64,000 nt of DNA from Streptomyces ferrugineus (GTDB lineage Bacteria > Actinomycetota > Actinomycetes > Streptomycetales > Streptomycetaceae): assembly GCF_015160855.1 (NCBI RefSeq), contig NZ_CP063373.1:7973001-8037000 (forward strand), given 5' to 3'. The translations under genes and the position numbers were made by a program. Shown piece by piece: positions 1 through 64,000 of this stretch (positions within the stretch are counted from its first letter, which is position 1; each line of letters opens with the position of its first letter). The notes beneath the pieces were generated by a model. That model saw only the letters and a program-made list of their open reading frames with translations, did not search any database and had not been told where the DNA came from.

Positions 1-110
1 AGCCTGCTCAACTAACAGACAGTCGGTGCGTTTTGGCGTCCCGTGGCCGTAAAGTTTCGGGACGCGGCTCCACATGATGGGTGCCAGGCACAGTCGGAGG
101 AGGAGAGAAA
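1..110. other. Leader or intergenic sequence before cvnC
   Basis: No complete gene is visible. Conservon order is cvnA-cvnB-cvnC-cvnD, so the roadblock/LC7 gene cvnB should end just upstream. An in-frame TAA at 13-15 could be its stop, but too little sequence is present to support a partial CDS. A strong purine-rich ribosome binding site at about 99-107 belongs to the next gene. Confidence 0.4.
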
Positions 111-689
111 GTGGCAACACCCCCAGACGGTTCGTCATCGGGCAACTGGTCGTACGGTCCTGGCCAGGGCCGGAACGACGGTTCCCAGAACCCGAACCGT
201 TACAACTTCCCCTCCACGCCGAGCCAGCGGCAGCCGTACGCCCCGCAGGGCCCCGGGCCCTCGCCGTACGACCAGCCGCCGGCGCCGCGCATCCAGCCGG
301 TGCAGCCGCAGCGACGCGCCCCTGAGCCGGCGCCCGCCGGGGCGTCGAACAACCCCCTGGTGCGCCCGTACGCCATGACCGGCGGCCGGACGCGCCCGCG
401 CTACCAGCTCGCCATCGAGGCGCTGGTGCACACCACCGCGCAGCCGCACCAGATGCAGGGCCAGCTGCCCGAGCATCAGCGGATCTGCAACCTCTGCCGG
501 GAGATCAAGTCGGTGGCCGAGGTCTCGGCCCTGCTGACGATCCCTCTCGGCGTGGCCAGGATCCTCGTCGCCGACTTGGCGGAGGCGGGCCTGGTCGCGA
601 TCCATCAGCCCGGCGGCGACGAGAACGCCGGCGGCCAGCCAGACGTGACACTGCTCGAAAGGGTGCTCAGTGGACTTCGCAAGCTCTAG
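111..689 (+). CDS. cvnC: DUF742 family protein, conservon component CvnC
   Basis: A 192-residue DUF742 protein, the third member of Streptomyces conservons. Conservons are membrane-associated modules of a sensor-like kinase (CvnA), a roadblock protein (CvnB), a DUF742 protein (CvnC) and a Ras-like GTPase (CvnD), often compared with G-protein signalling. The first 90 or so residues are Pro/Gln/Arg-rich and look disordered. The conserved part begins near RPYAMTGGRTRPR and includes the helix-turn-helix-like stretch HQRICNLCREIKSVAEVSALL and ILVADLAEAGLV. The GTG at 111 is chosen because GGAGGAGAG lies just upstream. The gene overlaps cvnD by 20 bases, so translational coupling is likely. Assignment to conservon 1 rests on recalled neighbourhood and is inference. 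Confidence 0.9.
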   Translation: MATPPDGSSSGNWSYGPGQGRNDGSQNPNRYNFPSTPSQRQPYAPQGPGPSPYDQPPAPRIQPVQPQRRAPEPAPAGASNNPLVRPYAMTGGRTRPRYQLAIEALVHTTAQPHQMQGQLPEHQRICNLCREIKSVAEVSALLTIPLGVARILVADLAEAGLVAIHQPGGDENAGGQPDVTLLERVLSGLRKL

Positions 690-1251
690 CGGCGGTCCTT
701 CCCGCTCCACCACCTCCGCGAAGATCGTGGTGGCGGGCGGCTTCGGCGTGGGCAAGACCACGTTCGTCGGCGCCGTCTCGGAGATCAACCCGCTGCGCAC
801 AGAGGCCGTGATGACGTCTGCTTCGGCGGGCATCGACGACCTCACCCACACCGGGGACAAGACGACCACGACGGTCGCCATGGACTTCGGCCGCATCACC
901 CTGGACCAGGACCTGATCCTGTACCTCTTCGGTACGCCCGGCCAGGACCGCTTCTGGTTCATGTGGGACGACCTGGTGCGCGGTGCCATCGGCGCCGTCG
1001 TGCTCGTCGACACCCGGAGGCTCGCCGACTGCTTCCCGGCCGTCGACTACTTCGAGAACTCCGGTCTCCCCTTCGTCATCGCCCTCAACGGCTTCGACGG
1101 CAACCAGCCGTACAACCCGGACGAGGTGCGCGAGGCACTCCAGATCGGCCCTGACACCCCGATCATCACGACGGACGCCCGCCACCGCGCGGACGCGAAG
1201 TCGACGCTCATCACCCTGGTGGAGCACGCTCTGATGGCCCGCCTGCGCTAG
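670..1251 (+). CDS. cvnD: Conservon ATP/GTP-binding protein CvnD
   Basis: A 193-residue small GTPase-like protein, the last member of the conservon. The P-loop GGFGVGKT is at residues 23-30. The switch-II-like GTPGQDRF follows near residue 95, and ALNGFDG stands where Ras-type proteins carry NKxD, as usual for CvnD/MglA-like proteins. It is expected to bind nucleotide and act with the CvnA-C complex at the membrane. The GTG start at 670 lies inside the 3' end of cvnC. A short hairpin directly after the stop may end the conservon transcript. Family membership is secure; its ligand and partners in this strain are unknown. Confidence 0.93.
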   Translation: MDFASSSGGPSRSTTSAKIVVAGGFGVGKTTFVGAVSEINPLRTEAVMTSASAGIDDLTHTGDKTTTTVAMDFGRITLDQDLILYLFGTPGQDRFWFMWDDLVRGAIGAVVLVDTRRLADCFPAVDYFENSGLPFVIALNGFDGNQPYNPDEVREALQIGPDTPIITTDARHRADAKSTLITLVEHALMARLR

Positions 1252-1267
1252 CGGCTCCGCAGCCGCT
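1250..1267 (+). terminator. Weak hairpin after cvnD
   Basis: The arms AGCGGCT (1250-1256) and AGCCGCT (1261-1267) form a 7-bp stem that begins in the cvnD stop codon. There is no U-run, so it may be a processing or weak termination site. Confidence 0.35.
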
Positions 1268-1350
1268 CTTCGGCACCTTTCGCTTGCGGCCCTCGTTCCT
1301 CCTGTGGGAGGGATGGGGGCCGTGAGTCGTTTTCGGGAGGGGATACGGCG

Positions 1351-4300
1351 ATGAGCGCTGAGGCGGCCGCGTTACGGCTGGGGACGACCGTGGCGAACAC
1401 GGCGGCGCAGATCTGGCTCGGCGGCAAGCGGCGCGAGCAGGAACGCCACCTGTCCGTCGAGGAGCTGGCCCGGGTGCGGGTGCCCGGTGTGAAGTTCTCG
1501 CGGAGCGTGAAGCGGCAGTTCGAGCAGATCGCCGACGCGGTGTTCGACCGCCTGGAGCCGTTCCTGGAGCATGAGTTCCGGGGTCTGTCCTCGGCCGGGG
1601 TGGTGGTCGACGCCGTCTGTGACACCTTCGCGGCGGCGGACCTCTCCGACGAGGCGCTGCTGGCGGCGGACGCCCAGCCGGCCGAGCTGATCCGGCGGAT
1701 CACTCGGGCGGTGCGTGCGCCGGTGGGTCTGAACGAGGCCGAAAGCAGCCTGTACGAGCGGCTCTTCGCCGAGTGCGTGGAGTACTACGTCCGGATCGTG
1801 CGCGGTCTGCCGGTGTTCGAGGAGCGGGCGGCTGCGGAACTGCTCGTGCGCACGTCGACGCTGGGCGGTGAGGTGGCCCGTCTGCTGGAGCGCCTGCCGG
1901 ACCGCTCCCTGTTCGCGCCGGAGGGCACGGACCAGGACACGGCGTTCCGGCGCCGGTACCTGGAGCTGGTCAGCGAGAGCCTGGACGAGGTGGAGCTGTT
2001 CCGCCGCGCCTCCGACCGCGCGGCCGCCCAGGTACGGCTGTCGGTGGCGTACGTCAGCCTGCGCGCGACCGGCGACGACAGTGTGTGGCGCCGTACGGCC
2101 CGCTCGCTGCCCCGCCTGCGGGCCGACATGAGCGACTGGGAGGAGGCGGGCGGCGAGGGCTCCGGGATGCGGGTGGAGGCCGCCCTGCGCGGCTCCTCCC
2201 GGGTGCTGCTGCGCGGCGAGGCGGGCTCGGGCAAGACGACGCTGCTGCGCTGGCTGGCGGTCACGGCGGCCCGGGGCGCCTTCACGGGCGAGCTGACGGA
2301 GTGGAACGGCCTGACGCCGGTGTTCGTGAAGCTGCGGGAGTACAGCGGCCGTACGCTGCCGGCGCCGGAGGCGATGCTCGACGGCGTGGCCGCGCCGCTG
2401 ACCGGGATCATGCCCAGGGGCTGGGTGGAGCGGCAGCTCGACGGCGGGCGGGCGCTGCTGCTGATCGACGGCGTGGACGAGCTGCTCGACCGGGAGCGGC
2501 GGGCGGTGCGGGACTGGCTGCGGCGACTGCTGTCCACGTACGGCGGGGTGCGGGTGGTGGTGACGTCCCGGCCGGCCGCGGCGGGCGCGGACTGGCTGCG
2601 CCGGGAGGACTTCGCGGCGCTGCACCTGGACCGGATGACGCCGCCGGACCTCGCCGCGTTCGTACGGCAGTGGCATCAGGCGGTACGGGAGCTGGGGGAC
2701 GAGCTGCCGTGTGGGGTCGACGACCTCCCGCAGTACGAACAGTCGTTGCTGACGAGTCTGAAGGACCGGGCACATCTGCAGTCGCTGGCGGGGACTCCGT
2801 TGCTGGCGGCGATGCTGTGTGCGATGCATCTGAACCGGGGGCGGCAACTGCCGCGGGACCGGATGGAGTTGTACCGCAGTGCCCTGCACACACTGGTGCA
2901 CGACCGGGACGCGAACCGGAACGTGCCGAGCGCGGTGGACAGTGCGCTGAGCCTCGGCGACAAGCTGATCCTGCTGCGGGATCTGGCGTGGCGGCTGTCG
3001 GACAACAACCGCAGCGAGATCGCGCTGGAGCAGGCGGCGGTGCATGTGGGGGCGCGGTTGCGGGCGATGCGGCATCTGGAGCCGATGGACGGCGAGTCGG
3101 TGCTGCGGCGGTTGCGGGACCGCTCGGGGCTGCTGCGCTCCCCCGCCCAGGGGCGGCTGGACTTCGTGCACCGGACGTTCCAGGAGTACCTCGCGGCGGA
3201 GGAGGCGGCCGAAGAGGACCGGATCGGCAATCTGGTCGGACGGGCGCATCTGGATCTGTGGCGGGAGACGGTCATCATGGCGGCGGGGCATGCGAACGCT
3301 CGGCAGCGGGAGGAGCTGCTCGGCGGGATCCTGGACCGGGCGGAGCAGGAGCCTCGGTATGCGCGGGCGCTGCGGTTGGTGGCGGCGTCCTGTCAGGAGA
3401 CGTTGCCGTCGGTGTCGGCGGGGGTGGCGGCGCGGCTGGAGGAGGCGGTGTCGCGGCTCCTGCCGCCGCGGCGGGAGACGGACCCACCGGCGTTGGCGAC
3501 CGTGGGGCCGAGTCTGCTGCGCAGGCTGCCGCGGTCGGGGGCCGGGCTGACGGAGAAGGCCGCGGCGCAGACGGTGCGGACTGTCGCGCTGATCGGTGGG
3601 GAGGAGGCGTTGGGAGTTCTGGAGGGGTTCGTGGGGGACGGCCGAGACGACGTGGTCCGTGCCCTCATCGATGCGTGGGCCTACTTCGACGCGGAGCTCT
3701 ACGCGGACCGAGTACTGTCGCGGATGCCCCTCAAAGCCCGATCGGTCAAGCTCACCCACTCCGGCCAGTGGCGGCCTCTGACCCGGCTGGAGTCGGTCAC
3801 CAGCCTGGAAATCGGCTACCCCTTCATGGAGTTCGCGGCCCTGAGTGAGCTGTCGGCACTGACCGACCTGGTCCTGTTCGAGCTGCGCGGCGAGGTCGAC
3901 CTTCAGGTGCTCCGGAGCCACCCCGCTCTGGACTTCCTCGCCCTGATCGGCGACATGTCGGTGAAACACCTCGGAGCCCTCCGCGAACTGGAGCGGCTGA
4001 AGGCCCTCTTTCTCTACCTCGGCGACACCTCTCAGCTCGGCGACCTGCGACTCGGAGAAAGCGTCCACACCGTCGGGCTCTCGAGCGTGGGAGCGTCCAC
4101 GGACCTGTCCGTTCTCGGCGGCTGCTACCACCTGAGGACCCTGCACCTGTTCGCCGACGAACCCTGTCTGCCCAAGGGACTGCACACGGTGTTCGCACTG
4201 GCTGGTCTGCGCCTGACCCTCCACGGCTTGGACATCGCCGCCTGGCTGGAATCGCCGGACTTCGCACCGCCCAAGGTGCGGCAACTCAGCTTGCACCGCT

Positions 4301-4362
4301 GCGTCCTGCCGTCAGATCCCGGCGCCCTGGAGTTCCCCGGCGTCGACGTCCACATCCACTGA
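1351..4362 (+). CDS. NACHT-domain STAND ATPase with C-terminal leucine-rich repeats
   Basis: A 1003-residue NLR-like protein. Residues 1-270 are helical and resemble the NACHT N-terminal helical (NNH) effector/adaptor regions of Streptomyces. The NACHT ATPase follows, with Walker A GEAGSGKT at 289-296 and Walker B LLLIDGVDE at about 369-377. The LDFVHRTFQEYLAA stretch typical of NACHT helical domains comes after. From about residue 800 to the end there are irregular leucine-rich repeats (LEIGYPF, LSALTDLVLFEL, LERLKALFLYL), the usual sensor position. Bacterial NACHT proteins are linked to antiphage immunity and to signalling; no dedicated effector nuclease or protease motif is obvious here. 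Codon 8 (1372-1374) is TTA, implying dependence on the bldA tRNA. GGGAGGGG upstream supports the ATG at 1351. The gene stands alone between cvnD and accE. Confidence 0.9.
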   Translation: MSAEAAALRLGTTVANTAAQIWLGGKRREQERHLSVEELARVRVPGVKFSRSVKRQFEQIADAVFDRLEPFLEHEFRGLSSAGVVVDAVCDTFAAADLSDEALLAADAQPAELIRRITRAVRAPVGLNEAESSLYERLFAECVEYYVRIVRGLPVFEERAAAELLVRTSTLGGEVARLLERLPDRSLFAPEGTDQDTAFRRRYLELVSESLDEVELFRRASDRAAAQVRLSVAYVSLRATGDDSVWRRTARSLPRLRADMSDWEEAGGEGSGMRVEAALRGSSRVLLRGEAGSGKTTLLRWLAVTAARGAFTGELTEWNGLTPVFVKLREYSGRTLPAPEAMLDGVAAPLTGIMPRGWVERQLDGGRALLLIDGVDELLDRERRAVRDWLRRLLSTYGGVRVVVTSRPAAAGADWLRREDFAALHLDRMTPPDLAAFVRQWHQAVRELGDELPCGVDDLPQYEQSLLTSLKDRAHLQSLAGTPLLAAMLCAMHLNRGRQLPRDRMELYRSALHTLVHDRDANRNVPSAVDSALSLGDKLILLRDLAWRLSDNNRSEIALEQAAVHVGARLRAMRHLEPMDGESVLRRLRDRSGLLRSPAQGRLDFVHRTFQEYLAAEEAAEEDRIGNLVGRAHLDLWRETVIMAAGHANARQREELLGGILDRAEQEPRYARALRLVAASCQETLPSVSAGVAARLEEAVSRLLPPRRETDPPALATVGPSLLRRLPRSGAGLTEKAAAQTVRTVALIGGEEALGVLEGFVGDGRDDVVRALIDAWAYFDAELYADRVLSRMPLKARSVKLTHSGQWRPLTRLESVTSLEIGYPFMEFAALSELSALTDLVLFELRGEVDLQVLRSHPALDFLALIGDMSVKHLGALRELERLKALFLYLGDTSQLGDLRLGESVHTVGLSSVGASTDLSVLGGCYHLRTLHLFADEPCLPKGLHTVFALAGLRLTLHGLDIAAWLESPDFAPPKVRQLSLHRCVLPSDPGALEFPGVDVHIH

Positions 4363-4369
4363 ACACGCA

Positions 4370-4412
4370 CCACGGCCCCGCCCTCCCCCGGTGGGGGAGA
4401 ACAGGGCCGTGG
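4370..4412. terminator. Bidirectional terminator between the NACHT gene and accE
   Basis: Nested perfect inverted repeats separate the convergent genes: an outer 9-bp stem, CCACGGCCC (4370-4378) with GGGCCGTGG (4404-4412), and an inner 7-bp stem, CTCCCCC (4383-4389) with GGGGGAG (4393-4399). Confidence 0.7.
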
Positions 4413-4426
4413 CCACACTCAGGAAG

Positions 4427-4621
4427 TCAGCGCCAGCTGTGCGGTGCCCGGAAGCCCGGCTCGCGCTCCAGGCGGCGCCAGCCGGCCTTCGCGCGGCCGC
4501 GGTGGGCCGGGGTGGTGGCGGAGGGCTGGGCGGCGGCGCGGGCCAGGAGGATCGCCGTGATGGCGGCGACTTCCTCGGGCTCGGCGTGGCCCTTCTCGAC
4601 GCGGATGTCAGGGAGGTTCAT
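4427..4621 (-). CDS. accE: Acyl-CoA carboxylase epsilon subunit
   Basis: A 64-residue protein matching the small epsilon subunit of actinobacterial acyl-CoA carboxylases, which stimulates and stabilises the carboxyltransferase (beta) hexamer. The N-terminal EVAAITAILLARAAA resembles the family's conserved helix. The C-terminal SWRR/APHSW-type ending, here GFRAPHSWR, is also typical. It lies 46 bases downstream of the beta-subunit gene on the same strand and is probably co-transcribed. The biotin-carrying alpha subunit is not in this window. Confidence 0.92.
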   Translation of the reverse strand: MNLPDIRVEKGHAEPEEVAAITAILLARAAAQPSATTPAHRGRAKAGWRRLEREPGFRAPHSWR

Positions 4622-4667
4622 GGGTGTCAGTCTCCGTGAGAGAGGTTTCCGCAGCGGTACCGGTGGG

Positions 4668-6251
4668 TTACTGCGGGGGGTTGCCGTGCTTGCGGGACGG
4701 CAGGTCCGCGTGCTTGGTGTGGAGCATCGCCAGGGAACGGACGAGGACTTCGCGGGTCTCCGCGGGGTCGATCACGTCGTCCACCAGGCCCCGCTCCGCC
4801 GCGTAGTACGGGTGCATGAGCTCGGACTTGTACTCCTTGACCATGCGGGCCCGCATGGCGTCGGGGTCCTCGGCGTCGGCGATCTGACGGCGGAAGATGA
4901 CGTTGGCCGCGCCTTCCGCGCCCATCACCGCGATCTCGTTCGTCGGCCAGGCATAGGTGAGGTCGGCACCGATGGACTGGCTGTCCATCACGATGTACGC
5001 ACCTCCGTACGCCTTGCGCAGGATCAGCGAGATCCGCGGCACGGTCGCGTTGCAGTAGGCGTAGAGCAGCTTCGCGCCGTGGCGGATGATTCCGCCGTGT
5101 TCCTGGTCGACGCCGGGGAGGAAGCCCGGCACGTCCAGGAAAGTGACGATCGGGATGTTAAAAGCGTCACACATCTGGACAAAGCGCGCAGCTTTTTCCG
5201 ACGCCTCGATGTCCAGGACGCCCGCCAGCACCTGCGGCTGGTTGGCGATGATGCCCACCACCTGGCCGTCCAGCCGGGCCAGCGCGCAGATGATGTTCCG
5301 CGCCCAGCGCTCGTGGACCTCCAGGTAGTCGCCGTCGTCGACGATCTCCTCGATGACCTTGGCCATGTCGTACGGCCGGTTGCCGTCCGCCGGGACCAGG
5401 TCGAGGAGCACGTCGCTGCGGCGGTCCGGGGCGTCCGTGGACTCCGCGCGGGGCGGGTTCTCACGGTTGTTCTGCGGGAGCAGCGACAGGAGGTAGCGCA
5501 CCTCGGCGATGCACGTCTCCTCGTCGTCGTACGCGAAGTGGCAGACGCCGGAGGTCTCGGCGTGCACGTCCGCGCCGCCCAGGCCGTTCTGGGTGATCTC
5601 CTCGCCCGTCACCGCCTTGACCACGTCCGGGCCGGTGATGAACATCTGGGACGTGTCGCGGACCATGAAGACGAAGTCCGTCAGCGCCGGGCTGTACGCC
5701 GCACCGCCCGCGCACGGGCCGAGCATGACGCTGATCTGCGGGATGACGCCGGACGCCTTGGTGTTGCGCTGGAAGATGCCGCCGTAGCCGGCGAGGGCGG
5801 AGACGCCCTCCTGGATCCGGGCGCCGGCGCCGTCGTTGAGGGAGACCAGCGGCGCGCCCGCCGCGATGGCCATGTCCATGATCTTGTGGATCTTCGTGGC
5901 GTGGGCCTCGCCCAGCGCACCGCCGAAGATGCGGAAGTCATGGGCGTAGACGAAGACCGTACGGCCCTCCACCGTGCCCCAGCCGGTGATGACACCGTCG
6001 GTGTACGGCTTCTTGGCCTCCAGACCGAACCCCTGGGCCCGGTGCCGGCGCAGTTGCTCGACCTCCCGGAAGGAACCCGGGTCCAGGAGCAGCTCGATGC
6101 GCTCCCGGGCGGTCAGCTTGCCCTTGGCGTGCTGCGCCGCGGTCGCCTTCTCGCTCGGGCCGGCCAGCGCCTGGGCACGGATCTCGTGCAGCTCGGCCGT
6201 CCGCCCGCGGGCGTCGATCGGCTCACCCGGTGCCTCATCCAAAACGGTCAT
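4668..6251 (-). CDS. pccB: Acyl-CoA carboxylase beta (carboxyltransferase) subunit, acetyl/propionyl-CoA type
   Basis: A 527-residue carboxyltransferase that moves the carboxyl group from carboxybiotin to acetyl- or propionyl-CoA, supplying malonyl- or methylmalonyl-CoA for lipids and polyketides. N-terminal crotonase-like half: GKLTARERIELLLDPGSF, VYAHDFRIFGGALGEAH and the glycine-rich oxyanion region GPCAGGAAYSPAL. C-terminal half: FLDVPGFLPG and RKAYGGAYIVMDSQSIGAD. Full length for the family. The residue controlling acetyl versus propionyl preference was not examined. It pairs with accE downstream; by recalled gene order it corresponds to the gene called accB in S. coelicolor. Confidence 0.93.
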   Translation of the reverse strand: MTVLDEAPGEPIDARGRTAELHEIRAQALAGPSEKATAAQHAKGKLTARERIELLLDPGSFREVEQLRRHRAQGFGLEAKKPYTDGVITGWGTVEGRTVFVYAHDFRIFGGALGEAHATKIHKIMDMAIAAGAPLVSLNDGAGARIQEGVSALAGYGGIFQRNTKASGVIPQISVMLGPCAGGAAYSPALTDFVFMVRDTSQMFITGPDVVKAVTGEEITQNGLGGADVHAETSGVCHFAYDDEETCIAEVRYLLSLLPQNNRENPPRAESTDAPDRRSDVLLDLVPADGNRPYDMAKVIEEIVDDGDYLEVHERWARNIICALARLDGQVVGIIANQPQVLAGVLDIEASEKAARFVQMCDAFNIPIVTFLDVPGFLPGVDQEHGGIIRHGAKLLYAYCNATVPRISLILRKAYGGAYIVMDSQSIGADLTYAWPTNEIAVMGAEGAANVIFRRQIADAEDPDAMRARMVKEYKSELMHPYYAAERGLVDDVIDPAETREVLVRSLAMLHTKHADLPSRKHGNPPQ

Positions 6252-6405
6252 GTAGCGACCTTACGAAGGACGCGCTGGAAAGCGAGCCGTTGACTCCGTA
6301 CAGTCTCCGGACCCATTTCCTGGTACCACTGAACAGAACCATGACGGCATGCAGCCTTTCCGACTGCTCAGAGGGCGTGTGGGTTGTGGAGGTCACACAA
6401 AGCCG

Positions 6406-8709
6406 TCAGGCGAGAGCCACCTCACATCGATGGGTCGCGCATACCATCCCCGGAGTGACACGGATGCTCAGCCGGCGTCCCGTCGAGAGGATCTCGACCG
6501 AGTCGTCCGCCCGCAGGACCCGCCGTACGGGGTGGTCCCAGCCGATCTCCAGCGGCTCTCCCGTGCGGGGCGGCTCGCTCACGCAGAGCGTAGCGGTCCG
6601 GCCCCGGCGGCGGAGCAGGACACTCGCGCCGGCGGAGGCGGTGAGCGGGCCCGCCGTGCCCGGCTGCCAGAAGTTGGCGGCCGTCAGCCCCAGGGAGGGG
6701 ACCTGGACCGCCTGGCGGGCGGCGTCGTTGGCGAGGACCGACAGCCACCTCCGGTCGGCGGCCCGGGCGGCCACCTCCGCGCGGCGGGCGCCGGGCATGA
6801 GCAGATAGAGGTAGGTCGCGTCCTCCGGGTCGGTGCCGTGGTCGAGCCACAGGGTCTGCCAGCGGCGCGTGCGGCGCTCGGCGGTGCTGGTGGTGTTGAT
6901 GTCGGACCAGGCGCCGGTGCGGTCCTCGCGCAGGGTGCGCAGTGCGCCGTACGGCACCACCCAGCCGCCGTGGCCCTCCAGATGGGCCCAGCCCCGGCCG
7001 CGTACGAGGGCCGGTGTGCCCCGCTCCCCCAGGTTGCGGTTGTCGACGACGGTCTCGACGGGGACGCCGTCCGTGCAGGTGATCCCGGCACCGAGGCAGA
7101 GCACGGCGTCGGCGACGCAGAACCACGACTTGCGGGCCCGCAGCGTCGAGCCCAGCCCCTTCAGGTGCTGTCCGATCGCCGCGTACTCGCCGTCGGTGGT
7201 GCCGCCGACCCATCGCACGCCGGGCTTGGGCTCGCCCCACTCGCCGCCGGCCTTGTCGGGGAGGTGGAGCGTGGAGACGGTCGTGCCGGGGAGGCGGTAC
7301 CAGTCGACGGTCGGCCAGTACCAGTCGGTGTACTGGTCGCCGAGGCCGTCCGCCCACCAGTAGAGCATTCCGGCGCCGGTGTGCCAGCCGCGCGGGTTCT
7401 CGCCGTTGCCGCACTCGTAGTACGCGATGCGGTCGCTGGCCATCGCGATGTTCGCGACGAAGCGCGGGCGGCGGTGGACGGCCCGGTCCATGGCGGCGAA
7501 GAGGTGGTGGCCGGTCGGGTCGGGGGTCGCGGGGACCGGGGACCCGGCGACCGCGTGCAGCCGTGCCAGGTCGGCGACGCCGAACTGAGGGGCCGTCAGG
7601 ATCGGTGTGACGGCGTCCCGTTCGATCCATCCCTTGACACGGCCGTACCAGCGCTCGCGTTCCGCGGTGCTCGCGCCGGCCGCCAGCAGAGCGATCGCGG
7701 CGATGATCCCCTGCCCGTGGTAGTGGTCGCTGCGCATCACCCGCCGGTCGTCGCCCTTGAGGAGACCGCGGCTGATGGCACGGCCGTTGACGCTGTCCAT
7801 CACCAGTCCGTCGTGGATGAGGGGAGCGTAGGCGCGCTCGACGCTGTCGAGGACGATCTGCCTGCCCGGGTCGGTCACCTCCCACTCGGATCCGGCGAGC
7901 AGGGCGAAGAGGCGGCCGAGGCCGTCGAGGAGGACCTGGCCGTAGGTGCCGGAGTAGGCGACCCAGGTGTGCTGCACGAAGGAGCCGTCGGAGTAGAGGC
8001 CGTCGCCCTCGGTGACGTACGGGAAGACCGGGGAGAGCGCGTCGCGGGCGAGGGCGATCTTCGCCGGGGCGCGGCCGAGGATGCCGCGCAGGGCGACGCT
8101 GCGGCACAGGTCGACGCGGTTGGCGCCGGTGGAGGTGCCGGAGTAGTCGGTGAGCATCGCGTCCGGGACGAAGTGGTCGACGGCGGCGCAGGCGGCGTCG
8201 ATCCGGGCGTCGGTGAGGTGGTCGTGGAGGGCGGCCGCGATGTCCGTCAGCAGGCGCGGGCTGCCGATCTGCCACTCCCACCAGTTGCCGTAACGGGTGG
8301 TGGAGGGGTTGTAGACGGTGGCGGAGAGATGGTCGAGGCCGCGCAGTACGTCGGCGAGGAGGGCCGGGTCGGCGGTGGATCCGGTGCCCTGCTGGACGTA
8401 GGCCCGGGTCATGGTCCACAGGCGGCCGTAGCTCCGGGTGATGCCGGCGGGCGGGTCGAAGGGCTGGCCGGGCCACAGCGAGGTGGGGGTGGGGGCCATG
8501 GTCGCCCGGTAGCCACGGGCGAGGGTGCCGGTCTCGGCGAGGCGGGCGGCGTACGGCTCGGCGGCGGGGTCGTAGCCGGTGCCGAGGGCGATGTCGAGCC
8601 AGCGTCGGCGGAGGGTGTCGTAGGGGTCGGCGACGGCGCCGCGGGCGGCGGGAGCGGCCGTGGCCAGGAGCGCCGTCGCGAGTAAGACGGCTCGGCGGGT
8701 CGGTCCCAT
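6406..8709 (-). CDS. Secreted polysaccharide lyase family 8 (hyaluronate/chondroitin/xanthan lyase type)
   Basis: About 767 residues. The N-terminus MGPTRRAVLLATALLATAA is a Tat-like signal (twin Arg, hydrophobic core, Ala-rich cleavage region). The mature protein shows PL8 hallmarks: the alpha/alpha toroid motif NWWEWQIGSPRLL, the catalytic His/Tyr region SDGSFVQHTWVAYSGTYGQ, and later beta-sandwich domains. Such enzymes cleave uronic-acid polysaccharides by beta-elimination outside the cell; the substrate cannot be set from sequence. AGGGGA six bases upstream favours the ATG at 8709; in-frame starts at 8742 and 8760 are alternatives. Codon 9 (8685-8683) is TTA, inside the signal peptide, so the enzyme is probably bldA-dependent. 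Confidence 0.88.
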   Translation of the reverse strand: MGPTRRAVLLATALLATAAPAARGAVADPYDTLRRRWLDIALGTGYDPAAEPYAARLAETGTLARGYRATMAPTPTSLWPGQPFDPPAGITRSYGRLWTMTRAYVQQGTGSTADPALLADVLRGLDHLSATVYNPSTTRYGNWWEWQIGSPRLLTDIAAALHDHLTDARIDAACAAVDHFVPDAMLTDYSGTSTGANRVDLCRSVALRGILGRAPAKIALARDALSPVFPYVTEGDGLYSDGSFVQHTWVAYSGTYGQVLLDGLGRLFALLAGSEWEVTDPGRQIVLDSVERAYAPLIHDGLVMDSVNGRAISRGLLKGDDRRVMRSDHYHGQGIIAAIALLAAGASTAERERWYGRVKGWIERDAVTPILTAPQFGVADLARLHAVAGSPVPATPDPTGHHLFAAMDRAVHRRPRFVANIAMASDRIAYYECGNGENPRGWHTGAGMLYWWADGLGDQYTDWYWPTVDWYRLPGTTVSTLHLPDKAGGEWGEPKPGVRWVGGTTDGEYAAIGQHLKGLGSTLRARKSWFCVADAVLCLGAGITCTDGVPVETVVDNRNLGERGTPALVRGRGWAHLEGHGGWVVPYGALRTLREDRTGAWSDINTTSTAERRTRRWQTLWLDHGTDPEDATYLYLLMPGARRAEVAARAADRRWLSVLANDAARQAVQVPSLGLTAANFWQPGTAGPLTASAGASVLLRRRGRTATLCVSEPPRTGEPLEIGWDHPVRRVLRADDSVEILSTGRRLSIRVTPGMVCATHRCEVALA

Positions 8710-8794
8710 GGGTCCCCTGGAGGCTCTCCGGTGTGGGTTCATGCCCTGGGCATCTACCACCTCAGAGTAGTCACGCCAACACTTTGCGGATGAT

Positions 8795-8854
8795 GTTGAA
8801 TCCTGAACGGAATAGCCCTAAGGTCGGTCGCGTTGATGTGGTTCAACGTTCAAC
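8795..8854 (+). promoter_or_regulatory. Repeated TTCAAC/GTTGAA motifs before the YceI gene
   Basis: GTTGAA (8795-8800), GTTGATGTGGTTCAAC (8832-8847) and a second GTTCAAC (8848-8854) form an array of inverted and direct copies within 80 bases of the YceI start. This looks like a repressor or activator binding array. The cognate regulator is unknown and none is adjacent. Confidence 0.45.
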
Positions 8855-8875
8855 ATTCTCTCGAAGGAGCACGTC

Positions 8876-9430
8876 ATGGTGAACCCCGACCTCTCCGCCC
8901 TGACCGGTGACTACACGATCGACACGGCCCACTCCACGATCGGCTTCACCGTCCGCCACGCCATGGTCACCAACGTCAAGGGCAAGTTCCTCGACTTCAG
9001 CGGCTCGCTGCACCTGGACGGCAGCGACCCGTCGGCGTCCACCGCGTCCATCGACGTCAAGATGGAGAGCATCGACACCGGCTCCGCGGACCGCGACGGG
9101 CATCTCAAGAGCGCGGACTTCTTCAAGATCGACGAGTTCCCGACGATGACGTTCCGCTCCACCGAGGCGGCGGCCCTCGGCGGCGAGGACTACCGCATCA
9201 GCGGCGACCTGACGATCCTCGGCACCACCCGGCCGATCAGCATCGACCTGGAGTTCAACGGCGCCGCGAAGGACCCCTTCGGCAACGAGCGCGTCGGCTT
9301 CGAGGGCAAGGCGGAGATCCTGCGCTCGGAGTGGGGCCTGACCTGGAACGCGGCGCTGGAGACGGGCGGCGTGCTGATCTCCGACAAGATCAAGCTGAAC
9401 TTCGACATCTCGGCGATCAAGAACGCCTGA
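8876..9430 (+). CDS. YceI family protein
   Basis: A 184-residue lipocalin-like YceI protein (polyisoprenoid-binding fold). The family signature is clear: YTIDTAHSTIGFTVRHAMVTNVKG at the N-terminus, DRDGHLKSADFF in the middle and GLTWNAALETGGVLISDKI near the end. There is no signal peptide, so it is cytoplasmic, unlike E. coli YceI. Its role is undefined; family members bind amphiphilic or isoprenoid ligands. GAAGGAG upstream fixes the ATG at 8876. It is convergent with the YdeI-like gene across a strong terminator. Confidence 0.93.
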   Translation: MVNPDLSALTGDYTIDTAHSTIGFTVRHAMVTNVKGKFLDFSGSLHLDGSDPSASTASIDVKMESIDTGSADRDGHLKSADFFKIDEFPTMTFRSTEAAALGGEDYRISGDLTILGTTRPISIDLEFNGAAKDPFGNERVGFEGKAEILRSEWGLTWNAALETGGVLISDKIKLNFDISAIKNA

Positions 9431-9444
9431 CGTTTCCTCTCACG

Positions 9445-9474
9445 GGCGCCGGTGGGCCTTCGCTCACCGGCGCC
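9445..9474. terminator. Bidirectional terminator between the YceI and YdeI-like genes
   Basis: A perfect 10-bp stem, GGCGCCGGTG (9445-9454) with CACCGGCGCC (9465-9474), separates the two convergent genes. The right arm overlaps the stop codon of the YdeI-like gene (9464-9466). Confidence 0.7.
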
Positions 9475-10033
9475 TCGCCAGTTCCCGGAGGATCGCGGCG
9501 ACTTGGGCCTGCCGGATGCGTGCGGTCCGGGCGCGCAGGAGGCCGAGCATGATCTGGTAGCGCTCGGTCCTGCCGAGCCCCTCGAAGGCCGCCCGGGCGC
9601 GGGGGTCCTCCTCCAGCGCGGCGGTCAGCTCGTCCGGGACGTCGGCTTTGCGCTGCGACTCGTACGCCGCGTCCCAGCGCCCGTCCGCCTTGGCGGCGTC
9701 CACCTCGGCGAAGCCCGCCGGGCGCATACGACCCTCGGCGGCCAGTTCCGCCACGCGCCGCACATTGACCATCGACCAGAGGCTGCCGGGACGGCGCGGG
9801 GTGATGCGCTGTGCGTAGTACGACCCGTCGATTCCCTTGCGCTGCCCGGTGATCCAGCCGTGGCACAGGGCCACGTCGTTGACCTCGGCGGCGGTGACGG
9901 AGGGGATGCCGGAGCCCTGCTTGGCGACCTTGACCCAGAGGCCGGGGTGCGGGGCGGGGTGCTCCGCCAGCCAGGAGTCGAGGGCGGGGGCGTCGACGAA
10001 GGCTCGGGGTTCCGGATCGCGGTGCGGGCTCAT
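9464..10033 (-). CDS. YdeI/OmpD-associated family protein
   Basis: A 189-residue cytoplasmic protein with the YdeI (bacteriocin-protection-like) layout: LWVKVAKQGSGIPSVTAAEVNDVALCHGWITGQRKGIDGSYYAQRITPR followed by a helical C-terminus rich in Ala and Arg. The family is poorly understood; E. coli YdeI has been tied to stress and polymyxin tolerance. The ATG at 10033 (MSPHRDP) is the first start that preserves the conserved region. It may share a transcript with the TetR gene 68 bases upstream, but that gap could hold a separate promoter. Confidence 0.85.
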   Translation of the reverse strand: MSPHRDPEPRAFVDAPALDSWLAEHPAPHPGLWVKVAKQGSGIPSVTAAEVNDVALCHGWITGQRKGIDGSYYAQRITPRRPGSLWSMVNVRRVAELAAEGRMRPAGFAEVDAAKADGRWDAAYESQRKADVPDELTAALEEDPRARAAFEGLGRTERYQIMLGLLRARTARIRQAQVAAILRELARRR

Positions 10034-10101
10034 GACGCAAACCGTAGGGGCGAAATAGGTCAGAAGCCGTCCTCTATGAGTCGTCCTCGATAAGTCGTCC
10101 T

Positions 10102-10701
10102 CTATATCCGGAGGAGCGCCTCCGCCTGGTCGCGGGCGTGCGCGATGGGGTCCGGGAAGGTGTTCAGGCCGTGGGCGACGAGCGCTCCCTCGTGCAGGAG
10201 CATCAGCGTCCGGCCCAAGCGGTCCGGGTCGTGCGCGGCGGCGTCCCGGGCGAGACGGGTGAACAGGGCGAGCATCCACTCCTTCTGCCCGGCGATGATC
10301 GGGAAGGCCGGGTGGGAGGGGTCGCTGATCTCCGCGTGCGCGTTGACCATGCTGCATCCCTTGGATCCGTACTCCGCCGACCAGGCGCGGGAGGCGTCGA
10401 ACACGGCCAGGACACGGGCCTGCGGTGTCGCCCGCGCCGGGTCGAGGTGGTCGTCGAGGTAGCGCGCGAGGAAGGCCCGCCAGCGTTCGTCGCGGCCGGC
10501 CAGATACTCCACGACGATCTGCTCCTTGGAGCCGAAGCGGTCGTAGAGGGTCTTCTTGGTCACCCCCGCCTCCGCCGCGATGAGGTCCACTCCCACGGCG
10601 TGAATGCCGCGCTCGTAGAAGAGCCGCTCGGCGGCCTCCAGGGCGCGCCGCGCGGCGCGCGTCATCGTGACCCGGTGCGGCCGCTGCTCCATGGTGCTCA
10701 T
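10102..10701 (-). CDS. TetR family transcriptional regulator, divergent to an EamA transporter
   Basis: A regulator of about 199 residues. The N-terminal helix-turn-helix spans AALEAAERLFYERG to DRFGSKEQIVVEYL and contains GVTKKTLYDRFGSKE. The helical C-terminal ligand domain includes GCSMVNAHAE. Two near-identical palindromes in the divergent promoter suggest it represses itself and the EamA gene. The start is taken as ATG 10701, only 10 bases from the first palindrome; TTG 10710 or ATG 10692 are possible. The inducer is unknown. Confidence 0.9.
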   Translation of the reverse strand: MSTMEQRPHRVTMTRAARRALEAAERLFYERGIHAVGVDLIAAEAGVTKKTLYDRFGSKEQIVVEYLAGRDERWRAFLARYLDDHLDPARATPQARVLAVFDASRAWSAEYGSKGCSMVNAHAEISDPSHPAFPIIAGQKEWMLALFTRLARDAAAHDPDRLGRTLMLLHEGALVAHGLNTFPDPIAHARDQAEALLRI

Positions 10702-10711
10702 GGCAGGCAAG

Positions 10712-10727
10712 TATACCGATCTGTATA
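10712..10727. promoter_or_regulatory. Candidate TetR operator 1
   Basis: TATACCGATCTGTATA is a near-perfect 16-bp palindrome beside the start of the TetR gene. It recurs 35 bases away, nearer the divergent transporter. TetR family proteins typically bind such 15-18 bp palindromes in divergent promoters. Confidence 0.7.
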
Positions 10728-10746
10728 ATTTCTTGTCGGAGCCAGG

Positions 10747-10762
10747 TATACCGATCTGTTTA
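10747..10762. promoter_or_regulatory. Candidate TetR operator 2
   Basis: TATACCGATCTGTTTA is identical to operator 1 except for one base in the right arm. It lies 16 bases before the transporter start, where binding would block transcription or initiation. Confidence 0.68.
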
Positions 10763-10778
10763 GTTGGGGTGGTCGGGC

Positions 10779-11720
10779 GTGAACGCTCTGCTGTCGATCG
10801 CCTTCGTCCTGTGCTGGAGCTCCGGATTCATCGGGGCCAAGCTCGGCGCGGGCAGCGCGTCCGCGGTCACGGTCCTGATGTGGCGTTTCCTGCCGCTCGC
10901 CGTGATCCTGCTCGTCGTTGCCGCCGTGGTGGGCCGCGCGTCATGGCGGGGTCTGACCGCGCGGGACGTCGTACGGCAGACCATGATCGGCGCGCTGTCG
11001 CAGAGCGGCTATCTGCTCACCGCCTACTACGCCATCCAGCTCGGCGTCTCCAGCAGCACCACGGCCCTGATCGACGGCGTCCAGCCCCTCGTCGCCGGGG
11101 CGCTGGCCGGACCGCTGCTGCGGCAGTACGTCTCACGCCGGCAGTGGCTCGGCCTGTGCCTGGGGGTGAGCGGCGTCGTCATCGTCACCACGGCCGACGC
11201 CACGGCGGCGACCGGCGTCGCCGCGTGGGCCTATCTCGTCCCGTTCCTCGGCATGCTCGCGCTGGTGGCGGCCACGTTCCTGGAGAGCCGCTCCCGGGCA
11301 CCGGTCCCGCCCGGGGTGGCGCTGACCGTGCACTGCGCCACCAGCGCCGTGCTGTTCACGGTGTTCGCCGTGAGCGCGGGAGCGGCCGAGCCGCCGGCGG
11401 AGGCGGCCTTCTGGGCCGCCGTCGCCTGGCTCGTCGTCCTGTCCACCTTCGGCGGGTACGGGCTGTACTGGCTCATCCTGAGGCGCTCGGGAGTCACCAA
11501 GGTCAACACGCTCATGTTCCTCATGGCACCGGTCACCGCGGTCTGGGGAGCGGTCATGTTCGGTGAGCCGTTCGGCGCTCAGACCGCCGTCGGCCTGGCC
11601 GTCGGGCTCATGGCCGTCGCCATCGTCCACCACGGCGACCACGGGCGACCCCGAACGCGCACCACACGATCCTCCCGGGTGGCCGGTCCCCCACGCCCCA
11701 CTTGTCGGCGAGCGCCGTGA
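10779..11720 (+). CDS. EamA/DMT family transporter
   Basis: An inner-membrane protein of about 313 residues with ten predicted helices in two EamA repeats. The N-terminal LLSIAFVLCWSSGFIGAKLG and the motif SQSGYLLTAYYAIQLGVSSSTTALIDGVQPLV are typical of drug/metabolite exporters. Substrate unknown. The GTG at 10779, preceded by GGGGTGG, gives a short N-terminus ahead of the first helix; TTG 10764 is an alternative. Operator-like palindromes upstream tie its expression to the divergent TetR regulator. The last 30 residues are a charged tail. Confidence 0.9.
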   Translation: MNALLSIAFVLCWSSGFIGAKLGAGSASAVTVLMWRFLPLAVILLVVAAVVGRASWRGLTARDVVRQTMIGALSQSGYLLTAYYAIQLGVSSSTTALIDGVQPLVAGALAGPLLRQYVSRRQWLGLCLGVSGVVIVTTADATAATGVAAWAYLVPFLGMLALVAATFLESRSRAPVPPGVALTVHCATSAVLFTVFAVSAGAAEPPAEAAFWAAVAWLVVLSTFGGYGLYWLILRRSGVTKVNTLMFLMAPVTAVWGAVMFGEPFGAQTAVGLAVGLMAVAIVHHGDHGRPRTRTTRSSRVAGPPRPTCRRAP

Positions 11721-11788
11721 CGAGAAGGAGGCCGGGACCGCCCCCGCCACTTGGAGCAGCTTCGTCGGACGCACCGCCCGCTGAAAAC

Positions 11789-11818
11789 ATGTGGACCCGC
11801 CCCGTCGGGTCCACATAA
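11789..11818 (+). CDS. Possible nine-residue leader peptide upstream of the CmlR-type exporter
   Basis: A short ORF, MWTRPVGST then TAA, starts 193 bases before the exporter. It lies almost exactly on an inverted repeat whose arms ATGTGGACCCG (11789-11799) and CGGGTCCACAT (11806-11816) are perfectly complementary. Inducible phenicol-resistance genes often use leader peptides on which drug-bound ribosomes stall and open a hairpin, and this layout would suit that. No ribosome binding site precedes it, so it would have to be leaderless. It could equally be the terminator of the EamA gene, although no U-run follows. Confidence 0.35.
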   Translation: MWTRPVGST

Positions 11819-11856
11819 CCTGCCCCCGTGTCCAGCCCCGAAGCCTCCAGACTCCG

Positions 11857-11876
11857 GCCACCGGCCTTCCGGTGGC
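11857..11876 (+). promoter_or_regulatory. Hairpin in the leader of the CmlR-type exporter
   Basis: GCCACCGG (11857-11864) and CCGGTGGC (11869-11876) form a perfect 8-bp stem with a CCTT loop. Nearby ACTCCGC (11914-11920) is complementary to GCGGAGT (11969-11975), which holds the exporter's ribosome binding site, so the site could be sequestered. The region is compatible with translational attenuation but this is unproven. Confidence 0.4.
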
Positions 11877-11981
11877 TGCTCGTGATGTCGGGCTGATCTC
11901 AGGGCTCACTCCCACTCCGCTGCCGGACGGCCGTCTCGACGTGCCGTTTTCGACTACGACTTCGGGGTGCGGAGTTCTTTC

Positions 11982-13166
11982 ATGCCGTTCGCTCTTCTTC
12001 TGCTGGGCCTTGCCGTCTTCGCCCAGGGAACGTCCGAGTTCATGCTGTCCGGGCTGGTGCCGGACATCGCCCGGGATCTGGGGGTCTCCGTGCCCGCGGC
12101 CGGTGCGCTCACCTCCGCCTTCGCCGTGGGGATGGTCGTCGGTGCGCCGCTCATGGCCGGGCTCGCCCGGCGGTGGTCGCGGCGGGGTGCGCTGCTCGGG
12201 TTTCTGGGCGTCTTTCTCGGCGTCCACGTCGTCGGGGCGGTGACCGACAGCTTCGGGGTGCTCCTGGCCACCCGGGTCGTCGGTGCGCTGGCGAACGCCG
12301 GGTTCCTGGCCGTCGCCCTCGTCACGGCCGTCCACATGGTCGAGCCGGACGCCAAGGGACGGGCCACCTCCACCCTGCTCGGTGGAGTCACGCTCGCCTG
12401 TGTGGTGGGAGTGCCGGCCGGGGCGTCGCTGGGTCAACTGTGGGGGTGGCGTGCCGCGTTCTGGGCGGTGGCGCTGGTGTCCGTGCCGGCCGTGGTGGCG
12501 GTGGCGAAGTCCGTGCCGGACGGGGTCGGGGACACCGCGCGGCCCGCGCTGCGGGGTGAACTGGCGTCGCTGCGCGGTCCCCGGCTGCGGCTCGCACTGC
12601 TGCTGGGCGCCCTGGTGAACGGGGCGACCTTCTGTACCTTCACGTATCTCGCGCTCCTCGTCACGCACGTGACCGGGCTGGGCGGCGGGTGGGTGCCCTT
12701 GGTGCTCGCGCTGTTCGGGGCCGGGTCCTTCGTGGGGGTCACGGTCAGGGGGCGGTTCGCCGACCGGCGGCCCGGGGTGGTGCTGGGCGCCGGCGGGATC
12801 GCGCTGTGCCTCGGATGGGCCGCCTTCGCGCTCGGCGCCGGGACGCCGGCCGTGGCGCTCGGGCTCGTCTTCGTGCAGGGGGCCCTGTCCTTCGGAGTCG
12901 GGTCCACGCTCATCTCCCGGGCGCTCTACGCCGCGCCCGGCGCCCCCACGCTGGCGGGCGGCTTCGCGACGGCCGCGTTCAACGTGGGCGCGGCGCTGGG
13001 GCCATGGCTCGGCGGTACGGCCATCGGGGCGGGCCTCGGGTACCGGTCGCCCCTGTGGGTCAGCGCCGTGCTGGTCGCGCTGTCGCTGGTGGTGGCGGGC
13101 TGGTCGGCTGCGCGGCGTCGCCGGGGCGCGGCCCGGGGTCGTACTCGGGCATCAGCGTCGGTGTGA
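11982..13166 (+). CDS. MFS exporter of the Cmx/CmlR chloramphenicol-resistance type
   Basis: A 394-residue, 12-helix MFS antiporter. MPFALLLLGLAVFAQGTSEFMLSG, AFAVGMVVGAPLMA, LANAGFLAVAL, GGVTLACVVGVPAGASLGQLWGWRAAFW and GVGSTLISRALYAA closely match remembered sequences of actinomycete chloramphenicol exporters (S. lividans CmlR, corynebacterial Cmx). It probably expels phenicols by proton antiport. GGAG at 11971-11974, seven bases before ATG 11982, supports this start; an in-frame GTG at 11967 is less likely. The 260-base leader holds hairpins and a possible leader ORF. Specificity would need a drug-susceptibility test. Confidence 0.88.
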   Translation: MPFALLLLGLAVFAQGTSEFMLSGLVPDIARDLGVSVPAAGALTSAFAVGMVVGAPLMAGLARRWSRRGALLGFLGVFLGVHVVGAVTDSFGVLLATRVVGALANAGFLAVALVTAVHMVEPDAKGRATSTLLGGVTLACVVGVPAGASLGQLWGWRAAFWAVALVSVPAVVAVAKSVPDGVGDTARPALRGELASLRGPRLRLALLLGALVNGATFCTFTYLALLVTHVTGLGGGWVPLVLALFGAGSFVGVTVRGRFADRRPGVVLGAGGIALCLGWAAFALGAGTPAVALGLVFVQGALSFGVGSTLISRALYAAPGAPTLAGGFATAAFNVGAALGPWLGGTAIGAGLGYRSPLWVSAVLVALSLVVAGWSAARRRRGAARGRTRASASV

Positions 13167-13436
13167 CCGCCATGTCCCGACCCGGTTCCACGTGGATCGC
13201 GATCGCCTCGTACGAGGTGGAGAAGGGGGTGGCCACAGCCCTCGGCCGCCGTTCGCGCCTGACTGCGTGACCGCGGCATCGACTGGATGCCGTTCGGAGC
13301 GCGGACGCGGTCCGCCGGGACCGAGCGTGCGGTCGTGGGTCCATCCCGGTCAGTCGGCAGCCGTCGTCGGCCGGCCGTCGCCGCCGGGCTGGTGGCATGC
13401 CGCCGGGGAGCGGTGTGCCACCAGCCTCCGGACGGA

Positions 13437-15052
13437 TCACTGCTTGTCCGTGCCGACCAGCGCACGCACCTCGAACTCCTCGAACACCTCCGGTTCCTGG
13501 GGCTTGCTCAGCACCGAGCCGAGCCAGCCCAGCAGGAAGCCCGCCGGGATCGACACGATGCCCGGGTTCTGCAGCGGGAACCAGGCGAAGTCGGAATCCG
13601 GGGAGAGCGAGGTGGGGGCGGAGGAGACGATCGGGGAGAACACCACGAGGAGCACCGAGCAGGCCAGACCGCCGTACAGGCTCAGCAGCGCGCCTCCCGC
13701 GGTGAAGCCCCGCCAGAACAGGCTGTAGACGATCGTCGGCAGAATGGCGGACGCCGCGATCGCGAAGGCCAGGAACGCCAGTGTCGCGGTGCTCGTACCC
13801 CAGGACAGCAGGGCCAGCATCATGCCCATGACACCGATGGCGGCCGCGGAGAGCCGGGCCACGGCGACCTCTTCCGTCTGCGTCGCCTTCCCCTTGCGGA
13901 TCACTTCGCCGTAGAGGTCGTGGGCGATCGAGGAGGCCGCGGCGAGGGTGAGTCCGCCGGCCACGCCGAGCAGCGTGATGAAGGCCAGGCTGGACAGGAG
14001 CGCCACGAGTACGCCGCCGCCGAGTTCGTACCCGAGCAGGAGCACCGCCGCGTCGCCCCTGGGGTCGACGCCCGCGATCTCCTCCCGGCCCACGATCGCC
14101 GTGGCGCCCAGGCCCAGCACGCCCGCCATCAGGCACACGAAGCCGATCAGCCCCACGGCCCACACCACCGAGCGGCGCAGGACACGCGTGGTGCGCGGGG
14201 CGAGCAGCCGCATCATGATGTGCGGCAGGGCGGCGAGCCCCAGCACGATGGCCAGTTGCAGACTGAAGAAGTCCAGCTTGCTGGCGGTGCTCTCGCCGTA
14301 TCGCAGGCCGGGGCCGAGGAAGCGCTCGCCCAGGGCGCTGTTGTCGGCGGCGGACGACAGGAGCTTGTCGATGTTCCAGCTGAAGTGGTGCAGCACCATG
14401 ACGGCGGTGACTCCCACCCCGGCGACCAGCATCACGGCCTTGACCACCTGGATGACCGTGGCACCCGGCATGCCGCCGATCGCCGCGTACACCACGACGA
14501 TGGTGCCGATCACCACCACGCACATCGCCCGGACGGTCCCGCTCGGGGCGCCGATGAACTGCGCCAACAGGGCGATGCTGCCCACGAGTTGGGCGACCAG
14601 GTACAGAAGGCACACGGCCAGGGTGCACAGGGCGAGCGCCAGCCGGACCGACCGCTGTCCCTGCGGCAGCCGCAGCGCGAGGTTGTCGCCCAGCGTGTAC
14701 TTGCCGGAGTTGCGCAGGGGTTCCGCGATCATCAGCAGCGCCATCATCCAGGCGACCACCGTGCCGCCCAGATAGAGCAGACCGTCGTAGCCGGTCAGCG
14801 CGACGATTCCGGTACTGCCCAACAGCGTCGCGGCCGACAGGTAGTCACCGCACATGGCGAGCCCGTTGCGCAGCGGAGACATGTCGCGGTTGCCGAGGTA
14901 GAACTCGCCGATCTCGTCCCGCTGCGGGGCCGTCAACAGCACGGTGAACAGGGTGACGACGACGACGGCGATGAACAGGATGAGCGTCAGCTGCAGAGTG
15001 GACCGGTCGGTGACGCTCGCCGCGTGCTGCACCAGTTGACCGGCTGCTTGCG

Positions 15053-15059
<7 letters not shown>
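13437..15059 (-). CDS. Sodium:solute symporter, acetate/monocarboxylate (ActP/MctC-like)
   Basis: A 540-residue SSS-family symporter with about 13 membrane helices. Family features: EFYLGNRDMSPLRNGLAMCGDYLSAATLLG near the N-terminus, GSIALLAQFIG, YAAIGGMPGATVIQVVKAVML and LGLAALPHIMMRLL. It is expected to import acetate, propionate or pyruvate with sodium or protons. Its GTG start overlaps the 3' end of the DUF485 gene by seven bases, reproducing the yjcH-actP pair of other bacteria. About 270 bases between it and the convergent exporter hold nothing recognisable. Confidence 0.92.
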
Positions 15060-15508
<449 letters not shown>

Positions 15509-15686
15509 AACGCACCTTCTTTGCTGCCTTATGTCGCACACGTGGCCGGTGTGAACACCTGGGGAATGAGTCACGTTCCGGTCGCGGACGGTGAGGGAGG
15601 GGGAAGCGGAGTATGACAGCGCAACCCTTGAACTATCAACCAGGCTGGACGCTACTGACCCTTCGGCCACGGCTGGTTTTCGCCTC

Positions 15687-15716
15687 TTGTGCGGACACTC
15701 GCAGCATTCCCATAAT
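15687..15716 (+). promoter_or_regulatory. Candidate promoter of the trypsin gene
   Basis: TTGTGC (15687-15692) and CATAAT (15711-15716) are separated by 18 bases, a fair match to the vegetative consensus. The site lies about 80 bases before the trypsin start, in the divergent gap. The rest of the 290-base gap shows no gene. Confidence 0.45.
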
Positions 15717-15723
15717 CCAGTAG

Positions 15724-16581
<858 letters not shown>

Positions 16582-16615
16582 CTCACCGGCGCGCCTGAGC
16601 GGTTGGGCCTGTGTG

Positions 16616-16645
16616 CGGGCCCGGTGTCCTCGGATGCCGGGCCCG
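16616..16645. terminator. Terminator between sprT and the Gly-rich membrane protein gene
   Basis: A 9-bp perfect stem, CGGGCCCGG (16616-16624) with CCGGGCCCG (16637-16645), with a 12-base loop, lies between the convergent genes. Confidence 0.6.
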
Positions 16646-16676
16646 TGGCGTGTTCTCCGGCTCTCCGGCGTGGGGG

Positions 16677-18032
16677 TCAGAAGCCCCCGCCGTCGAAGCC
16701 GCCGCCACCGCCGAAGTCCCCGCCCCCGAAGCCGCCACCGTCGAACCCGCCGCCGAAGTCCCCGCTGTCGAAGTCGGCCCCGGAGACGTCGCCTCCCTCA
16801 TAGCCCCCGCCGCCATAGCCGTACCCGGCGCCGTAGTCGGCCGCGTAGGACGGGGTGGCCATCAGGCCGCCCAGCATCGTGCCGACGAGGAGGGCGGGAA
16901 GGAGGCCGCCGCCGAAGTAGCCGCCGGCCCAGGGGCCGTAGGCCGGGCCCGCCTCCCAGTACGGGCGGCGGCCGCGGTCGGTGTCGACCTCGCGGATCAC
17001 GGGGTCGCGGCCCTCGGCCAGACGGGCGCGGTCGGCCGCGCAGACCGGGACCTCGCGGGGGGTGCCGCCGGGGGGCGTCCAGGTATCGTCGGTCAGCGAG
17101 GGGCCGTGCCGGGGGTCGAAGAAGCAGGGCGGCCGGCGTTCCGGCAGCGGCCGGTGCTCCCGGCGGGCGGCGAGCTGGGTGAGGGAGAAGCGGCCGTCCT
17201 CCAGGGCCTGGGTGACCGCCTTGACGTGCTCCGGCTTGGTGGCCGAGTCCATCAGACGTTTCGCCTGGTCGTAGGCGTCCAGGGCATGCTCGTAGTCCGA
17301 GCGCATCGCGTCGTCGGCGCCGGGTTCCGCCGGGTGGAAGTCCAGTCGGTCCAGTTCCTCGCCGAAGGCGGTGATGTCCTCGTCGACGACGACCCGCAGC
17401 TTCTCCAGCGCCGCCCGCTGCTCCTCCTCGTGGCGTCGCCGGTTGCGCCGCACCAGCGCGTACGCGCCCGCGCCGCCCGCGGCCAGCACCGCGCCGACGG
17501 CGATCAGACCGCTCACGTCCACGCCGTCGCCGCCCTCGCTCCAGCTCGCCGGTGCCGTGCCGTCCACGTTGCGCAGTGCCGTGTCGACGAAGTCGTTGAG
17601 CTGGGCCTTGGGGTCGCTGGCGCTCCGCACCGAGGTGACCAGGTTGTCCACCGCCTGCCGGGACATCACCGACGCGTCGGCCGCCGCGTCGAAGCGATCG
17701 CCGACGCGGGCGCCGTACAGGCCGGTGACACCGGTCTCCGTGCGGAGGTTCAGCAGGAGGTTCTCGGTGGGCTGGTCGGATGGGAGGACGGCGACGAAGA
17801 CCGGCTTGTCGGCGTCCTCGATCTTGTCGGCGAGCGCCTCGGCGTCGGCCGACGACAGCTGGTCCGAGGCGGCGGGGTCCACGTAGACGGGACCGTCCCG
17901 CAGCGCCTCGGCGACCTGGGAAAGGTCCGTGGCCGCATGTGCGCCGGGCGCGCCGGCCATGAGCACCGCCGCGGTCGCGGCGACCGGCACGATCAGCGAG
18001 CGCATGAGGCCCCGGAATCGCGGAGTCCTCAT
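16677..18032 (-). CDS. Secreted/membrane protein with TPM-like domain and Gly-rich tail
   Basis: About 451 residues. Residues 1 to about 34 are a signal peptide (SLIVPVAATAAVLMAGAPGAHA). An extracytoplasmic alpha/beta domain resembling TPM domains follows (VYVDPAASDQLSSADAEALADKIE, KPVFVAVLPSD). A membrane helix (VSGLIAVGAVLAAGGAGAYALV) leads into a basic coiled stretch. A second hydrophobic segment (GLLPALLVGTMLGGLM) precedes a tail of about 50 residues dominated by Gly, Asp and Phe (GGGFDGGGF type). Such tails recur in actinobacterial TPM proteins; function is unknown. Start ATG 18032 is uncertain; ATG 18005 is an alternative. Confidence 0.75.
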   Translation of the reverse strand: MRTPRFRGLMRSLIVPVAATAAVLMAGAPGAHAATDLSQVAEALRDGPVYVDPAASDQLSSADAEALADKIEDADKPVFVAVLPSDQPTENLLLNLRTETGVTGLYGARVGDRFDAAADASVMSRQAVDNLVTSVRSASDPKAQLNDFVDTALRNVDGTAPASWSEGGDGVDVSGLIAVGAVLAAGGAGAYALVRRNRRRHEEEQRAALEKLRVVVDEDITAFGEELDRLDFHPAEPGADDAMRSDYEHALDAYDQAKRLMDSATKPEHVKAVTQALEDGRFSLTQLAARREHRPLPERRPPCFFDPRHGPSLTDDTWTPPGGTPREVPVCAADRARLAEGRDPVIREVDTDRGRRPYWEAGPAYGPWAGGYFGGGLLPALLVGTMLGGLMATPSYAADYGAGYGYGGGGYEGGDVSGADFDSGDFGGGFDGGGFGGGDFGGGGGFDGGGF

Positions 18033-18066
18033 ACCTTCGACGCTACCTGATGAAGAGCGCGAAGGC

Positions 18067-18102
18067 GCCGGTCCCGGTGGCCCGAATCCCACCGGGACCG
18101 GC
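18067..18102. terminator. Strong hairpin terminator, apparently of a decayed minus-strand gene
   Basis: A perfect 14-bp stem, GCCGGTCCCGGTGG (18067-18080) with CCACCGGGACCGGC (18089-18102), lies just downstream of the stop of the remnant ORF at 18124 and upstream of the Gly-rich membrane protein gene. Confidence 0.65.
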
Positions 18103-18123
18103 AACCTCTGGCCCCACCGCCGC

Positions 18124-18300
18124 TCAGGCCGCCCGGTACGCCGCGCCCAGCCTCTCCACCGCCGCCCCGTACCCGCCGGTCAGCAGCAGGTGGTCGGCCT
18201 CGGCGACGCTGGACGATCAGACGCGCCTCGAGGGTCGCCGCGTCCCCGACGTCGATCGGCAGCCAGGGGGCGACCAGGAGTCCTGTCGCTGCCGGGCCAC
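18124..18300 (-). pseudogene. Remnant of an unidentified gene (C-terminal fragment with frameshift)
   Basis: No intact gene fits between the flanking genes. Reading the minus strand, one frame gives LLVAPWLPIDVGDAATLEARLIV and a second, shifted near 18206, gives VAEADHLLLTGGYGAAVERL ending in a stop at 18124. Both look like coding sequence in composition, and a strong terminator follows, suggesting the 3' end of a gene truncated by deletion and broken by a frameshift. The parent family was not recognised. Confidence 0.4.
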
Positions 18301-18313
18301 AGTGCCTTCCGGC

Positions 18314-18748
18314 TCAGTCGTACGGCTGGCCGATGCCCAGCAGGTTGCCCTCGCTGTCGTGGAACCAGGCGGCGCGCTCCCCGCGGTAGCCCTTGCCGGG
18401 ATAGTGCCCCTCGATGTCGGCGATGCCGTTCGTGGTGCGGAAGCCGGGTACGTCGACTTCCTCGAACCGCACGCCACGCCGCCTGAGTTCGGCCACCACC
18501 GCCTCGACGTCCTCGACCTGCCAGCCCATCTGGGTGAAGGTGCCGGAGGAGGCGCCCATCGACCGGTAGACGGCGAACTCCGTGTCCCCGCACCTGTACA
18601 GCAGCCCGCCCGGCCGCTCGTCGACGGGCTCCAGACCGAGTTTCTCGGAGTAGAAGCGCCGTGCCCGCTCCAGATCCTGGGCGGGCAGCCGGGTCGCCAC
18701 CTGTCCTCGGGCCAGGAAGCTCCGGGCATCCGTGTCCTGGTCGTCCAT
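18314..18748 (-). CDS. VOC (glyoxalase/dioxygenase-fold) family protein
   Basis: A 144-residue single VOC module: VATRLPAQDLERARRFYSEKLGLEP at the N-terminus, LYRCGDTEFAVYRS in the middle and AAWFHDSEGNLLGIGQP at the C-terminus. The fold is shared by glyoxalases, ring-cleavage dioxygenases and antibiotic-binding proteins. Two copies are usually needed for a metal site, so it probably dimerises. Nothing around it reveals its substrate. Start ATG 18748. Confidence 0.88.
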   Translation of the reverse strand: MDDQDTDARSFLARGQVATRLPAQDLERARRFYSEKLGLEPVDERPGGLLYRCGDTEFAVYRSMGASSGTFTQMGWQVEDVEAVVAELRRRGVRFEEVDVPGFRTTNGIADIEGHYPGKGYRGERAAWFHDSEGNLLGIGQPYD

Positions 18749-18802
18749 GGCTCCAGTGTGCCGTGGACGACGGACAGGAGGCAGCGGCGAGGTCCGTTCG
18801 GC

Positions 18803-20407
18803 CTACTCCGCCGGCGTCACCCCGGCCCGCAGCAGTCCGTAGGCGTACGCGTCCTCCAGGGCCTGCCACGACGCGGCGATGACGTTGTCGGCCACGCCCA
18901 CCGTGGACCACTCCCCCGTGCCGTCGGACGTGGAGATCAGGACGCGGGTGGTGGACTGGGTGCCGTGGACGCCCTCCAGGATGCGGACCTTGTAGTCGAC
19001 CAGGTCGAGCTTGGCGAGCTGGGGGTAGATCTTCTCCAGGGCCACGCGCAGGGCGCGGTCGAGGGCGTTGACCGGGCCGTTGCCCTCGGCCGTGGCGACG
19101 ATGCGCTCGCCCTTGGCGAAGAGCTTGACCGTGGCCTCGTTGGCGTGGGTGCCGTCGGGGCGGTCCTCGACGATCGCGCGCCAGGACTCGACCTCGAAGT
19201 ACTTCAGGGGCTTGCCCTCGACCTCGGCGCGCAGGAGGAGTTCGAAGCTCGCGTCGGCCGCCTCGTAGGTGTAGCCCTCGAGCTCGCGCTCCTTCACTCG
19301 CTCGACGACGCGGCCGACCAGCTCGCGGTCGCCGCCGAGGTCGATGCCGAGTTCCTTGCCCTTGAGCTCGATGGAGGCGCGGCCGGCCATGTCGGAGACC
19401 AGCATCCGCATGGTGTTGCCGACCAGCTCGGGGTCGATGTGCTGGTACAGGTCCGGGTCGACCTTGATCGCGGAGGCGTGCAGGCCGGCCTTGTGGGCGA
19501 AGGCGGAGACGCCGACGTAGGGCTGGTGGGTGGAGGGGGTGAGGTTGACGACCTCGCCGATGGCGTGGGAGATCCTCGTCATCTCACGGAGGCGGCCCTC
19601 GGGGAGGACCTTCTTGGCGTACTTCAGCTCCAGGGCGGCCACGACGGGGAAGAGGTTGGCGTTGCCCACGCGCTCGCCGTAGCCGTTGGCCGTGCACTGG
19701 ACGTGGGTCGCGCCCGCGTCGACCGCGGCGAGGGTGTTGGCGACCGCGCAGCCCGTGTCGTCCTGGGCATGGATGCCGAGGCGGGCGCCGGTGTCGGCCA
19801 GGACCGTCGACACGACCGCCTGCACCTGGGCCGGGAGCATGCCGCCGTTGGTGTCGCAGAGGATGACCACGTCCGCGCCGGCCTCCGACGCGGTGCGGAC
19901 GACCGATTTCGCGTACTCGGGGTTGGCGCGGTAGCCGTCGAAGAAGTGCTCGCAGTCGACGAAGACCCGGCGGCCCTGGGAGCGCAGGTACGACACCGTG
20001 TCCTCGATCATGGCCAGGTTCTCGTCGAGAGTGGTGCGCAGGGCGAGTTCGACATGGCGGTCGTGGGACTTGGCGACCAGCGTGACGACGGGCGCTTCGG
20101 AGTCCAGGAGCGCCTTGACCTGCGGGTCCTCCGATGCCTTGGCGCCCGCGCGGCGCGTGGAGCCGAAGGCCACCAGCTGGGCGTTCTTGAAGTCGATCTC
20201 CTGCCGGGCGCGCGCGAAGAACTCGGTGTCCCTCGGGTTGGCCCCGGGCCAGCCGCCCTCGATGAAGCCGACGCCGAACTCGTCCAGGTGCCGTGCGATG
20301 GCGAGCTTGTCCGCGACGGTGAGGTTGATGCCCTCCCGCTGCGCGCCGTCGCGCAGGGTGGTGTCGAAGACGTGGAACGAATCGTCGAGCTCGCTGGTTG
20401 CGGTCAT
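18803..20407 (-). CDS. cimA: Citramalate synthase
   Basis: A 534-residue member of the isopropylmalate/citramalate synthase family. Residues 12 to about 270 are the TIM-barrel catalytic domain (FDTTLRDGAQREG with the divalent-metal Asp; GIHAQDDTGCAVAN with the metal His). The C-terminal part holds the LeuA-type allosteric dimer domain (VEGKPLKYFEVESWRAIVED onward). The enzyme condenses pyruvate and acetyl-CoA to citramalate, giving 2-ketobutyrate and then isoleucine without threonine. It is separate from leuA. Its leader contains a short ORF with two rare Ile codons and an intrinsic terminator, suggesting control by isoleucine supply. Confidence 0.9.
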   Translation of the reverse strand: MTATSELDDSFHVFDTTLRDGAQREGINLTVADKLAIARHLDEFGVGFIEGGWPGANPRDTEFFARARQEIDFKNAQLVAFGSTRRAGAKASEDPQVKALLDSEAPVVTLVAKSHDRHVELALRTTLDENLAMIEDTVSYLRSQGRRVFVDCEHFFDGYRANPEYAKSVVRTASEAGADVVILCDTNGGMLPAQVQAVVSTVLADTGARLGIHAQDDTGCAVANTLAAVDAGATHVQCTANGYGERVGNANLFPVVAALELKYAKKVLPEGRLREMTRISHAIGEVVNLTPSTHQPYVGVSAFAHKAGLHASAIKVDPDLYQHIDPELVGNTMRMLVSDMAGRASIELKGKELGIDLGGDRELVGRVVERVKERELEGYTYEAADASFELLLRAEVEGKPLKYFEVESWRAIVEDRPDGTHANEATVKLFAKGERIVATAEGNGPVNALDRALRVALEKIYPQLAKLDLVDYKVRILEGVHGTQSTTRVLISTSDGTGEWSTVGVADNVIAASWQALEDAYAYGLLRAGVTPAE

Positions 20408-20525
20408 GGTGTCAAGGCTCCTGTGTTGGATCCCAGTGGATACGTCGTTGCCGGAATGACCGGCTCCACAGTCCTCCCATGGTCCCTCGCGCTGCGCTCC
20501 CGGCTGCAGGTGGGCCAGAAATGCG

Positions 20526-20550
20526 AAAAACCCCTCGCGGGTGCGAGAGG
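20526..20550 (-). terminator. Intrinsic terminator (candidate attenuator) in the cimA leader
   Basis: On the minus strand CCTCTCGC (20550-20543), loop ACCC, GCGAGGGG (20538-20531) is followed by five T residues (20530-20526). This is a classical rho-independent terminator about 120 bases before cimA, in the transcribed leader. It resembles the ilvB attenuator hairpin in this window (shared CGAGGGG arm and U-tract). Confidence 0.7.
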
Positions 20551-20605
20551 TCTGCGCGCGGGTCGAGGACGACGGTGTCCGCCCGTACGTGGTCGTACGT
20601 GGCGG

Positions 20606-20641
20606 TCACTGCGGACCGGCGCGCCTGCTGCCAATAATCAT
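20606..20641 (-). CDS. Candidate cimA leader peptide
   Basis: An 11-codon ORF, MIIGSRRAGPQ then TGA, is followed by a hairpin (arms CCGCC/GGCGG and CGTAC/GTACG, about 20605-20579) and then the intrinsic terminator at 20550-20526. The two Ile codons are ATT ATT, rare in this GC-rich genome, so slow decoding when Ile-tRNA is short could stall the ribosome and favour read-through into cimA. CAGACT (20668-20663) could be a -10 element giving a nearly leaderless message. There is no ribosome binding site, so the call is inference. Confidence 0.5.
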   Translation of the reverse strand: MIIGSRRAGPQ

Positions 20642-20722
20642 GGCGAACGAGAGCACGGGGGCAGTCTGGCACACACGGCCCCCGGGCTCACCGTCCGTCT
20701 CAGGATGCGAGCACTGCGTTGA

Positions 20723-21988
20723 TCACCGCCGTCGGTGGACGAAGCCGTCGTGGTGGCCGTTGGTGTCGTCCGGGACGAGCTGGGCGGAGCGGCTGCCGAG
20801 GCCGATGCGGCCGGCGCCCGCGCTCACCTCGTAGACCGTCACGTACTCGTCCGTGACCGGCCCTCCGGTGACGGACGTGCTGATCAGACGGGTCGCGCCG
20901 GTGCGCAGATCGCGGAGGTACACGTTGTCCGGCCCGTACTGCCCGTCCGCCTGGCGCGGTTGCGCCTCGTAGGCCAGATGGCGGCCGTCCGGGCTGAGCA
21001 GCGGGGAGTCGAGCAGGCGCTCACCGTCGGGTCCGGGGGCGATCCGCCGGGTGGCGTTCGCGCGCAGATCGCGGATGTAGAGGTCGGAGCCGTCGGACGG
21101 GACCAGGTCGTCGCCGGTGTACTTGAACGCGACCGTCCGGCCGTCCGCCGAGAGGGAGACGGGCATCGCGTACCGCTGGGCGGGGGTGCCGTCCGCCTTG
21201 ACGTTGACCTGTTCCTCGGTGCCCGTGCGGCGGTCGTGCACCCACGTCACGCCGTCCCCGCTGCGCGGCACCAGCTGGGTGTACGCCACATAGCGGCCGT
21301 CGGCGCTGATGTCGTCGAGCAGCGCGGGGTTGGCCGGTCGGTCGCCGTTGCTGATCCGCTCCGTGCTCCCGGTGCGCCGGTCGTAGGCGTACACGGCCCC
21401 GAAGAGGTCGCGGGCGCCGCTCTCCATGCGGTCGGCCTTGGCGTTGAAGACGATGTGGCGGGCGTCGGCCGACATATGGGCGCCGGCCGCGAAGGCGGAG
21501 CCCCCGTCGAAGGCGACGCTGATCCGCTCGGTGCCGCCGGTGCGCCGGTCGTGCAGGTAGACGTCCTCGGCCGCGTCGTTGGTGGGCGGCGGGTCCCAGG
21601 GGACCAGGTTCCGTGCGGTGGAACGGAACAGGACGTAGCGCCCGTCGGCGCTGATGGCGGCCGCCGAGGACGGATGGTCGGCCTGGGTGCCGTCCGAGGC
21701 GACGCTGACCCGCTCGACGGTCCCCTTGCGCAGGTCGCGCACGAAGACGTCCGCGTAGCCGTTGGTGTCGCCGGGCACCAGATTGGTCGCGTACGACGTG
21801 AAGGCCGCGAACCGGCCGCCGGCGCTGAACCGCGGTCCGTACGAGTCGCCGTCGCCCTGGTCCCCCGCCGCGGTCAGCGTGACCCGCTCGGTGACCGGTT
21901 CCGGGGCCGGGGAGGCCGCTGTCGCGGACGCCGCGATCATCGTCCCCGCGAGTACCGCCACCGAGATCCCGCGCATGGTTCTCAACAC
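20723..21988 (-). CDS. Secreted TolB/PD40 beta-propeller protein
   Basis: About 421 residues. An N-terminal signal peptide (ISVAVLAGTMIAASATAAS) is followed by about seven WD40-like PD40 blades carrying the recurring motif SADGRYVxFxS and DVFVRDLRKGTVERVSV, DVYLHDRRTGGTERISV, LYIRDLRANATRRI. It is probably an extracytoplasmic beta-propeller that binds protein or carbohydrate; no catalytic domain is attached. GTG 21988 is preferred because AGGGGG lies four bases upstream. Its 3' end faces the cimA leader; both read minus. Confidence 0.82.
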   Translation of the reverse strand: MLRTMRGISVAVLAGTMIAASATAASPAPEPVTERVTLTAAGDQGDGDSYGPRFSAGGRFAAFTSYATNLVPGDTNGYADVFVRDLRKGTVERVSVASDGTQADHPSSAAAISADGRYVLFRSTARNLVPWDPPPTNDAAEDVYLHDRRTGGTERISVAFDGGSAFAAGAHMSADARHIVFNAKADRMESGARDLFGAVYAYDRRTGSTERISNGDRPANPALLDDISADGRYVAYTQLVPRSGDGVTWVHDRRTGTEEQVNVKADGTPAQRYAMPVSLSADGRTVAFKYTGDDLVPSDGSDLYIRDLRANATRRIAPGPDGERLLDSPLLSPDGRHLAYEAQPRQADGQYGPDNVYLRDLRTGATRLISTSVTGGPVTDEYVTVYEVSAGAGRIGLGSRSAQLVPDDTNGHHDGFVHRRR

Positions 21989-22087
21989 GATTCCCCCTGT
22001 TGTCGCGTCTGCTCCCTGGGCCACGAGGCAAACGCACCACGCGCTACAGGGTCAATCCGACATATTGCGTACAACCTGGACGTGGAC

Positions 22088-22687
22088 TCAGGAGTCCGCG
22101 AGGAGGCTGTCGTCCAGGAACTCCCGTACGTGGCGCATGACTTGCGCCCGGTCCGTGCCGCGCAGCCCGATCGCCACATGGATGGAGAACCCGTCGAGCA
22201 GCGCCCGCAGCCGGGCGGCGAAACGGTCCGGGTCGACCGGCCGGAACTCGCCCCTCGACACCCCTTCCGCCAGCAGCGCCACCAGGTCGCGGTGCCAGGC
22301 GCCCTCGATCGCGGCCTGCCGGTCGCGGGCGTCGTCGTCGGCGTTCTTCGAGCGGTTCCAGACCTCCAGCCACAGCGTCCAGTGCGGATCGCGGTGGCCT
22401 TCGGGGACGTACAGGTCGACGTACGCCTCGAGCCGCTCGCGGGCGGGGGCGGTGCGGGTCAGCAGCCGGCCGCGCTCGGCGCCGAGCCGGCCCTCGCTCC
22501 ACTCCAGGGTCCGCAGCAGCAGCTCGTCCTTGGAGTGGAAGTAGTAGAGGAGATGGCCGCTGCTCATCCCGACCTCACGGCCGAGCGCCGCCATGGTGAG
22601 CTTCTCCAGTCCGCGCTCGGCGATCATCTCCATGGCGGCGGCGAGCACCTCGTCGCGGGGCGGCGCCTGCCTGCGCCCACCGGCCAT
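22088..22687 (-). CDS. TetR family regulator of the urease/agmatine deiminase operon
   Basis: A 199-residue BetI-like TetR protein. The N-terminal helix-turn-helix spans VLAAAMEMIAERGLEKLTMAALGREVGMSSGHLLYYFHSKDELL; the C-terminus is helical and Trp-rich (WTLWLEVWNRS). It is the last gene of the four-gene minus-strand operon, nine bases after aguA. A palindrome in the divergent promoter at 26172-26188 is its likely operator, so it probably controls both the operon and the NCS1 permease. Ligand unknown; urea, agmatine or a related nitrogen compound are guesses. Confidence 0.88.
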   Translation of the reverse strand: MAGGRRQAPPRDEVLAAAMEMIAERGLEKLTMAALGREVGMSSGHLLYYFHSKDELLLRTLEWSEGRLGAERGRLLTRTAPARERLEAYVDLYVPEGHRDPHWTLWLEVWNRSKNADDDARDRQAAIEGAWHRDLVALLAEGVSRGEFRPVDPDRFAARLRALLDGFSIHVAIGLRGTDRAQVMRHVREFLDDSLLADS

Positions 22688-22696
22688 CTGCGGCTC

Positions 22697-23767
22697 CTAG
22701 ATCCTCGGCTGCTGCTGTGTGACGCAGTGAATGCCTCCACCACCCGCGAAGATCGTACGGGCGTCGACGAGCGTCACCGTCCGCTCCGGGAACAGCCGCC
22801 GGAAGATGCCGGCCGCCAGCTCGTCGCGCGGGTCGTCGAAGCCGCAGAGGACCACGCCGCCGTTGCAGAGGTAGTGGTTGATGTAGGAGTAGTCGGCCCA
22901 GTGGCCGTCGGCCTCCAGGACGGTCGGGGCGGGCACCTCGACGACCTCCAGGCGGCGGCCGCGGGCGTCCGTCTGCGACCTCAGCAGGCCGACGGTCTCC
23001 CGGGTCACCTCGTGGTCCGGGTGCGTCGGGTCCGGCTGCACATGGGCCACGACCACGCCGGGGCGGGCGAAGGCGGCGACGATGTCGACATGGCCCAGGG
23101 TGCCGAAGCCGGTGGGGGTCCCCCCACGCCGTTCAGGCAGTGGGGGAGGATAGTCGCCGGTCAGGCCGCGCGGCAGCCAGATCGCCTTGCGGGTGCCGAG
23201 CATGGCGTGGATCTCGGCCTCGACCTCCTCCCGCGTCCAGTGCGGATTGCGCTCGGGGCCGAGCTGGACCGTCTCCGTCAGCAGGACCGTCCCCTCGCCG
23301 TCCACATGGATCGCACCGCCCTCGTTCACCAGTTCCGAGGCGTACGTCCGCGTAGCCCCCGCCAGGTCCGAGACATGCGCGGCGATCTTCGCGTCGTGCT
23401 CCCAGCGGGCCCAGCCCTGGGCGCCCCAGCCGTTGAACGTCCAGTCGACGGCGGCGAGTTCACCGGTGGCGTTGGTCAGAAAGGTCGGGCCGATGTCCCG
23501 CATCCAGGCGTCGTCGAGGGCCCGCTCGACCGTCTCGACGCCGTCGCCGAGCAGCTCGCGGGCCCCGGCCGACTGTCCGGGACCGCACACCACGGTCACC
23601 GGCTCGAAGCGGCGCACCGCGCGGGCGACCGAGGCCCAGGCGATCCGGGCGGCCGTGAGGTCCTCCGGGTCGGCGAAGGTCGTGTTGGGGCCGGGCCAGG
23701 CCATCCAGGTGCGCTCGTGCGGGGCCCACTCGGCGGGCATCCGGAAGCCGTCGGCGGCAGCAGACAT
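22697..23767 (-). CDS. aguA: Agmatine deiminase
   Basis: A 356-residue agmatine deiminase/peptidylarginine-deiminase-fold enzyme, converting agmatine to N-carbamoylputrescine and ammonia. The pentein motifs are present: WAPHERTWMAWPGPN, DAWMRDIGPTFL, GGAIHVDGEGTVLLTE, LGHVDIVAAFARPG and FAGGGGIHCVTQQQP with the nucleophilic Cys. An in-frame insert of about 14 residues (PPPLPERRGGTPTG) after GLTGDY is encoded by a palindromic repeat element and is not expected in the family; it sits at a loop before the catalytic GHVD. Position in the urease operon suggests nitrogen salvage, though this enzyme itself makes no urea. Confidence 0.9.
   Translation of the reverse strand: MSAAADGFRMPAEWAPHERTWMAWPGPNTTFADPEDLTAARIAWASVARAVRRFEPVTVVCGPGQSAGARELLGDGVETVERALDDAWMRDIGPTFLTNATGELAAVDWTFNGWGAQGWARWEHDAKIAAHVSDLAGATRTYASELVNEGGAIHVDGEGTVLLTETVQLGPERNPHWTREEVEAEIHAMLGTRKAIWLPRGLTGDYPPPLPERRGGTPTGFGTLGHVDIVAAFARPGVVVAHVQPDPTHPDHEVTRETVGLLRSQTDARGRRLEVVEVPAPTVLEADGHWADYSYINHYLCNGGVVLCGFDDPRDELAAGIFRRLFPERTVTLVDARTIFAGGGGIHCVTQQQPRI
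23112..23147. repeat. GC-rich palindromic element inserted within aguA
   Basis: GTGGGGGTCCCCCCAC (23112-23127) overlaps a hairpin CCCCCACGCC (23121-23130), loop GTTCA, then GGC-A-GTGGGGG (to 23147). Elements of this GGGGGTCCCCCC...GTGGGGGAGG type are scattered through Streptomyces genomes. Here it lies in-frame in a coding region and adds a Pro/Arg/Gly-rich loop. Confidence 0.65.
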
Positions 23768-23785
23768 GAGTGATCCTCACAGTCC

Positions 23786-25465
23786 TTACAGGAAGTACAG
23801 GCGGTTGAGGGAGACGGAGTCGGCGGGCTCGGAGCGCAGCGGCTCTCCGTCGAGGGTGACCAGACCGGTGTGCTGGTCGACGTCGACCGCTCCGGTACGG
23901 GAGTTCAGGCGCAGGTCGGCGGGCCCGATGCCGCGCGTGCCGCGGACGGCGACCCTGCGGCGCCGGGTCGGCATGGTGTCGCCTCCCTGGTCGACGGCCG
24001 CCTGGGCGACGAAGGCGACCGAGAGGTCGGCGGGTGTGGCGCCGTACGCCCCGAACTGCGGGCCCAGGACGAGGGGTTCGCAGGTGTCGGTGGCGGCATT
24101 GGGGTCGCCCACCACGCCGTACGCCGGGAACCCGGACTTGAGCACGAGCTGCGGCTTGGCGCCGAAGTACTCGGGCCGCCACAGCACGATGTCGGCGAGC
24201 TTGCCGACCTCGATCGAGCCGACCTCGTGGGCGAGGCCGTGGGCGATGGCGGGGTTGATGGTGAGCTTGGCGATGTAGCGCAGGACGCGCTCGTTGTCGT
24301 GGCCGTCGTCCGGGGCACCGGACTCGGCCTTCATCTTCCCGGCCATCGCGAAGGTACGGCGGACGGTCTCGCCGGCCCGGCCCATGCCCTGTGCGTCGGA
24401 CGAGGTGATGCCGATCGCGCCCAGGTCGTGCAGCACGTCCTCGGCGCCCATCGTCCCGGCGCGGATGCGGTCGCGGGCCATGGCGGCGTCGCCGGGCAGG
24501 TCGGTCTTCAGGTCGTGGACGGAGACGATCATGCCGTAGTGCTCGGCCACGGCGTCCCGGCCGAAGGGCAGGGTGGGGTTGGTGGAGGAGCCGATGACGT
24601 TGGGGACACCGGCCATCTTCAGCACGTTCGGCACGTGTCCGCCGCCGCAGCCCTCGATGTGGAAGGCGTGGATGGTGCGGCCCTCCAGCACACGCAGGGT
24701 GTCCTCGACGGACAGGCACTCGTTCAACCCGTCGCTGTGCAGGGCGACTTGGACGTCGTGTTCCTCGGCGACACGCAACGCCGTGTCCAAGGCTCGGGTA
24801 TGGGCGCCCATGTCCTCGTGCACCTTGAAGCCGCTCGCCCCGCCCTCGGCGAGGGCCTCCACCAGGGGGGCCGGTGCGGACGACGAACCACGCCCGAGGA
24901 AGCCGATGTTGACCGGCCAGGCGTCGAAGGCGTTGAACGCGTGCCGCAGCGCCCAGGGCGAGTTGACCCCGACGCCCCACACGGGCCCGAACTCCTGCCC
25001 GATGATCGTGGTCACCCCGGAGGCGAGCGAGGCCTCCATGATCCGCGGCGACAGCAGATGGACGTGGGTGTCGACGGCGCCGGCGGTGGCGATGAGCCCC
25101 TCGCCGGACACGATCGACGTGCCGGTCCCGACCACGACGTCGACCCCGTCGAGGGTGTCGGGATTCCCGGCCCGCCCGATCGAGCAGATCCGGCCTTCCC
25201 TGATCCCGATGGAGACCTTGCGGATCCCCAGCGCCGCGTCGATCACGACGACGTTGCTGATGACCACGTCACAGGTCTCCCGGACGGCGGCCGCCTTGAG
25301 GTGCAGTCCGTCCCGGGCGGTCTTGCCGAACCCGGCGAGGAACTCGTCGCCGTAGCGCTGGGAGTCGGACTCGACGCGGATGGTCAGGCCGGAGTCGCCG
25401 AGCCGGATCCGGTCGCCCGCGCGCGGGCCGTGAGTGGCGGCGTAGGCGTAAGGGTCGATGCTCAT
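23786..25465 (-). CDS. ureC: Urease alpha subunit, divergent second-urease type
   Basis: A 559-residue urease catalytic subunit. All nickel ligands are visible: DTHVH, the carbamylated Lys214 in GFKVHED, LHSDGLNE, HAFHIEGCGGGH and TSSDAQ. The mobile flap that reads CHHL in classical ureases is V-H317-D-L here, so the catalytic His remains but the flap Cys is replaced. It begins MSIDPYAYAATHGPRAGDRIRLGD. It overlaps ureAB by four bases. No accessory genes (ureD, E, F, G) are present, so nickel insertion would need proteins encoded elsewhere. Activity on urea is likely but not certain. Confidence 0.88.
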   Translation of the reverse strand: MSIDPYAYAATHGPRAGDRIRLGDSGLTIRVESDSQRYGDEFLAGFGKTARDGLHLKAAAVRETCDVVISNVVVIDAALGIRKVSIGIREGRICSIGRAGNPDTLDGVDVVVGTGTSIVSGEGLIATAGAVDTHVHLLSPRIMEASLASGVTTIIGQEFGPVWGVGVNSPWALRHAFNAFDAWPVNIGFLGRGSSSAPAPLVEALAEGGASGFKVHEDMGAHTRALDTALRVAEEHDVQVALHSDGLNECLSVEDTLRVLEGRTIHAFHIEGCGGGHVPNVLKMAGVPNVIGSSTNPTLPFGRDAVAEHYGMIVSVHDLKTDLPGDAAMARDRIRAGTMGAEDVLHDLGAIGITSSDAQGMGRAGETVRRTFAMAGKMKAESGAPDDGHDNERVLRYIAKLTINPAIAHGLAHEVGSIEVGKLADIVLWRPEYFGAKPQLVLKSGFPAYGVVGDPNAATDTCEPLVLGPQFGAYGATPADLSVAFVAQAAVDQGGDTMPTRRRRVAVRGTRGIGPADLRLNSRTGAVDVDQHTGLVTLDGEPLRSEPADSVSLNRLYFL

Positions 25466-26142
25466 CGGTCTGCTCCCAGATATCCGCAGGCGGCGGCCCT
25501 GCGCAGGGCCTCTTCCTTCGCCCCCGGCGCGTCCAGCGCCCCGTCGACGAGCCCGGCGAACCCGATCGCGATCCGCTCACCCCCGATCGGTACGAGCCCG
25601 ACCTCGACGCTCTCCCCCGGCCCGAACCGCACGGAGGACCCGGCGGGCACGGCGAGGCGCATGCCGTAGGCCGCCCCCCGGTCGAAGTCGAGCCGCGGGT
25701 TGGCCTCGAAGAAGTGGAAGTGGGAGGTGACGGAGACGGGCACGGTGGCGGTGTTGGCGACCGTCAGCCGCGCGACCGCCTCCGGCTCGGCGTGCTCCGG
25801 CCCCGGCAGCAGTGCGCCGGGGGCCCGCGGGCCGAGTCCGCCCCCGATCGGATCGGTCACCACCGCGAGTCGCGAGCCGTCGTCGAACACGGCCTCGACA
25901 TGCACCTCGGTCACCACGTCCGCGACGCCCGGCAGCACGTCGTCCGGCCCGAGCACGGACCGTGCCCGCTCGACGGCCTCGGCGAGACGGACGCCGTCCC
26001 GGGCGGCCTCGCACACGGTGTCCGCGATCAGCGCGGTCGCCTCGGGCACGTTCAGCCTCAGTCCCCTGGCCCGGCGGGCCCGGGCCAGCTCGGCGGCTCC
26101 GAAGAGCAGCAGCCGGTCACGTTCCGTGGGGGTGAGTCTCAT
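25462..26142 (-). CDS. ureAB: Fused urease gamma/beta subunit
   Basis: A 226-residue fusion. Residues 1-100 are the gamma subunit (MRLTPTERDRLLLFGAAELARARRARGL, VLPGVADVVTEVHVEAVFDDG). The rest is the beta subunit (VTSHFHFFEANPRLDFDRGAAYGMRLAVPAGSSVRFGPGE, IGFAGLVDGALD). Gamma/beta fusions occur in several bacterial ureases, including Helicobacter and the second urease of Streptomyces. It is the first gene of the operon ureAB-ureC-aguA-tetR. GGAGGT upstream of ATG 26142 sets the start. Confidence 0.9.
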   Translation of the reverse strand: MRLTPTERDRLLLFGAAELARARRARGLRLNVPEATALIADTVCEAARDGVRLAEAVERARSVLGPDDVLPGVADVVTEVHVEAVFDDGSRLAVVTDPIGGGLGPRAPGALLPGPEHAEPEAVARLTVANTATVPVSVTSHFHFFEANPRLDFDRGAAYGMRLAVPAGSSVRFGPGESVEVGLVPIGGERIAIGFAGLVDGALDAPGAKEEALRRAAACGYLGADR

Positions 26143-26171
26143 GACGCGGGCACCTCCTTGCCTCCCGACGA

Positions 26172-26188
26172 TTAGAGCATCACTCTAA
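26172..26188. promoter_or_regulatory. Candidate TetR operator in the urease/permease divergent promoter
   Basis: TTAGAGCATCACTCTAA is a 17-bp palindrome (6-bp arms, 5-base spacer) located 29 bases before ureAB and 100 bases before the permease. It is the only strong palindrome in the gap and fits the TetR regulator at the end of the operon. Confidence 0.65.
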
Positions 26189-26287
26189 ACACGAAATTCC
26201 CGCAACGAAAGTGTTGACCTAAAGCAGCGAGTATCTGACATTGAACACCGCTCAAACTCTCTGGCGGCCGATCGAAGGAGACCAGCC

Positions 26288-27742
26288 ATGCCGATGGAAC
26301 AGCGCGGAGTCGACACCATCCCCGAGGAGGAACGCACCAGCGGCCCACGGGACCTCGTCTCGATCCTGCTGGGATCGAACCTCTGCCTCGGAGTGATCGT
26401 CTTCGGCTGGCTGCCCCCGGCGTTCGGCCTGGACTGGTGGTCGTCGGTGAGCTCGATCGTGCTGGGCACCCTGGTCGGCACGGCCCTCACCGCCCCGCTG
26501 GCCCTGATCTCCCTGCGCACCGCGACGAACCTGTCCACCTCCTCCGGCGCCCAGTTCGGCGTGCGCGGCCGCCTGGTCGGCTCGGTGGTCGGCCTGCTGC
26601 TCGCCCTCGGCTACACGGCCCTGACCGTGTGGATCGGCGGCGATGTGATGGTGGGCGTGCTGGGCCGGCTGTTCGGACTGCCGGCGAGCGGGGTGTCGCA
26701 CGGCGTGGTCTACGGGCTGCTGGCCGCGGCGACCGTGGTGGGCGCGGTGTACGGCTACCGGGTGCTGCTCGCCCTGTCCCGCGTCCTCGCGATCGGCATG
26801 ACGGCCCTGCTGCTCCTCGGCGTGTTCGCCTACGCCCCGCACTTCACGACGGACGCGCTGCCGGAGACGGGCGGCTATCTCCTGGGCGGCTTCTGGCCGA
26901 CGTGGCTGCTTGCGGCGGTGGCGGCGGGGCTGTCCGGCCCGATCGCGTTCATCACCCTGCTCGGCGACTACACCCGCTACATCTCGCCGGCCCGCCACTC
27001 CTCGCGCCGGGTCCTGCACGCCACCTGGCTCGGACTGATCCTGGGCCTGCTGGTCCCGCAGTTGTTCGGCACGTTCACCTCGTACGCGGCGCGGGCGGCC
27101 CTCGACTACGCCGGCCCCCTGGTCGACGCCTCCCCCACCTGGTACCTGCTGCCGCTGCTGCTGGCCGCCTCCGCCGGCTCGGTCGGCAACGCGGGCCTGA
27201 TGCTCTACTCCATGGGCCTCGACCTGGACGCCATCCTCCCGCGCGCCTCCCGCGCCCGGGCGACGTACGCCGTCGCGGTCGTCGCGACCGCCTGCGTCTT
27301 CGTCGGCCACTACGCCTCCAGCGCCCAGGACGCGATGACGTCCTTCGTCCTGCTGCTGACGGCGATCGGCACCCCGTGGGCGGTCATCACCCTGATCGGC
27401 TTCGCGCGCTGCCGTGGCGTCTACGACGTGGAGGCCCTCCAGGTCTTCAACCGCCGGGCGCGGGGCGGGATCTACTGGTTCCGGGCCGGCTGGAACGTCC
27501 CGGCGACCGTGTCCTGGGCCCTCGGTGCGACGGTTGGCGTGCTGGCGGTCTCCCTGCCGTCGTACGAGGGCCCGCTGCTGGGGCTGACCGGCGGGGTGGA
27601 CTGCAGCTTCCTGCTGTCGGGGCTGGTGGGGGGTCTGCTGTATCTGCTGCTGACGGTCGGCGACCGGGCCGCGGCGGGCGAAAGGGCCGTGGCGAACCCG
27701 AACCCCGAGTCCGCCACGGCCCTGCCGGTCAAGGCCGATTAG
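26288..27742 (+). CDS. NCS1/purine-cytosine permease family transporter
   Basis: A 484-residue, 12-helix permease of the NCS1 family (purines, cytosine, hydantoins, allantoin). [75 protein letters not shown] and [10 protein letters not shown] are typical. Divergent transcription from the urease operon and a shared operator-like palindrome imply uptake of a nitrogen-rich compound processed by AguA or urease; identity unknown. GAAGGAG before ATG 26288 sets the start. Its 3' end overlaps that of ilvE by four bases on opposite strands. Confidence 0.88.
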
Positions 27743-28827
27743 CCCAGCTTGTGCATCCAGCCGTGCTTGTCCTCGGACTTGCCGCGCTGGATGTCGAGGA
27801 GGGCCTGGCGGAGCTTCATCGTGACTTCGCCGGGCTCTCCCCGGCCCTGCTGCCACTGGGCGCCGGTCCGCTTGACCGTGCCGACCGGCGTGATGACGGC
27901 GGCCGTACCGCAGGCGAAGACCTCGGTGAGGGTGCCGTTCTCGGAGTCGCGCTGCCACTGGTCCACGGAGACGCGGCCCTCCTCGGCCTCGTAGCCGAGG
28001 TCGCGGGCGACGGTGAGGAGGGAGTCACGGGTGACGCCCTCCAGGATGGAGCCGGTGAGGGACGGGGTGATGATCTTGTCGCCGTACACGAAGTACAGGT
28101 TCATACCGCCGAGTTCCTCGACCCACTTGCGCTCGACCGCGTCCAGGTAGCAGACCTGGGCGCAGCCCTCGGCGGCGGCCTCGGCCTGGGCGAGCAGGGA
28201 CGCGGCGTAGTTGCCGCCGGTCTTGGCGTCGCCCATGCCGCCGGGGACGGCGCGGACGTGGTCCTCGGAGACCCAGATGGAGACCGGCTTGACGCCGCCG
28301 GGGAAGTAGGCGCCGGCCGGGGAGGCGATGACCATGAACAGGTACTCGCTGGCCGGCTTCACGCCCAGGCCGACCTCGGTGGCGAACATGAACGGACGCA
28401 GGTAGAGGGACTCCTCGCCGCCGTGCGCCGGCACCCACGCCTCGTCCTGGCGCACCAGCGCGTCGCAGGCCTCGATGAACGTCTCCACCGGCAGCTCCGG
28501 CATGCCGAGCCGGCGGGCCGAGGACTGGAAGCGGGCCGCGTTCTTCTCGGGGCGGAAGGAGGCGACGGACCCGTCGGGCCGGCGGTAGGCCTTCAGGCCC
28601 TCGAAGATCTCCTGCGCGTAGTGCAGGACCATGGTGGCCGGGTCGAGGGAGATCGGCGCGTACGGCACGAGCTCGCCGTCGTGCCAGCCACGGCCCTCGG
28701 TCCACTTGATCGTCACCATGTGGTCGGTGAAGTGGCGTCCGAATCCCGGGTTGGCCAGTATCGCCTCGCGCTCGGCGGCGGAGAGCGGGCTGGCGGAGGG
28801 CTTGAGCTCGATCGTGGGCGTCGTCAT
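27739..28827 (-). CDS. ilvE: Branched-chain amino acid aminotransferase
   Basis: A 362-residue fold-type IV PLP enzyme for the last step of Val, Leu and Ile synthesis. Visible: [42 protein letters not shown], the lysine region [19 protein letters not shown] (PLP Lys), [22 protein letters not shown] and [19 protein letters not shown] upstream supports ATG 28827. It overlaps the convergent permease at its end. A promoter with a triple GCCAGT motif precedes it. Confidence 0.95.
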
Positions 28828-28872
28828 GAGTAGATGTCCTTCACCGGTTTGATTGTGGCGGGCCGCGCTCAC

Positions 28873-28894
28873 GCCAGTACTGCCAGTGGCCAGT
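28873..28894. promoter_or_regulatory. Triple GCCAGT motif in the ilvE promoter
   Basis: GCCAGT occurs at 28873, 28882 and 28889 within the 46-67 bases upstream of ilvE. Such short iterations could bind an Lrp-like or other regulator, or may be chance in GC-rich DNA. Confidence 0.3.
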
Positions 28895-29020
28895 GCTAGG
28901 ACGTCCGAGCATTCCCTCATTCCGCGGCTCCGCGTTCGATTATCGCAAGCGGGGGGTCACGGAAGAAACGGCGTGAATGCGACCCAAGGGCTGATGGTGT
29001 CACCCGGCGGCGGACATGGG

Positions 29021-29055
29021 GAAGCCGCCGGCTGCAGATGCGACCCGGCGGCTTC
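29021..29055 (-). terminator. leuB terminator
   Basis: A perfect 11-bp stem, GAAGCCGCCGG (29021-29031) with CCGGCGGCTTC (29045-29055), 24 bases after the leuB stop. Confidence 0.65.
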
Positions 29056-29078
29056 GAAGAGGTTCGAGCGGCGCGGGG

Positions 29079-30122
29079 TCAGCCGGCTACTCGTACGGCC
29101 AGCGCGTCGCCGATCTCCGACGTGCTGCGGGCGGGCTTGCCGGTGCGCTCCGCGAGGTCGGCGGAGACGGCCTCGTCGATGCGGGCGGCCTCGGCGTCGT
29201 AGCCGAGGTGGCGCAGGAGCAGGGCGACGGACAGGACCGTGGCGGTGGGGTCGGCCTTGCCCTGGCCGGCGATGTCGGGCGCGGAACCGTGGACCGGCTC
29301 GAACATCGACGGGAAGTCGCCGCTCGGGTTGATGTTGCCGCTCGCGGCGACGCCGATGCCGCCGGAGACGGCCGCGGCGAGGTCGGTGACGATGTCGCCG
29401 AAGAGGTTGTCGGTGACGATGACGTCGAAGCGCTCGGGCTGGGTGACCAGATAGATGGTCGCGGCGTCGACGTGCATGTACTCAGTGGTGACCTCGGGGT
29501 ACTCCTCGGCCACCTTGTCGAAGATGTTGGTCCACAGGTGACCCGCGAAGGTCAGCACGTTGTTCTTGTGGATCAGCGCCAGCTTCTTGCGCGGGCGGGC
29601 CTGCGCACGGGCGAAGGCGTCGCGGACGACACGCTCGACACCGAAGGCCGTGTTCACGGAGACCTCGGTGGCGACCTCGTGCTCGGTGCCCTTGCGGATG
29701 GTGCCGCCGTTGCCGGTGTACGGACCCTCGGTGCCCTCGCGGACCACGACGAAGTCGATGGACGGCTCGCCCTTCAAAGGCGTGTCCACACCCGGCAGCA
29801 GCTTGCTCGGCCGCAGGTTGACGTGGTGGTCGAAGGCGAAGCGGAGCTTGAGCAGGAAGCCGCGCTCCAGGACACCGGAGGGGACGCTCGGGTCACCGAT
29901 CGCACCCAGCAGGATGGCGTCGTGCTTCCTCAGGGCGTCGAGGTCGGCGTCGGTGAGGGTCTCACCGGTGGCGTGGTAGCGCCGGGCGCCGAAGTCGTAC
30001 TCCCTGGTCTCCAGCTTCACATCCTGCGGGAGGACGGCGGAGAGGACCTTGAGGCCTTCGGCCACGACTTCCTGCCCGATGCCGTCACCGGGAATCACTG
30101 CGAGATTGAGGCTGCGAGACAT
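29079..30122 (-). CDS. leuB: 3-isopropylmalate dehydrogenase
   Basis: A 347-residue NAD-dependent oxidative decarboxylase of leucine synthesis. Motifs: [89 protein letters not shown] and [22 protein letters not shown]. Actinobacterial length, shorter than enterobacterial LeuB by about 15 residues. GAGGAGTAGGG upstream of ATG 30122 marks the start. It ends in a strong terminator, so ilvE has its own promoter. Confidence 0.96.
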
Positions 30123-30214
30123 GTCGGCACCCTACTCCTCGTCCCATGGGATGACATGAGGTGTCCGCGATGCGGACGGCCGGACGGGGGACGGTGCTTG
30201 TGCGTCGACTGGTG

Positions 30215-30237
30215 TTCACCCGTATGTGTGACGGGTG
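30215..30237 (+). promoter_or_regulatory. GTTCACCC motif and inverted repeat before the phosphoesterase gene
   Basis: GTTCACCC (30215-30222) matches the core of PhoP direct-repeat units in Streptomyces (GTTCACC). It overlaps the inverted repeat CACCCGT/ACGGGTG (30217-30223, 30231-30237), 28 bases before the start. Only one clear PHO unit is visible, so phosphate control is tentative. Confidence 0.35.
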
Positions 30238-30264
30238 TTGGCGTCCGCTGGGAACTTCTCCGAC

Positions 30265-31839
30265 ATGGACATCCCTGACTTCGGCATCCCGCCCCGGCTG
30301 GCCCGCCGTATGACCATGGCGGAACAGCACGAGTACCTGCGTACGAAACTGACCCGGCGTCGCACGCTGGTGACGGCCGGCGCGGTGGCGGGCGGGCTGC
30401 TCACGGGCTGTTCGGGGTCGGGTTCGGGGTCGGGATCGGACACCGGTGGGCCGAAGCCCTCCGCGTCCACCCTCACCGAGGTGCCGGGCTCCGCCGTCGC
30501 ACCCTTCGGCCGCCATCTCGCCTTCGGCGCCGACCCGAAGACCCAGATGCGGGTCTCCTGGCAGGTGCCGACCGCGGTGCACAAGCCGTACGTCCGGATC
30601 GGGCTGCGCCCGGACGACCTGGACCGCGGGACCGAGGCGGAGCTGCGCGACCTGAAGACCCCGGAGCTGGCGGGGATGCGCGCGGCGGTCGAGCAGTACT
30701 ACCTGCACGCGGCCCTGGACGGTCTGCGGCCGGGCACGACGTACTACTACGGCGTCGGCCACCAGGGCTTCGACCCGGCGTCCCCGGGGAACCGGGCCAC
30801 GATCGCCTCCTTCCGCACGGCGCCCGCGTCCCCGCCCGAGCGGTTCGTGTTCACCGCGTTCGGCGACCAGGGCGTCGGCACGCACGCGGCCGGCAACGAC
30901 CGCGCCCTGCTGCGCCTGGACCCCGCCTTCCATCTGCACGCCGGGGACATCTGCTACGCGAACCCGACCGGCAAGGGCAAGGACACCGACACCTTCCGGG
31001 CGGACATGTGGGACGAGTTCCTCAAGCAGACGGAGTCGGTGGCGAAGTCGGTGCCGTGGATGGTGACGACCGGCAACCACGACATGGAGGCCTGGTACTC
31101 GCCGGACGGCTACGGCGGCCAGCTCGCCCGCTTCTCGCTCCCGGACAACGGCTTCGACCCGCGCACGGCGCCGGGGGTGTACGCGTTCACCTACGGCAAT
31201 GTCGGGGTGGTCGCGCTGGACGCGAACGATGTGTCGTACGAGATCCCCGCCAACTTCGGCTACTCGGAGGGGCAGCAGACCAGGTGGCTGGACCGCAAGC
31301 TCGGCGAGCTGCGGGCCGACGGCTCGGTCGACTTCGTCGTCGTCTACTTCCACCACTGTGCCTACTCGACGTCGACGCACGCCTCCGACGGGGGCATTCG
31401 CGCCGAGTGGGTGCCGCTGTTCGCCCGGCACGAGGTCGACCTGGTGATCAACGGGCACAACCATGTGTACGAGCGGACGGACGCCATCAAGAACGGCGAG
31501 GTCGGCAGGCCGGTGCCGATCGGTGCGACGACGGACCCGAGGCGGGACGGGATCGTGTACGTCACGGCGGGCGGCGGCGGCAAGGACCTGTACGGCTTCC
31601 CGAAGGGCGTCGAGGAGAGCTACGAGGGCCATCTCGCCGGTCGGGAGTCGGTCGACTCCTTCACGTGGACCAGGTCACGCGACACCCGGGCGGAGAGCGT
31701 CGAGTGGTCGCGGGTGCGCTACCGGGGCTTCTCCTTCCTCTCCGTGGAGGCGGAGAGCGGCGCGAAGCCCCGGCTGACGGTGTCGGCGCTGACCCCGGAC
31801 GGCGAGCGCGTCGACCACTTCGAGGTGCGGCGCGGCTGA
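30265..31839 (+). CDS. Secreted metallophosphoesterase, purple acid phosphatase type
   Basis: About 524 residues. The N-terminus has a Tat-like twin-Arg motif and lipobox (RRRTLVTAGAVAGGLLTGC), so it is probably a Tat-exported lipoprotein. A fibronectin-like N-terminal domain (MRVSWQVPTAVHKPYVRIG) precedes the binuclear metal phosphoesterase core with FTAFGDQGVG, HAGDICYANP, TTGNHDMEAWY, VVYFHHCAYST and LVINGHNHVYERT. It should release phosphate from extracellular esters. ATG 30265 is chosen because an upstream in-frame start lacks a binding site. A possible PHO-type motif precedes it. Confidence 0.88.
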   Translation: MDIPDFGIPPRLARRMTMAEQHEYLRTKLTRRRTLVTAGAVAGGLLTGCSGSGSGSGSDTGGPKPSASTLTEVPGSAVAPFGRHLAFGADPKTQMRVSWQVPTAVHKPYVRIGLRPDDLDRGTEAELRDLKTPELAGMRAAVEQYYLHAALDGLRPGTTYYYGVGHQGFDPASPGNRATIASFRTAPASPPERFVFTAFGDQGVGTHAAGNDRALLRLDPAFHLHAGDICYANPTGKGKDTDTFRADMWDEFLKQTESVAKSVPWMVTTGNHDMEAWYSPDGYGGQLARFSLPDNGFDPRTAPGVYAFTYGNVGVVALDANDVSYEIPANFGYSEGQQTRWLDRKLGELRADGSVDFVVVYFHHCAYSTSTHASDGGIRAEWVPLFARHEVDLVINGHNHVYERTDAIKNGEVGRPVPIGATTDPRRDGIVYVTAGGGGKDLYGFPKGVEESYEGHLAGRESVDSFTWTRSRDTRAESVEWSRVRYRGFSFLSVEAESGAKPRLTVSALTPDGERVDHFEVRRG

Positions 31840-31857
31840 GCGGTCCTGGGGGGCGGG

Positions 31858-31998
31858 TCAGGCGGCCTGGTGGCCGGTGCTCCCGCCGTTGTCCCGGCGG
31901 TCGAGCGCGCGCTGCAGCGCTGCCGCGGCGTTCCTGCGGTCGGACTCGCTCGTGCGGGAGATGTGACGGACTCGACGGCGGGCGGTCGTCTCGGCCAT
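31858..31998 (-). CDS. Small conserved hypothetical protein
   Basis: A 46-residue basic protein beginning MAETTARRRVRHISRTSES and ending GGSTGHQAA. An excellent ribosome binding site (AAGGAG, nine bases before ATG 31998) and coding-like composition support it. No domain recognised. It faces the phosphoesterase gene tail-to-tail, 18 bases apart. Basic, Ser/Arg-rich character could mean nucleic-acid or acidic-partner binding, but this is speculation. Confidence 0.6.
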   Translation of the reverse strand: MAETTARRRVRHISRTSESDRRNAAAALQRALDRRDNGGSTGHQAA

Positions 31999-32257
31999 GG
32001 GAAATCGACTCCTTCGACAATCCGGGAGTGCAGACAGGGGTTACGAGACGCCGGGTGGGGCGGGGAGCGGTGCCGCAGGGGTTGCCTGCACGGGGCTCGG
32101 CTCACGACCGCCATTCGCTTGATCGAGCGAGACGTTCGGCTCCTACAAAACTAAGGGAGGACGGCGAGTCTGTCTCCACAATTACTCGGACTTCCTACTA
32201 TCTGAGACGGTGGAGTGGGTCACACGCCACTGACCTGCGCTTTTACCGATGCCCCCG
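31999..32257. other. Gene-free gap with AT-richer promoter-like sequence
   Basis: About 260 bases between the small minus-strand gene and the acetyltransferase 3' end. The section 32125-32205 is AT-richer than its surroundings. It contains TTAGTTT in the minus direction and TACTAT in the plus direction as possible -10 elements. The minus signals could drive the 46-residue gene; no plus-strand gene follows. Confidence 0.3.
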
Positions 32258-32815
32258 TCACAGCACATCGCCGTCCCGCCAGTCGAAGACCAGCTCGAAC
32301 GCGGGGTCCAGCGGCCCGGCGAGCGCGGTCCGCACAAAGATGCTGCCCTCCTCGTCGGGCAGCCGGACGACCCCGTCGAGCCCGAGCGCACAGACCCGCC
32401 CGGACCACACCTGCCAGCCGCGCCCGGCATACAGCGCGGCCCCCTCGTCGCTGGCGGAGAGCATGCCCGCGTCGTAGGCCCGGTCCACGACCCGCTCCAG
32501 CTCCGCCATCACCCGCCCGCCGAGCCCGCAGCGGCGCACGTGCGGCCGTACGGCCACCGCCTCCACGTACCCGACCCGCAGCCACCGCTCCCGGTGCCGC
32601 ACCCGCCGCATGATCACCGACCCGTGCCCGACGAGCCGCCCGGCGGTGTCGTGGACGAGGGCGTGGAGGCCGCCGAGGCCATGCTCGAAGTCCTCGTCGG
32701 AGAAGTCGCCGTCGAAGGCCTCGTCCAACAGGGCGCGGATCACGCGCAGTTCGGCGGGGGTGAGGTCCGCGGTGTGTGCGGTGCGCACGCTGAAGGCGGC
32801 TGCGGTCGTGGTCAC
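32258..32815 (-). CDS. GNAT acetyltransferase resembling aminoglycoside 2'-N-acetyltransferase AAC(2')-I
   Basis: About 185 residues. The order of motifs follows remembered AAC(2')-I sequences: LLDEAFDGDFSDEDFEHGLGGLHALV, VIMRRVRHRERWLRVGYVEAVAVRPHVRRCGLG (acetyl-CoA loop), MLSASDEGAALYAGRGWQVWSG, DEEGSIFV and the C-terminal FDWRDGDVL. AAC(2')-I enzymes acetylate aminoglycosides such as gentamicin and are intrinsic to mycobacteria and some actinomycetes. GTG 32815 gives a family-length N-terminus; a longer reading to 32917 is unlikely. Resistance activity is inferred only. Confidence 0.82.
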   Translation of the reverse strand: MTTTAAAFSVRTAHTADLTPAELRVIRALLDEAFDGDFSDEDFEHGLGGLHALVHDTAGRLVGHGSVIMRRVRHRERWLRVGYVEAVAVRPHVRRCGLGGRVMAELERVVDRAYDAGMLSASDEGAALYAGRGWQVWSGRVCALGLDGVVRLPDEEGSIFVRTALAGPLDPAFELVFDWRDGDVL

Positions 32816-32976
32816 CCGACCAGTATCGGCACCGCTGACGAACGGGTGCCGAGGACCGGCCACCGGGGCCAGGATGGACGGACGCCGCCGGAGCGGCCCG
32901 GCCCGTGCATCGCCCACTCGGCTGATCCTCCGGGCGGCACGGGACGGACAGTCACGACGAGGGGAACGGTGAGGTC

Positions 32977-33183
32977 ATGAACGACACGGCGAAAGTGTTC
33001 CTCGAGGGCGGCCCGGACGACCTGCCCGACCGGATCGTGCCCACGCCCTCTCCCGGTCCGGACGTGAAGATCGAGCTGCGCAACGGCTACGAGCACTTCC
33101 GGCCGACCTCGCGCCGGGCGGACACCGCCGAGGGCGAGCTCCCCGTGTACGAGTGGTGGGAGCGGACGGAGATGCCGGGCTAG
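32977..33183 (+). CDS. DUF5988 family small protein
   Basis: A 68-residue acidic cytoplasmic protein. MNDTAKVFLEGGPDDLPDRIV and the C-terminal YEHFRPTSRRADTAEGELPVYEWWERTE match a small family common in Streptomyces, often beside secondary-metabolite or regulatory genes. Function unknown. The WW near the end and the conserved YEHF are noticeable. A GAGG binding site precedes ATG 32977. It is divergent from the acetyltransferase and ends 19 bases before the hydrolase stop. Confidence 0.8.
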   Translation: MNDTAKVFLEGGPDDLPDRIVPTPSPGPDVKIELRNGYEHFRPTSRRADTAEGELPVYEWWERTEMPG

Positions 33184-33202
33184 CGGAAGGGAGCACGGCG
33201 GC

Positions 33203-34051
33203 TCACCGGAGCGCGGTCGCCACCGCTTCCCGGAAGCCCTTCGGGTCCTCCACCCAGGGCAGGTGCCCGGCGTCGGGCAGGGTCACCCGGTCCGCCCTCG
33301 GCAGCGTCCGCTCCAGCGAGTCGACCGCCGAGCGTGGCCGGATGTCGCCGGCCCCGTCGACGATGAGCACGGGCAGGTCCAGGGCGCGGCAGGCGGCGTA
33401 CAGCTCGGGGGTGCCCCAGCCGTGTCGGACCTCGGCGTTCAGGGCCGTGTTGCACTCGGTGTTGATGCCGAACCACGGGTCGGCCATCCGCGCCGCGTGC
33501 TCCGGCGCCCGCGCGCGGTCCTCGAACTCGGCGGACCACTGGAGCACCGCGCGCTCCGGGTCGTCCTTGGGCAACTCCTGCCAGCGGGCGAGCCGTTCGG
33601 GATCCTCGCCCAGCCGCGCGAGGAGCCGCTCCTCGTAGGCCGGGTGCCAGTCGGTGACGGGGTCGATGCCGGTTCCGGCCACGTACACCAGCGTGCTCAC
33701 CCGCTCCGGGTGCGCCAGCGCGTAGGCGAGCGCCAGCTGCGCACCCCAGGAATGCCCGAGCAGCGCCATGCGCGCCGGCCCGAAGTGCCGCCGTACGGCG
33801 TCCAGGTCGGCCACGAACCGCTCGGTCGTCCAGGGCCCCGCGCATCGCTCGGAGCGGCCGCAGCCGCGCTGGTCCCAGCGGATCACCGTGGCCAGGTCGT
33901 CGAGCAGCGCGGCCACGTCCTCGAACATGTCCCACAGCCCGGGCCCGCCGTGGCACAGCACCAGCGGCTCGCCCCGGCCGGACGCGCTCGCCCACAGTCG
34001 TACGCCGTCGTCCGTCGTCACCGTCATCACCGTCATCACCGCATTGTCCAC
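33203..34051 (-). CDS. Alpha/beta hydrolase, proline-iminopeptidase-like
   Basis: A 282-residue alpha/beta hydrolase. The oxyanion motif LCHGGPGLWD, RWDQRGCGRSERC and nucleophile elbow LLGHSWGAQLALAYALAHPERV match the prolyl iminopeptidase branch. The Asp is probably in LIVDGAGD and the His in DAGHLPWVEDP. It may cleave N-terminal proline from peptides or act on small esters. It lies downstream of pruA but beyond a strong terminator. GTG 34051 or ATG 34036 could be the start. Confidence 0.85.
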   Translation of the reverse strand: MDNAVMTVMTVTTDDGVRLWASASGRGEPLVLCHGGPGLWDMFEDVAALLDDLATVIRWDQRGCGRSERCAGPWTTERFVADLDAVRRHFGPARMALLGHSWGAQLALAYALAHPERVSTLVYVAGTGIDPVTDWHPAYEERLLARLGEDPERLARWQELPKDDPERAVLQWSAEFEDRARAPEHAARMADPWFGINTECNTALNAEVRHGWGTPELYAACRALDLPVLIVDGAGDIRPRSAVDSLERTLPRADRVTLPDAGHLPWVEDPKGFREAVATALR

Positions 34052-34057
34052 GCACGA

Positions 34058-34088
34058 AAGGGCCGGGTCCGTTCAGGACCCGGCCCTT
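34058..34088 (-). terminator. pruA terminator
   Basis: A perfect 13-bp stem, AAGGGCCGGGTCC (34058-34070) with GGACCCGGCCCTT (34076-34088), five-base loop, then TTTC on the minus strand, 17 bases after the pruA stop. Confidence 0.75.
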
Positions 34089-34105
34089 CACCGCGAGTTG
34101 GGGTG

Positions 34106-35737
<1,632 letters not shown>

Positions 35738-35776
35738 GGGTTCCGTAACTCCTTGCTTGAGCGGGTGGATCGGGGC

Positions 35777-36703
35777 TCAGCCCTTGCTGATCATCGAGCG
35801 GGCGAAGAACCGCAGGTTGGCGGGCTTCTCCGCCAGGCGGCGCATGAAATAGCCGTACCAGTCGGTGCCGTACGCGGTGTAGACGCGCATCCGGTGGCCC
35901 TCAGCGGCCAGCCTGAGGTGCTCGTCGCTCCTGATCCCGTACAGCATCTGGAACTCGTACTCGTCGAGCTTGCGCCCGGCGCGCCGGGCGAGTTCCTGGG
36001 CGATGGAGATCAGGCGCGGGTCGTGGGAGCCGATCATCGGGTACCCGGTGCCCTCCATGAGAATCCTCAGGACCCGGACGTACGCCTTGTCGATCTCGTG
36101 TTTGTGCTGGTAGGCGACCTCGGCGGGCTCCTTGTAGGCGCCCTTGACGAGCCGCACCCGGCTGCCGTTCGCGGCGAGGCGGCGGGCGTCGGCCTCGGTG
36201 CGGAAGAGGTAGGCCTGGATGACGCAGCCGGTCTGCGGGAAGTCCTTCCGCAGCTCCTCGTGGATGGCGAACATCGAGTCGAGGGTGGTGTGGTCCTCGG
36301 CGTCGAGGGTGACGGTGGTGCCGATCGCGGCGGCGGCCTCGACGACGGGGCGGACGTTGGCCAGGGCGAGTTCATGGCCGCCCTCCAGCGCCTGCCCGAA
36401 CATCGACAGCTTCACGGACATCTCGGCCCGGTCGCCCAGCTCCAGCTCCTTGAGCCGGTCGATGAGCGCCAGGTAGGCGTCGCGCGCGGCGGCGGCCTGC
36501 TCGGGTCGGGTGATGTCCTCGCCGACGACGTCCATCGTCAGCTCCAGGCCCCGGTCGCTGAGGTCGCGGATGATCGGCACGATCTCGTCGACCGTCTCGC
36601 CCGGGATGAAGCGGTCGACGACCTGCTTGGTCACCGGGGCCGCCGAGATCAGGCGTCGCATCCGGTCGCTGCGCGACGCGGCAAGAATCACGGGACCCAG
36701 CAC
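35777..36703 (-). CDS. putB: Proline dehydrogenase
   Basis: A 308-residue monofunctional FAD-dependent proline dehydrogenase (beta8/alpha8 barrel), oxidising proline to 1-pyrroline-5-carboxylate. Motifs: RFIPGETVDEIVPIIRDLSDRGLELTMDVVGEDI, SVKLSMFGQAL, VTLDAEDHTTLD, GCVIQAYLFRTEADARRLA, RLVKGAYKEP and the C-terminal substrate region RVYTAYGTDWYGYFMRRLAEKP. GTG 36703 with a perfect GGAGGT site five bases upstream is the start. It is divergent from a PucR regulator and first in the operon with pruA. Confidence 0.93.
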   Translation of the reverse strand: MLGPVILAASRSDRMRRLISAAPVTKQVVDRFIPGETVDEIVPIIRDLSDRGLELTMDVVGEDITRPEQAAAARDAYLALIDRLKELELGDRAEMSVKLSMFGQALEGGHELALANVRPVVEAAAAIGTTVTLDAEDHTTLDSMFAIHEELRKDFPQTGCVIQAYLFRTEADARRLAANGSRVRLVKGAYKEPAEVAYQHKHEIDKAYVRVLRILMEGTGYPMIGSHDPRLISIAQELARRAGRKLDEYEFQMLYGIRSDEHLRLAAEGHRMRVYTAYGTDWYGYFMRRLAEKPANLRFFARSMISKG

Positions 36704-36830
36704 GGGGCACCTCCACAAACAGCAGATAGAACCACCGTGAAAACTAAGGATCCCTCCGATCGTCGGCCATCGACAGCTGTCACGCATCCGTGCCGCAGAT
36801 CTCAGACAGATGTATGACGGCCCTGCGGTT

Positions 36831-38033
36831 ATGCGGGAGAATGCCCAAGTGGCAGCCGATTACAAGGGTGACTACCAGGAGCTCGTCGACGAGATCTCGG
36901 AGCTCCTGGGCGCCCCCGCGACACTGGAGAACCGGGACTTCGAGCTGATCGCCTTCGGCGCCTACGACACCGAGGACGAGCTCGACGCGTCGGCCCTGGA
37001 CCCCGTGCGCACCCGCTCGATCCTCACGCGCCGCTCGACGGCGGCCGTACGGACCTGGTTCGAGGGCTTCGGCATCACACGGGCGACCGGCCCGGTGCGG
37101 ATCCCGCGCACTCCGGAGGCCGGGGTGTACCGCGGACGCATCTGTCTGCCGGTACGCCACAGGGGTGTCGTCCGCGGTTACGTCTGGCTCCTGGACACCG
37201 ATCCGGGCCCGACCGAGCGGCAGCTCGCCGCCGCGATGGAGGTGACCGCGAGGATCGGCTCGCTGCTCGCGGACGAGGCGCAGCACGGCGCGGACCTCAG
37301 CCGGGAGCTGCGGGCGGTGCTGACCGCGGAGCGGGGCTGGCAGGGCGACATGGCGGTGGCCGAGCTGCGCACGGCCCTGGGCTCGCGCGCGGACGGCGTC
37401 CATACGGTGCTCTGCGTGGCCCCCTGGCCCTCGGCCGACCCCGACGACGCCCCGTCGGTGCGGACGGTGCCGCACGCGACCGCGCTGTGCACCATCCCAT
37501 GGGGGCTGACGGGCCAGAGCCTCGCGGTCCTGGTACGGCTGCGCTCGCCCGAGGTGCACACGGCGGCGCTGGCGGCGGCGTCCCGGCTGCTGAAGGAGAC
37601 CCCGGCGGCGGGGCCGCCCGCCCGAGTTGCGGCCGGTTTCGGCGAACCGCGCACCGGCCTCACCGAGCTGGGCACCGTCTGGCAGGAGGCGTCGGCCGCG
37701 GCCCGCGCGGCGCTGGCGGAACCGCGGCTCGGCCCGGTGGCCGAGTGGTCGCGCATCGGCCCGTACCGCCTGCTGACCTCCCTCGCCCCGGGCACGGTCC
37801 ACGACCCCGCGGTCGCCCCGCTCCTCTCCCCCGCCCACCACGAACTCGCCCGCACCGCCGAGGTCTATCTCGACTGCGCGGGCCAGGCCGGCCGCACGGC
37901 CGCCGCACTCGGCATCCACCGCCAGACCTTGTACTACCGCCTCTCCCGGGTCGAGCAACTCACCGGCCTTGACCTGGACGACGGGGAGGACCGGCTGCTG
38001 CTGCACATGGCGTTGAAGGGGGCGCGGCTGTAG
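36831..38033 (+). CDS. PucR family regulator of proline catabolism
   Basis: About 400 residues. A C-terminal PucR/CdaR helix-turn-helix ([30 protein letters not shown]) follows a GAF-like N-terminal region ([48 protein letters not shown]). PucR proteins near put genes usually activate proline utilisation in response to proline. The divergent layout 107-127 bases from the proline dehydrogenase start supports that. ATG 36831 ([11 protein letters not shown]) begins the conserved part; ATG 36810 is possible. Neither has a strong binding site. Confidence 0.88.
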
Positions 38034-38061
38034 CCGACGATCAGGACACCCGGAATATTGG

Positions 38062-38077
38062 AAATGATTGTCATCAT
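38062..38077 (+). promoter_or_regulatory. Fur/Zur-like operator before the ABC importer
   Basis: AAATGATTGTCATCAT has a core palindrome ATGA-TTG-TCAT (38064-38074), resembling the AATGATnnTCATT operators bound by Fur-family repressors such as Zur in Streptomyces. It lies 53 bases before the substrate-binding protein gene, a usual operator position. The exact repressor cannot be fixed from sequence. Confidence 0.5.
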
Positions 38078-38129
38078 GCTACGGTCACTGCAAACGCTCT
38101 CTTGACCGCACCTTTACCCGGAGTGTCCC

Positions 38130-39623
38130 GTGCGCCTGCCCGCCCGCCGTCTGCTCCCCGTCACCGCCGTCGCCGCGGCCTCCGCACTGCTCACCGGCTG
38201 CTTCGCCGGGGCGGAGTCCACTGCGGACGCGGCGGGCGGCAAGCGCATCCGTGTCGCGATGATGCAGCCCCCGCGCTCCGGGCTGTCCCCGCTCTCGGAC
38301 GACGCGTTCAAGCTGTCCCGCTGGTCGACGGCCGAGACCCTGGTGAAACTGGACGCGGACGGGGACGCCCAGCCCGCGCTCGCCACCACGTGGCAGCAGT
38401 CCGGCCGCACCTGGACCTTCGAGATACGCGACGGCGTCACCTTCCACGACGGCACGAAGCTGGACGCGGACGCCGTGGTGCGCTCCCTCACCGAGGCCGC
38501 CACCGCGTCCCCGAAGCCCCGCATCCTCGACGGCGTCGAACTGACCGCGAAGGCCGCCGGGAACAAGGTCACCGTCACGACCGCCACCGAGGACCCCCTG
38601 GTCCCGCAGCGCCTCAGCTCCCCCCAGCTGTCGATCCTGGCGGCGAAGGCGTACCGCGGCAGGGCGGTCGACCCCGTCGGCGCCGGCACCGGCCCCTTCG
38701 AGCTCACGAAGGTGGGCGGCACCGCCTCCGCCACCCTCGACCGCTACGACGCCTACTGGGGCGGCAAGGCCAAGGCCCCCGGCATCGACGTGAAGTTCGT
38801 TCCCGACGGCACCGCCCGCGCGGCGGCGCTGCGCAGCGGCGAGGCCGACATCGTCGAGGCGATCCCGGTCTCCCAGGCCGCGGTCCTCGACCAGGACCTG
38901 ATCACCGAGGTCCCGATGCCGCGCACCAACACCCTCTACCTGAACACCGGGAAGGGCGCCTTCAAGGACGCCTCACTGCGCGCGGCGGCCCGCGAGGCGA
39001 TCGACGCCGAGGCGATCGTGAAGGGCGTGTACGAGGGGCGCGCCGATGTCGCCGAGGGCCTGCTCGGCCCGGCGCTGCCGTGGGCGGCCGAGCTGCGGAA
39101 GCCGGTCACCCGGGGCGCCGAGGCCGGCCGGCCGAACGGCGCCGCGATCACCATCGGGACGTACACCGACCGCTCCGAGATGCCCGAGGTCGCGGCCACG
39201 CTGCAGCAGCAGCTCCAGAAGGCCGGGTTCAAGGTGAAGCTCGACGTCCGCGAGTACACCAACATCGAGTCCGACGCCCTCGCGGGCCGGTTCGACGCGT
39301 TCGTCCTGTCCCGCGCCACCGTCCTCGACTCCGGCGACCCGGCGGCCTACCTCTACAGCGACTTCGCCTCGGGCGGCACCTTCAACCTGTCGCAGTTCAC
39401 GGACAAGGGCGTCGACGAGGCCCTGAAGAAGGCCTCCGACACCGAGGTCGGCGACGCCCGCCGCGCGGCGGTCATCGCGGCCGAGGGCGCCGTGCTCGCC
39501 GCTGACGCGGCCGTGCCGATGCTCCACGAGCGGGTGATCCAGGGCGACGCGGCCGGGGTCGTGGACGCCGCGCACGACCCGCGTGAGCGTGCGCTCGTCA
39601 CGGTGGACACCCACGTCAAGTGA
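38130..39623 (+). CDS. ABC transporter substrate-binding lipoprotein, peptide/nickel family
   Basis: A 497-residue family 5 solute-binding protein. A lipoprotein signal (VAAASALLTGC, Cys near residue 24) precedes the two-lobed binding fold: LSRWSTAETLVKLDADG, WTFEIRDGVTFHDGTKLDADAV, VGTGPFELTKV-like text, AALRSGEADIVEAIPV and NTLYLNTGKGAFKDASLRAA. Members bind peptides, nickel or metallophores. GGAG six bases before GTG 38130 sets the start. The stop overlaps the permease start (GTGA). A Fur/Zur-like palindrome upstream suggests metal-limited expression, pointing to a metallophore or metal-peptide ligand. Confidence 0.88.
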   Translation: MRLPARRLLPVTAVAAASALLTGCFAGAESTADAAGGKRIRVAMMQPPRSGLSPLSDDAFKLSRWSTAETLVKLDADGDAQPALATTWQQSGRTWTFEIRDGVTFHDGTKLDADAVVRSLTEAATASPKPRILDGVELTAKAAGNKVTVTTATEDPLVPQRLSSPQLSILAAKAYRGRAVDPVGAGTGPFELTKVGGTASATLDRYDAYWGGKAKAPGIDVKFVPDGTARAAALRSGEADIVEAIPVSQAAVLDQDLITEVPMPRTNTLYLNTGKGAFKDASLRAAAREAIDAEAIVKGVYEGRADVAEGLLGPALPWAAELRKPVTRGAEAGRPNGAAITIGTYTDRSEMPEVAATLQQQLQKAGFKVKLDVREYTNIESDALAGRFDAFVLSRATVLDSGDPAAYLYSDFASGGTFNLSQFTDKGVDEALKKASDTEVGDARRAAVIAAEGAVLAADAAVPMLHERVIQGDAAGVVDAAHDPRERALVTVDTHVK

Positions 39624-41398
39624 AGTCCGCCGTACGGAAGTCGGTCAGCACGGCCGCGCTGACCCGGATCGTCTGTCTCATCGCCGTCCTGGCCACGGTG
39701 GGCCTGCTCCCCTGGCTCTCCCGCCGGGACCCGGCGCTCACGGTTCTGCGTGCCCGTTCGGCCGAGCAGGAGGCGACCGAGGAGGCCCTCTCCGCGATCC
39801 GCGAGGACCTCGGGCTGGACGCCGGTCCCCTGTCCCTGCTGGGGAGTTGGGCCGCCGACCTGCTGCGCGGCGACTTCGGCACCTCCTGGGTGTCGGGGAC
39901 CGACGTGCTGCCGTCCGTCGTCGCCGGGCTCCAGGTGTCGCTGGGCCTGATGGGCGCGGCCCTCGGCGTGGCGGTCGTGCTGGCCGCCGCGCTGGTGGCG
40001 CCGGTGCTGGTGCGGGGGCGGGGGTCGGCCGGGGCGTTCGCCGCGATGCTGGCCGCCGTTCCCGAGTTCCTGCTGGCCACGGTCGCGCTGCTGGTGTGCG
40101 GGGTGTGGCTGGGGTGGCTGCCGACGGCCGGCTGGGCGGGCCCCGAGTACCTGGTGCTCCCGGCGCTCGCCCTCGGCGTACCGGCGGGCGGTCTGCTGGG
40201 CCGGCTGGCCGCGGACGCGCTGCCCGCCGTACTCGACGAACGGTGGGTGGAGCTGTGGCGGGGCGCCGGGGTGAGCCGGGCCCGGGTCGCCGGGGCGGCG
40301 CTGCGGCGCGTACTGCCGCCGCTGGTCCCGCAGTTCGGGATGGTCGCCGTCGGCCTGACCGGTGGCGCGGTCGCGGTGGAGATGGTGTTCGCGGTGCCCG
40401 GCATCGGCCGTACCGCGCTCGGCGCGGCCAAGTCGCAGGACCTGCCGCTGCTCCAGGGCTCGGTGCTGGCCCTGCTGCTGCTCGGCCTGGTCGCGGGCGC
40501 GGTGGCGGTGGCGGTACGGCGCCGGCTGCTGGGCCCGGCCCTGCGCGACGCGGGGCTGACGCTGCCGCCGGTCCGCCCGGTCCGCGCCCACCCGTCGATC
40601 CCGCTGACGCTCGCCGCCGTGCTGGGCCTGACCATCGGCTGGGGTCTGCTGCGCGACCCGTACACGGTGAACACGGCCGCCCGCCTGGCCGCCCCCTCCT
40701 GGGCGCACCCGCTCGGCACCGACGCCCTCGGCCGCGACGTCCTCGCCCGGCTCGGCCACGGCGCCGCCGCGACGGTCGGCACGGCCGCCGCCATCTGTGC
40801 GCTGAGCCTGCTGGTCGCGCTCGCGCTGGGCTTCCTGCCCGGCGTCGCGACGGGCGCGGCCGACATCGCCAACGCCCTGCCCCCGGTGATCGTCGGCATC
40901 CTGGTCGCCGCGGCGACCGGCCCCGGCACCGGGGGCGCGGCCCTCGCGGTCGCGCTGATCTCCTGGCCGGCGCTGTCCGCACACGCGGCGGCTCTGGTGC
41001 AGGAGGTGAGGGCATCGGCGTTCCTGACCGCCCAACGGGCCATGGGCGCGACCCCGTTGTGGATCCTCACCCGGCACGTCCTGCCGTCCGTCGCCGGCCC
41101 GGTCGCCCGGCACGCCATCCTCCGGCTGCCCGGTATCGCCCTCGCCCTGGCCTCCCTGGGCTTCCTGGGCCTGGGCGCCCAGCCGCCGACGCCCGAGTGG
41201 GGCCTGCTGCTGGACGAGTCCCGCGCCTACGTCGAACGGGCCCCCTGGGCGGCCCTCGCCCCGGCCGTGGCGCTGGCCCTGCTGGCGGGGCTGGCGGTGT
41301 CGGGAGCGGCGTCCGTGCAGGGCCGGAGGGTGAAGCGACCCGCTCCAGTGGATCGCCCCGCTCCGGTGGAGCAGAAGGAGACCTCCGTTGCCGTCTGA
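39620..41398 (+). CDS. Fused two-domain ABC permease (DppB-DppC type)
   Basis: A 592-residue protein joining both permeases of a peptide/nickel importer that are normally separate proteins of about 300 residues. The first half is DppB-like: IREDLGLDAGPLSLLGSWAADLLRGDFGTSW, six helices and the coupling loop WRGAGVSRARVAGAALRRVLPPLVPQ. The second, from about residue 320, is DppC-like: APSWAHPLGTDALGRDVLARLGHG and the coupling loop AQRAMGATPLWILTRHVLPSV. No stop or frameshift separates the halves. The gene overlaps the binding-protein gene by four bases and the first ATPase gene by eleven. Confidence 0.88.
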   Translation: MKSAVRKSVSTAALTRIVCLIAVLATVGLLPWLSRRDPALTVLRARSAEQEATEEALSAIREDLGLDAGPLSLLGSWAADLLRGDFGTSWVSGTDVLPSVVAGLQVSLGLMGAALGVAVVLAAALVAPVLVRGRGSAGAFAAMLAAVPEFLLATVALLVCGVWLGWLPTAGWAGPEYLVLPALALGVPAGGLLGRLAADALPAVLDERWVELWRGAGVSRARVAGAALRRVLPPLVPQFGMVAVGLTGGAVAVEMVFAVPGIGRTALGAAKSQDLPLLQGSVLALLLLGLVAGAVAVAVRRRLLGPALRDAGLTLPPVRPVRAHPSIPLTLAAVLGLTIGWGLLRDPYTVNTAARLAAPSWAHPLGTDALGRDVLARLGHGAAATVGTAAAICALSLLVALALGFLPGVATGAADIANALPPVIVGILVAAATGPGTGGAALAVALISWPALSAHAAALVQEVRASAFLTAQRAMGATPLWILTRHVLPSVAGPVARHAILRLPGIALALASLGFLGLGAQPPTPEWGLLLDESRAYVERAPWAALAPAVALALLAGLAVSGAASVQGRRVKRPAPVDRPAPVEQKETSVAV

Positions 41399-42359
41399 CG
41401 CACTGCTGTCGGTGCACGACCTGCGCATCGCCTTCGACGGAGTCGCGGCCGTACGCGGCCTGACCTTCGACGTCCGCCCGCGCGAAGTCCTCGCCCTCGT
41501 CGGCGAATCGGGCGCGGGCAAGTCCCTCACGGCCCGGGCGCTGCTGGGCATGCTGCCGCGCGGCGCGACGACGAGCGGCACGATCCGGCCGGACCTCGTA
41601 CCCCACCGCGGCCGCCGCATCTCCCTCGTTCCGCAAGATGCCCTGTCCGCCCTCTCCCCCGTGCACCCGGTCGGGGACCAACTGGCCGCCGCCGTACGCT
41701 CGGTGGCCCGCGTCCCGCGCAAGGAGGCCCGGGCCCGCGCGGTCGCCGCCCTCGAACGGGTCGGCATCCCGGATGCCGTACGCAGGGCACGGGCGTATCC
41801 GCACGAGTACTCCGGCGGCATGCGGCAGCGCGCGGTCATCGCCATGGCGACGATCAACGAGCCCGACATCGTCGTCGCCGACGAGCCCACCACCGCCCTG
41901 GACGAGGCCCACCGCGACCAGGTGCTGCGGGTGCTGGCCGAGCGGCGGGAGGCGGTGGGCGCCGCGCTCGTGCTGGTCACCCACGACATGGACGTCGTAC
42001 GGGACCACGCGGACCGCGTGCTGGTCATGTACGCCGGCCGCCTCACCGAACTCGGCCCGGCGGACGAGGTCCTGGGCCGCCCCCGCGCCCCCTACACGGC
42101 GGGCCTGCTGGCCTCCCTCCCTCAGCACGCGCCCCCGGGCCGCCGCCTGCCCGCGCTGCACGGCACCCCTCCCGCCCCCGGCACCCTCCCTCCGGGCTGC
42201 GCCTTCGCCCCCCGCTGCCCGCTGGCGACGGACGCCTGCCGTACGGCGGAACCGGAGCCGCAGGAGGTGGAGGGGCGGCTGGTGGCCTGCGACCGCTGGG
42301 CGGAACTCCCCCACCCGGCCACCCGGTTGTTCCAGGAAGAGGAGCGGCAGCCCGTATGA
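41388..42359 (+). CDS. ABC transporter ATP-binding protein (DppD/NikD type)
   Basis: A 323-residue ATPase. Walker A GESGAGKS near residue 41, Q-loop in LVPQDALSAL, signature EYSGGMRQRAVIAMA, Walker B DIVVADEPTTALD and switch His in LVTHDMDVV. The C-terminal oligopeptide extension with spaced cysteines (PPGCAFAPRCPLATDACRTAEP) is typical. The TTG start at 41388 is preceded by GAAGGAG, and this start is inside the permease 3' end. It works with the next gene as a heterodimer. Confidence 0.92.
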   Translation: MPSDALLSVHDLRIAFDGVAAVRGLTFDVRPREVLALVGESGAGKSLTARALLGMLPRGATTSGTIRPDLVPHRGRRISLVPQDALSALSPVHPVGDQLAAAVRSVARVPRKEARARAVAALERVGIPDAVRRARAYPHEYSGGMRQRAVIAMATINEPDIVVADEPTTALDEAHRDQVLRVLAERREAVGAALVLVTHDMDVVRDHADRVLVMYAGRLTELGPADEVLGRPRAPYTAGLLASLPQHAPPGRRLPALHGTPPAPGTLPPGCAFAPRCPLATDACRTAEPEPQEVEGRLVACDRWAELPHPATRLFQEEERQPV

Positions 42360-43027
42360 GTGACGCCCTGCTCGACGTCCGCGACCTCGTGGTCCGCTAC
42401 GGCGACGCCACCGCCGTCGACCACGTCTCCTTCACCCTGGCCCCCGGCGAGACCCTCGCCCTGAACGGCCCCTCCGGCTGCGGCAAGTCCTCCACGGCCC
42501 TGGCGGTCCTCCAGCTGCGCCGCCCGGCCTCCGGTGAAGTCCGCTTCGAGGGACAGGAGTTGACGACCCTGTCCGAACCCGAACTCCGCCCGATCCGCCC
42601 GCGGATGCAGCCGGTCTTCCAGGACCCGTACGGTTCGCTCAGCCCTCGCCACAGGATCCGCGACGCGGTGGCGGAACCACTGCGGATCCAGGGCCGCCGG
42701 CCCACCCCCGACCAGGTGGCCGAGCTCCTGGACCGGGTGGGCCTGGACCCGGCGTACGGCGACCGCCGGCCGCACGAGCTCTCCGGCGGCCAGTGCCAAC
42801 GCGCCGGAATCGCCCGCGCGCTGGCCTGCGAACCCCACCTGCTGGTCCTCGACGAACCGGTCTCGTCCCTCGACCCCTCCATCCGGGCCGGCGTGCTGAA
42901 CCTGCTCGCCGACCTCCAGGACGACCTCGGCCTCGGCTACCTGTTCATCTGCCACGACCGGGCGGTCGTACGACGTTTCGCGGACCGGGTGATGGAGATG
43001 CGGGACGGGCGGGTCATTTCCGGGTAG
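42356..43027 (+). CDS. ABC transporter ATP-binding protein (DppF/NikE type)
   Basis: A 223-residue ATPase. Walker A NGPSGCGKSS, Q-loop PVFQDPYGSLSPRHRI, signature ELSGGQCQRAGIARAL, Walker B HLLVLDEPVSSLD and FICHDRAVVRRF. Shorter than usual because it lacks the C-terminal oligopeptide extension; the NikE-like set is of similar length. ATGA overlap with the preceding gene. Completes the importer operon, so all parts (binding protein, fused permeases, two ATPases) are present. Confidence 0.92.
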   Translation: MSDALLDVRDLVVRYGDATAVDHVSFTLAPGETLALNGPSGCGKSSTALAVLQLRRPASGEVRFEGQELTTLSEPELRPIRPRMQPVFQDPYGSLSPRHRIRDAVAEPLRIQGRRPTPDQVAELLDRVGLDPAYGDRRPHELSGGQCQRAGIARALACEPHLLVLDEPVSSLDPSIRAGVLNLLADLQDDLGLGYLFICHDRAVVRRFADRVMEMRDGRVISG

Positions 43028-43555
43028 CGGCCTCGAGACCGTCATGAGGGTCGTTTAGAACCTGCCGAGGGTGTCCAGGGCCCGGTCCGAGACCTCCTCC
43101 TCCGGAACACCCACCATGACAGCGCGACGAGAGCGCGCTCGGCGTCCCGCTGCTGCCGCACCAGGCGATCACGCACCGCGGGCAGCTGGTCCCCCATGGC
43201 CACGATCTCGATGCTGAGGCGCCACATCGACCCCGGCCCCTTCATGGTGCCGATGACGTCCGCCCACACCTGGCGGCCTCGGGCCCCGGGCTGCTGGCCC
43301 TCGCGGTACGGACTCGATGGTGCTGGTCGCGTGCGCGGTCATCGCCGTCGGGAGTGTCGTGGTGATGTCCCAGATCGTGGACCTGGCGATGGGCACCGCC
43401 ACGAGATCCCGGCATCAGCGCCGGACGTGGCACGCGAGACGCTGGGCGGAGCGCTGGCGGCGGTCGCGCTGCGGTGGGTCGAGGTGTGGGAGCCCGCGTG
43501 CGAAACGCCGGACGAGCCGAGTCGCCTCAGCCCGTCCGGCGTGTGAGTCGGTCTC
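43028..43555. pseudogene. Decayed intergenic region with gene fragments
   Basis: No intact gene is visible in 528 bases. In the plus frame 43400-43470 the text PASAPDVARETLGGALAAVA resembles the loop before the last helices of EmrB/QacA-type MFS exporters. A nearby plus frame at 43317 gives a hydrophobic stretch VLVACAVIAVGSVVVMSQIV. On the minus strand 43042-43285 encodes MWRLSIEIVAMGDQLPAVR, coding-like but unrecognised. The pieces lie in different frames and orders, so this reads as rearranged remnants. Confidence 0.35.
43505..43542 (-). terminator. serA terminator
   Basis: A 10-bp perfect stem, ACGCCGGACG (43505-43514) with CGTCCGGCGT (43533-43542), lies 14 bases after the serA stop. This GCCGGACG...CGTCCGGC form is a common Streptomyces terminator. 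Confidence 0.65.
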
Positions 43556-45145
43556 TCAGACCAGGTTCACCGAGCGAGCCGACGTCGCCCCGATCTCCTC
43601 GGCCACCTCGGTCAGCACCGCCTGGGTCACCGTGTCGTCGACCGTCAGGACCGCCAGCGCCTCGCCGCCGGCCACCGACCGCGACACCTGCATACCGGCG
43701 ATGTTGATCCCGGCCTCACCGAAGATCCGGCCGACCGTGCCGACGACACCGGGACGGTCCTCGTACTTGAGGACGACCATGTGGTCGGCCAGCGCGAGGT
43801 CCACGTCGTACTCGCCGACCGCGACGATCTTCTGCAGGTGCTTGGGCCCGGCCAGCGTGCCGGACACCGACACCTCCTCGCCGCCCGCGAGCGTGCCGCG
43901 CACGGTCACGACGTTGCGGTGGTCGGTGGCCTCCGAGCTGGTCGTCAGCCGCACCTCGACACCGCGCTCCTGCGCGAACAGCGGGGCGTTGACGTACGAC
44001 ACCGTCTCGTCGACGACGTCCTCGAAGACACCCTTGAGGGCGCTGAGCTCCAGCACCTTCACATCGTGCTGGGTGATCTCGCCGTACACCTCGACGTCGA
44101 GGCGGACCGCGACCTCACCGGCGAGCGCCGTGAAGATGCGGCCGAGGCGCTCGGCGAGCGGCAGACCCGGCTTGACGTCCTCGGCGATGACACCGCCCTG
44201 GACGTTCACCGCGTCGGGCACGAGCTCACCGGCGAGGGCGAGGCGCACCGAGCGGGCGACGGCGATGCCGGCCTTTTCCTGCGCCTCGTCGGTGGAGGCA
44301 CCGAGGTGCGGGGTGGACACGACCTGGTCGAACTCGAACAGCGGGGAGTCCGTGCAGGGCTCCTTCGCGTACACGTCGAGGCCGGCACCGGCGACCCGGC
44401 CCTCCTTCAGCGCCGAGTACAGCGCCTCCTCGTCGACGATGCCGCCGCGCGCGGCGTTGACGATGCGCACGCTCGGCTTGACCTTGCGCAGCGCCTCGTC
44501 GCCGATGAGGCCGAGGGTCTCGGGGGTCTTGGGCAGGTGGACGGTGATGAAGTCGGAGACCTCGAGCAGCTCGTCCAGCGACAGCACCTTGACGCCCATC
44601 TGCGCGGCGCGCGCGGGCTGCACATAGGGGTCGTAGGCGACGACCTTCATGCCGAAGGCGGACATGCGCTGCGCGACGAGCGCGCCGATGCGGCCGAGGC
44701 CGACCACGCCGAGGGTCTTCTCGGCGAGCTCCACTCCGGTGTACTTGCTGCGCTTCCACTCGCCGTTCTTCAGCGCGGCGTTGGCCTGCGGGATGTTGCG
44801 GGCGGTGGCGAGCAGCAGACCACAGGCCAGCTCGGCGGCGGTCACGATGTTCGAGGTGGGGGCGTTGACGACCATCACGCCGGCCTTGGTGGCGGCGGAG
44901 ACGTCGACGTTGTCCAGGCCGACGCCGGCTCGTGCGACGACCTTGAGCTTGTTCGCGGCGGCGATCGCCTCGGCGTCGACCTTGGTGGCGGAGCGGATCA
45001 GGATCGCGTCCACGTCGGCGATGGCGGGCAGCAGGGCGGCCCGGTCGGCGCCGTTGCAGTGCCGGATCTCGAAGTCCGGACCGAGCGCGTCCACGGTTGC
45101 GGGCGAAAGCTCTTCAGCGATGAGTACGACGGGTTTCGAGCTCAC
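43556..45145 (-). CDS. serA: D-3-phosphoglycerate dehydrogenase
   Basis: A 529-residue enzyme, first step of serine synthesis. Catalytic region: VVARAGVGLDNVDVSAATKAGVMVVNAP. NAD motif: GVVGLGRIGALVAQRM. The Arg, Glu and His catalytic residues lie in NAARGGIVDE, GLDVYAKEP and STPHLGAS. The long C-terminal half holds the intervening domain (from QGGVIAEDVKPGLPLAERL) and an ACT domain (HMVVLKYEDRPGVVGTVGRIFGEAGINIAGMQVSR), the form subject to serine inhibition in mycobacteria. GTG 45145 follows GAGGA at good spacing; longer readings lack family support. Confidence 0.95.
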   Translation of the reverse strand: MSSKPVVLIAEELSPATVDALGPDFEIRHCNGADRAALLPAIADVDAILIRSATKVDAEAIAAANKLKVVARAGVGLDNVDVSAATKAGVMVVNAPTSNIVTAAELACGLLLATARNIPQANAALKNGEWKRSKYTGVELAEKTLGVVGLGRIGALVAQRMSAFGMKVVAYDPYVQPARAAQMGVKVLSLDELLEVSDFITVHLPKTPETLGLIGDEALRKVKPSVRIVNAARGGIVDEEALYSALKEGRVAGAGLDVYAKEPCTDSPLFEFDQVVSTPHLGASTDEAQEKAGIAVARSVRLALAGELVPDAVNVQGGVIAEDVKPGLPLAERLGRIFTALAGEVAVRLDVEVYGEITQHDVKVLELSALKGVFEDVVDETVSYVNAPLFAQERGVEVRLTTSSEATDHRNVVTVRGTLAGGEEVSVSGTLAGPKHLQKIVAVGEYDVDLALADHMVVLKYEDRPGVVGTVGRIFGEAGINIAGMQVSRSVAGGEALAVLTVDDTVTQAVLTEVAEEIGATSARSVNLV

Positions 45146-45389
45146 GTGAGTCCTCACATGTCCAATGCGGACGGCCGTCCCGACGGCCGCAGGCGGTGGA
45201 GGGAAGCGGCGCCGGAGAAGGGCGGCGTGGGGACGTGCCCGCACTTCTTCGGTGTCGCTGGGCCGCGTGGAAGACGCACGACGCTGTGGGCCTGACGCGT
45301 ATGTTGTGCGCCAGTGTAGTGGCGCGGCGGAGGCCGTCTTGCGCCTCAGCGGAAGGATCACCCGTCCGAGATCCGACGGGTTGGACAAA

Positions 45390-45416
45390 GGGGCCGGAGC
45401 AGCGCGCTCCGGCCCC
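45390..45416 (-). terminator. ilvC terminator
   Basis: A perfect 11-bp stem, GGGGCCGGAGC (45390-45400) with GCTCCGGCCCC (45406-45416), five-base loop, then TTTG on the minus strand, 12 bases after the ilvC stop. It separates the ilvBNC unit from serA. Confidence 0.75.
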
Positions 45417-45428
45417 GTCGGGCGAGGC

Positions 45429-46532
<1,104 letters not shown>

Positions 46533-46556
46533 TCACCCGACCGCCCGAACACGGCC

Positions 46557-47081
46557 CTATGCCGACCGGTCCAGCGCCCGCAGCGAGCGGTCCGTGATCG
46601 AGCGCGCGCCGCGGCCGATCGCGATGGTGCCGGACTGGACGAGCTCCTTGATGCCGTACGGCTCCAGCATCTTCAGCATGGCGGACAGCTTGTCGCTGGA
46701 GCCGGTGGCCTCGATGGTGACGGCCTCCGGGGAGACGTCGACGGTCTTGGCGCGGAACAGCTGGACGATCTCGACGATCTGGGAGCGCGTCTCGTTGTCG
46801 GCGCGCACCTTCACCAGGACGAGTTCGCGCTGAACGGCCTGTCCCGGCTCCAGCTCGACGATCTTCAGCACGTTGACGAGCTTGTTGAGCTGCTTGGTCA
46901 CCTGCTCCAGCGGCAGGTCCTCGACGTTCACCACGATGGTGATGCGGGAGATGTCGGGGTGCTCGGTGACACCGACCGCGAGGGAGTCGATGTTGAAGCC
47001 GCGGCGCGAGAACAGGGCGGCGATCCGGGCCAGGATGCCCGGGGTGTTCTCCACCAGGACGGAGAGCGTGTGCTTGGACAT
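46557..47081 (-). CDS. ilvN: Acetolactate synthase small (regulatory) subunit
   Basis: A 174-residue regulatory subunit. The N-terminal ACT domain MSKHTLSVLVENTPGILARIAALFSRRGFNIDSLAVGVTEHPDIS binds valine for feedback inhibition. The C-terminal part (PGQAVQRELVLVKVRADNETRSQIVEIVQLFRAKTVDVSPE) is typical. It follows ilvB by 31 bases and is co-transcribed. Confidence 0.96.
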   Translation of the reverse strand: MSKHTLSVLVENTPGILARIAALFSRRGFNIDSLAVGVTEHPDISRITIVVNVEDLPLEQVTKQLNKLVNVLKIVELEPGQAVQRELVLVKVRADNETRSQIVEIVQLFRAKTVDVSPEAVTIEATGSSDKLSAMLKMLEPYGIKELVQSGTIAIGRGARSITDRSLRALDRSA

Positions 47082-47112
47082 GGTCTTTACGTCTCTCTCT
47101 TACGTCTCTCGC

Positions 47113-48963
47113 TCAGTCGTCTTCGTTGTCGCCGAAGTCGGGGCGGACGTCCCGGGCGGCCATGATCTCGTCGTTGGAAGTGCCGGCGGCGACCATCGGC
47201 CACACCATCGCGTCCTCGTGGACGATGAAGTCCACGACGACCGGGCGGTCGTTGATGGAGTTCGCCTCCTCGATGACCTTGTCGAGGTCGGCCGGCGACT
47301 CGCAGCGGATCGCGTAGCAGCCCATGGCCTCGGACAGCTTCACGAAGTCGGGGACGCGGGTGCCGGCGCTCGGCTGCTTGCCGTCGGCCTCCGGGCCGCT
47401 GTGCAGCACGGTGTTGGAGTAGCGCTGGTTGTAGAACAGCGTCTGCCACTGGCGGACCATCCCGAGGGCACCGTTGTTGATGATGGCGACCTTGATCGGG
47501 ATGTTGTTCAGGGCGCAGGTGGTCAGCTCCTGATTGGTCATCTGGAAGCAGCCGTCGCCGTCGATCGCCCACACCGTCTGCTGCGGCGCTCCGGCCTTGG
47601 CGCCCATCGCGGCCGGCACCGCGTAGCCCATCGTCCCGGCGCCGCCGGAGTTCAGCCAGGTGGCGGGCTTGTCGTACTGGATGAAGTGCGCGGCCCACAT
47701 CTGGTGCTGGCCGACGCCCGCCGCGAAGATCGTGCCCTCCGGGGCGAGCTGGCCGATCCTCTCGATGACCTGCTGCGGGGACAGCGAGCCGTCCTCGGGC
47801 TGGTCGTAGCCCAGCGGATAGGTCTCCCGCCACCGCGACAGGTCCTTCCACCAGGCGCTGTAGTCGCCCTGATGGCCCTCGGCGTGCTCCTTCTGCACCG
47901 CCTGGACCAGATCGGCGATGACCTCCCGGGCATCCCCCACGATCGGCACGTCGGCGGCACGGTTCTTGCCGATCTCGGCCGGGTCGATGTCGGCGTGCAC
48001 GATCTTGGCGTACGGGGCGAAGCTGTCCAGCTTGCCGGTGACACGGTCGTCGAAGCGGGCTCCGAGGGCGACGATCAGGTCGGCCTTCTGCAGCGCGGTG
48101 ACGGCGGTGACCGCACCGTGCATGCCCGGCATTCCCACGTGCAGCGGGTGGCCGTCGGGGAATGCGCCGAGCGCCATCAGGGTGGTGGTGACGGGCGCTC
48201 CGGTCAGTTCCGCCAGGACCTTCAGCTCGGCGGTGGCGCCGGACTTGATGACACCGCCGCCGACGTAGAGGACGGGCCGCTTGGCGGCGGTGATCAGCTT
48301 GGCGGCCTCACGGATCTGCTTGGCGTGCGGCTTGGTGACGGGCCGGTAGCCGGGCAGGTCCATGGCGGGCGGCCAGGAGAAGGTGGTCTTCGCCTGGAGG
48401 GCGTCCTTGGCGATGTCGACGAGAACCGGGCCGGGGCGGCCGGTGGCGGCGATGTGGAACGCCTGCGCGATCACCCGCGGAATGTCCTCGGCCCGGGTGA
48501 CCAGGAAGTTGTGCTTGGTGACCGGCATCGTGATGCCCACGATGTCCGCCTCCTGGAAGGCGTCCGTGCCGATCGCCTTGGAGGCGACCTGCCCGGTGAT
48601 CGCCACCAGCGGCACCGAGTCCATGTGCGCGTCCGCGATCGGCGTGACCAGGTTGGTGGCGCCGGGGCCGGAGGTCGCCATACAGACACCGACCTTGCCG
48701 GTGGCCTGCGCGTAACCCGTGGCCGCGTGGCCGGCCCCCTGCTCATGGCGGACCAGGACATGACGCACTCGGGTGGAGTCCATCAGCGGGTCGTACGCCG
48801 GAAGGATCGCACCACCGGGAATGCCGAATACCGTGTCGGCGCCGACCTCCTCGAGCGAACGGATGAGGGACTGCGCACCCGTGACGTGTTCGGGGGCGGA
48901 CTGGTGTCCTCCGGATCGGGGCCGCGGCTGCGGGTGATGGGCCCCGGTGGCCTGCTCGGTCAT
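47113..48963 (-). CDS. ilvB: Acetolactate synthase large subunit
   Basis: A 616-residue thiamine-diphosphate enzyme, first shared step of Val, Leu and Ile synthesis. ThDP catalytic Glu region: [23 protein letters not shown]. Central FAD domain includes [36 protein letters not shown]. ThDP/Mg motif: [33 protein letters not shown]. It starts the ilvBNC unit and is preceded by a leader peptide and attenuator. ATG 48963 (MTEQ) is preferred; ATG 48969 is two codons earlier. Confidence 0.96.
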
Positions 48964-49043
48964 CGGCATTCTCTTCTCGATGCTGAGGGTTTTTGCGAAG
49001 TTTGAGCGGAGTTTCGATGCTGCACGACTGGCGCCTGTGCAAC

Positions 49044-49077
49044 AAAAAACCCCTCGTGCCATAAGGCAAGCGAGGGG
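49044..49077 (-). terminator. ilvB attenuator
   Basis: On the minus strand CCCCTCG (49077-49071), a two-base bulge, TGCC/GGCA inner arms and CGAGGGG (49056-49050) are followed by six T residues (49049-49044). The terminator lies between the leader peptide and ilvB, as in known ilvB attenuators. Confidence 0.82.
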
Positions 49078-49131
49078 AGCGCGTCGGGTGTGGACGCTGG
49101 GAGTTCCGGATCTGTCCGGACGTCACCAGCT

Positions 49132-49173
49132 TCAGCCGACGCGCTTTCCAAGTACGAGGATTCGGGTGCGCAT
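49132..49173 (-). CDS. ilvB leader peptide
   Basis: A 13-residue ORF, MRTRILVLGKRVG, carrying Ile-Leu-Val-Leu in a row. It is preceded by a strong GGGGGGAGGG ribosome binding site and followed by the ilvB attenuator. Actinobacterial ilvB operons are known to have such leader peptides; stalling at Ile/Leu/Val codons prevents terminator formation. Its start is about 210 bases before ilvB. Confidence 0.85.
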   Translation of the reverse strand: MRTRILVLGKRVG

Positions 49174-49206
49174 GGCACTGACCCTCCCCCCGGCACACAC
49201 CCACTG

Positions 49207-52200
49207 TCAAGTGGGTGGGACGGGAGTCTCATTATGTGAGCGAAGGGCACTGCCGCCTCCGAGAACGACGGGGACACCACTGGTGTACACCCCCGAACCA
49301 CCCCCCGCGAACGCGGGCTCCACCGGGGCGTGCGGAACCGGATAGTGGCCGGAACTGAGCGCCCGGCGCAGCCGGTACTCGTCCAGCGGCCCGGAGAACG
49401 CCATGCCCTGCCCGTGCGTGCACCCCATAGCGCGCAGCGCCACGACCTGCTCCGGCAGGTCCACGCCGTCGGCCACGGACTGCAGCCCGAGGTCCCCGGC
49501 GATCCGCAGCAGCCCGCTGGTGATCTTGTGCAGCCGTGTGGACTCGACGACGCCCTCGACCAGACCGCGGTCGAGCTTGAGCACGTCGACGGGGAGCCTG
49601 CGCAGCGCGGTGATCGCCGCGTACCCGCTGCCGAAGCCGTCCAGGGCGACCCGGACGCCGAGTCTGCGCAGGCCGCTCAGGCGGCGCTCCAGGTCGTCCA
49701 GCGAGATCCTCGGGTCGAGGTCGGACAGCTCGATGATCAGCGACCCGGACGGCAGCCCGTGCCGGGTCAGCAGCGCCTCGATCGAGCCCAGCGGCATCGA
49801 GCGGTCCAGCAGCCGGCGCGCACCCATCCGTACGGCAACCGGTACGGCGAGCCCGGTCGCGGTGCGCTCGGCGGCCTGCTCGGCGGCCTCCTCCAGCATC
49901 CAGCGGCCCAGCTCGGCGGTCTTGTCGCTGTCCTCGGACACCCGCAGGAACTCGGCGGGCGTGAACAGCACCCCTTGCGAGGACCGCCAGCGCGCCTGGG
50001 CGGCGACCGACGTGATCCGGCCGTCCGCCAGGCACACCACCGGCTGGTGCAGCAGTGCGAACTCGCCGTCGTGCAGCGCGGCACGCAGCCGCGTGGCCAG
50101 CTCCGCCTTGCGTACGACGTCCTGCTGCATCTGCGGCTTGTACAGCTCGACGCGGCCCTTGCCGCCCGCCTTGGCGCGGTACATGGCGAGGTCGGCGTTG
50201 CGCAGCAGCTCCCCCGCGCCGAGGCCCGGCTCGGCGAAGGCGACGCCGATGGAGGCGTTGACACGGACATCGTTGCCGTCGATGAGGTACGGCTGCGACA
50301 GCGTGACCCTGAGGCGGTCGGCGAGCTCCAGGATGTGGCGTTCACGGGCGGTGCGGTCACGGGTGTTGTCCCCGGCGATCAGGGCCGCGAACTCGTCGCC
50401 GCCCAGCCGGGACGCGGTGTCGCCGTGCCGGACCGCCTCCTGGAGTCTGCGGGCGGCCTGGACGAGCAGTTCGTCGCCGGCCTGGTGTCCGATCGTGTCG
50501 TTGACGCCCTTGAAGCCGTCGAGGTCGATGAAGAGGACGGCCGTGTTGCGCAGGGCGAGACCCCGGTCGGTGGCGCGGCGGCCGGACAGGGCCTGCTGCA
50601 CGCGCTTGGTGAACAGCGCGCGGTTGGGCAGGTCGGTGAGCGGGTCGTGCTCGGCGTTGTGCTGGAGCTGCGCCTGCAGGCGCACTCTTTCGGTCACGTC
50701 CCGGCTGTTGAAGATGAGGCCGCCGTGGTGCCGGTTGACGGTCGACTCGACATTGAGCCAGCCGTCGTCGCCCGAGCGGAAGCGGCACTCGATGCGCGTA
50801 GTGGGTTCCTCAACTGGGCTGGCGGCGAGGAAGCGGCGCACTTCGTGCACCACGCAGCCCAGGTCCTCCGGGTGGATGAGATTGGCCAGTTCGGTACCCA
50901 CCAGCTCCTCGGCGGAGCGTCCGTAGACCCCGGCGGCGGCCGGGGAGACGTACCGGAGGATTCCGTTGGGCGCGGCGATCATGATGACGTCGCTGGAGCC
51001 CTGCACCAGGGAGCGGAAGTGGTTCTCCTTCTGCGCCAGTTCCTGGGTGAGGGTGATGTTGTCGAGGAGCATGATGCCCTGGCGCACCACGAGGGCCAGC
51101 ACCACGGTGCCGCCGGTGATGAGCACCACGCGGTCGACGCTGCGGCCGTTGAGGACGTTGTAGAGGATCCCCAGGGTGCAGACGGCGGCGGCGAGGTACG
51201 GCGTGAGCGCGGCCAGGGAGCCGGCGATCGGACGGGTGACCGGGTACCGGGTGTGATCACCTCCCTGCGCGGGCGGCGTGTGGTGGTGGCCCCCGCCGCG
51301 CTGTCCGGGCACGTGCTCGTGCACCACGCGCGTGTGCCCCGCCCTGTCGTGCCGGTCGGCGTCCTCGTGCCCGCGCCGGGGCGCGGCCCACGGGGCGTAC
51401 GCCAGGAGCAGCGAGCCGGCGAACCAGCCCGCGTCGAGGAGCTGGCCGGAGCGGTAGCTGTTGTGCAGCAGCGGCGAGGTGAACAGGGCGTCGCACATCA
51501 CGGTCAGGGCGAGCGCGCCGATCGCGGTGTTGACCGCGGTGCGGTTGGCCGAGGAGCGCCGGAAGTGCAGCGCGAGCACCATGCTGACCAGGGCGATGTC
51601 GAGCAGCGGGTAGGCCAGCGAGAGCGCGGTGTGCGCCACGCTCGTGCCGCCGGAGTCGAGCTTGGCCGCCTGGGCCAGGGCGAGGCTCCATGCCAGGGTC
51701 AGCAGCGAGCCGCCGATCAGCCAGGCGTCCAGCCCGAGGCAGACCCAGCCGGCCTTGGTCACCGGCCGTTTGGCGAGCACCAGGAGTCCCACGATGGCGG
51801 GCGGCGCGAAGCACAGGAAGAACCCGTCGGCGTAGGAGGGGCTGGGCACGGGCCGCTCCAGGACGACCTCGTACCACCCCCAGACGAGGTTGCCGAGGGC
51901 CGCCATGGCCGAGGAGAGCGCGAACAGCAGCCAGGCGGGTCGAAAGCGGATACGGCGGCTGCGGGCGTAGCGGAAGCAGGACACGGAGGCCGCGCCGGCC
52001 GCGGCGGCCAGCCCGAAGTCGCCCATGATCAGCGCGACTTGGACCGAACCCCAGCCGACCGCGGAACCGACGGCGTATCCCGCGCACACCAGGGCCAGAA
52101 CGAGTTGCGGATACAGTCCCGAGCCGGTGCCCCGGGACGAGAGACGAGGCAGCGTCGCCGCCGGTGAGGGCTTGGCCCGCAGCGCTCCGTCGAGCGTGGT

Positions 52201-52419
52201 CGTGGGGGGCGGTGGCGAGCTCACCGGGTCCTCCCGGTCCGCGCCGCTCGCGGGTCCCGAGGGTCCCGGTGCGCTGCGTGTGCCTGCCGCCTGCGGCTGC
52301 TGTGCCGGCGGTGGTGATGGCTGTGACGGCAGCCGTGGGTGCCGTGATGGCCGCGTCTGCGCGTGGTCGGTCGCCAGGGTCGCCGCCGACGGCCCCGTCG
52401 CGTCGGATCGCTCGTCCAT
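49207..52419 (-). CDS. Membrane GGDEF/EAL cyclic-di-GMP protein (CdgC-like) with degenerate EAL
   Basis: About 1070 residues. A Pro/Ser/Thr-rich cytoplasmic N-terminus precedes about eight to ten membrane helices (from LYPQLVLALVCAGYAVGSAVGW), then a PAS domain (HFRSLVQGSSDVIMIAAPNGILRYVSPAA). The GGDEF domain has an intact GGDEF at 673-677 and RxxD inhibition site RHGD at 664-667, so diguanylate cyclase activity is expected. In the EAL domain the signature is AAQARW (806-811), not EALxRW, and DDFG reads DGFG, so phosphodiesterase activity is doubtful. By recalled gene order it matches S. coelicolor CdgC, a developmental c-di-GMP protein. Start ATG 52419 or GTG 52449. The stop codon lies in the loop of an 8-bp hairpin (49198-49217), possibly its terminator. 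Confidence 0.9.
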   Translation of the reverse strand: MDERSDATGPSAATLATDHAQTRPSRHPRLPSQPSPPPAQQPQAAGTRSAPGPSGPASGADREDPVSSPPPPTTTLDGALRAKPSPAATLPRLSSRGTGSGLYPQLVLALVCAGYAVGSAVGWGSVQVALIMGDFGLAAAAGAASVSCFRYARSRRIRFRPAWLLFALSSAMAALGNLVWGWYEVVLERPVPSPSYADGFFLCFAPPAIVGLLVLAKRPVTKAGWVCLGLDAWLIGGSLLTLAWSLALAQAAKLDSGGTSVAHTALSLAYPLLDIALVSMVLALHFRRSSANRTAVNTAIGALALTVMCDALFTSPLLHNSYRSGQLLDAGWFAGSLLLAYAPWAAPRRGHEDADRHDRAGHTRVVHEHVPGQRGGGHHHTPPAQGGDHTRYPVTRPIAGSLAALTPYLAAAVCTLGILYNVLNGRSVDRVVLITGGTVVLALVVRQGIMLLDNITLTQELAQKENHFRSLVQGSSDVIMIAAPNGILRYVSPAAAGVYGRSAEELVGTELANLIHPEDLGCVVHEVRRFLAASPVEEPTTRIECRFRSGDDGWLNVESTVNRHHGGLIFNSRDVTERVRLQAQLQHNAEHDPLTDLPNRALFTKRVQQALSGRRATDRGLALRNTAVLFIDLDGFKGVNDTIGHQAGDELLVQAARRLQEAVRHGDTASRLGGDEFAALIAGDNTRDRTARERHILELADRLRVTLSQPYLIDGNDVRVNASIGVAFAEPGLGAGELLRNADLAMYRAKAGGKGRVELYKPQMQQDVVRKAELATRLRAALHDGEFALLHQPVVCLADGRITSVAAQARWRSSQGVLFTPAEFLRVSEDSDKTAELGRWMLEEAAEQAAERTATGLAVPVAVRMGARRLLDRSMPLGSIEALLTRHGLPSGSLIIELSDLDPRISLDDLERRLSGLRRLGVRVALDGFGSGYAAITALRRLPVDVLKLDRGLVEGVVESTRLHKITSGLLRIAGDLGLQSVADGVDLPEQVVALRAMGCTHGQGMAFSGPLDEYRLRRALSSGHYPVPHAPVEPAFAGGGSGVYTSGVPVVLGGGSALRSHNETPVPPT

Positions 52420-52628
52420 AGGCCGTGCATCGCCCGTCGCCCCCCTCACAAATCTGAAATGTCCATCCCCGGCGCCGATCGGTGCTGGCGCTGCCCCTGT
52501 CGGGACGATACACCAGTCTCGTCACTCAGGGACATAGTGCCTCTACGCTCCGTGACGACCAGCGCATATGCGAGTACTGACCGCTTCCGTGAGGTTGCGG
52601 ACGGTACTCGAAACGGATTATGGGCCTG

Positions 52629-53570
52629 TTACGTGCCTGTCGTAAGGATCACGTTGCGCAGCGGCTCCCGGTTCACGTAACGACTCAACTGGTCCACCAG
52701 CAGCCGCTTCGCGCGCGGCAGGAACGCGGATGTCGGCCCGCCCACGTGCGGGCTGATGAGCACGCCCGGCGCCCGCCACAGGGGGTGCTCCCGGGGCAGC
52801 GGTTCGGGGTCGGTGACGTCCAGGGCGGCGGTGATGCGCCCGGTCTCCAGCTCGGCCAGCAGCGCCTTTGTGTCCACGACGGGTCCGCGGGCGACGTTGA
52901 CCAGCAGCGCGCCGTCCTTCATGCGGGCGAGGAAGTCGGCGTCGACCAGGTGCCGGGTGGCCTCCGTCAGGGGCGTGGACAGGATGACGACGTCCGCTTC
53001 CGGGAGCAGGGCGGGCAGTTCGGTGAGCGGATGCACATCTCCGCGCGCCGTGGTGCGCTCAGAGCGCGCGACGCGCGCCACCCGCGCGAGTTCAAAGGGT
53101 ACGAGCCGGTCCTCGATGGCGGCGCCGATCGAGCCGTATCCCACGATGAGGACGTTCTTGTCCGCCAGCGCGGGCCGGAACCCGCCGAGCCACTCCCCCC
53201 TGTCCTGCGCCCGCACGAAGTCGGGGACGCCGCGCAGCGAGGCGAGGATCAGCGTGAGCGTGAGCTCGCCCGTGCTCGCCTCGTGCACCCCGCGCGCGTT
53301 GCACAGCCGCACGCCGGGCCGCAGGTGCTTCAGGCCCGCCTCCACGTGATCGATACCGGCGGAGAGCGTCTGCACCACCTCCACGCCGCTCATCTCCGGC
53401 AGGGGACGCTGCCCGAGCCCGGCGGGCTTCATGTACGGGACGACGTAGAAGACACAGTCGGCCGGGTCGGCGGGGAAGTCCTCGGCACCGTCCCAGAAGC
53501 GGTAGTCGGGGCCCTCGGGGAGGCCCTCGATCTCGTCCGGCGGGATGGGGAGCCACACGTCAGCAGTCAT
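52629..53570 (-). CDS. D-isomer-specific 2-hydroxyacid dehydrogenase
   Basis: A 313-residue NAD-dependent enzyme: MSGVEVVQTLSAGIDHVEAGLKHLRPGVRLCNARGVHEASTGEL (catalytic domain), NVLIVGYGSIGAAIEDRL (NAD site), LLVNVARGPVVDTKALL (catalytic Arg), AALDVTDPEPLPREHPLW (Glu) and ISPHVGGPT (His). Substrate unknown; hydroxypyruvate, glyoxylate or lactate are possible. Divergent from the aldo/keto reductase, with a 76-base shared promoter. Confidence 0.9.
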   Translation of the reverse strand: MTADVWLPIPPDEIEGLPEGPDYRFWDGAEDFPADPADCVFYVVPYMKPAGLGQRPLPEMSGVEVVQTLSAGIDHVEAGLKHLRPGVRLCNARGVHEASTGELTLTLILASLRGVPDFVRAQDRGEWLGGFRPALADKNVLIVGYGSIGAAIEDRLVPFELARVARVARSERTTARGDVHPLTELPALLPEADVVILSTPLTEATRHLVDADFLARMKDGALLVNVARGPVVDTKALLAELETGRITAALDVTDPEPLPREHPLWRAPGVLISPHVGGPTSAFLPRAKRLLVDQLSRYVNREPLRNVILTTGT

Positions 53571-53646
53571 GCTCTGGAGGCTATGTCAGGCGAACAGGAG
53601 TCCAGAGGTTAGGTTGGGGTGCCGGAAGAGGGAGGGTTACGGCCAG

Positions 53647-54645
53647 GTGGAGCGCAGGACGATCGGCGCGGCGGCGCTCGCGGTGGGGGCCATAGGGCTC
53701 GGGTGCATGCCGATGAGCTGGGCGTACAGCTCGTCGCGGCAGCGGGGCGAGGAGTCGGTCAGGGCGGTGCACCGGGCGCTCGATCTGGGCTCGACGCTGC
53801 TGGACACGGCCGACATGTACGGCCCCTTCACCAACGAGCTGCTGGTGGGGCGGGTGTTGAAGGAGCGCCGCCAGGACGCGTTCGTGTCGACCAAGGTCGG
53901 GCTGCTGGTCGGCGAGCAGCACATCGTGGCCAACGGCCGCCCCGGCTATGTGAAGCGGGCCTGCGACGCCTCTCTGCGCCGTCTCCAGACGGACGTCATC
54001 GACCTCTACCAGCTGCACCGCGCGGACCCCGAGGTGCCGGTGGAGGAGACGTGGGGCGCGATGGCGGAACTCGTCCGGGCCGGAAAGGTACGGGCGTTGG
54101 GGCTGTGCGCGGTGGGCGCGCGGGGTGGCCGCCGCCTTGGGACGCGTCTGCACGACGCCACGATCCGGCAGTTGCAGCGGGTGCAGCAGGTCTTCCCGGT
54201 CAGCGCGGTGGAGGCCGAGCTGTCGGTGTGGTCGCCGGAGGCGCTGGAGGCGCTGCTGCCGTGGTGCGAGGCGCGTGGCATCGGCTTCCTGGCCGCGATG
54301 CCGCTGGGCAACGGCTTCCTCACCGGCACACTGACCCCGGGCGAGGGTTTCGAGCCGGACGACGTGCGGGCCCGGCACCCGCGCTTCACCGCCGAGATGA
54401 TGGCGGCGAACCAGCCGATAGTGGCCGGACTGCGCCGCATCGCGGCCCGGCACGGGGACGCGGTCACGCCGGCGCAGGTGGCGCTGGCCTGGGTGGTGGC
54501 TCAGGGACGGCACGTCGTCGCGGTGCCGGGGGCCAAGCGGGAGCGCTGGGTGGCGCAGAACGCGGGGGCTCAGGGGTTGCGGCTGACCCCGGAGGACCTG
54601 GTCGAGGTGGCGGAGCTGCCGGGCGCGCAGGGATCCTGGGACTGA
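53647..54645 (+). CDS. Aldo/keto reductase
   Basis: A 332-residue NADPH-dependent AKR. The tetrad is visible: Asp and Tyr in LLDTADMYGPFTNE, Lys in DAFVSTKVGL, His in IDLYQLHRADP. The N-terminal IGLGCMPMSWAYSS is typical of the AKR13 type. Reduces aldehydes or ketones; substrate unknown. GTG 53647 is preferred because GGAGGG lies about ten bases upstream and yields a normal N-terminus. Confidence 0.9.
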   Translation: MERRTIGAAALAVGAIGLGCMPMSWAYSSSRQRGEESVRAVHRALDLGSTLLDTADMYGPFTNELLVGRVLKERRQDAFVSTKVGLLVGEQHIVANGRPGYVKRACDASLRRLQTDVIDLYQLHRADPEVPVEETWGAMAELVRAGKVRALGLCAVGARGGRRLGTRLHDATIRQLQRVQQVFPVSAVEAELSVWSPEALEALLPWCEARGIGFLAAMPLGNGFLTGTLTPGEGFEPDDVRARHPRFTAEMMAANQPIVAGLRRIAARHGDAVTPAQVALAWVVAQGRHVVAVPGAKRERWVAQNAGAQGLRLTPEDLVEVAELPGAQGSWD

Positions 54646-54786
54646 CGGCCGCCGAGCCGGGGGCGGAATCCGGCCGAGTCGGGCCGTGCGCCCGGCGGCA
54701 TTGGTTCAGTGTTCATGGATCGGGAACCTGTGAGGCCCGAGCGGTGTAAGAAAAGTAGAACCCGCCGCGTCGAAGGGACCGTGATC

Positions 54787-55953
54787 GTGCAACGTCGAGC
54801 TGTGACGGCCGTATTGGCCGCTGCCGCACTCCTGCTGGCGGCCGGCTGTTCCTCCGACGACGGGGAATCGCCGGGCAAGAACGGGAGCGCGGAATCGAGC
54901 ACCACCTCGGGAGCGGACGCCTCGCCCACCGGCCGGGCGGCCGAGGAGACCCCGCCGGCACAGGGCTCGGTGAAGGTGGTGCGCACGGTCGCCGAGGGCC
55001 TGAACTCCCCGTGGGGCCTGGCCCCGCTCCCTGACGGGGACCTGCTGGTCTCCTCCCGCGACGACGCCACGATCACCCGGGTCGACGGGGAGAGCGGCAA
55101 GAAGGCCGAGCTGGGCGAGGTGCCCGGGGTGTCGCCGGCGGGCGAGGGCGGACTGATGGGCCTGGCACTGTCGCCGGACTACGCCTCGGACCACATGGTC
55201 TACGCCTACTTCACCTCGGCCTCGGACAACCGCATCGTCCGCATGCTGTACGACGAGCAGCGCCCGTCCGGCGACCAGCTCGGCGCGCCCGACACGATCT
55301 TCAAGGGCATCCCCAAGGGCTTCATCCACAACGGCGGCCGGATCGCCTTCGGCCCGGACAAGATGCTCTACGCGGGCACGGGAGAGAGCGGTGACACGGG
55401 CCTGTCCCAGGACAGGAAGTCCCTGGGCGGCAAGATCCTGCGCCTGACCCCGGAGGGCGAACCGGCTCCCGGCAACCCCTTCCCGGACTCGCCCGTGTAC
55501 TCCTACGGCCACCGCAATGTGCAGGGCCTGGCCTGGGACTCCCAACAGCGCCTGTTCGCCTCCGAGTTCGGCCAGGACACCTGGGACGAGCTGAACGCGA
55601 TCAAGCCGGGCGACAACTACGGCTGGCCGGAGGCCGAGGGCAAGTCGGACGACTCCGAGTACCACAACCCGCTGGCCCAGTGGGGCACCGACGACGCCTC
55701 CCCCAGCGGCGCCGCCTACGCCGAGGGCTCCATATGGATGGCCGGCCTGAAGGGCCAGCGCCTGTGGCGCATTCCGCTGAACGGCACGGAGGCGTCGGCG
55801 GACCCGCAGGCCTTCCTGGAGGGCGAGTACGGCCGGCTGCGCACGGTCGTCCCGGCGGGCGGCGACAAGCTGTGGCTGATGACCAGCAACACGGACGGAC
55901 GCGGCGACCCCAAGGACGGGGACGACCGGATACTGGAGCTGCGGGTGACCTGA
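54787..55953 (+). CDS. PQQ-dependent glucose/sorbosone dehydrogenase-family lipoprotein
   Basis: A 388-residue lipoprotein. Lipobox LLLAAGC with Cys near residue 19, a Ser/Thr/Gly-rich linker, then a six-bladed GSDH beta-propeller: AEGLNSPWGLAPLPDGDLLVSSRD, GEGGLMGLALSPDYASDHMVYAYFT, FIHNGGRIAFGPDKMLYAGTGESG, YSYGHRNVQGLAWD, ASEFGQDTWDELNAIKPGDNYGWPE. Members oxidise sugars with PQQ, though many actinobacterial versions have no proven activity. GTG 54787 has GAAGGG nine bases upstream; GTG 54781 is an alternative. Confidence 0.9.
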   Translation: MQRRAVTAVLAAAALLLAAGCSSDDGESPGKNGSAESSTTSGADASPTGRAAEETPPAQGSVKVVRTVAEGLNSPWGLAPLPDGDLLVSSRDDATITRVDGESGKKAELGEVPGVSPAGEGGLMGLALSPDYASDHMVYAYFTSASDNRIVRMLYDEQRPSGDQLGAPDTIFKGIPKGFIHNGGRIAFGPDKMLYAGTGESGDTGLSQDRKSLGGKILRLTPEGEPAPGNPFPDSPVYSYGHRNVQGLAWDSQQRLFASEFGQDTWDELNAIKPGDNYGWPEAEGKSDDSEYHNPLAQWGTDDASPSGAAYAEGSIWMAGLKGQRLWRIPLNGTEASADPQAFLEGEYGRLRTVVPAGGDKLWLMTSNTDGRGDPKDGDDRILELRVT

Positions 55954-55959
55954 GCGGCC

Positions 55960-56160
55960 TCACCCCTTGCCGTCGTCCTCGTCGCCCTCCTCACCCGACT
56001 CCTCGGGCGGTCTGACGACGACCTTCCCGGACGCGAGATCTATCGGCCCGCGCCCGGGGTCGTTGTCGCCGACGTCCTCGCGGGTCAGTTCCAGGCGGTT
56101 CTGCTCGTCGCGGGTGTGCTTGCGGCCGGGGGCGAAGAGTTCCTCGAACGCGTTGAACAC
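55960..56160 (-). CDS. DUF6191 family small protein
   Basis: A 66-residue acidic protein: MFNAFEELFAPGRKHTRDEQNRLELTREDVGDNDPGRGPIDLASGKVVVR, then an Asp/Glu-rich tail. The N-terminus matches a small Streptomyces family of unknown function. It ends six bases from the convergent sugar dehydrogenase and lies just downstream of the LAL regulator gene. Confidence 0.82.
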   Translation of the reverse strand: MFNAFEELFAPGRKHTRDEQNRLELTREDVGDNDPGRGPIDLASGKVVVRPPEESGEEGDEDDGKG

Positions 56161-56198
56161 GGAGCCTCCCTGGACCGACGTCCCTTACAGCGTAAACC

Positions 56199-59100
56199 TC
56201 AGCCTTCCATCCCGGACGTGAGCATTTCGGCCGGAAACAGTCCCAGCCGATGCGCCACCGCCGCCGCCTCGCCCCTCCCCGAGACGCCGAGCTTCCCGAG
56301 GATGTTCGACACATGGACGCTGGCCGTCTTCGGGGAGATGAAGAGTTCCTCGGCGATCTGGCGGTTGGTGCGACCGTCGGAGACCAGGCGCAGCACGTCG
56401 CGTTCTCGGGTGGTGAGACCGAGGGAGTCGGCCGGGTCGGCCGGGGGCGGGGCCGTTGTGAGGGTGAGGCGGGCGCGCTGGGCGAGCTGGGTCGTGGCGT
56501 CGGCGAGTGGGCGGGCGCCGAGGTGGACGGCGGTGGCCCGGGTCAGGCGGAGCAGTTCGGTGGCGCGGGCGCGCTCGTCGTCGCCGCCGATCGTGAGCAG
56601 GGCCTCGGCGAGGCGGTGGCGGACCTGGGCGAGGTCATAGGGGCGCTCCAGGGCTTCGAAGGCGGTGACCACGTCCGACCAGGTGTCGGGGGCGGCGCGG
56701 CCCTGAGCGCGGTCGAGCTCGGCGCGGGTCCACTTCTCGTACGCCAGCCACAGGGGTGCGCCGGTGGTGAGCCGACGGACGGTGTCGAAGAGCCGTTCCA
56801 GGAAGGCGGCGCGGCCCTCCCGGGCGGCGGGCAGGGCTTGGGCGCGGGCGTCGGACTCGGCGACGGCGGCGGCCAGCAGAAGCGGCCAGGCGTAGCGCTG
56901 GGTGCCGGGCGGGAAGCCGGCGCTCAGGGCTCGCTCGGCCTCCGCCCGGGCGTCGAGGAGGCGGCCCTCGGCGGCGGCTATGCCGAGGGCGAGGTAGGAC
57001 ATCGGCAGGTTGTTCTGCGGCATGGGGTCGTGGGTGCCGTAGGAGGCGCGGGCGGCGGCGAGGTGGCGGGCGGCCTCGGCGACCTCGCCGCGGGCCAGGG
57101 CGAGATGGGCGAGGCGGTTGGAGGCGCCGCCGCGCGGCTTGACGGACTGGCCGGTGCGCTGGGCGTTCAGCGCGGCTTCGGCGGCCTCGTCCCAGCGGCC
57201 CAGGGAGATCAGTGACTCGGCGAGGTTCGCCCAGATCCAGGCCTCGGAGTCGCGCAGGCCCCACTCCTGGGTGAGCCGCAGCCCCTCGCGCAGGATGCGG
57301 ACGGAGTCCTCGGAGCGGCCGATGCCTTCGAGGACGGAAGGGAGGTTGACATGGCTGCGGCCCACCACGGCCGTGAGGCCCCGGGCCAGTACCTGGTCCT
57401 TGACCTCGTACATCTGGTCGAGTCCGGCCTCGATGTGGCCGGCGTCGACCATGAGGACGCCGAGGGTGAGGCGGGCGTTGAGTTCGATGTCCTCGGCGCC
57501 CACCATGCGGGCGTACTCGACGGCCCGTTCGGCGGCCGACATGGCGTCGGGGCCGGGGGCGCGCAGCATCGACCAGTTGGCCGCGGCGGCCAGCACCTCG
57601 GCGTGCACCTCGGAGGGCGGCAGACCGCGGACCAGGTCCTGTGCGGTGCCCAGCTCCTTCCAGCCGTCACCGCGGGCCTGTGCCTGGACGAGACGGGCGC
57701 GCTGGACCCAGAACCAGGCGGCGCGCAGGGGTGCGCCCTCGTCCTCCAGCAGGTGCAGGGCCCGCTTGGTGATCTTCAGGGCGCGTTCGCGTTCCCCGCA
57801 GAGCCGTCCGGCGACGGCGGCCTCGGCCATCAGGTCGAGGTAGCGCAGGGGTGTGGTCGCGGGGTCACAGCCGCAGGGCGGATAGACCTCGGTGTAGTCG
57901 ACGGGGCGCAGCGTGGCCCGGGTCTCCTCGGGGGCGGAGTCCCACAGTTCCATCGCACGTTCCAGCAGCCGCAGTTGCTCGGCGTGGGCGTGCCTGCGGC
58001 GGGCGGTGACGGAGGCGTCCAGGACGGCGGGCAGGGCCTTGGCCGGGTCGTGGGCGTGGTACCAGTAGCTGGCCAGCCGCATGACGCGTTCGCCGGCCGG
58101 GACGAGCGTCGGGTCGGCCTCCAGGGCCTCGGCGTAGCGGCGGTTGAGGCGGGAGCGCTCGCCGGGCAGCAGGTCGTCGCCGACGGCCTCGCGGACCAGG
58201 GAGTGCCGGAAGCGGTAGCCGTCGCCGGAGGGCGCGGCGCTGAGGATGTTGGCGTTCACGGCGGCCCGCAGCGCCTCGATGAGGTCGTCCTCGGCGAGCT
58301 GGGCGACGGCGGCGAGCAGCCGGTACTCGACGGTGGAGCCGCCCTCGGCGACGATCCTGGCGACCCGCTGGGCGCTCTCGGGCAGTCGCTCGACGCGGAC
58401 CAGGAGCAGGTCGCGCAGGGAGTCGGTGAGGCCGGTGCAGCTGCCCTCGTGGGTGGCGACGGCGAGTTCCTCGACGAAGAAGGCGTTGCCGTCGGAGCGT
58501 TCGAAGATCGCGTCGACCTGGGCCGGGTCGGGTTCGCAGGCGAGGATGCCGGCGATCTGGCGGCCGACCTCGGCGCGGTTGAAACGGCCGAGTTCGATTC
58601 GGCGGACGGTGCGCAGCCGGTCGAGTTCGGCGAGGAGCGGGCGCAGCGGGTGGCGGCGGTGGATGTCGTCGGAGCGGTAGGTGGCGAGGACGGCCAGGCG
58701 GCCGGTGCGCAGGGTGCGGAAGAGATAGGCGAGCAGGTGGCGGGTGGAGGCGTCGGCCCAGTGCAGGTCCTCCAGGGCGACGACGACCGTGCGGCCGGCG
58801 GCGACGCGCTCCAGGAGGCGGGCGGTGAGTTCGAAGAGGCGGGCCATGCCCTCCTCGTCGGAGCGGTCCGGGCCGCGGGCGGCAGCCGTCTCGCCCAACT
58901 CGGGCAGCAGCCGGGCCAGTTCCTCCTCCTGGCCGGCGGCAGCGGCGGCCAGTTCGTCGGGCAGTTCCCGGCGCAGGGCGCGCAGGGCGGTGGAGAACGG
59001 GGCGAAGGGCAGGCCGTCGGCGCCGATCTCGACGCAGCCGCCGAGCACGACGACGGCGCCCTCGCGGGCGGCGGCGCCGGCGAACTCCTCGACGAGGCGG

Positions 59101-59249
59101 GTCTTGCCGACCCCTGCCTCACCGCCGATCACCAGCGCCTGCGGCTCGCCCGCGGCGGCTCCGGCGAGGGCGTCGTGCAGTGTCTCCAATTCGGCTGCGC
59201 GACCGACGAACACGGGGCTGACGGACCTGCTTTCCACGGGGGTGAGCAT
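56199..59249 (-). CDS. LAL-type LuxR family regulator with AAA/STAND ATPase domain
   Basis: A regulator of about 1016 residues. N-terminal ATPase: [18 protein letters not shown], Walker A [11 protein letters not shown] near residue 42, Walker B [14 protein letters not shown] long TPR-like helical middle contains many Ala/Glu repeats. The C-terminal LuxR helix-turn-helix is [40 protein letters not shown]. LAL proteins activate metabolite or catabolic genes in response to ligand and ATP. No biosynthetic cluster is adjacent, so the target is unknown. ATG 59249 begins the conserved part; ATG 59309 is possible. Confidence 0.9.
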   Translation of the reverse strand: [1016 protein letters not shown]

Positions 59250-59305
59250 GTCACGCGGCGTCGACAGCCGTGCACCGGTTTTCTGAGGGCTGCCGTCCCC
59301 CGCCC

Positions 59306-59494
59306 TCATGCGGCACGCGGATGCCGATTCCGGCGCAGGCGCGACCTCTGCGCCGGCGCGTCCTCCGTGCCCTCGGCGGAGCGTTCGCGGCGGGCCGCGC
59401 GGCGGACTCGGACGGCCTCGCGGACCAGGCGCTCGTGTTCGGCCTGCCGGATCAGGTCGGCGGAACGGATGTGGTGAAACGCGTAGTCGTACAT
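59306..59494 (-). CDS. Small conserved hypothetical protein, Arg-rich
   Basis: A 62-residue protein starting MYDYAFHHIRSADLIRQAEHERLVREAVRVRRAARR. The aromatic N-terminus, helical Arg/Glu middle and strong GAGGGA ribosome binding site six bases before ATG 59494 support a real gene. I recall similar small proteins in other Streptomyces but know no function. It lies upstream of and reads toward the LAL regulator gene. Confidence 0.68.
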   Translation of the reverse strand: MYDYAFHHIRSADLIRQAEHERLVREAVRVRRAARRERSAEGTEDAPAQRSRLRRNRHPRAA

Positions 59495-59632
59495 GGCTGG
59501 TCCCTCGTTTTCCCTGGTGAGAGGCGGTTTTGTGCTCGCTTTTCGCGATGCCTCAACCTTCCTCTCCCAGGCGGGTCCGCCACATCGGGAGAGTTCCGCA
59601 TCTTCAGCGGGGCGCCGGGCCTTAGACATGCG

Positions 59633-59664
59633 TGAGGGGCCTCAGGAATCCCTAAGGCCCCTCA
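59633..59664. terminator. Terminator after the membrane protein gene at 59.7 kb
   Basis: A perfect 10-bp stem, TGAGGGGCCT (59633-59642) with AGGCCCCTCA (59655-59664), 15 bases beyond the stop of the minus-strand gene. Confidence 0.7.
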
Positions 59665-59678
59665 GCGCCTGCGGTAAG

Positions 59679-60251
59679 TCAGCCCGCCGAGGGCAGGCCG
59701 AGCAGTGCGTCGGTGTACTTGAGGACGGCGAGCAGCAGGCCGATGACGCCGAGCGCGACACCGCCCCAGGCGACCGACTTGATCCACGCGGGCTGCGGGC
59801 TGCTGCCGGGCGCCCCGAACGCGGGGCGGGCGAGCACCACGACGCCGACGATCAGCGCGGTCAGCGCGAAGAGGCCGGCCCACAGCGCGGAGGTCTGCCA
59901 GGCGTCGCCGTAGACCTCCTTGATCTGCTGGGCGACACCCGCGTTGGACGCGGTCTCCAGCTGGCCGATGAGGGTCTCGCGCGCGGCGGCGACCGTACCG
60001 ATCCAGCCACCGGTCAGGGAGACGAGACCGAGCGCCGCGGAGACGACCGCGCCCGCGCCCTGGCCGACGACGGAGGGACCGGCTTCCGTGGCCTCGGCGG
60101 TCACCTCGTCCCCGGCCGCGGCCTCGTCGTTCTCGGTCACCTCGTCGGAGACGGTGGTGTCGGTCGCCTTGCCGACGTCCACCTTCTCCTCGTCGGTCTT
60201 GGCCTCGGTGCCCGTCTCGGACCCGGTCTCGTCCACTGTCTTCGTTCCCAT
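59679..60251 (-). CDS. Hypothetical membrane protein with acidic N-terminus
   Basis: A 190-residue protein. The first 55 residues are Asp/Glu/Thr-rich. Three hydrophobic segments follow: VVSAALGLVSLTGGWIGTVAA, ALWAGLFALTALIVGVVVLA and VAWGGVALGVIGLLLAVLKYTDALLGL. No family recognised. Only 35 bases separate it from the upstream GNAT gene, so it may be the distal gene of an MMPL-GNAT-membrane protein transcript. Confidence 0.72.
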   Translation of the reverse strand: MGTKTVDETGSETGTEAKTDEEKVDVGKATDTTVSDEVTENDEAAAGDEVTAEATEAGPSVVGQGAGAVVSAALGLVSLTGGWIGTVAAARETLIGQLETASNAGVAQQIKEVYGDAWQTSALWAGLFALTALIVGVVVLARPAFGAPGSSPQPAWIKSVAWGGVALGVIGLLLAVLKYTDALLGLPSAG

Positions 60252-60286
60252 GCCTCGCACCGTACGGACGCTGTCTGAGAGCTCTC

Positions 60287-60862
60287 TTAATGATCCCCGT
60301 GAGCGGCACGCGCGCGTGCTTCACGCCACTCGGGGGCCAGGATCGACCACATCTCGAGGTCGTGCCGCACCCCACGATAGGGGTAGCTCTCACGCCGTAC
60401 GCCGTCGCGGGTCATGCCGAGGCGCCGGGCGACGTTCAGGCTGGGCGTGTTCCCGGCGGAGGCGATCCACTCGACCCGGTGGACACCGCGCTGCTCCACG
60501 GCGAAGTCGATGAGCACCCGCATCGCGCGCGTGACGAGCCCGCGCCCGGTGCCGGCGGGCTCCAGCCAGCAGCCGACCTCGCAGTTGGCGTTCTCGGCGT
60601 CGAAGTTCAGGAAGAGCACCCCGCCGACCAGCTTCCCCTCCAGCCACAGGCCGTGCAGGGAGCCGGTGTCGGCGGCGCGCATGTCGGCGTACCGCTGGAG
60701 CGTCTCGCGCGCGGTGTCCAGGTCGACGGCCTTCGACCCGAAGGGGACGTACTGGTTGATGAACTCCCGCCCCCGCTCCAGGTGCGCCAGGAACTCCTCG
60801 GCGTGCCACGGTTCCAGGGGCCTGAGCTCGGCTCCGTCGTCACCCAGCGGTATCGCGTACAT
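60287..60862 (-). CDS. GNAT acetyltransferase, RimJ/RimL type
   Basis: A 191-residue GNAT protein: LRPLEPWHAEEFLAHLERGREFINQYVPF, EGKLVGGVLFLNFDAENANCEVGCWLEPAGTGRGLVTRAMRVL (acetyl-CoA loop) and VEWIASAGNTPSLNVARRLGMTRDGVRR. It may acetylate a ribosomal protein N-terminus or a small amine. Its start overlaps the MMPL gene end by 23 bases, so the two are translationally coupled. Confidence 0.88.
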   Translation of the reverse strand: MYAIPLGDDGAELRPLEPWHAEEFLAHLERGREFINQYVPFGSKAVDLDTARETLQRYADMRAADTGSLHGLWLEGKLVGGVLFLNFDAENANCEVGCWLEPAGTGRGLVTRAMRVLIDFAVEQRGVHRVEWIASAGNTPSLNVARRLGMTRDGVRRESYPYRGVRHDLEMWSILAPEWREARARAAHGDH

Positions 60863-63068
60863 CGCCCTGCTGCTCCTTCTCAAGTTCCGCCACGACGTCG
60901 GTGAGCCTCTCATGGGCGACGCGGGACTCGGGCGGCTCGATGCTGATGCGGGGCATGCGCTTGTCGAGCCAGCGGGGCAGCCACCAGTTGGCGCCGCCGA
61001 GCAGATGCATCAGGGCGGGGACGAGGAGGGTGCGCAGGACGAAGGCGTCCAGGGCGACGGCGGCGGCGAGGGCGATGCCGAACATGGCGATCACGCGGTC
61101 GCCGCTGAGGACGAAGGCGAGGAAGACGGAGATCATGATGACCGCGGCGGAGTTGATCACCCGGCTGGTCTCGGCGAGGCCGACCCGGACGGCCCGCCGG
61201 TTGTCGCCGGTCTCCAGCCACTCCTCGTACATCCGGCTGACCAGGAAGACCTGGTAGTCCATGGAGAGGCCGAAGAGGACGGACACCATGATGACCGGGA
61301 GGAACGGCTCGATCGGGCCCGCCCGGCCCAGTCCCAGCAGCTCGCTGCCCCAGCCCCACTGGAAGATCGCGACGACGACACCGAAGGCGGCGGCGACGGC
61401 GGCCACGTTCATCGCGGCGGCCTTCAGCGGTATGCCGACGGACCGGAAGGCGAGCAGGAGCAGCAGACAGCCCAGGCCGATGACGACCCCGACGAACAGC
61501 GGCAGCTTGCCGACGATCACCTCGGCGAAGTCGTCGTAGCCGGCCGTCATGCCGCCGACGTGCACGTCGAGGGACGTGCCGGTCTCGGCGCGCGGAAGGA
61601 TGTCGTCGCGCAGCCGGTCGACGAGGTCGCTGGTCTGCCGTGACTGCGGCGAGGACTCCGGTACGACGGTGAGGTACGCGGTGTCGCCGCCGGCGTTGTA
61701 CGTCACCGGGGTCACGGACGCGACGCCCTCAGTGGCGCGCAGGGTGGCGTCGAGGTTGTCGAGGGCGAGCGTGTCGTCGCCGCCGTCGACCTTGGTGACG
61801 AGGGTGAGCGGGCCGTTCACGCCGGGGCCGAAGCCGTCGGCTATGAGGTCGTAGGCCTGGCGGGTGGTGGAGGTCTCCGGGCCGTTGCCCTGGTCGGAGG
61901 TGCCCAGGCGCAGGCCGAGGGTGGGCAGTGCGAGGAGCGTGATGACGGCCAGGGCGAGGGCGCCGAGCGCCTTGGGGTGGCGCTCGACGAACGCCGACCA
62001 GCGGGCGGCGAACCCGGTCGGCAGCTCGGGCTCGGGGCCGTGCTCGGTGAGGCGGCGCCGCTCGCGGCGGCTGAGGGCGCGCATGCCGATGAACGACAGC
62101 AGGGCGGGCAGCAGGGTCACGGAGGCGGCGACCGTGAGGACCACGGTCAGCGAGGCTGCTATCGCCACGCCGTTGAGGAAGCCGAGCTGCAGGATCAGCA
62201 TCCCGAGCAGGGCTATGCACACCGTCGCGCCCGCGAACACCACGGCCCGTCCGGTGGTCGCCACGGCGTTCGTGATGGACTCGGCGACGGGCAGCCCGCG
62301 TTTCAGCCCGCGCCGGTGCCGGGTGACGATGAACAGGGCGTAGTCGATGCCGACACCCAGCCCGATGAGCATGCCGAGCATGGGCGCGAAGTCGGCGACG
62401 GTCATGGCGTGCCCGAGGAGCACGATCCCGGCGTACGCGGTGCCGACGCTGACCAGCGCGGTGGCGATGGGCAGCAGCGACGCGGCGAGCGAGCCGAAGG
62501 CCAGGAACAGGACGACCGCGGCGACGGCCACCCCGACGATCTCGGCGACATGCCCGTCGGCGGACTCGGTGAGCGCGACGGCGCTGCCGCCCAGCTCCAC
62601 CTGGAGCCCGTCGGTCTCGGCGTCCTTGGCCGCGTCCACGACGGCCTGCGCCTCGCCGCTGACGAGGTTCTCGGCGCGGTCGTCGAAGGTGACGGTGGCG
62701 TACGCCGTGTGCCCGTCCCCGCTGATCTGGGCGGCGCCCTGCTTGTCGTACGGGCTGCCGACGGCCGCGACGCCGGGCAGTTCGGCGATCTCGTCCAGGG
62801 CGCGCGTCATGGTCTGCTCGACGTCGGCGGCGTGGACGGTGCCGGACCCGGTGTGCCAGACAACGGTGTCGCTGTCGCCGCCGAGGCCGGGGAAGCCCTC
62901 CTGAAGGAGCTGGGTGGCGCGGCCCGACTCGGTGCCGGGGACGTGGTAGTCGTTCGAGTACGCGGTGCCCGTGACGACGGCGGCCGCGCTCACCCCGCCG
63001 AAGGCGAGCAGCCAGAGCAATACGGCGACGAGGCGGCGTTGGACACACCAGCGTGCAAGAGCTGCCAC
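60840..63068 (-). CDS. MMPL family RND-type membrane transporter
   Basis: A 742-residue transporter with 12 helices in two repeats, each with a large extracellular loop. Motifs: MLIGLGVGIDYALFIVTRHRRGL (helix 4 region), the second-repeat VSVLFGLSMDYQVFLVSRMYEEW, and VMISVFLAFVLSGDRVIAMFGIALA. Actinobacterial MMPL proteins export lipids, peptides or drugs; substrate unknown. GGGAG seven bases before GTG 63068 fixes the start. It overlaps the GNAT gene downstream. Confidence 0.92.
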   Translation of the reverse strand: MAALARWCVQRRLVAVLLWLLAFGGVSAAAVVTGTAYSNDYHVPGTESGRATQLLQEGFPGLGGDSDTVVWHTGSGTVHAADVEQTMTRALDEIAELPGVAAVGSPYDKQGAAQISGDGHTAYATVTFDDRAENLVSGEAQAVVDAAKDAETDGLQVELGGSAVALTESADGHVAEIVGVAVAAVVLFLAFGSLAASLLPIATALVSVGTAYAGIVLLGHAMTVADFAPMLGMLIGLGVGIDYALFIVTRHRRGLKRGLPVAESITNAVATTGRAVVFAGATVCIALLGMLILQLGFLNGVAIAASLTVVLTVAASVTLLPALLSFIGMRALSRRERRRLTEHGPEPELPTGFAARWSAFVERHPKALGALALAVITLLALPTLGLRLGTSDQGNGPETSTTRQAYDLIADGFGPGVNGPLTLVTKVDGGDDTLALDNLDATLRATEGVASVTPVTYNAGGDTAYLTVVPESSPQSRQTSDLVDRLRDDILPRAETGTSLDVHVGGMTAGYDDFAEVIVGKLPLFVGVVIGLGCLLLLLAFRSVGIPLKAAAMNVAAVAAAFGVVVAIFQWGWGSELLGLGRAGPIEPFLPVIMVSVLFGLSMDYQVFLVSRMYEEWLETGDNRRAVRVGLAETSRVINSAAVIMISVFLAFVLSGDRVIAMFGIALAAAVALDAFVLRTLLVPALMHLLGGANWWLPRWLDKRMPRISIEPPESRVAHERLTDVVAELEKEQQGDVRDTAG

Positions 63069-63305
63069 GAACGTGCTCCCGGGGACGATTTATGGATCTT
63101 TGACCGGGATCAGTCGTTCATGAAGTGAACAGCCCGCAAAGAACGCATGAGCGATGTGAAGCAAACTCTTACAGGCGGGAGAGATCGTTTGCCGCGTTCG
63201 TGGCTTTATTCACAGGAGTGGGAGCCAGATCACAGGACAGTAACGGTCACTCTGTCGTCGCACGTGGCACCTCTCACAGAATTGCCCGCCCGCACCGGGA
63301 ACTTC

Positions 63306-63665
63306 TCAGTCGAACTTGTCCCCCAGTGCCATCACCATCACCCCGGTGACGAGCAGCCACAGCGCCCGGCGGGTGCGCCCCCGCGAACCGAGGAAGGCGG
63401 CGAGCGCGCAGACGGCCGCGCCGAAGGCATAGGCGGCCGGGACGAGGGCCGGGGCGGATCCGGTGGCCCGCAGCGCCGACGCGGCCAGCCCGGCGAGGGC
63501 GAGGAGCGCCCCGGTCACGGCCGCCGACCAGCGGGCCCGCCGCGCCACCCGCGCCGGATCCTCGGCCTCTTCCAGCTCTTCGTCGCCCACGTCCTCCGGC
63601 GTCTCGGACCGCTCCTCCCCCGTCTCGGATATCTCGGAATCACCGCGTCCACTCATCTTGATCAT
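63306..63665 (-). CDS. Small hypothetical membrane protein
   Basis: A 119-residue protein. Residues 1-45 are acidic (SEISETGEERSETPEDVGDEELEEAED). Three short hydrophobic segments follow (AAVTGALLALAGLAASAL, ALVPAAYAFGAAVCALAAFLG, ALWLLVTGVMVMALG). No family recognised. Its ATG at 63665 overlaps by one base the TAA stop of the transposase fragment (TAATG), so translation could be coupled; ATG 63656 is an alternative. Confidence 0.7.
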   Translation of the reverse strand: MIKMSGRGDSEISETGEERSETPEDVGDEELEEAEDPARVARRARWSAAVTGALLALAGLAASALRATGSAPALVPAAYAFGAAVCALAAFLGSRGRTRRALWLLVTGVMVMALGDKFD

Positions 63666-64000
63666 TAACCTCGCTGCTGTTTCAGGCGGACGTGTTCGGT
63701 GAGGGTTTCGATTCGTTTCACGGTCTTCCCAGGCTCGTGACGTGGGGCTGGCCTGCGGTTCTTCGAGCCGGGTGGGCGTCCGGGTCCGGGCTTGGAGGGT
63801 CTGGGCACGTCGGCGGGACGGGCGGTCTTCACGCGGAGGTGGCGGAACCCTCGGCGGACTCGGGCGGGGGTGAGCCGGCGCGGCTCGGAGGGCCGTTCCC
63901 AGGGGCGGCGGAGGTCCTCGGCGAGGGGCCGGGCGAGGCGGAGTTGGGTGTGGGCGGCGATGATCAGCCAGGTCCACAGGTCGGCCGTGTGCGGATCGCG
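63665..64000 (-). mobile_element. C-terminal part of a Streptomyces transposase, cut by the window edge
   Basis: The last 111 residues of a protein that continues beyond the window. DLWTWLIIAAHTQLRLARPL, RPWERPSEPRRLTPARVRRGF and the Pro/Gly-rich KPGPGRPPGSKNRRPAPRH match the C-terminus of a putative DDE transposase family (I recall it as NF041680) common in Streptomyces. The stop is at 63665-63667. No terminal inverted repeat is visible on this side within the window. Confidence 0.75.

Follow-up and report, generated by a model that had tools for sequence, protein, structure and literature searches.

A probable isoleucine-responsive leader-peptide attenuator upstream of cimA in Streptomyces, and its relatives across Actinomycetota

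Leader peptides encoded before ilvB and leuS are already known. For the ilvB1 leader of M. tuberculosis, changing LVVI to AAAA is described as leaving expression low and uninducible (PMC13236596), and for ilvB of S. coelicolor the replacement of the regulatory codons reportedly left regulation unchanged (Craster et al., 1999, cited in PMC1262725). The ilvL leader and other leaders of S. lividans are reported to be leaderless, in a paper that lists eight leader peptides, cimA not among them (PMC8079986). No report of cimA attenuation was found in searches of open-access articles, and in two of these that name citramalate the mentions are unrelated.

Here we describe the leader of cimA, the citramalate synthase gene, in Streptomyces ferrugineus and compare it with leaders from the genus, the class and the phylum. 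On comparative evidence it is one of a family of branched-chain amino acid leaders that extends across Actinomycetota. Taken as a whole, we consider it likely that this leader is an isoleucine-responsive leader-peptide transcription attenuator, in which a hairpin (P1) is proposed to switch the intrinsic terminator (T) by abutting it.

The cimA leader and its conservation in Streptomyces

The window is the whole stretch of DNA that was analyzed, 64,000 nucleotides of contig NZ_CP063373.1 (positions 7,973,001 to 8,037,000). The original prediction described a short ORF, MIIGSRRAGPQ, using two rare ATT codons, followed by a hairpin and an intrinsic terminator "120 bases" before a citramalate synthase gene, and these elements are all present (Table 1). 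The downstream gene matches TIGR00977 at 651 bits against a cut-off of 450. The ORF as first described reads ATG ATT ATT...TGA from 20641 to 20606 on the minus strand, and ATT is rare, with 12 occurrences among 626 Ile codons in a set of 43 window ORFs selected by composition. T, at 20553-20526, ends 118 nt 5' of the cimA start (20407, minus strand). What had to be revised is the beginning of the ORF: the reading frame and its Ile codons are conserved, but the start is GTG 20656 and not ATG 20641.

The fold of the 146-nt cimA leader was more stable than that of 200 out of 200 shuffled sequences (z -4.35). A generic terminator scan called no terminator at the cimA leader, probably because the stem of T extends into the U-tract. 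At gathering score, no Rfam 15 family (T-box included) matches the window or any of 20 related loci, and on that ground the identity of the leader as a riboswitch or T-box was rejected.

Table 1. Features of the cimA and ilvB leaders, in window coordinates.
Feature	Position	Strand	Evidence or remark
cimA, citramalate synthase, 534 aa, regulated gene	18803..20407	-	TIGR00977 equivalog, 651.1 bits, E 9.8e-196, cut-off 450
TGAGAC box, possible activator site (putative)	20697..20702	-	46 nt 5' of leader start codon
-10-like hexamer CAGACT	20663..20668	-	hexamer carried by 64/101 genus leaders
Leader ORF GTG...TGA, MLSFAMIIGSRRAGPQ, 16 codons, probably leaderless	20606..20656	-	start kept in 101/101
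Sensor codons ATT ATT (Ile7-Ile8)	20633..20638	-	14 and 11 nt 5' of P1
P1 5' strand GCGCGCCGGUC, within leader ORF	20614..20624	-	exact in 100/101 leaders
P2, variable hairpin 3' of stop codon, enclosed by P1	20579..20605	-	both-side pair changes; folds
P1 3' strand GACCCGCGCGC, 0 nt from terminator	20554..20564	-	RNAalifold; covariation in other families
T, intrinsic terminator hairpin and U-tract, AGACCTCTCGC-ACCC-GCGAGGGGTTTTT	20526..20553	-	11-bp stem kept in 28/28
ilvB leader ORF MRTRILVLGKRVG	49132..49173	-	same peptide listed for S. lividans ilvL (PMC8079986)
ilvB leader: sensor codons, P1 (49145-49136 with 49087-49078), abutting terminator	49045..49162	-	R2 match

For comparison within the genus, 101 leaders were assembled: that of the window, 80 from named loci gathered by cimA protein homology (all titled Streptomyces except one "Actinobacteria bacterium"), and 20 drawn from the members of lower identity in a sample of 121 genomes of the genus, all of which have a cimA match. 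Comparison of these leaders, and of those from other families described below, brings out the ORF, its Ile codons, P1 and T, together with their conserved geometry. The leader start, the in-frame GTG 20656 of the window, is GTG in 97 and ATG in 4 of the 101 leaders; ATG 20641 was rejected as a start, as many relatives have ACG or some other codon there. At least two Ile codons are found in 96/101 leaders and a single one in 5/101. The first Ile codon is ATT in 100/101, the exception (L114) having ATC followed by ATT ATT. The leaders thus combine an ORF holding at least one Ile codon (101/101) with a terminator before the gene, the broad features of a leader-peptide attenuator. Conservation of the Ile codons, which had been named beforehand as a check, therefore holds within the genus, and Ile runs recur in many of the compact leaders of other families. 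The -10-like element ends 6-7 nt 5' of the leader start codon in 94/101 leaders, a spacing that suggests that the ORF is probably leaderless, with transcription predicted to start at or near GTG 20656.

The peptide MLSFA[M/T]IIGSRRAGPQ is encoded by 70/101 genus leaders, as might be expected of an arrest peptide, that is, a nascent leader peptide that halts the ribosome and for which the Ile codons are incidental. In four genus leaders, three with Ile-Ile and one with Ile-Met, the frame is shifted soon after the Ile codons, which replaces the C-terminal half of the peptide and leaves the P1 strand GCGCGCCGGUC intact; this argues for a constraint on the RNA and not on the peptide tail. Leaders of other families have mainly the Ile run in common, and in those before ilvB, leuS and leuA Ile is swapped for Val and Leu. 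A conserved nascent C-terminal peptide, the mark of the arrest-peptide class, is thus absent from these frame-shifted and divergent tails, and we find an arrest peptide scarcely credible here.

Outside the ORF, TGAGAC lies 45-47 nt before the start codon in 100/101 genus leaders (chance about 0.8% per leader). It also occurs upstream of the window's ilvB leader ORF and may represent a shared activator site (putative). NdgR was rejected as the reader of this box, since the published NdgR motif differs; neither "SCO5529", which we take to be S. coelicolor cimA, nor "citramalate" occurs in the main text of the NdgR paper. On the other side of the leader, a CCGGCCCA-like block lies immediately 3' of the terminator (window 20490-20525, minus strand) in 81/101 genus leaders, and in a longer window fold the region of the P1 5' strand pairs with sequence 3' of the terminator.

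Related leaders in other families and before other genes

Covariance model R1, built from 28 genus leaders, has one strong match in the source genome, the cimA leader, and matches in 149/150 family genomes and, at E <= 0.1, in 141/296 class genomes (28 in the genus). Downstream of the 40 class R1 matches outside the family lie cimA (33), ilvB (4), an ilvA-like gene (1) and a gene for a protein with a weak ACT-domain match (1), one further match being due to chance.

The leader before the ilvA-like gene (L203) contains Ile and has the same anatomy. Its gene resembles that for threonine ammonia-lyase, isoleucine's other entry, and has threonine ammonia-lyases as best NCBIfam matches, below their cut-offs. 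The leader with the weak ACT-domain match (L211), an Ile leader encoding MFALVIIM, precedes a 107-aa protein (E 0.0014, below the Pfam cut-off), possibly a small regulatory subunit.

The cimA leaders of other families are compact, with an ORF of 8-14 codons in most and in many an Ile run right before the stop codon; P1 is a short hairpin at the stop codon, T follows it directly and P2 is absent. Alignment A2, from which L188 and L214 were omitted, comprises 31 of these leaders and shows both-side changes in 6/10 pairs of P1 and 7/11 pairs of T. The covariation score of P1 and T was reached by 0/500 shuffles, and every covariation measure dropped when the partner strands were slid. P1 and T are adjacent and non-overlapping in the folded leaders. 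Pairing of a P1 strand with the terminator loop, hinted at by the genus sequences, was dismissed because it is not kept elsewhere, as judged by eye. Ile is encoded in the 31 leaders by ATT (41) as well as ATC (32), and the rare ATT is therefore not essential.

A second model, R2, was built from 31 other-family cimA leaders; neither an ilvB leader nor any from this family is in its training set. Searched against the window, it placed the cimA leader first (57.7 bits, E 4.8e-14) and the ilvB leader second (23.9 bits, E 1.5e-4, filters off; next E 0.12), so that the parallel between the two leaders, part of the original prediction, was recovered by a model with no ilvB leader in its training. At E <= 0.01, R2 has matches in 193/296 class genomes. 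Among the cimA-bearing class genomes (E <= 1e-120, n=236), 185 have an R2 match and 51 have none; 27 of these 51 belong to one small-genome family (f25) and are all 27 of its cimA-bearing genomes. This family is a candidate for lineage loss of the leader. The position of the matches relative to cimA was checked among 150 R2 matches listed, for 109 of which the cimA coordinates of the genome were listed as well. All but one of these 109 are followed by cimA in the same orientation, at a distance of 21-227 nt (median 63; 26 of the 108 are from Streptomyces); the exception (G358:C6) comes from a genome whose other match adjoins cimA. A second cimA-like gene, outside the window (G000:C1:8467327-8468886) and 59% identical, has no ATTATTGG-like or terminator-like stretch on either strand of its 4560-base locus.

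From 35 class genomes chosen for more than one R2 match, 40 further matches were fetched, which precede ilvB (24), leuS (12), leuA (2) and cimA (1), with one chance match. The 12 leuS assignments were made by NCBIfam (3) or by eye (8), with one on a contig too short to verify, and one of the two leuA assignments was checked. L215 and L290, which lack the leader anatomy, were treated as chance matches and dropped. In a phylum sample, R2 matches were present in 64/246 genomes, 52 of them outside the class; 20 of these matches, from 18 genomes, precede ilvB (15), leuA (1), leuB (1) and cimA (1), with no gene assigned for two. The regulatory codons match the pathway of the downstream gene, being Ile for cimA, Leu for leuS and leuA, and mixed for ilvB.

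The spacing of the regulatory codons, taken from the first base of the codon to the first base of P1, is narrowly distributed. In the genus, Ile codons stand at both 14 and 11 nt in 92/101 leaders and at 13 or 14 nt in 101/101, five leaders retaining Ile solely at 14 or 13. The window leader, with Ile at 14 and 11 nt and a P1-T spacer of 0, has the geometry that defines the R2 family. Among script-parsed leaders, an Ile, Leu or Val codon lies 10-12 nt before P1 in 30/33 for cimA, 26/28 for ilvB, 10/10 for leuS and 2/2 for leuA. At control offsets in cimA leaders, a regulatory codon was found in 0/22 (5 nt) and 4/22 (20 nt); since the script picked frames by their Ile/Leu/Val content over the 5-20 nt range, these counts are informative in how they differ from one offset to another. 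They omit L180 (ORF unparsed) and L283 and L285 (P1 unparsed), and count as misses L193, L212, L197 and L205, seemingly mis-parsed when inspected by eye, and L208, which has a CTG start. Most leuS leaders place Leu codons 14, 11 and 8 nt upstream of P1, which abuts T, and the ilvA-like leader is an exception, with a single Ile at 8 and not 11. Of the 20 phylum leaders, 16 had a parsed ORF, its frame again chosen by Ile/Leu/Val content, and 15 of these 16 place Ile, Leu or Val at 10-12 nt from P1; the ORF was unparsed in the other four.

A ribosome stalled at the sensor codon is expected, from its footprint, to have its leading edge about where P1 begins. Two positions of the stop codon account for most parsed leaders, one 0-4 nt 5' of P1 and the other about 7-16 nt within it; from either, the terminating ribosome should mask the P1 5' strand. 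The ilvB1 study takes the ribosome footprint as 26 nt, centred on the codon (PMC13236596).

The P1-T spacer is 0 in 100/101 genus leaders, which were gathered by protein homology. The corresponding counts are 26/33 for other cimA leaders, 24/28 for ilvB, 9/10 for leuS and 2/2 for leuA, and of the 20 phylum leaders 17 have no spacer, one has a spacer of 1 nt and two of 4 nt; zero spacing is built into R1 and R2, so spacer counts on their matches are biased, and those on sets gathered by protein homology are not. In an ilvB control set of 30 loci, collected by protein homology from 36 matching genomes, 27/30 carry a strong terminator; with spacers of 0-20 nt permitted, the strongest stem 5' of it was 0-1 nt away in 19/27.

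The same observations bear on whether T could be a constitutive terminator, or promoter-proximal noise, lacking any amino-acid control. The codon substitutions in S. coelicolor ilvB that were reportedly without effect (PMC1262725) would be in line with this, but pathway-matched codons and the codon-P1 distance are conserved on the scale of the phylum, and we consider such an uncontrolled terminator very unlikely. The isoleucine-sensing attenuation that was originally proposed is well supported by these comparisons, and we regard leader-peptide attenuation of cimA, as read from sequence, as very likely.

Possible control of the terminator by P1

From these features we infer the start site, translation, stalling, direction of control and blocking step as follows. 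Transcription would begin close to or at GTG 20656, with the 16-codon leader then translated by a ribosome. When charged Ile-tRNA is ample, the ribosome would reach the stop codon and cover the P1 5' strand, T would fold freely, and most transcription would end near 20526. When Ile is short, the ribosome would stall with an Ile codon in the A site and its leading edge at about the start of P1. P1 could then form straight against T, with no spacer in between, and would keep T from being completed at the exit channel of the polymerase, through steric or coaxial abutment and not through strand exchange, and RNA polymerase would read through into cimA. The reasoning behind the last step is that feedback logic needs stalling to raise expression, and as stalling frees P1, P1 should oppose T; because P1 touches T without sharing bases with it, a steric step, with the P1 helix at the base of T, appears the simplest. 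The result of the AAAA replacement in M. tuberculosis ilvB1 fits a sequence of events in which no stall occurs, P1 is blocked and termination follows. For the abutment mechanism as such, we put the chances at nearly even.

A classical trp-type attenuator would work differently, through an antiterminator pairing with a terminator arm that competes with T. Such a scheme has general precedent, the leuS and trp leaders of Streptomyces have been called classical (Seliverstov, 2005, PMC1262725), and the authors of the M. tuberculosis ilvB1 study propose mutually exclusive structures (PMC13236596). For each terminator arm, we scored the best duplex that it forms with leader sequence upstream against 200 dinucleotide shuffles, in 57 leaders, of which 37 come from other families and 20 belong to the genus set of 101. 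No conserved strand-exchange antiterminator was detected in this set (n=57), the mean z being 0.14 for the 5' arm and -0.12 for the 3' arm, and p <= 0.05 was obtained in 0/57 leaders for the 5' arm and 2/57 for the 3' arm (L180, L186). In these two, a C-rich upstream sequence outpairs the terminator 5' arm for the 3' arm (p 0.03 each), a strong upstream pairing of the kind that a classical attenuator calls for; in several other leaders the upstream pairing with the 3' arm is nearly as strong, at the level predicted from composition. Antiterminator pairing in single leaders such as L180 and L186 is possible.

The same test applied to the 5' arm of E. coli K-12 controls gave z -4.4 for thr (0/400 shuffles), -1.9 for leu (p 0.055) and -1.3 for trp (p 0.09), and thus detects a strong antiterminator clearly and weaker ones marginally. 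Unlike those of E. coli thr, and marginally leu and trp, the arms of the 57 leaders are no more complementary to upstream sequence than are shuffles, and P1 and T adjoin rather than overlap in folded leaders. The conserved antiterminator that characterizes the classical trp-type class was accordingly not seen at n=57, with two of the three E. coli controls marginal, and we judge this explanation unlikely, though a weak antiterminator may have escaped the test. In folding models of the window leader alone, T is stable in every modelled ribosome state, so that a switch, if any, is not visible at folding equilibrium.

Alternatively, P1 could act mainly as a pause hairpin, which holds the polymerase in the T 5' arm until the ribosome arrives, with coupling and not abutment deciding the outcome. 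When cimA leaders are folded, the end of P1 and the T loop are about 11 nt apart, close to the spacing of known pause hairpins. A pause by itself accounts neither for read-through upon stalling nor for the fixed codon-P1 distance, and we view P1 as improbable in this role alone.

Extending the abutment mechanism beyond cimA, we tentatively suggest, at somewhat less than even chances, that cimA, ilvB, leuS, leuA and at least one ilvA-like gene of Actinomycetota share an antiterminator-free attenuator, in which the leading edge of the ribosome, positioned by a codon-P1 distance of 10-14 nt, determines whether P1 can form, and P1 abuts T and so hinders it physically from closing.

Comparison with known attenuators

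With the leader described here, cimA, the threonine-independent entry to isoleucine, can be added to the actinobacterial genes that a leader peptide is likely to control, and several leaders are united as one definable RNA family that has no Rfam 15 match in the window and 20 related loci. If the abutment is true, a terminator can be controlled without strand exchange. If the family-wide reading is true as well, ribosomes would have a second means of governing an intrinsic terminator, one old enough to occur inside and outside the class. Isoleucine supply feeds antibiotic precursors in Streptomyces, and through this link the cimA switch may offer a practical handle.

The thr, leu and trp attenuators of E. 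coli resemble the cimA leader in that a leader ORF with regulatory codons precedes an intrinsic terminator. They differ in the complementarity of the terminator 5' arm, which is strong in thr and marginal in leu and trp, whereas none beyond chance is found in the actinobacterial set. The mycobacterial attenuators with leaderless polycysteine ORFs (cited in PMC13236596) resemble the cimA leader in having a leaderless short ORF with codons for the amino acid of the pathway, but are cited there as cases of translation attenuation; upstream of the mycobacterial cys operons, Seliverstov (2005, PMC1262725) saw no terminator hairpin that is conserved.

Closest to cimA are the actinobacterial ilvB leaders (ilvL, Seliverstov, 2005; ilvB1, PMC13236596), which likewise consist of a short ORF with branched-chain amino acid codons, a GC-rich hairpin and a terminator, and which are found by the same model, R2. 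The ilvBNC operon of C. glutamicum (Morbach, 2000, by its title) is also counted among the ilvB leader attenuators. These leaders precede another gene, and the cimA leader differs from them in having Ile as its only regulatory codons. They are described with mutually exclusive structures, or with the mode left open, whereas P1 of cimA abuts T without overlap; a description of such abutment was not found in the open-access passages covered. The leuS leader of Streptomyces (LeuL2, MRAVRLLLSEPR; PMC8079986, PMC1262725) differs from that of cimA in sensing Leu, in standing before a tRNA synthetase gene and in having been called classical in 2005 (PMC1262725); like the cimA leader, it is found by R2, and its P1 abuts T.
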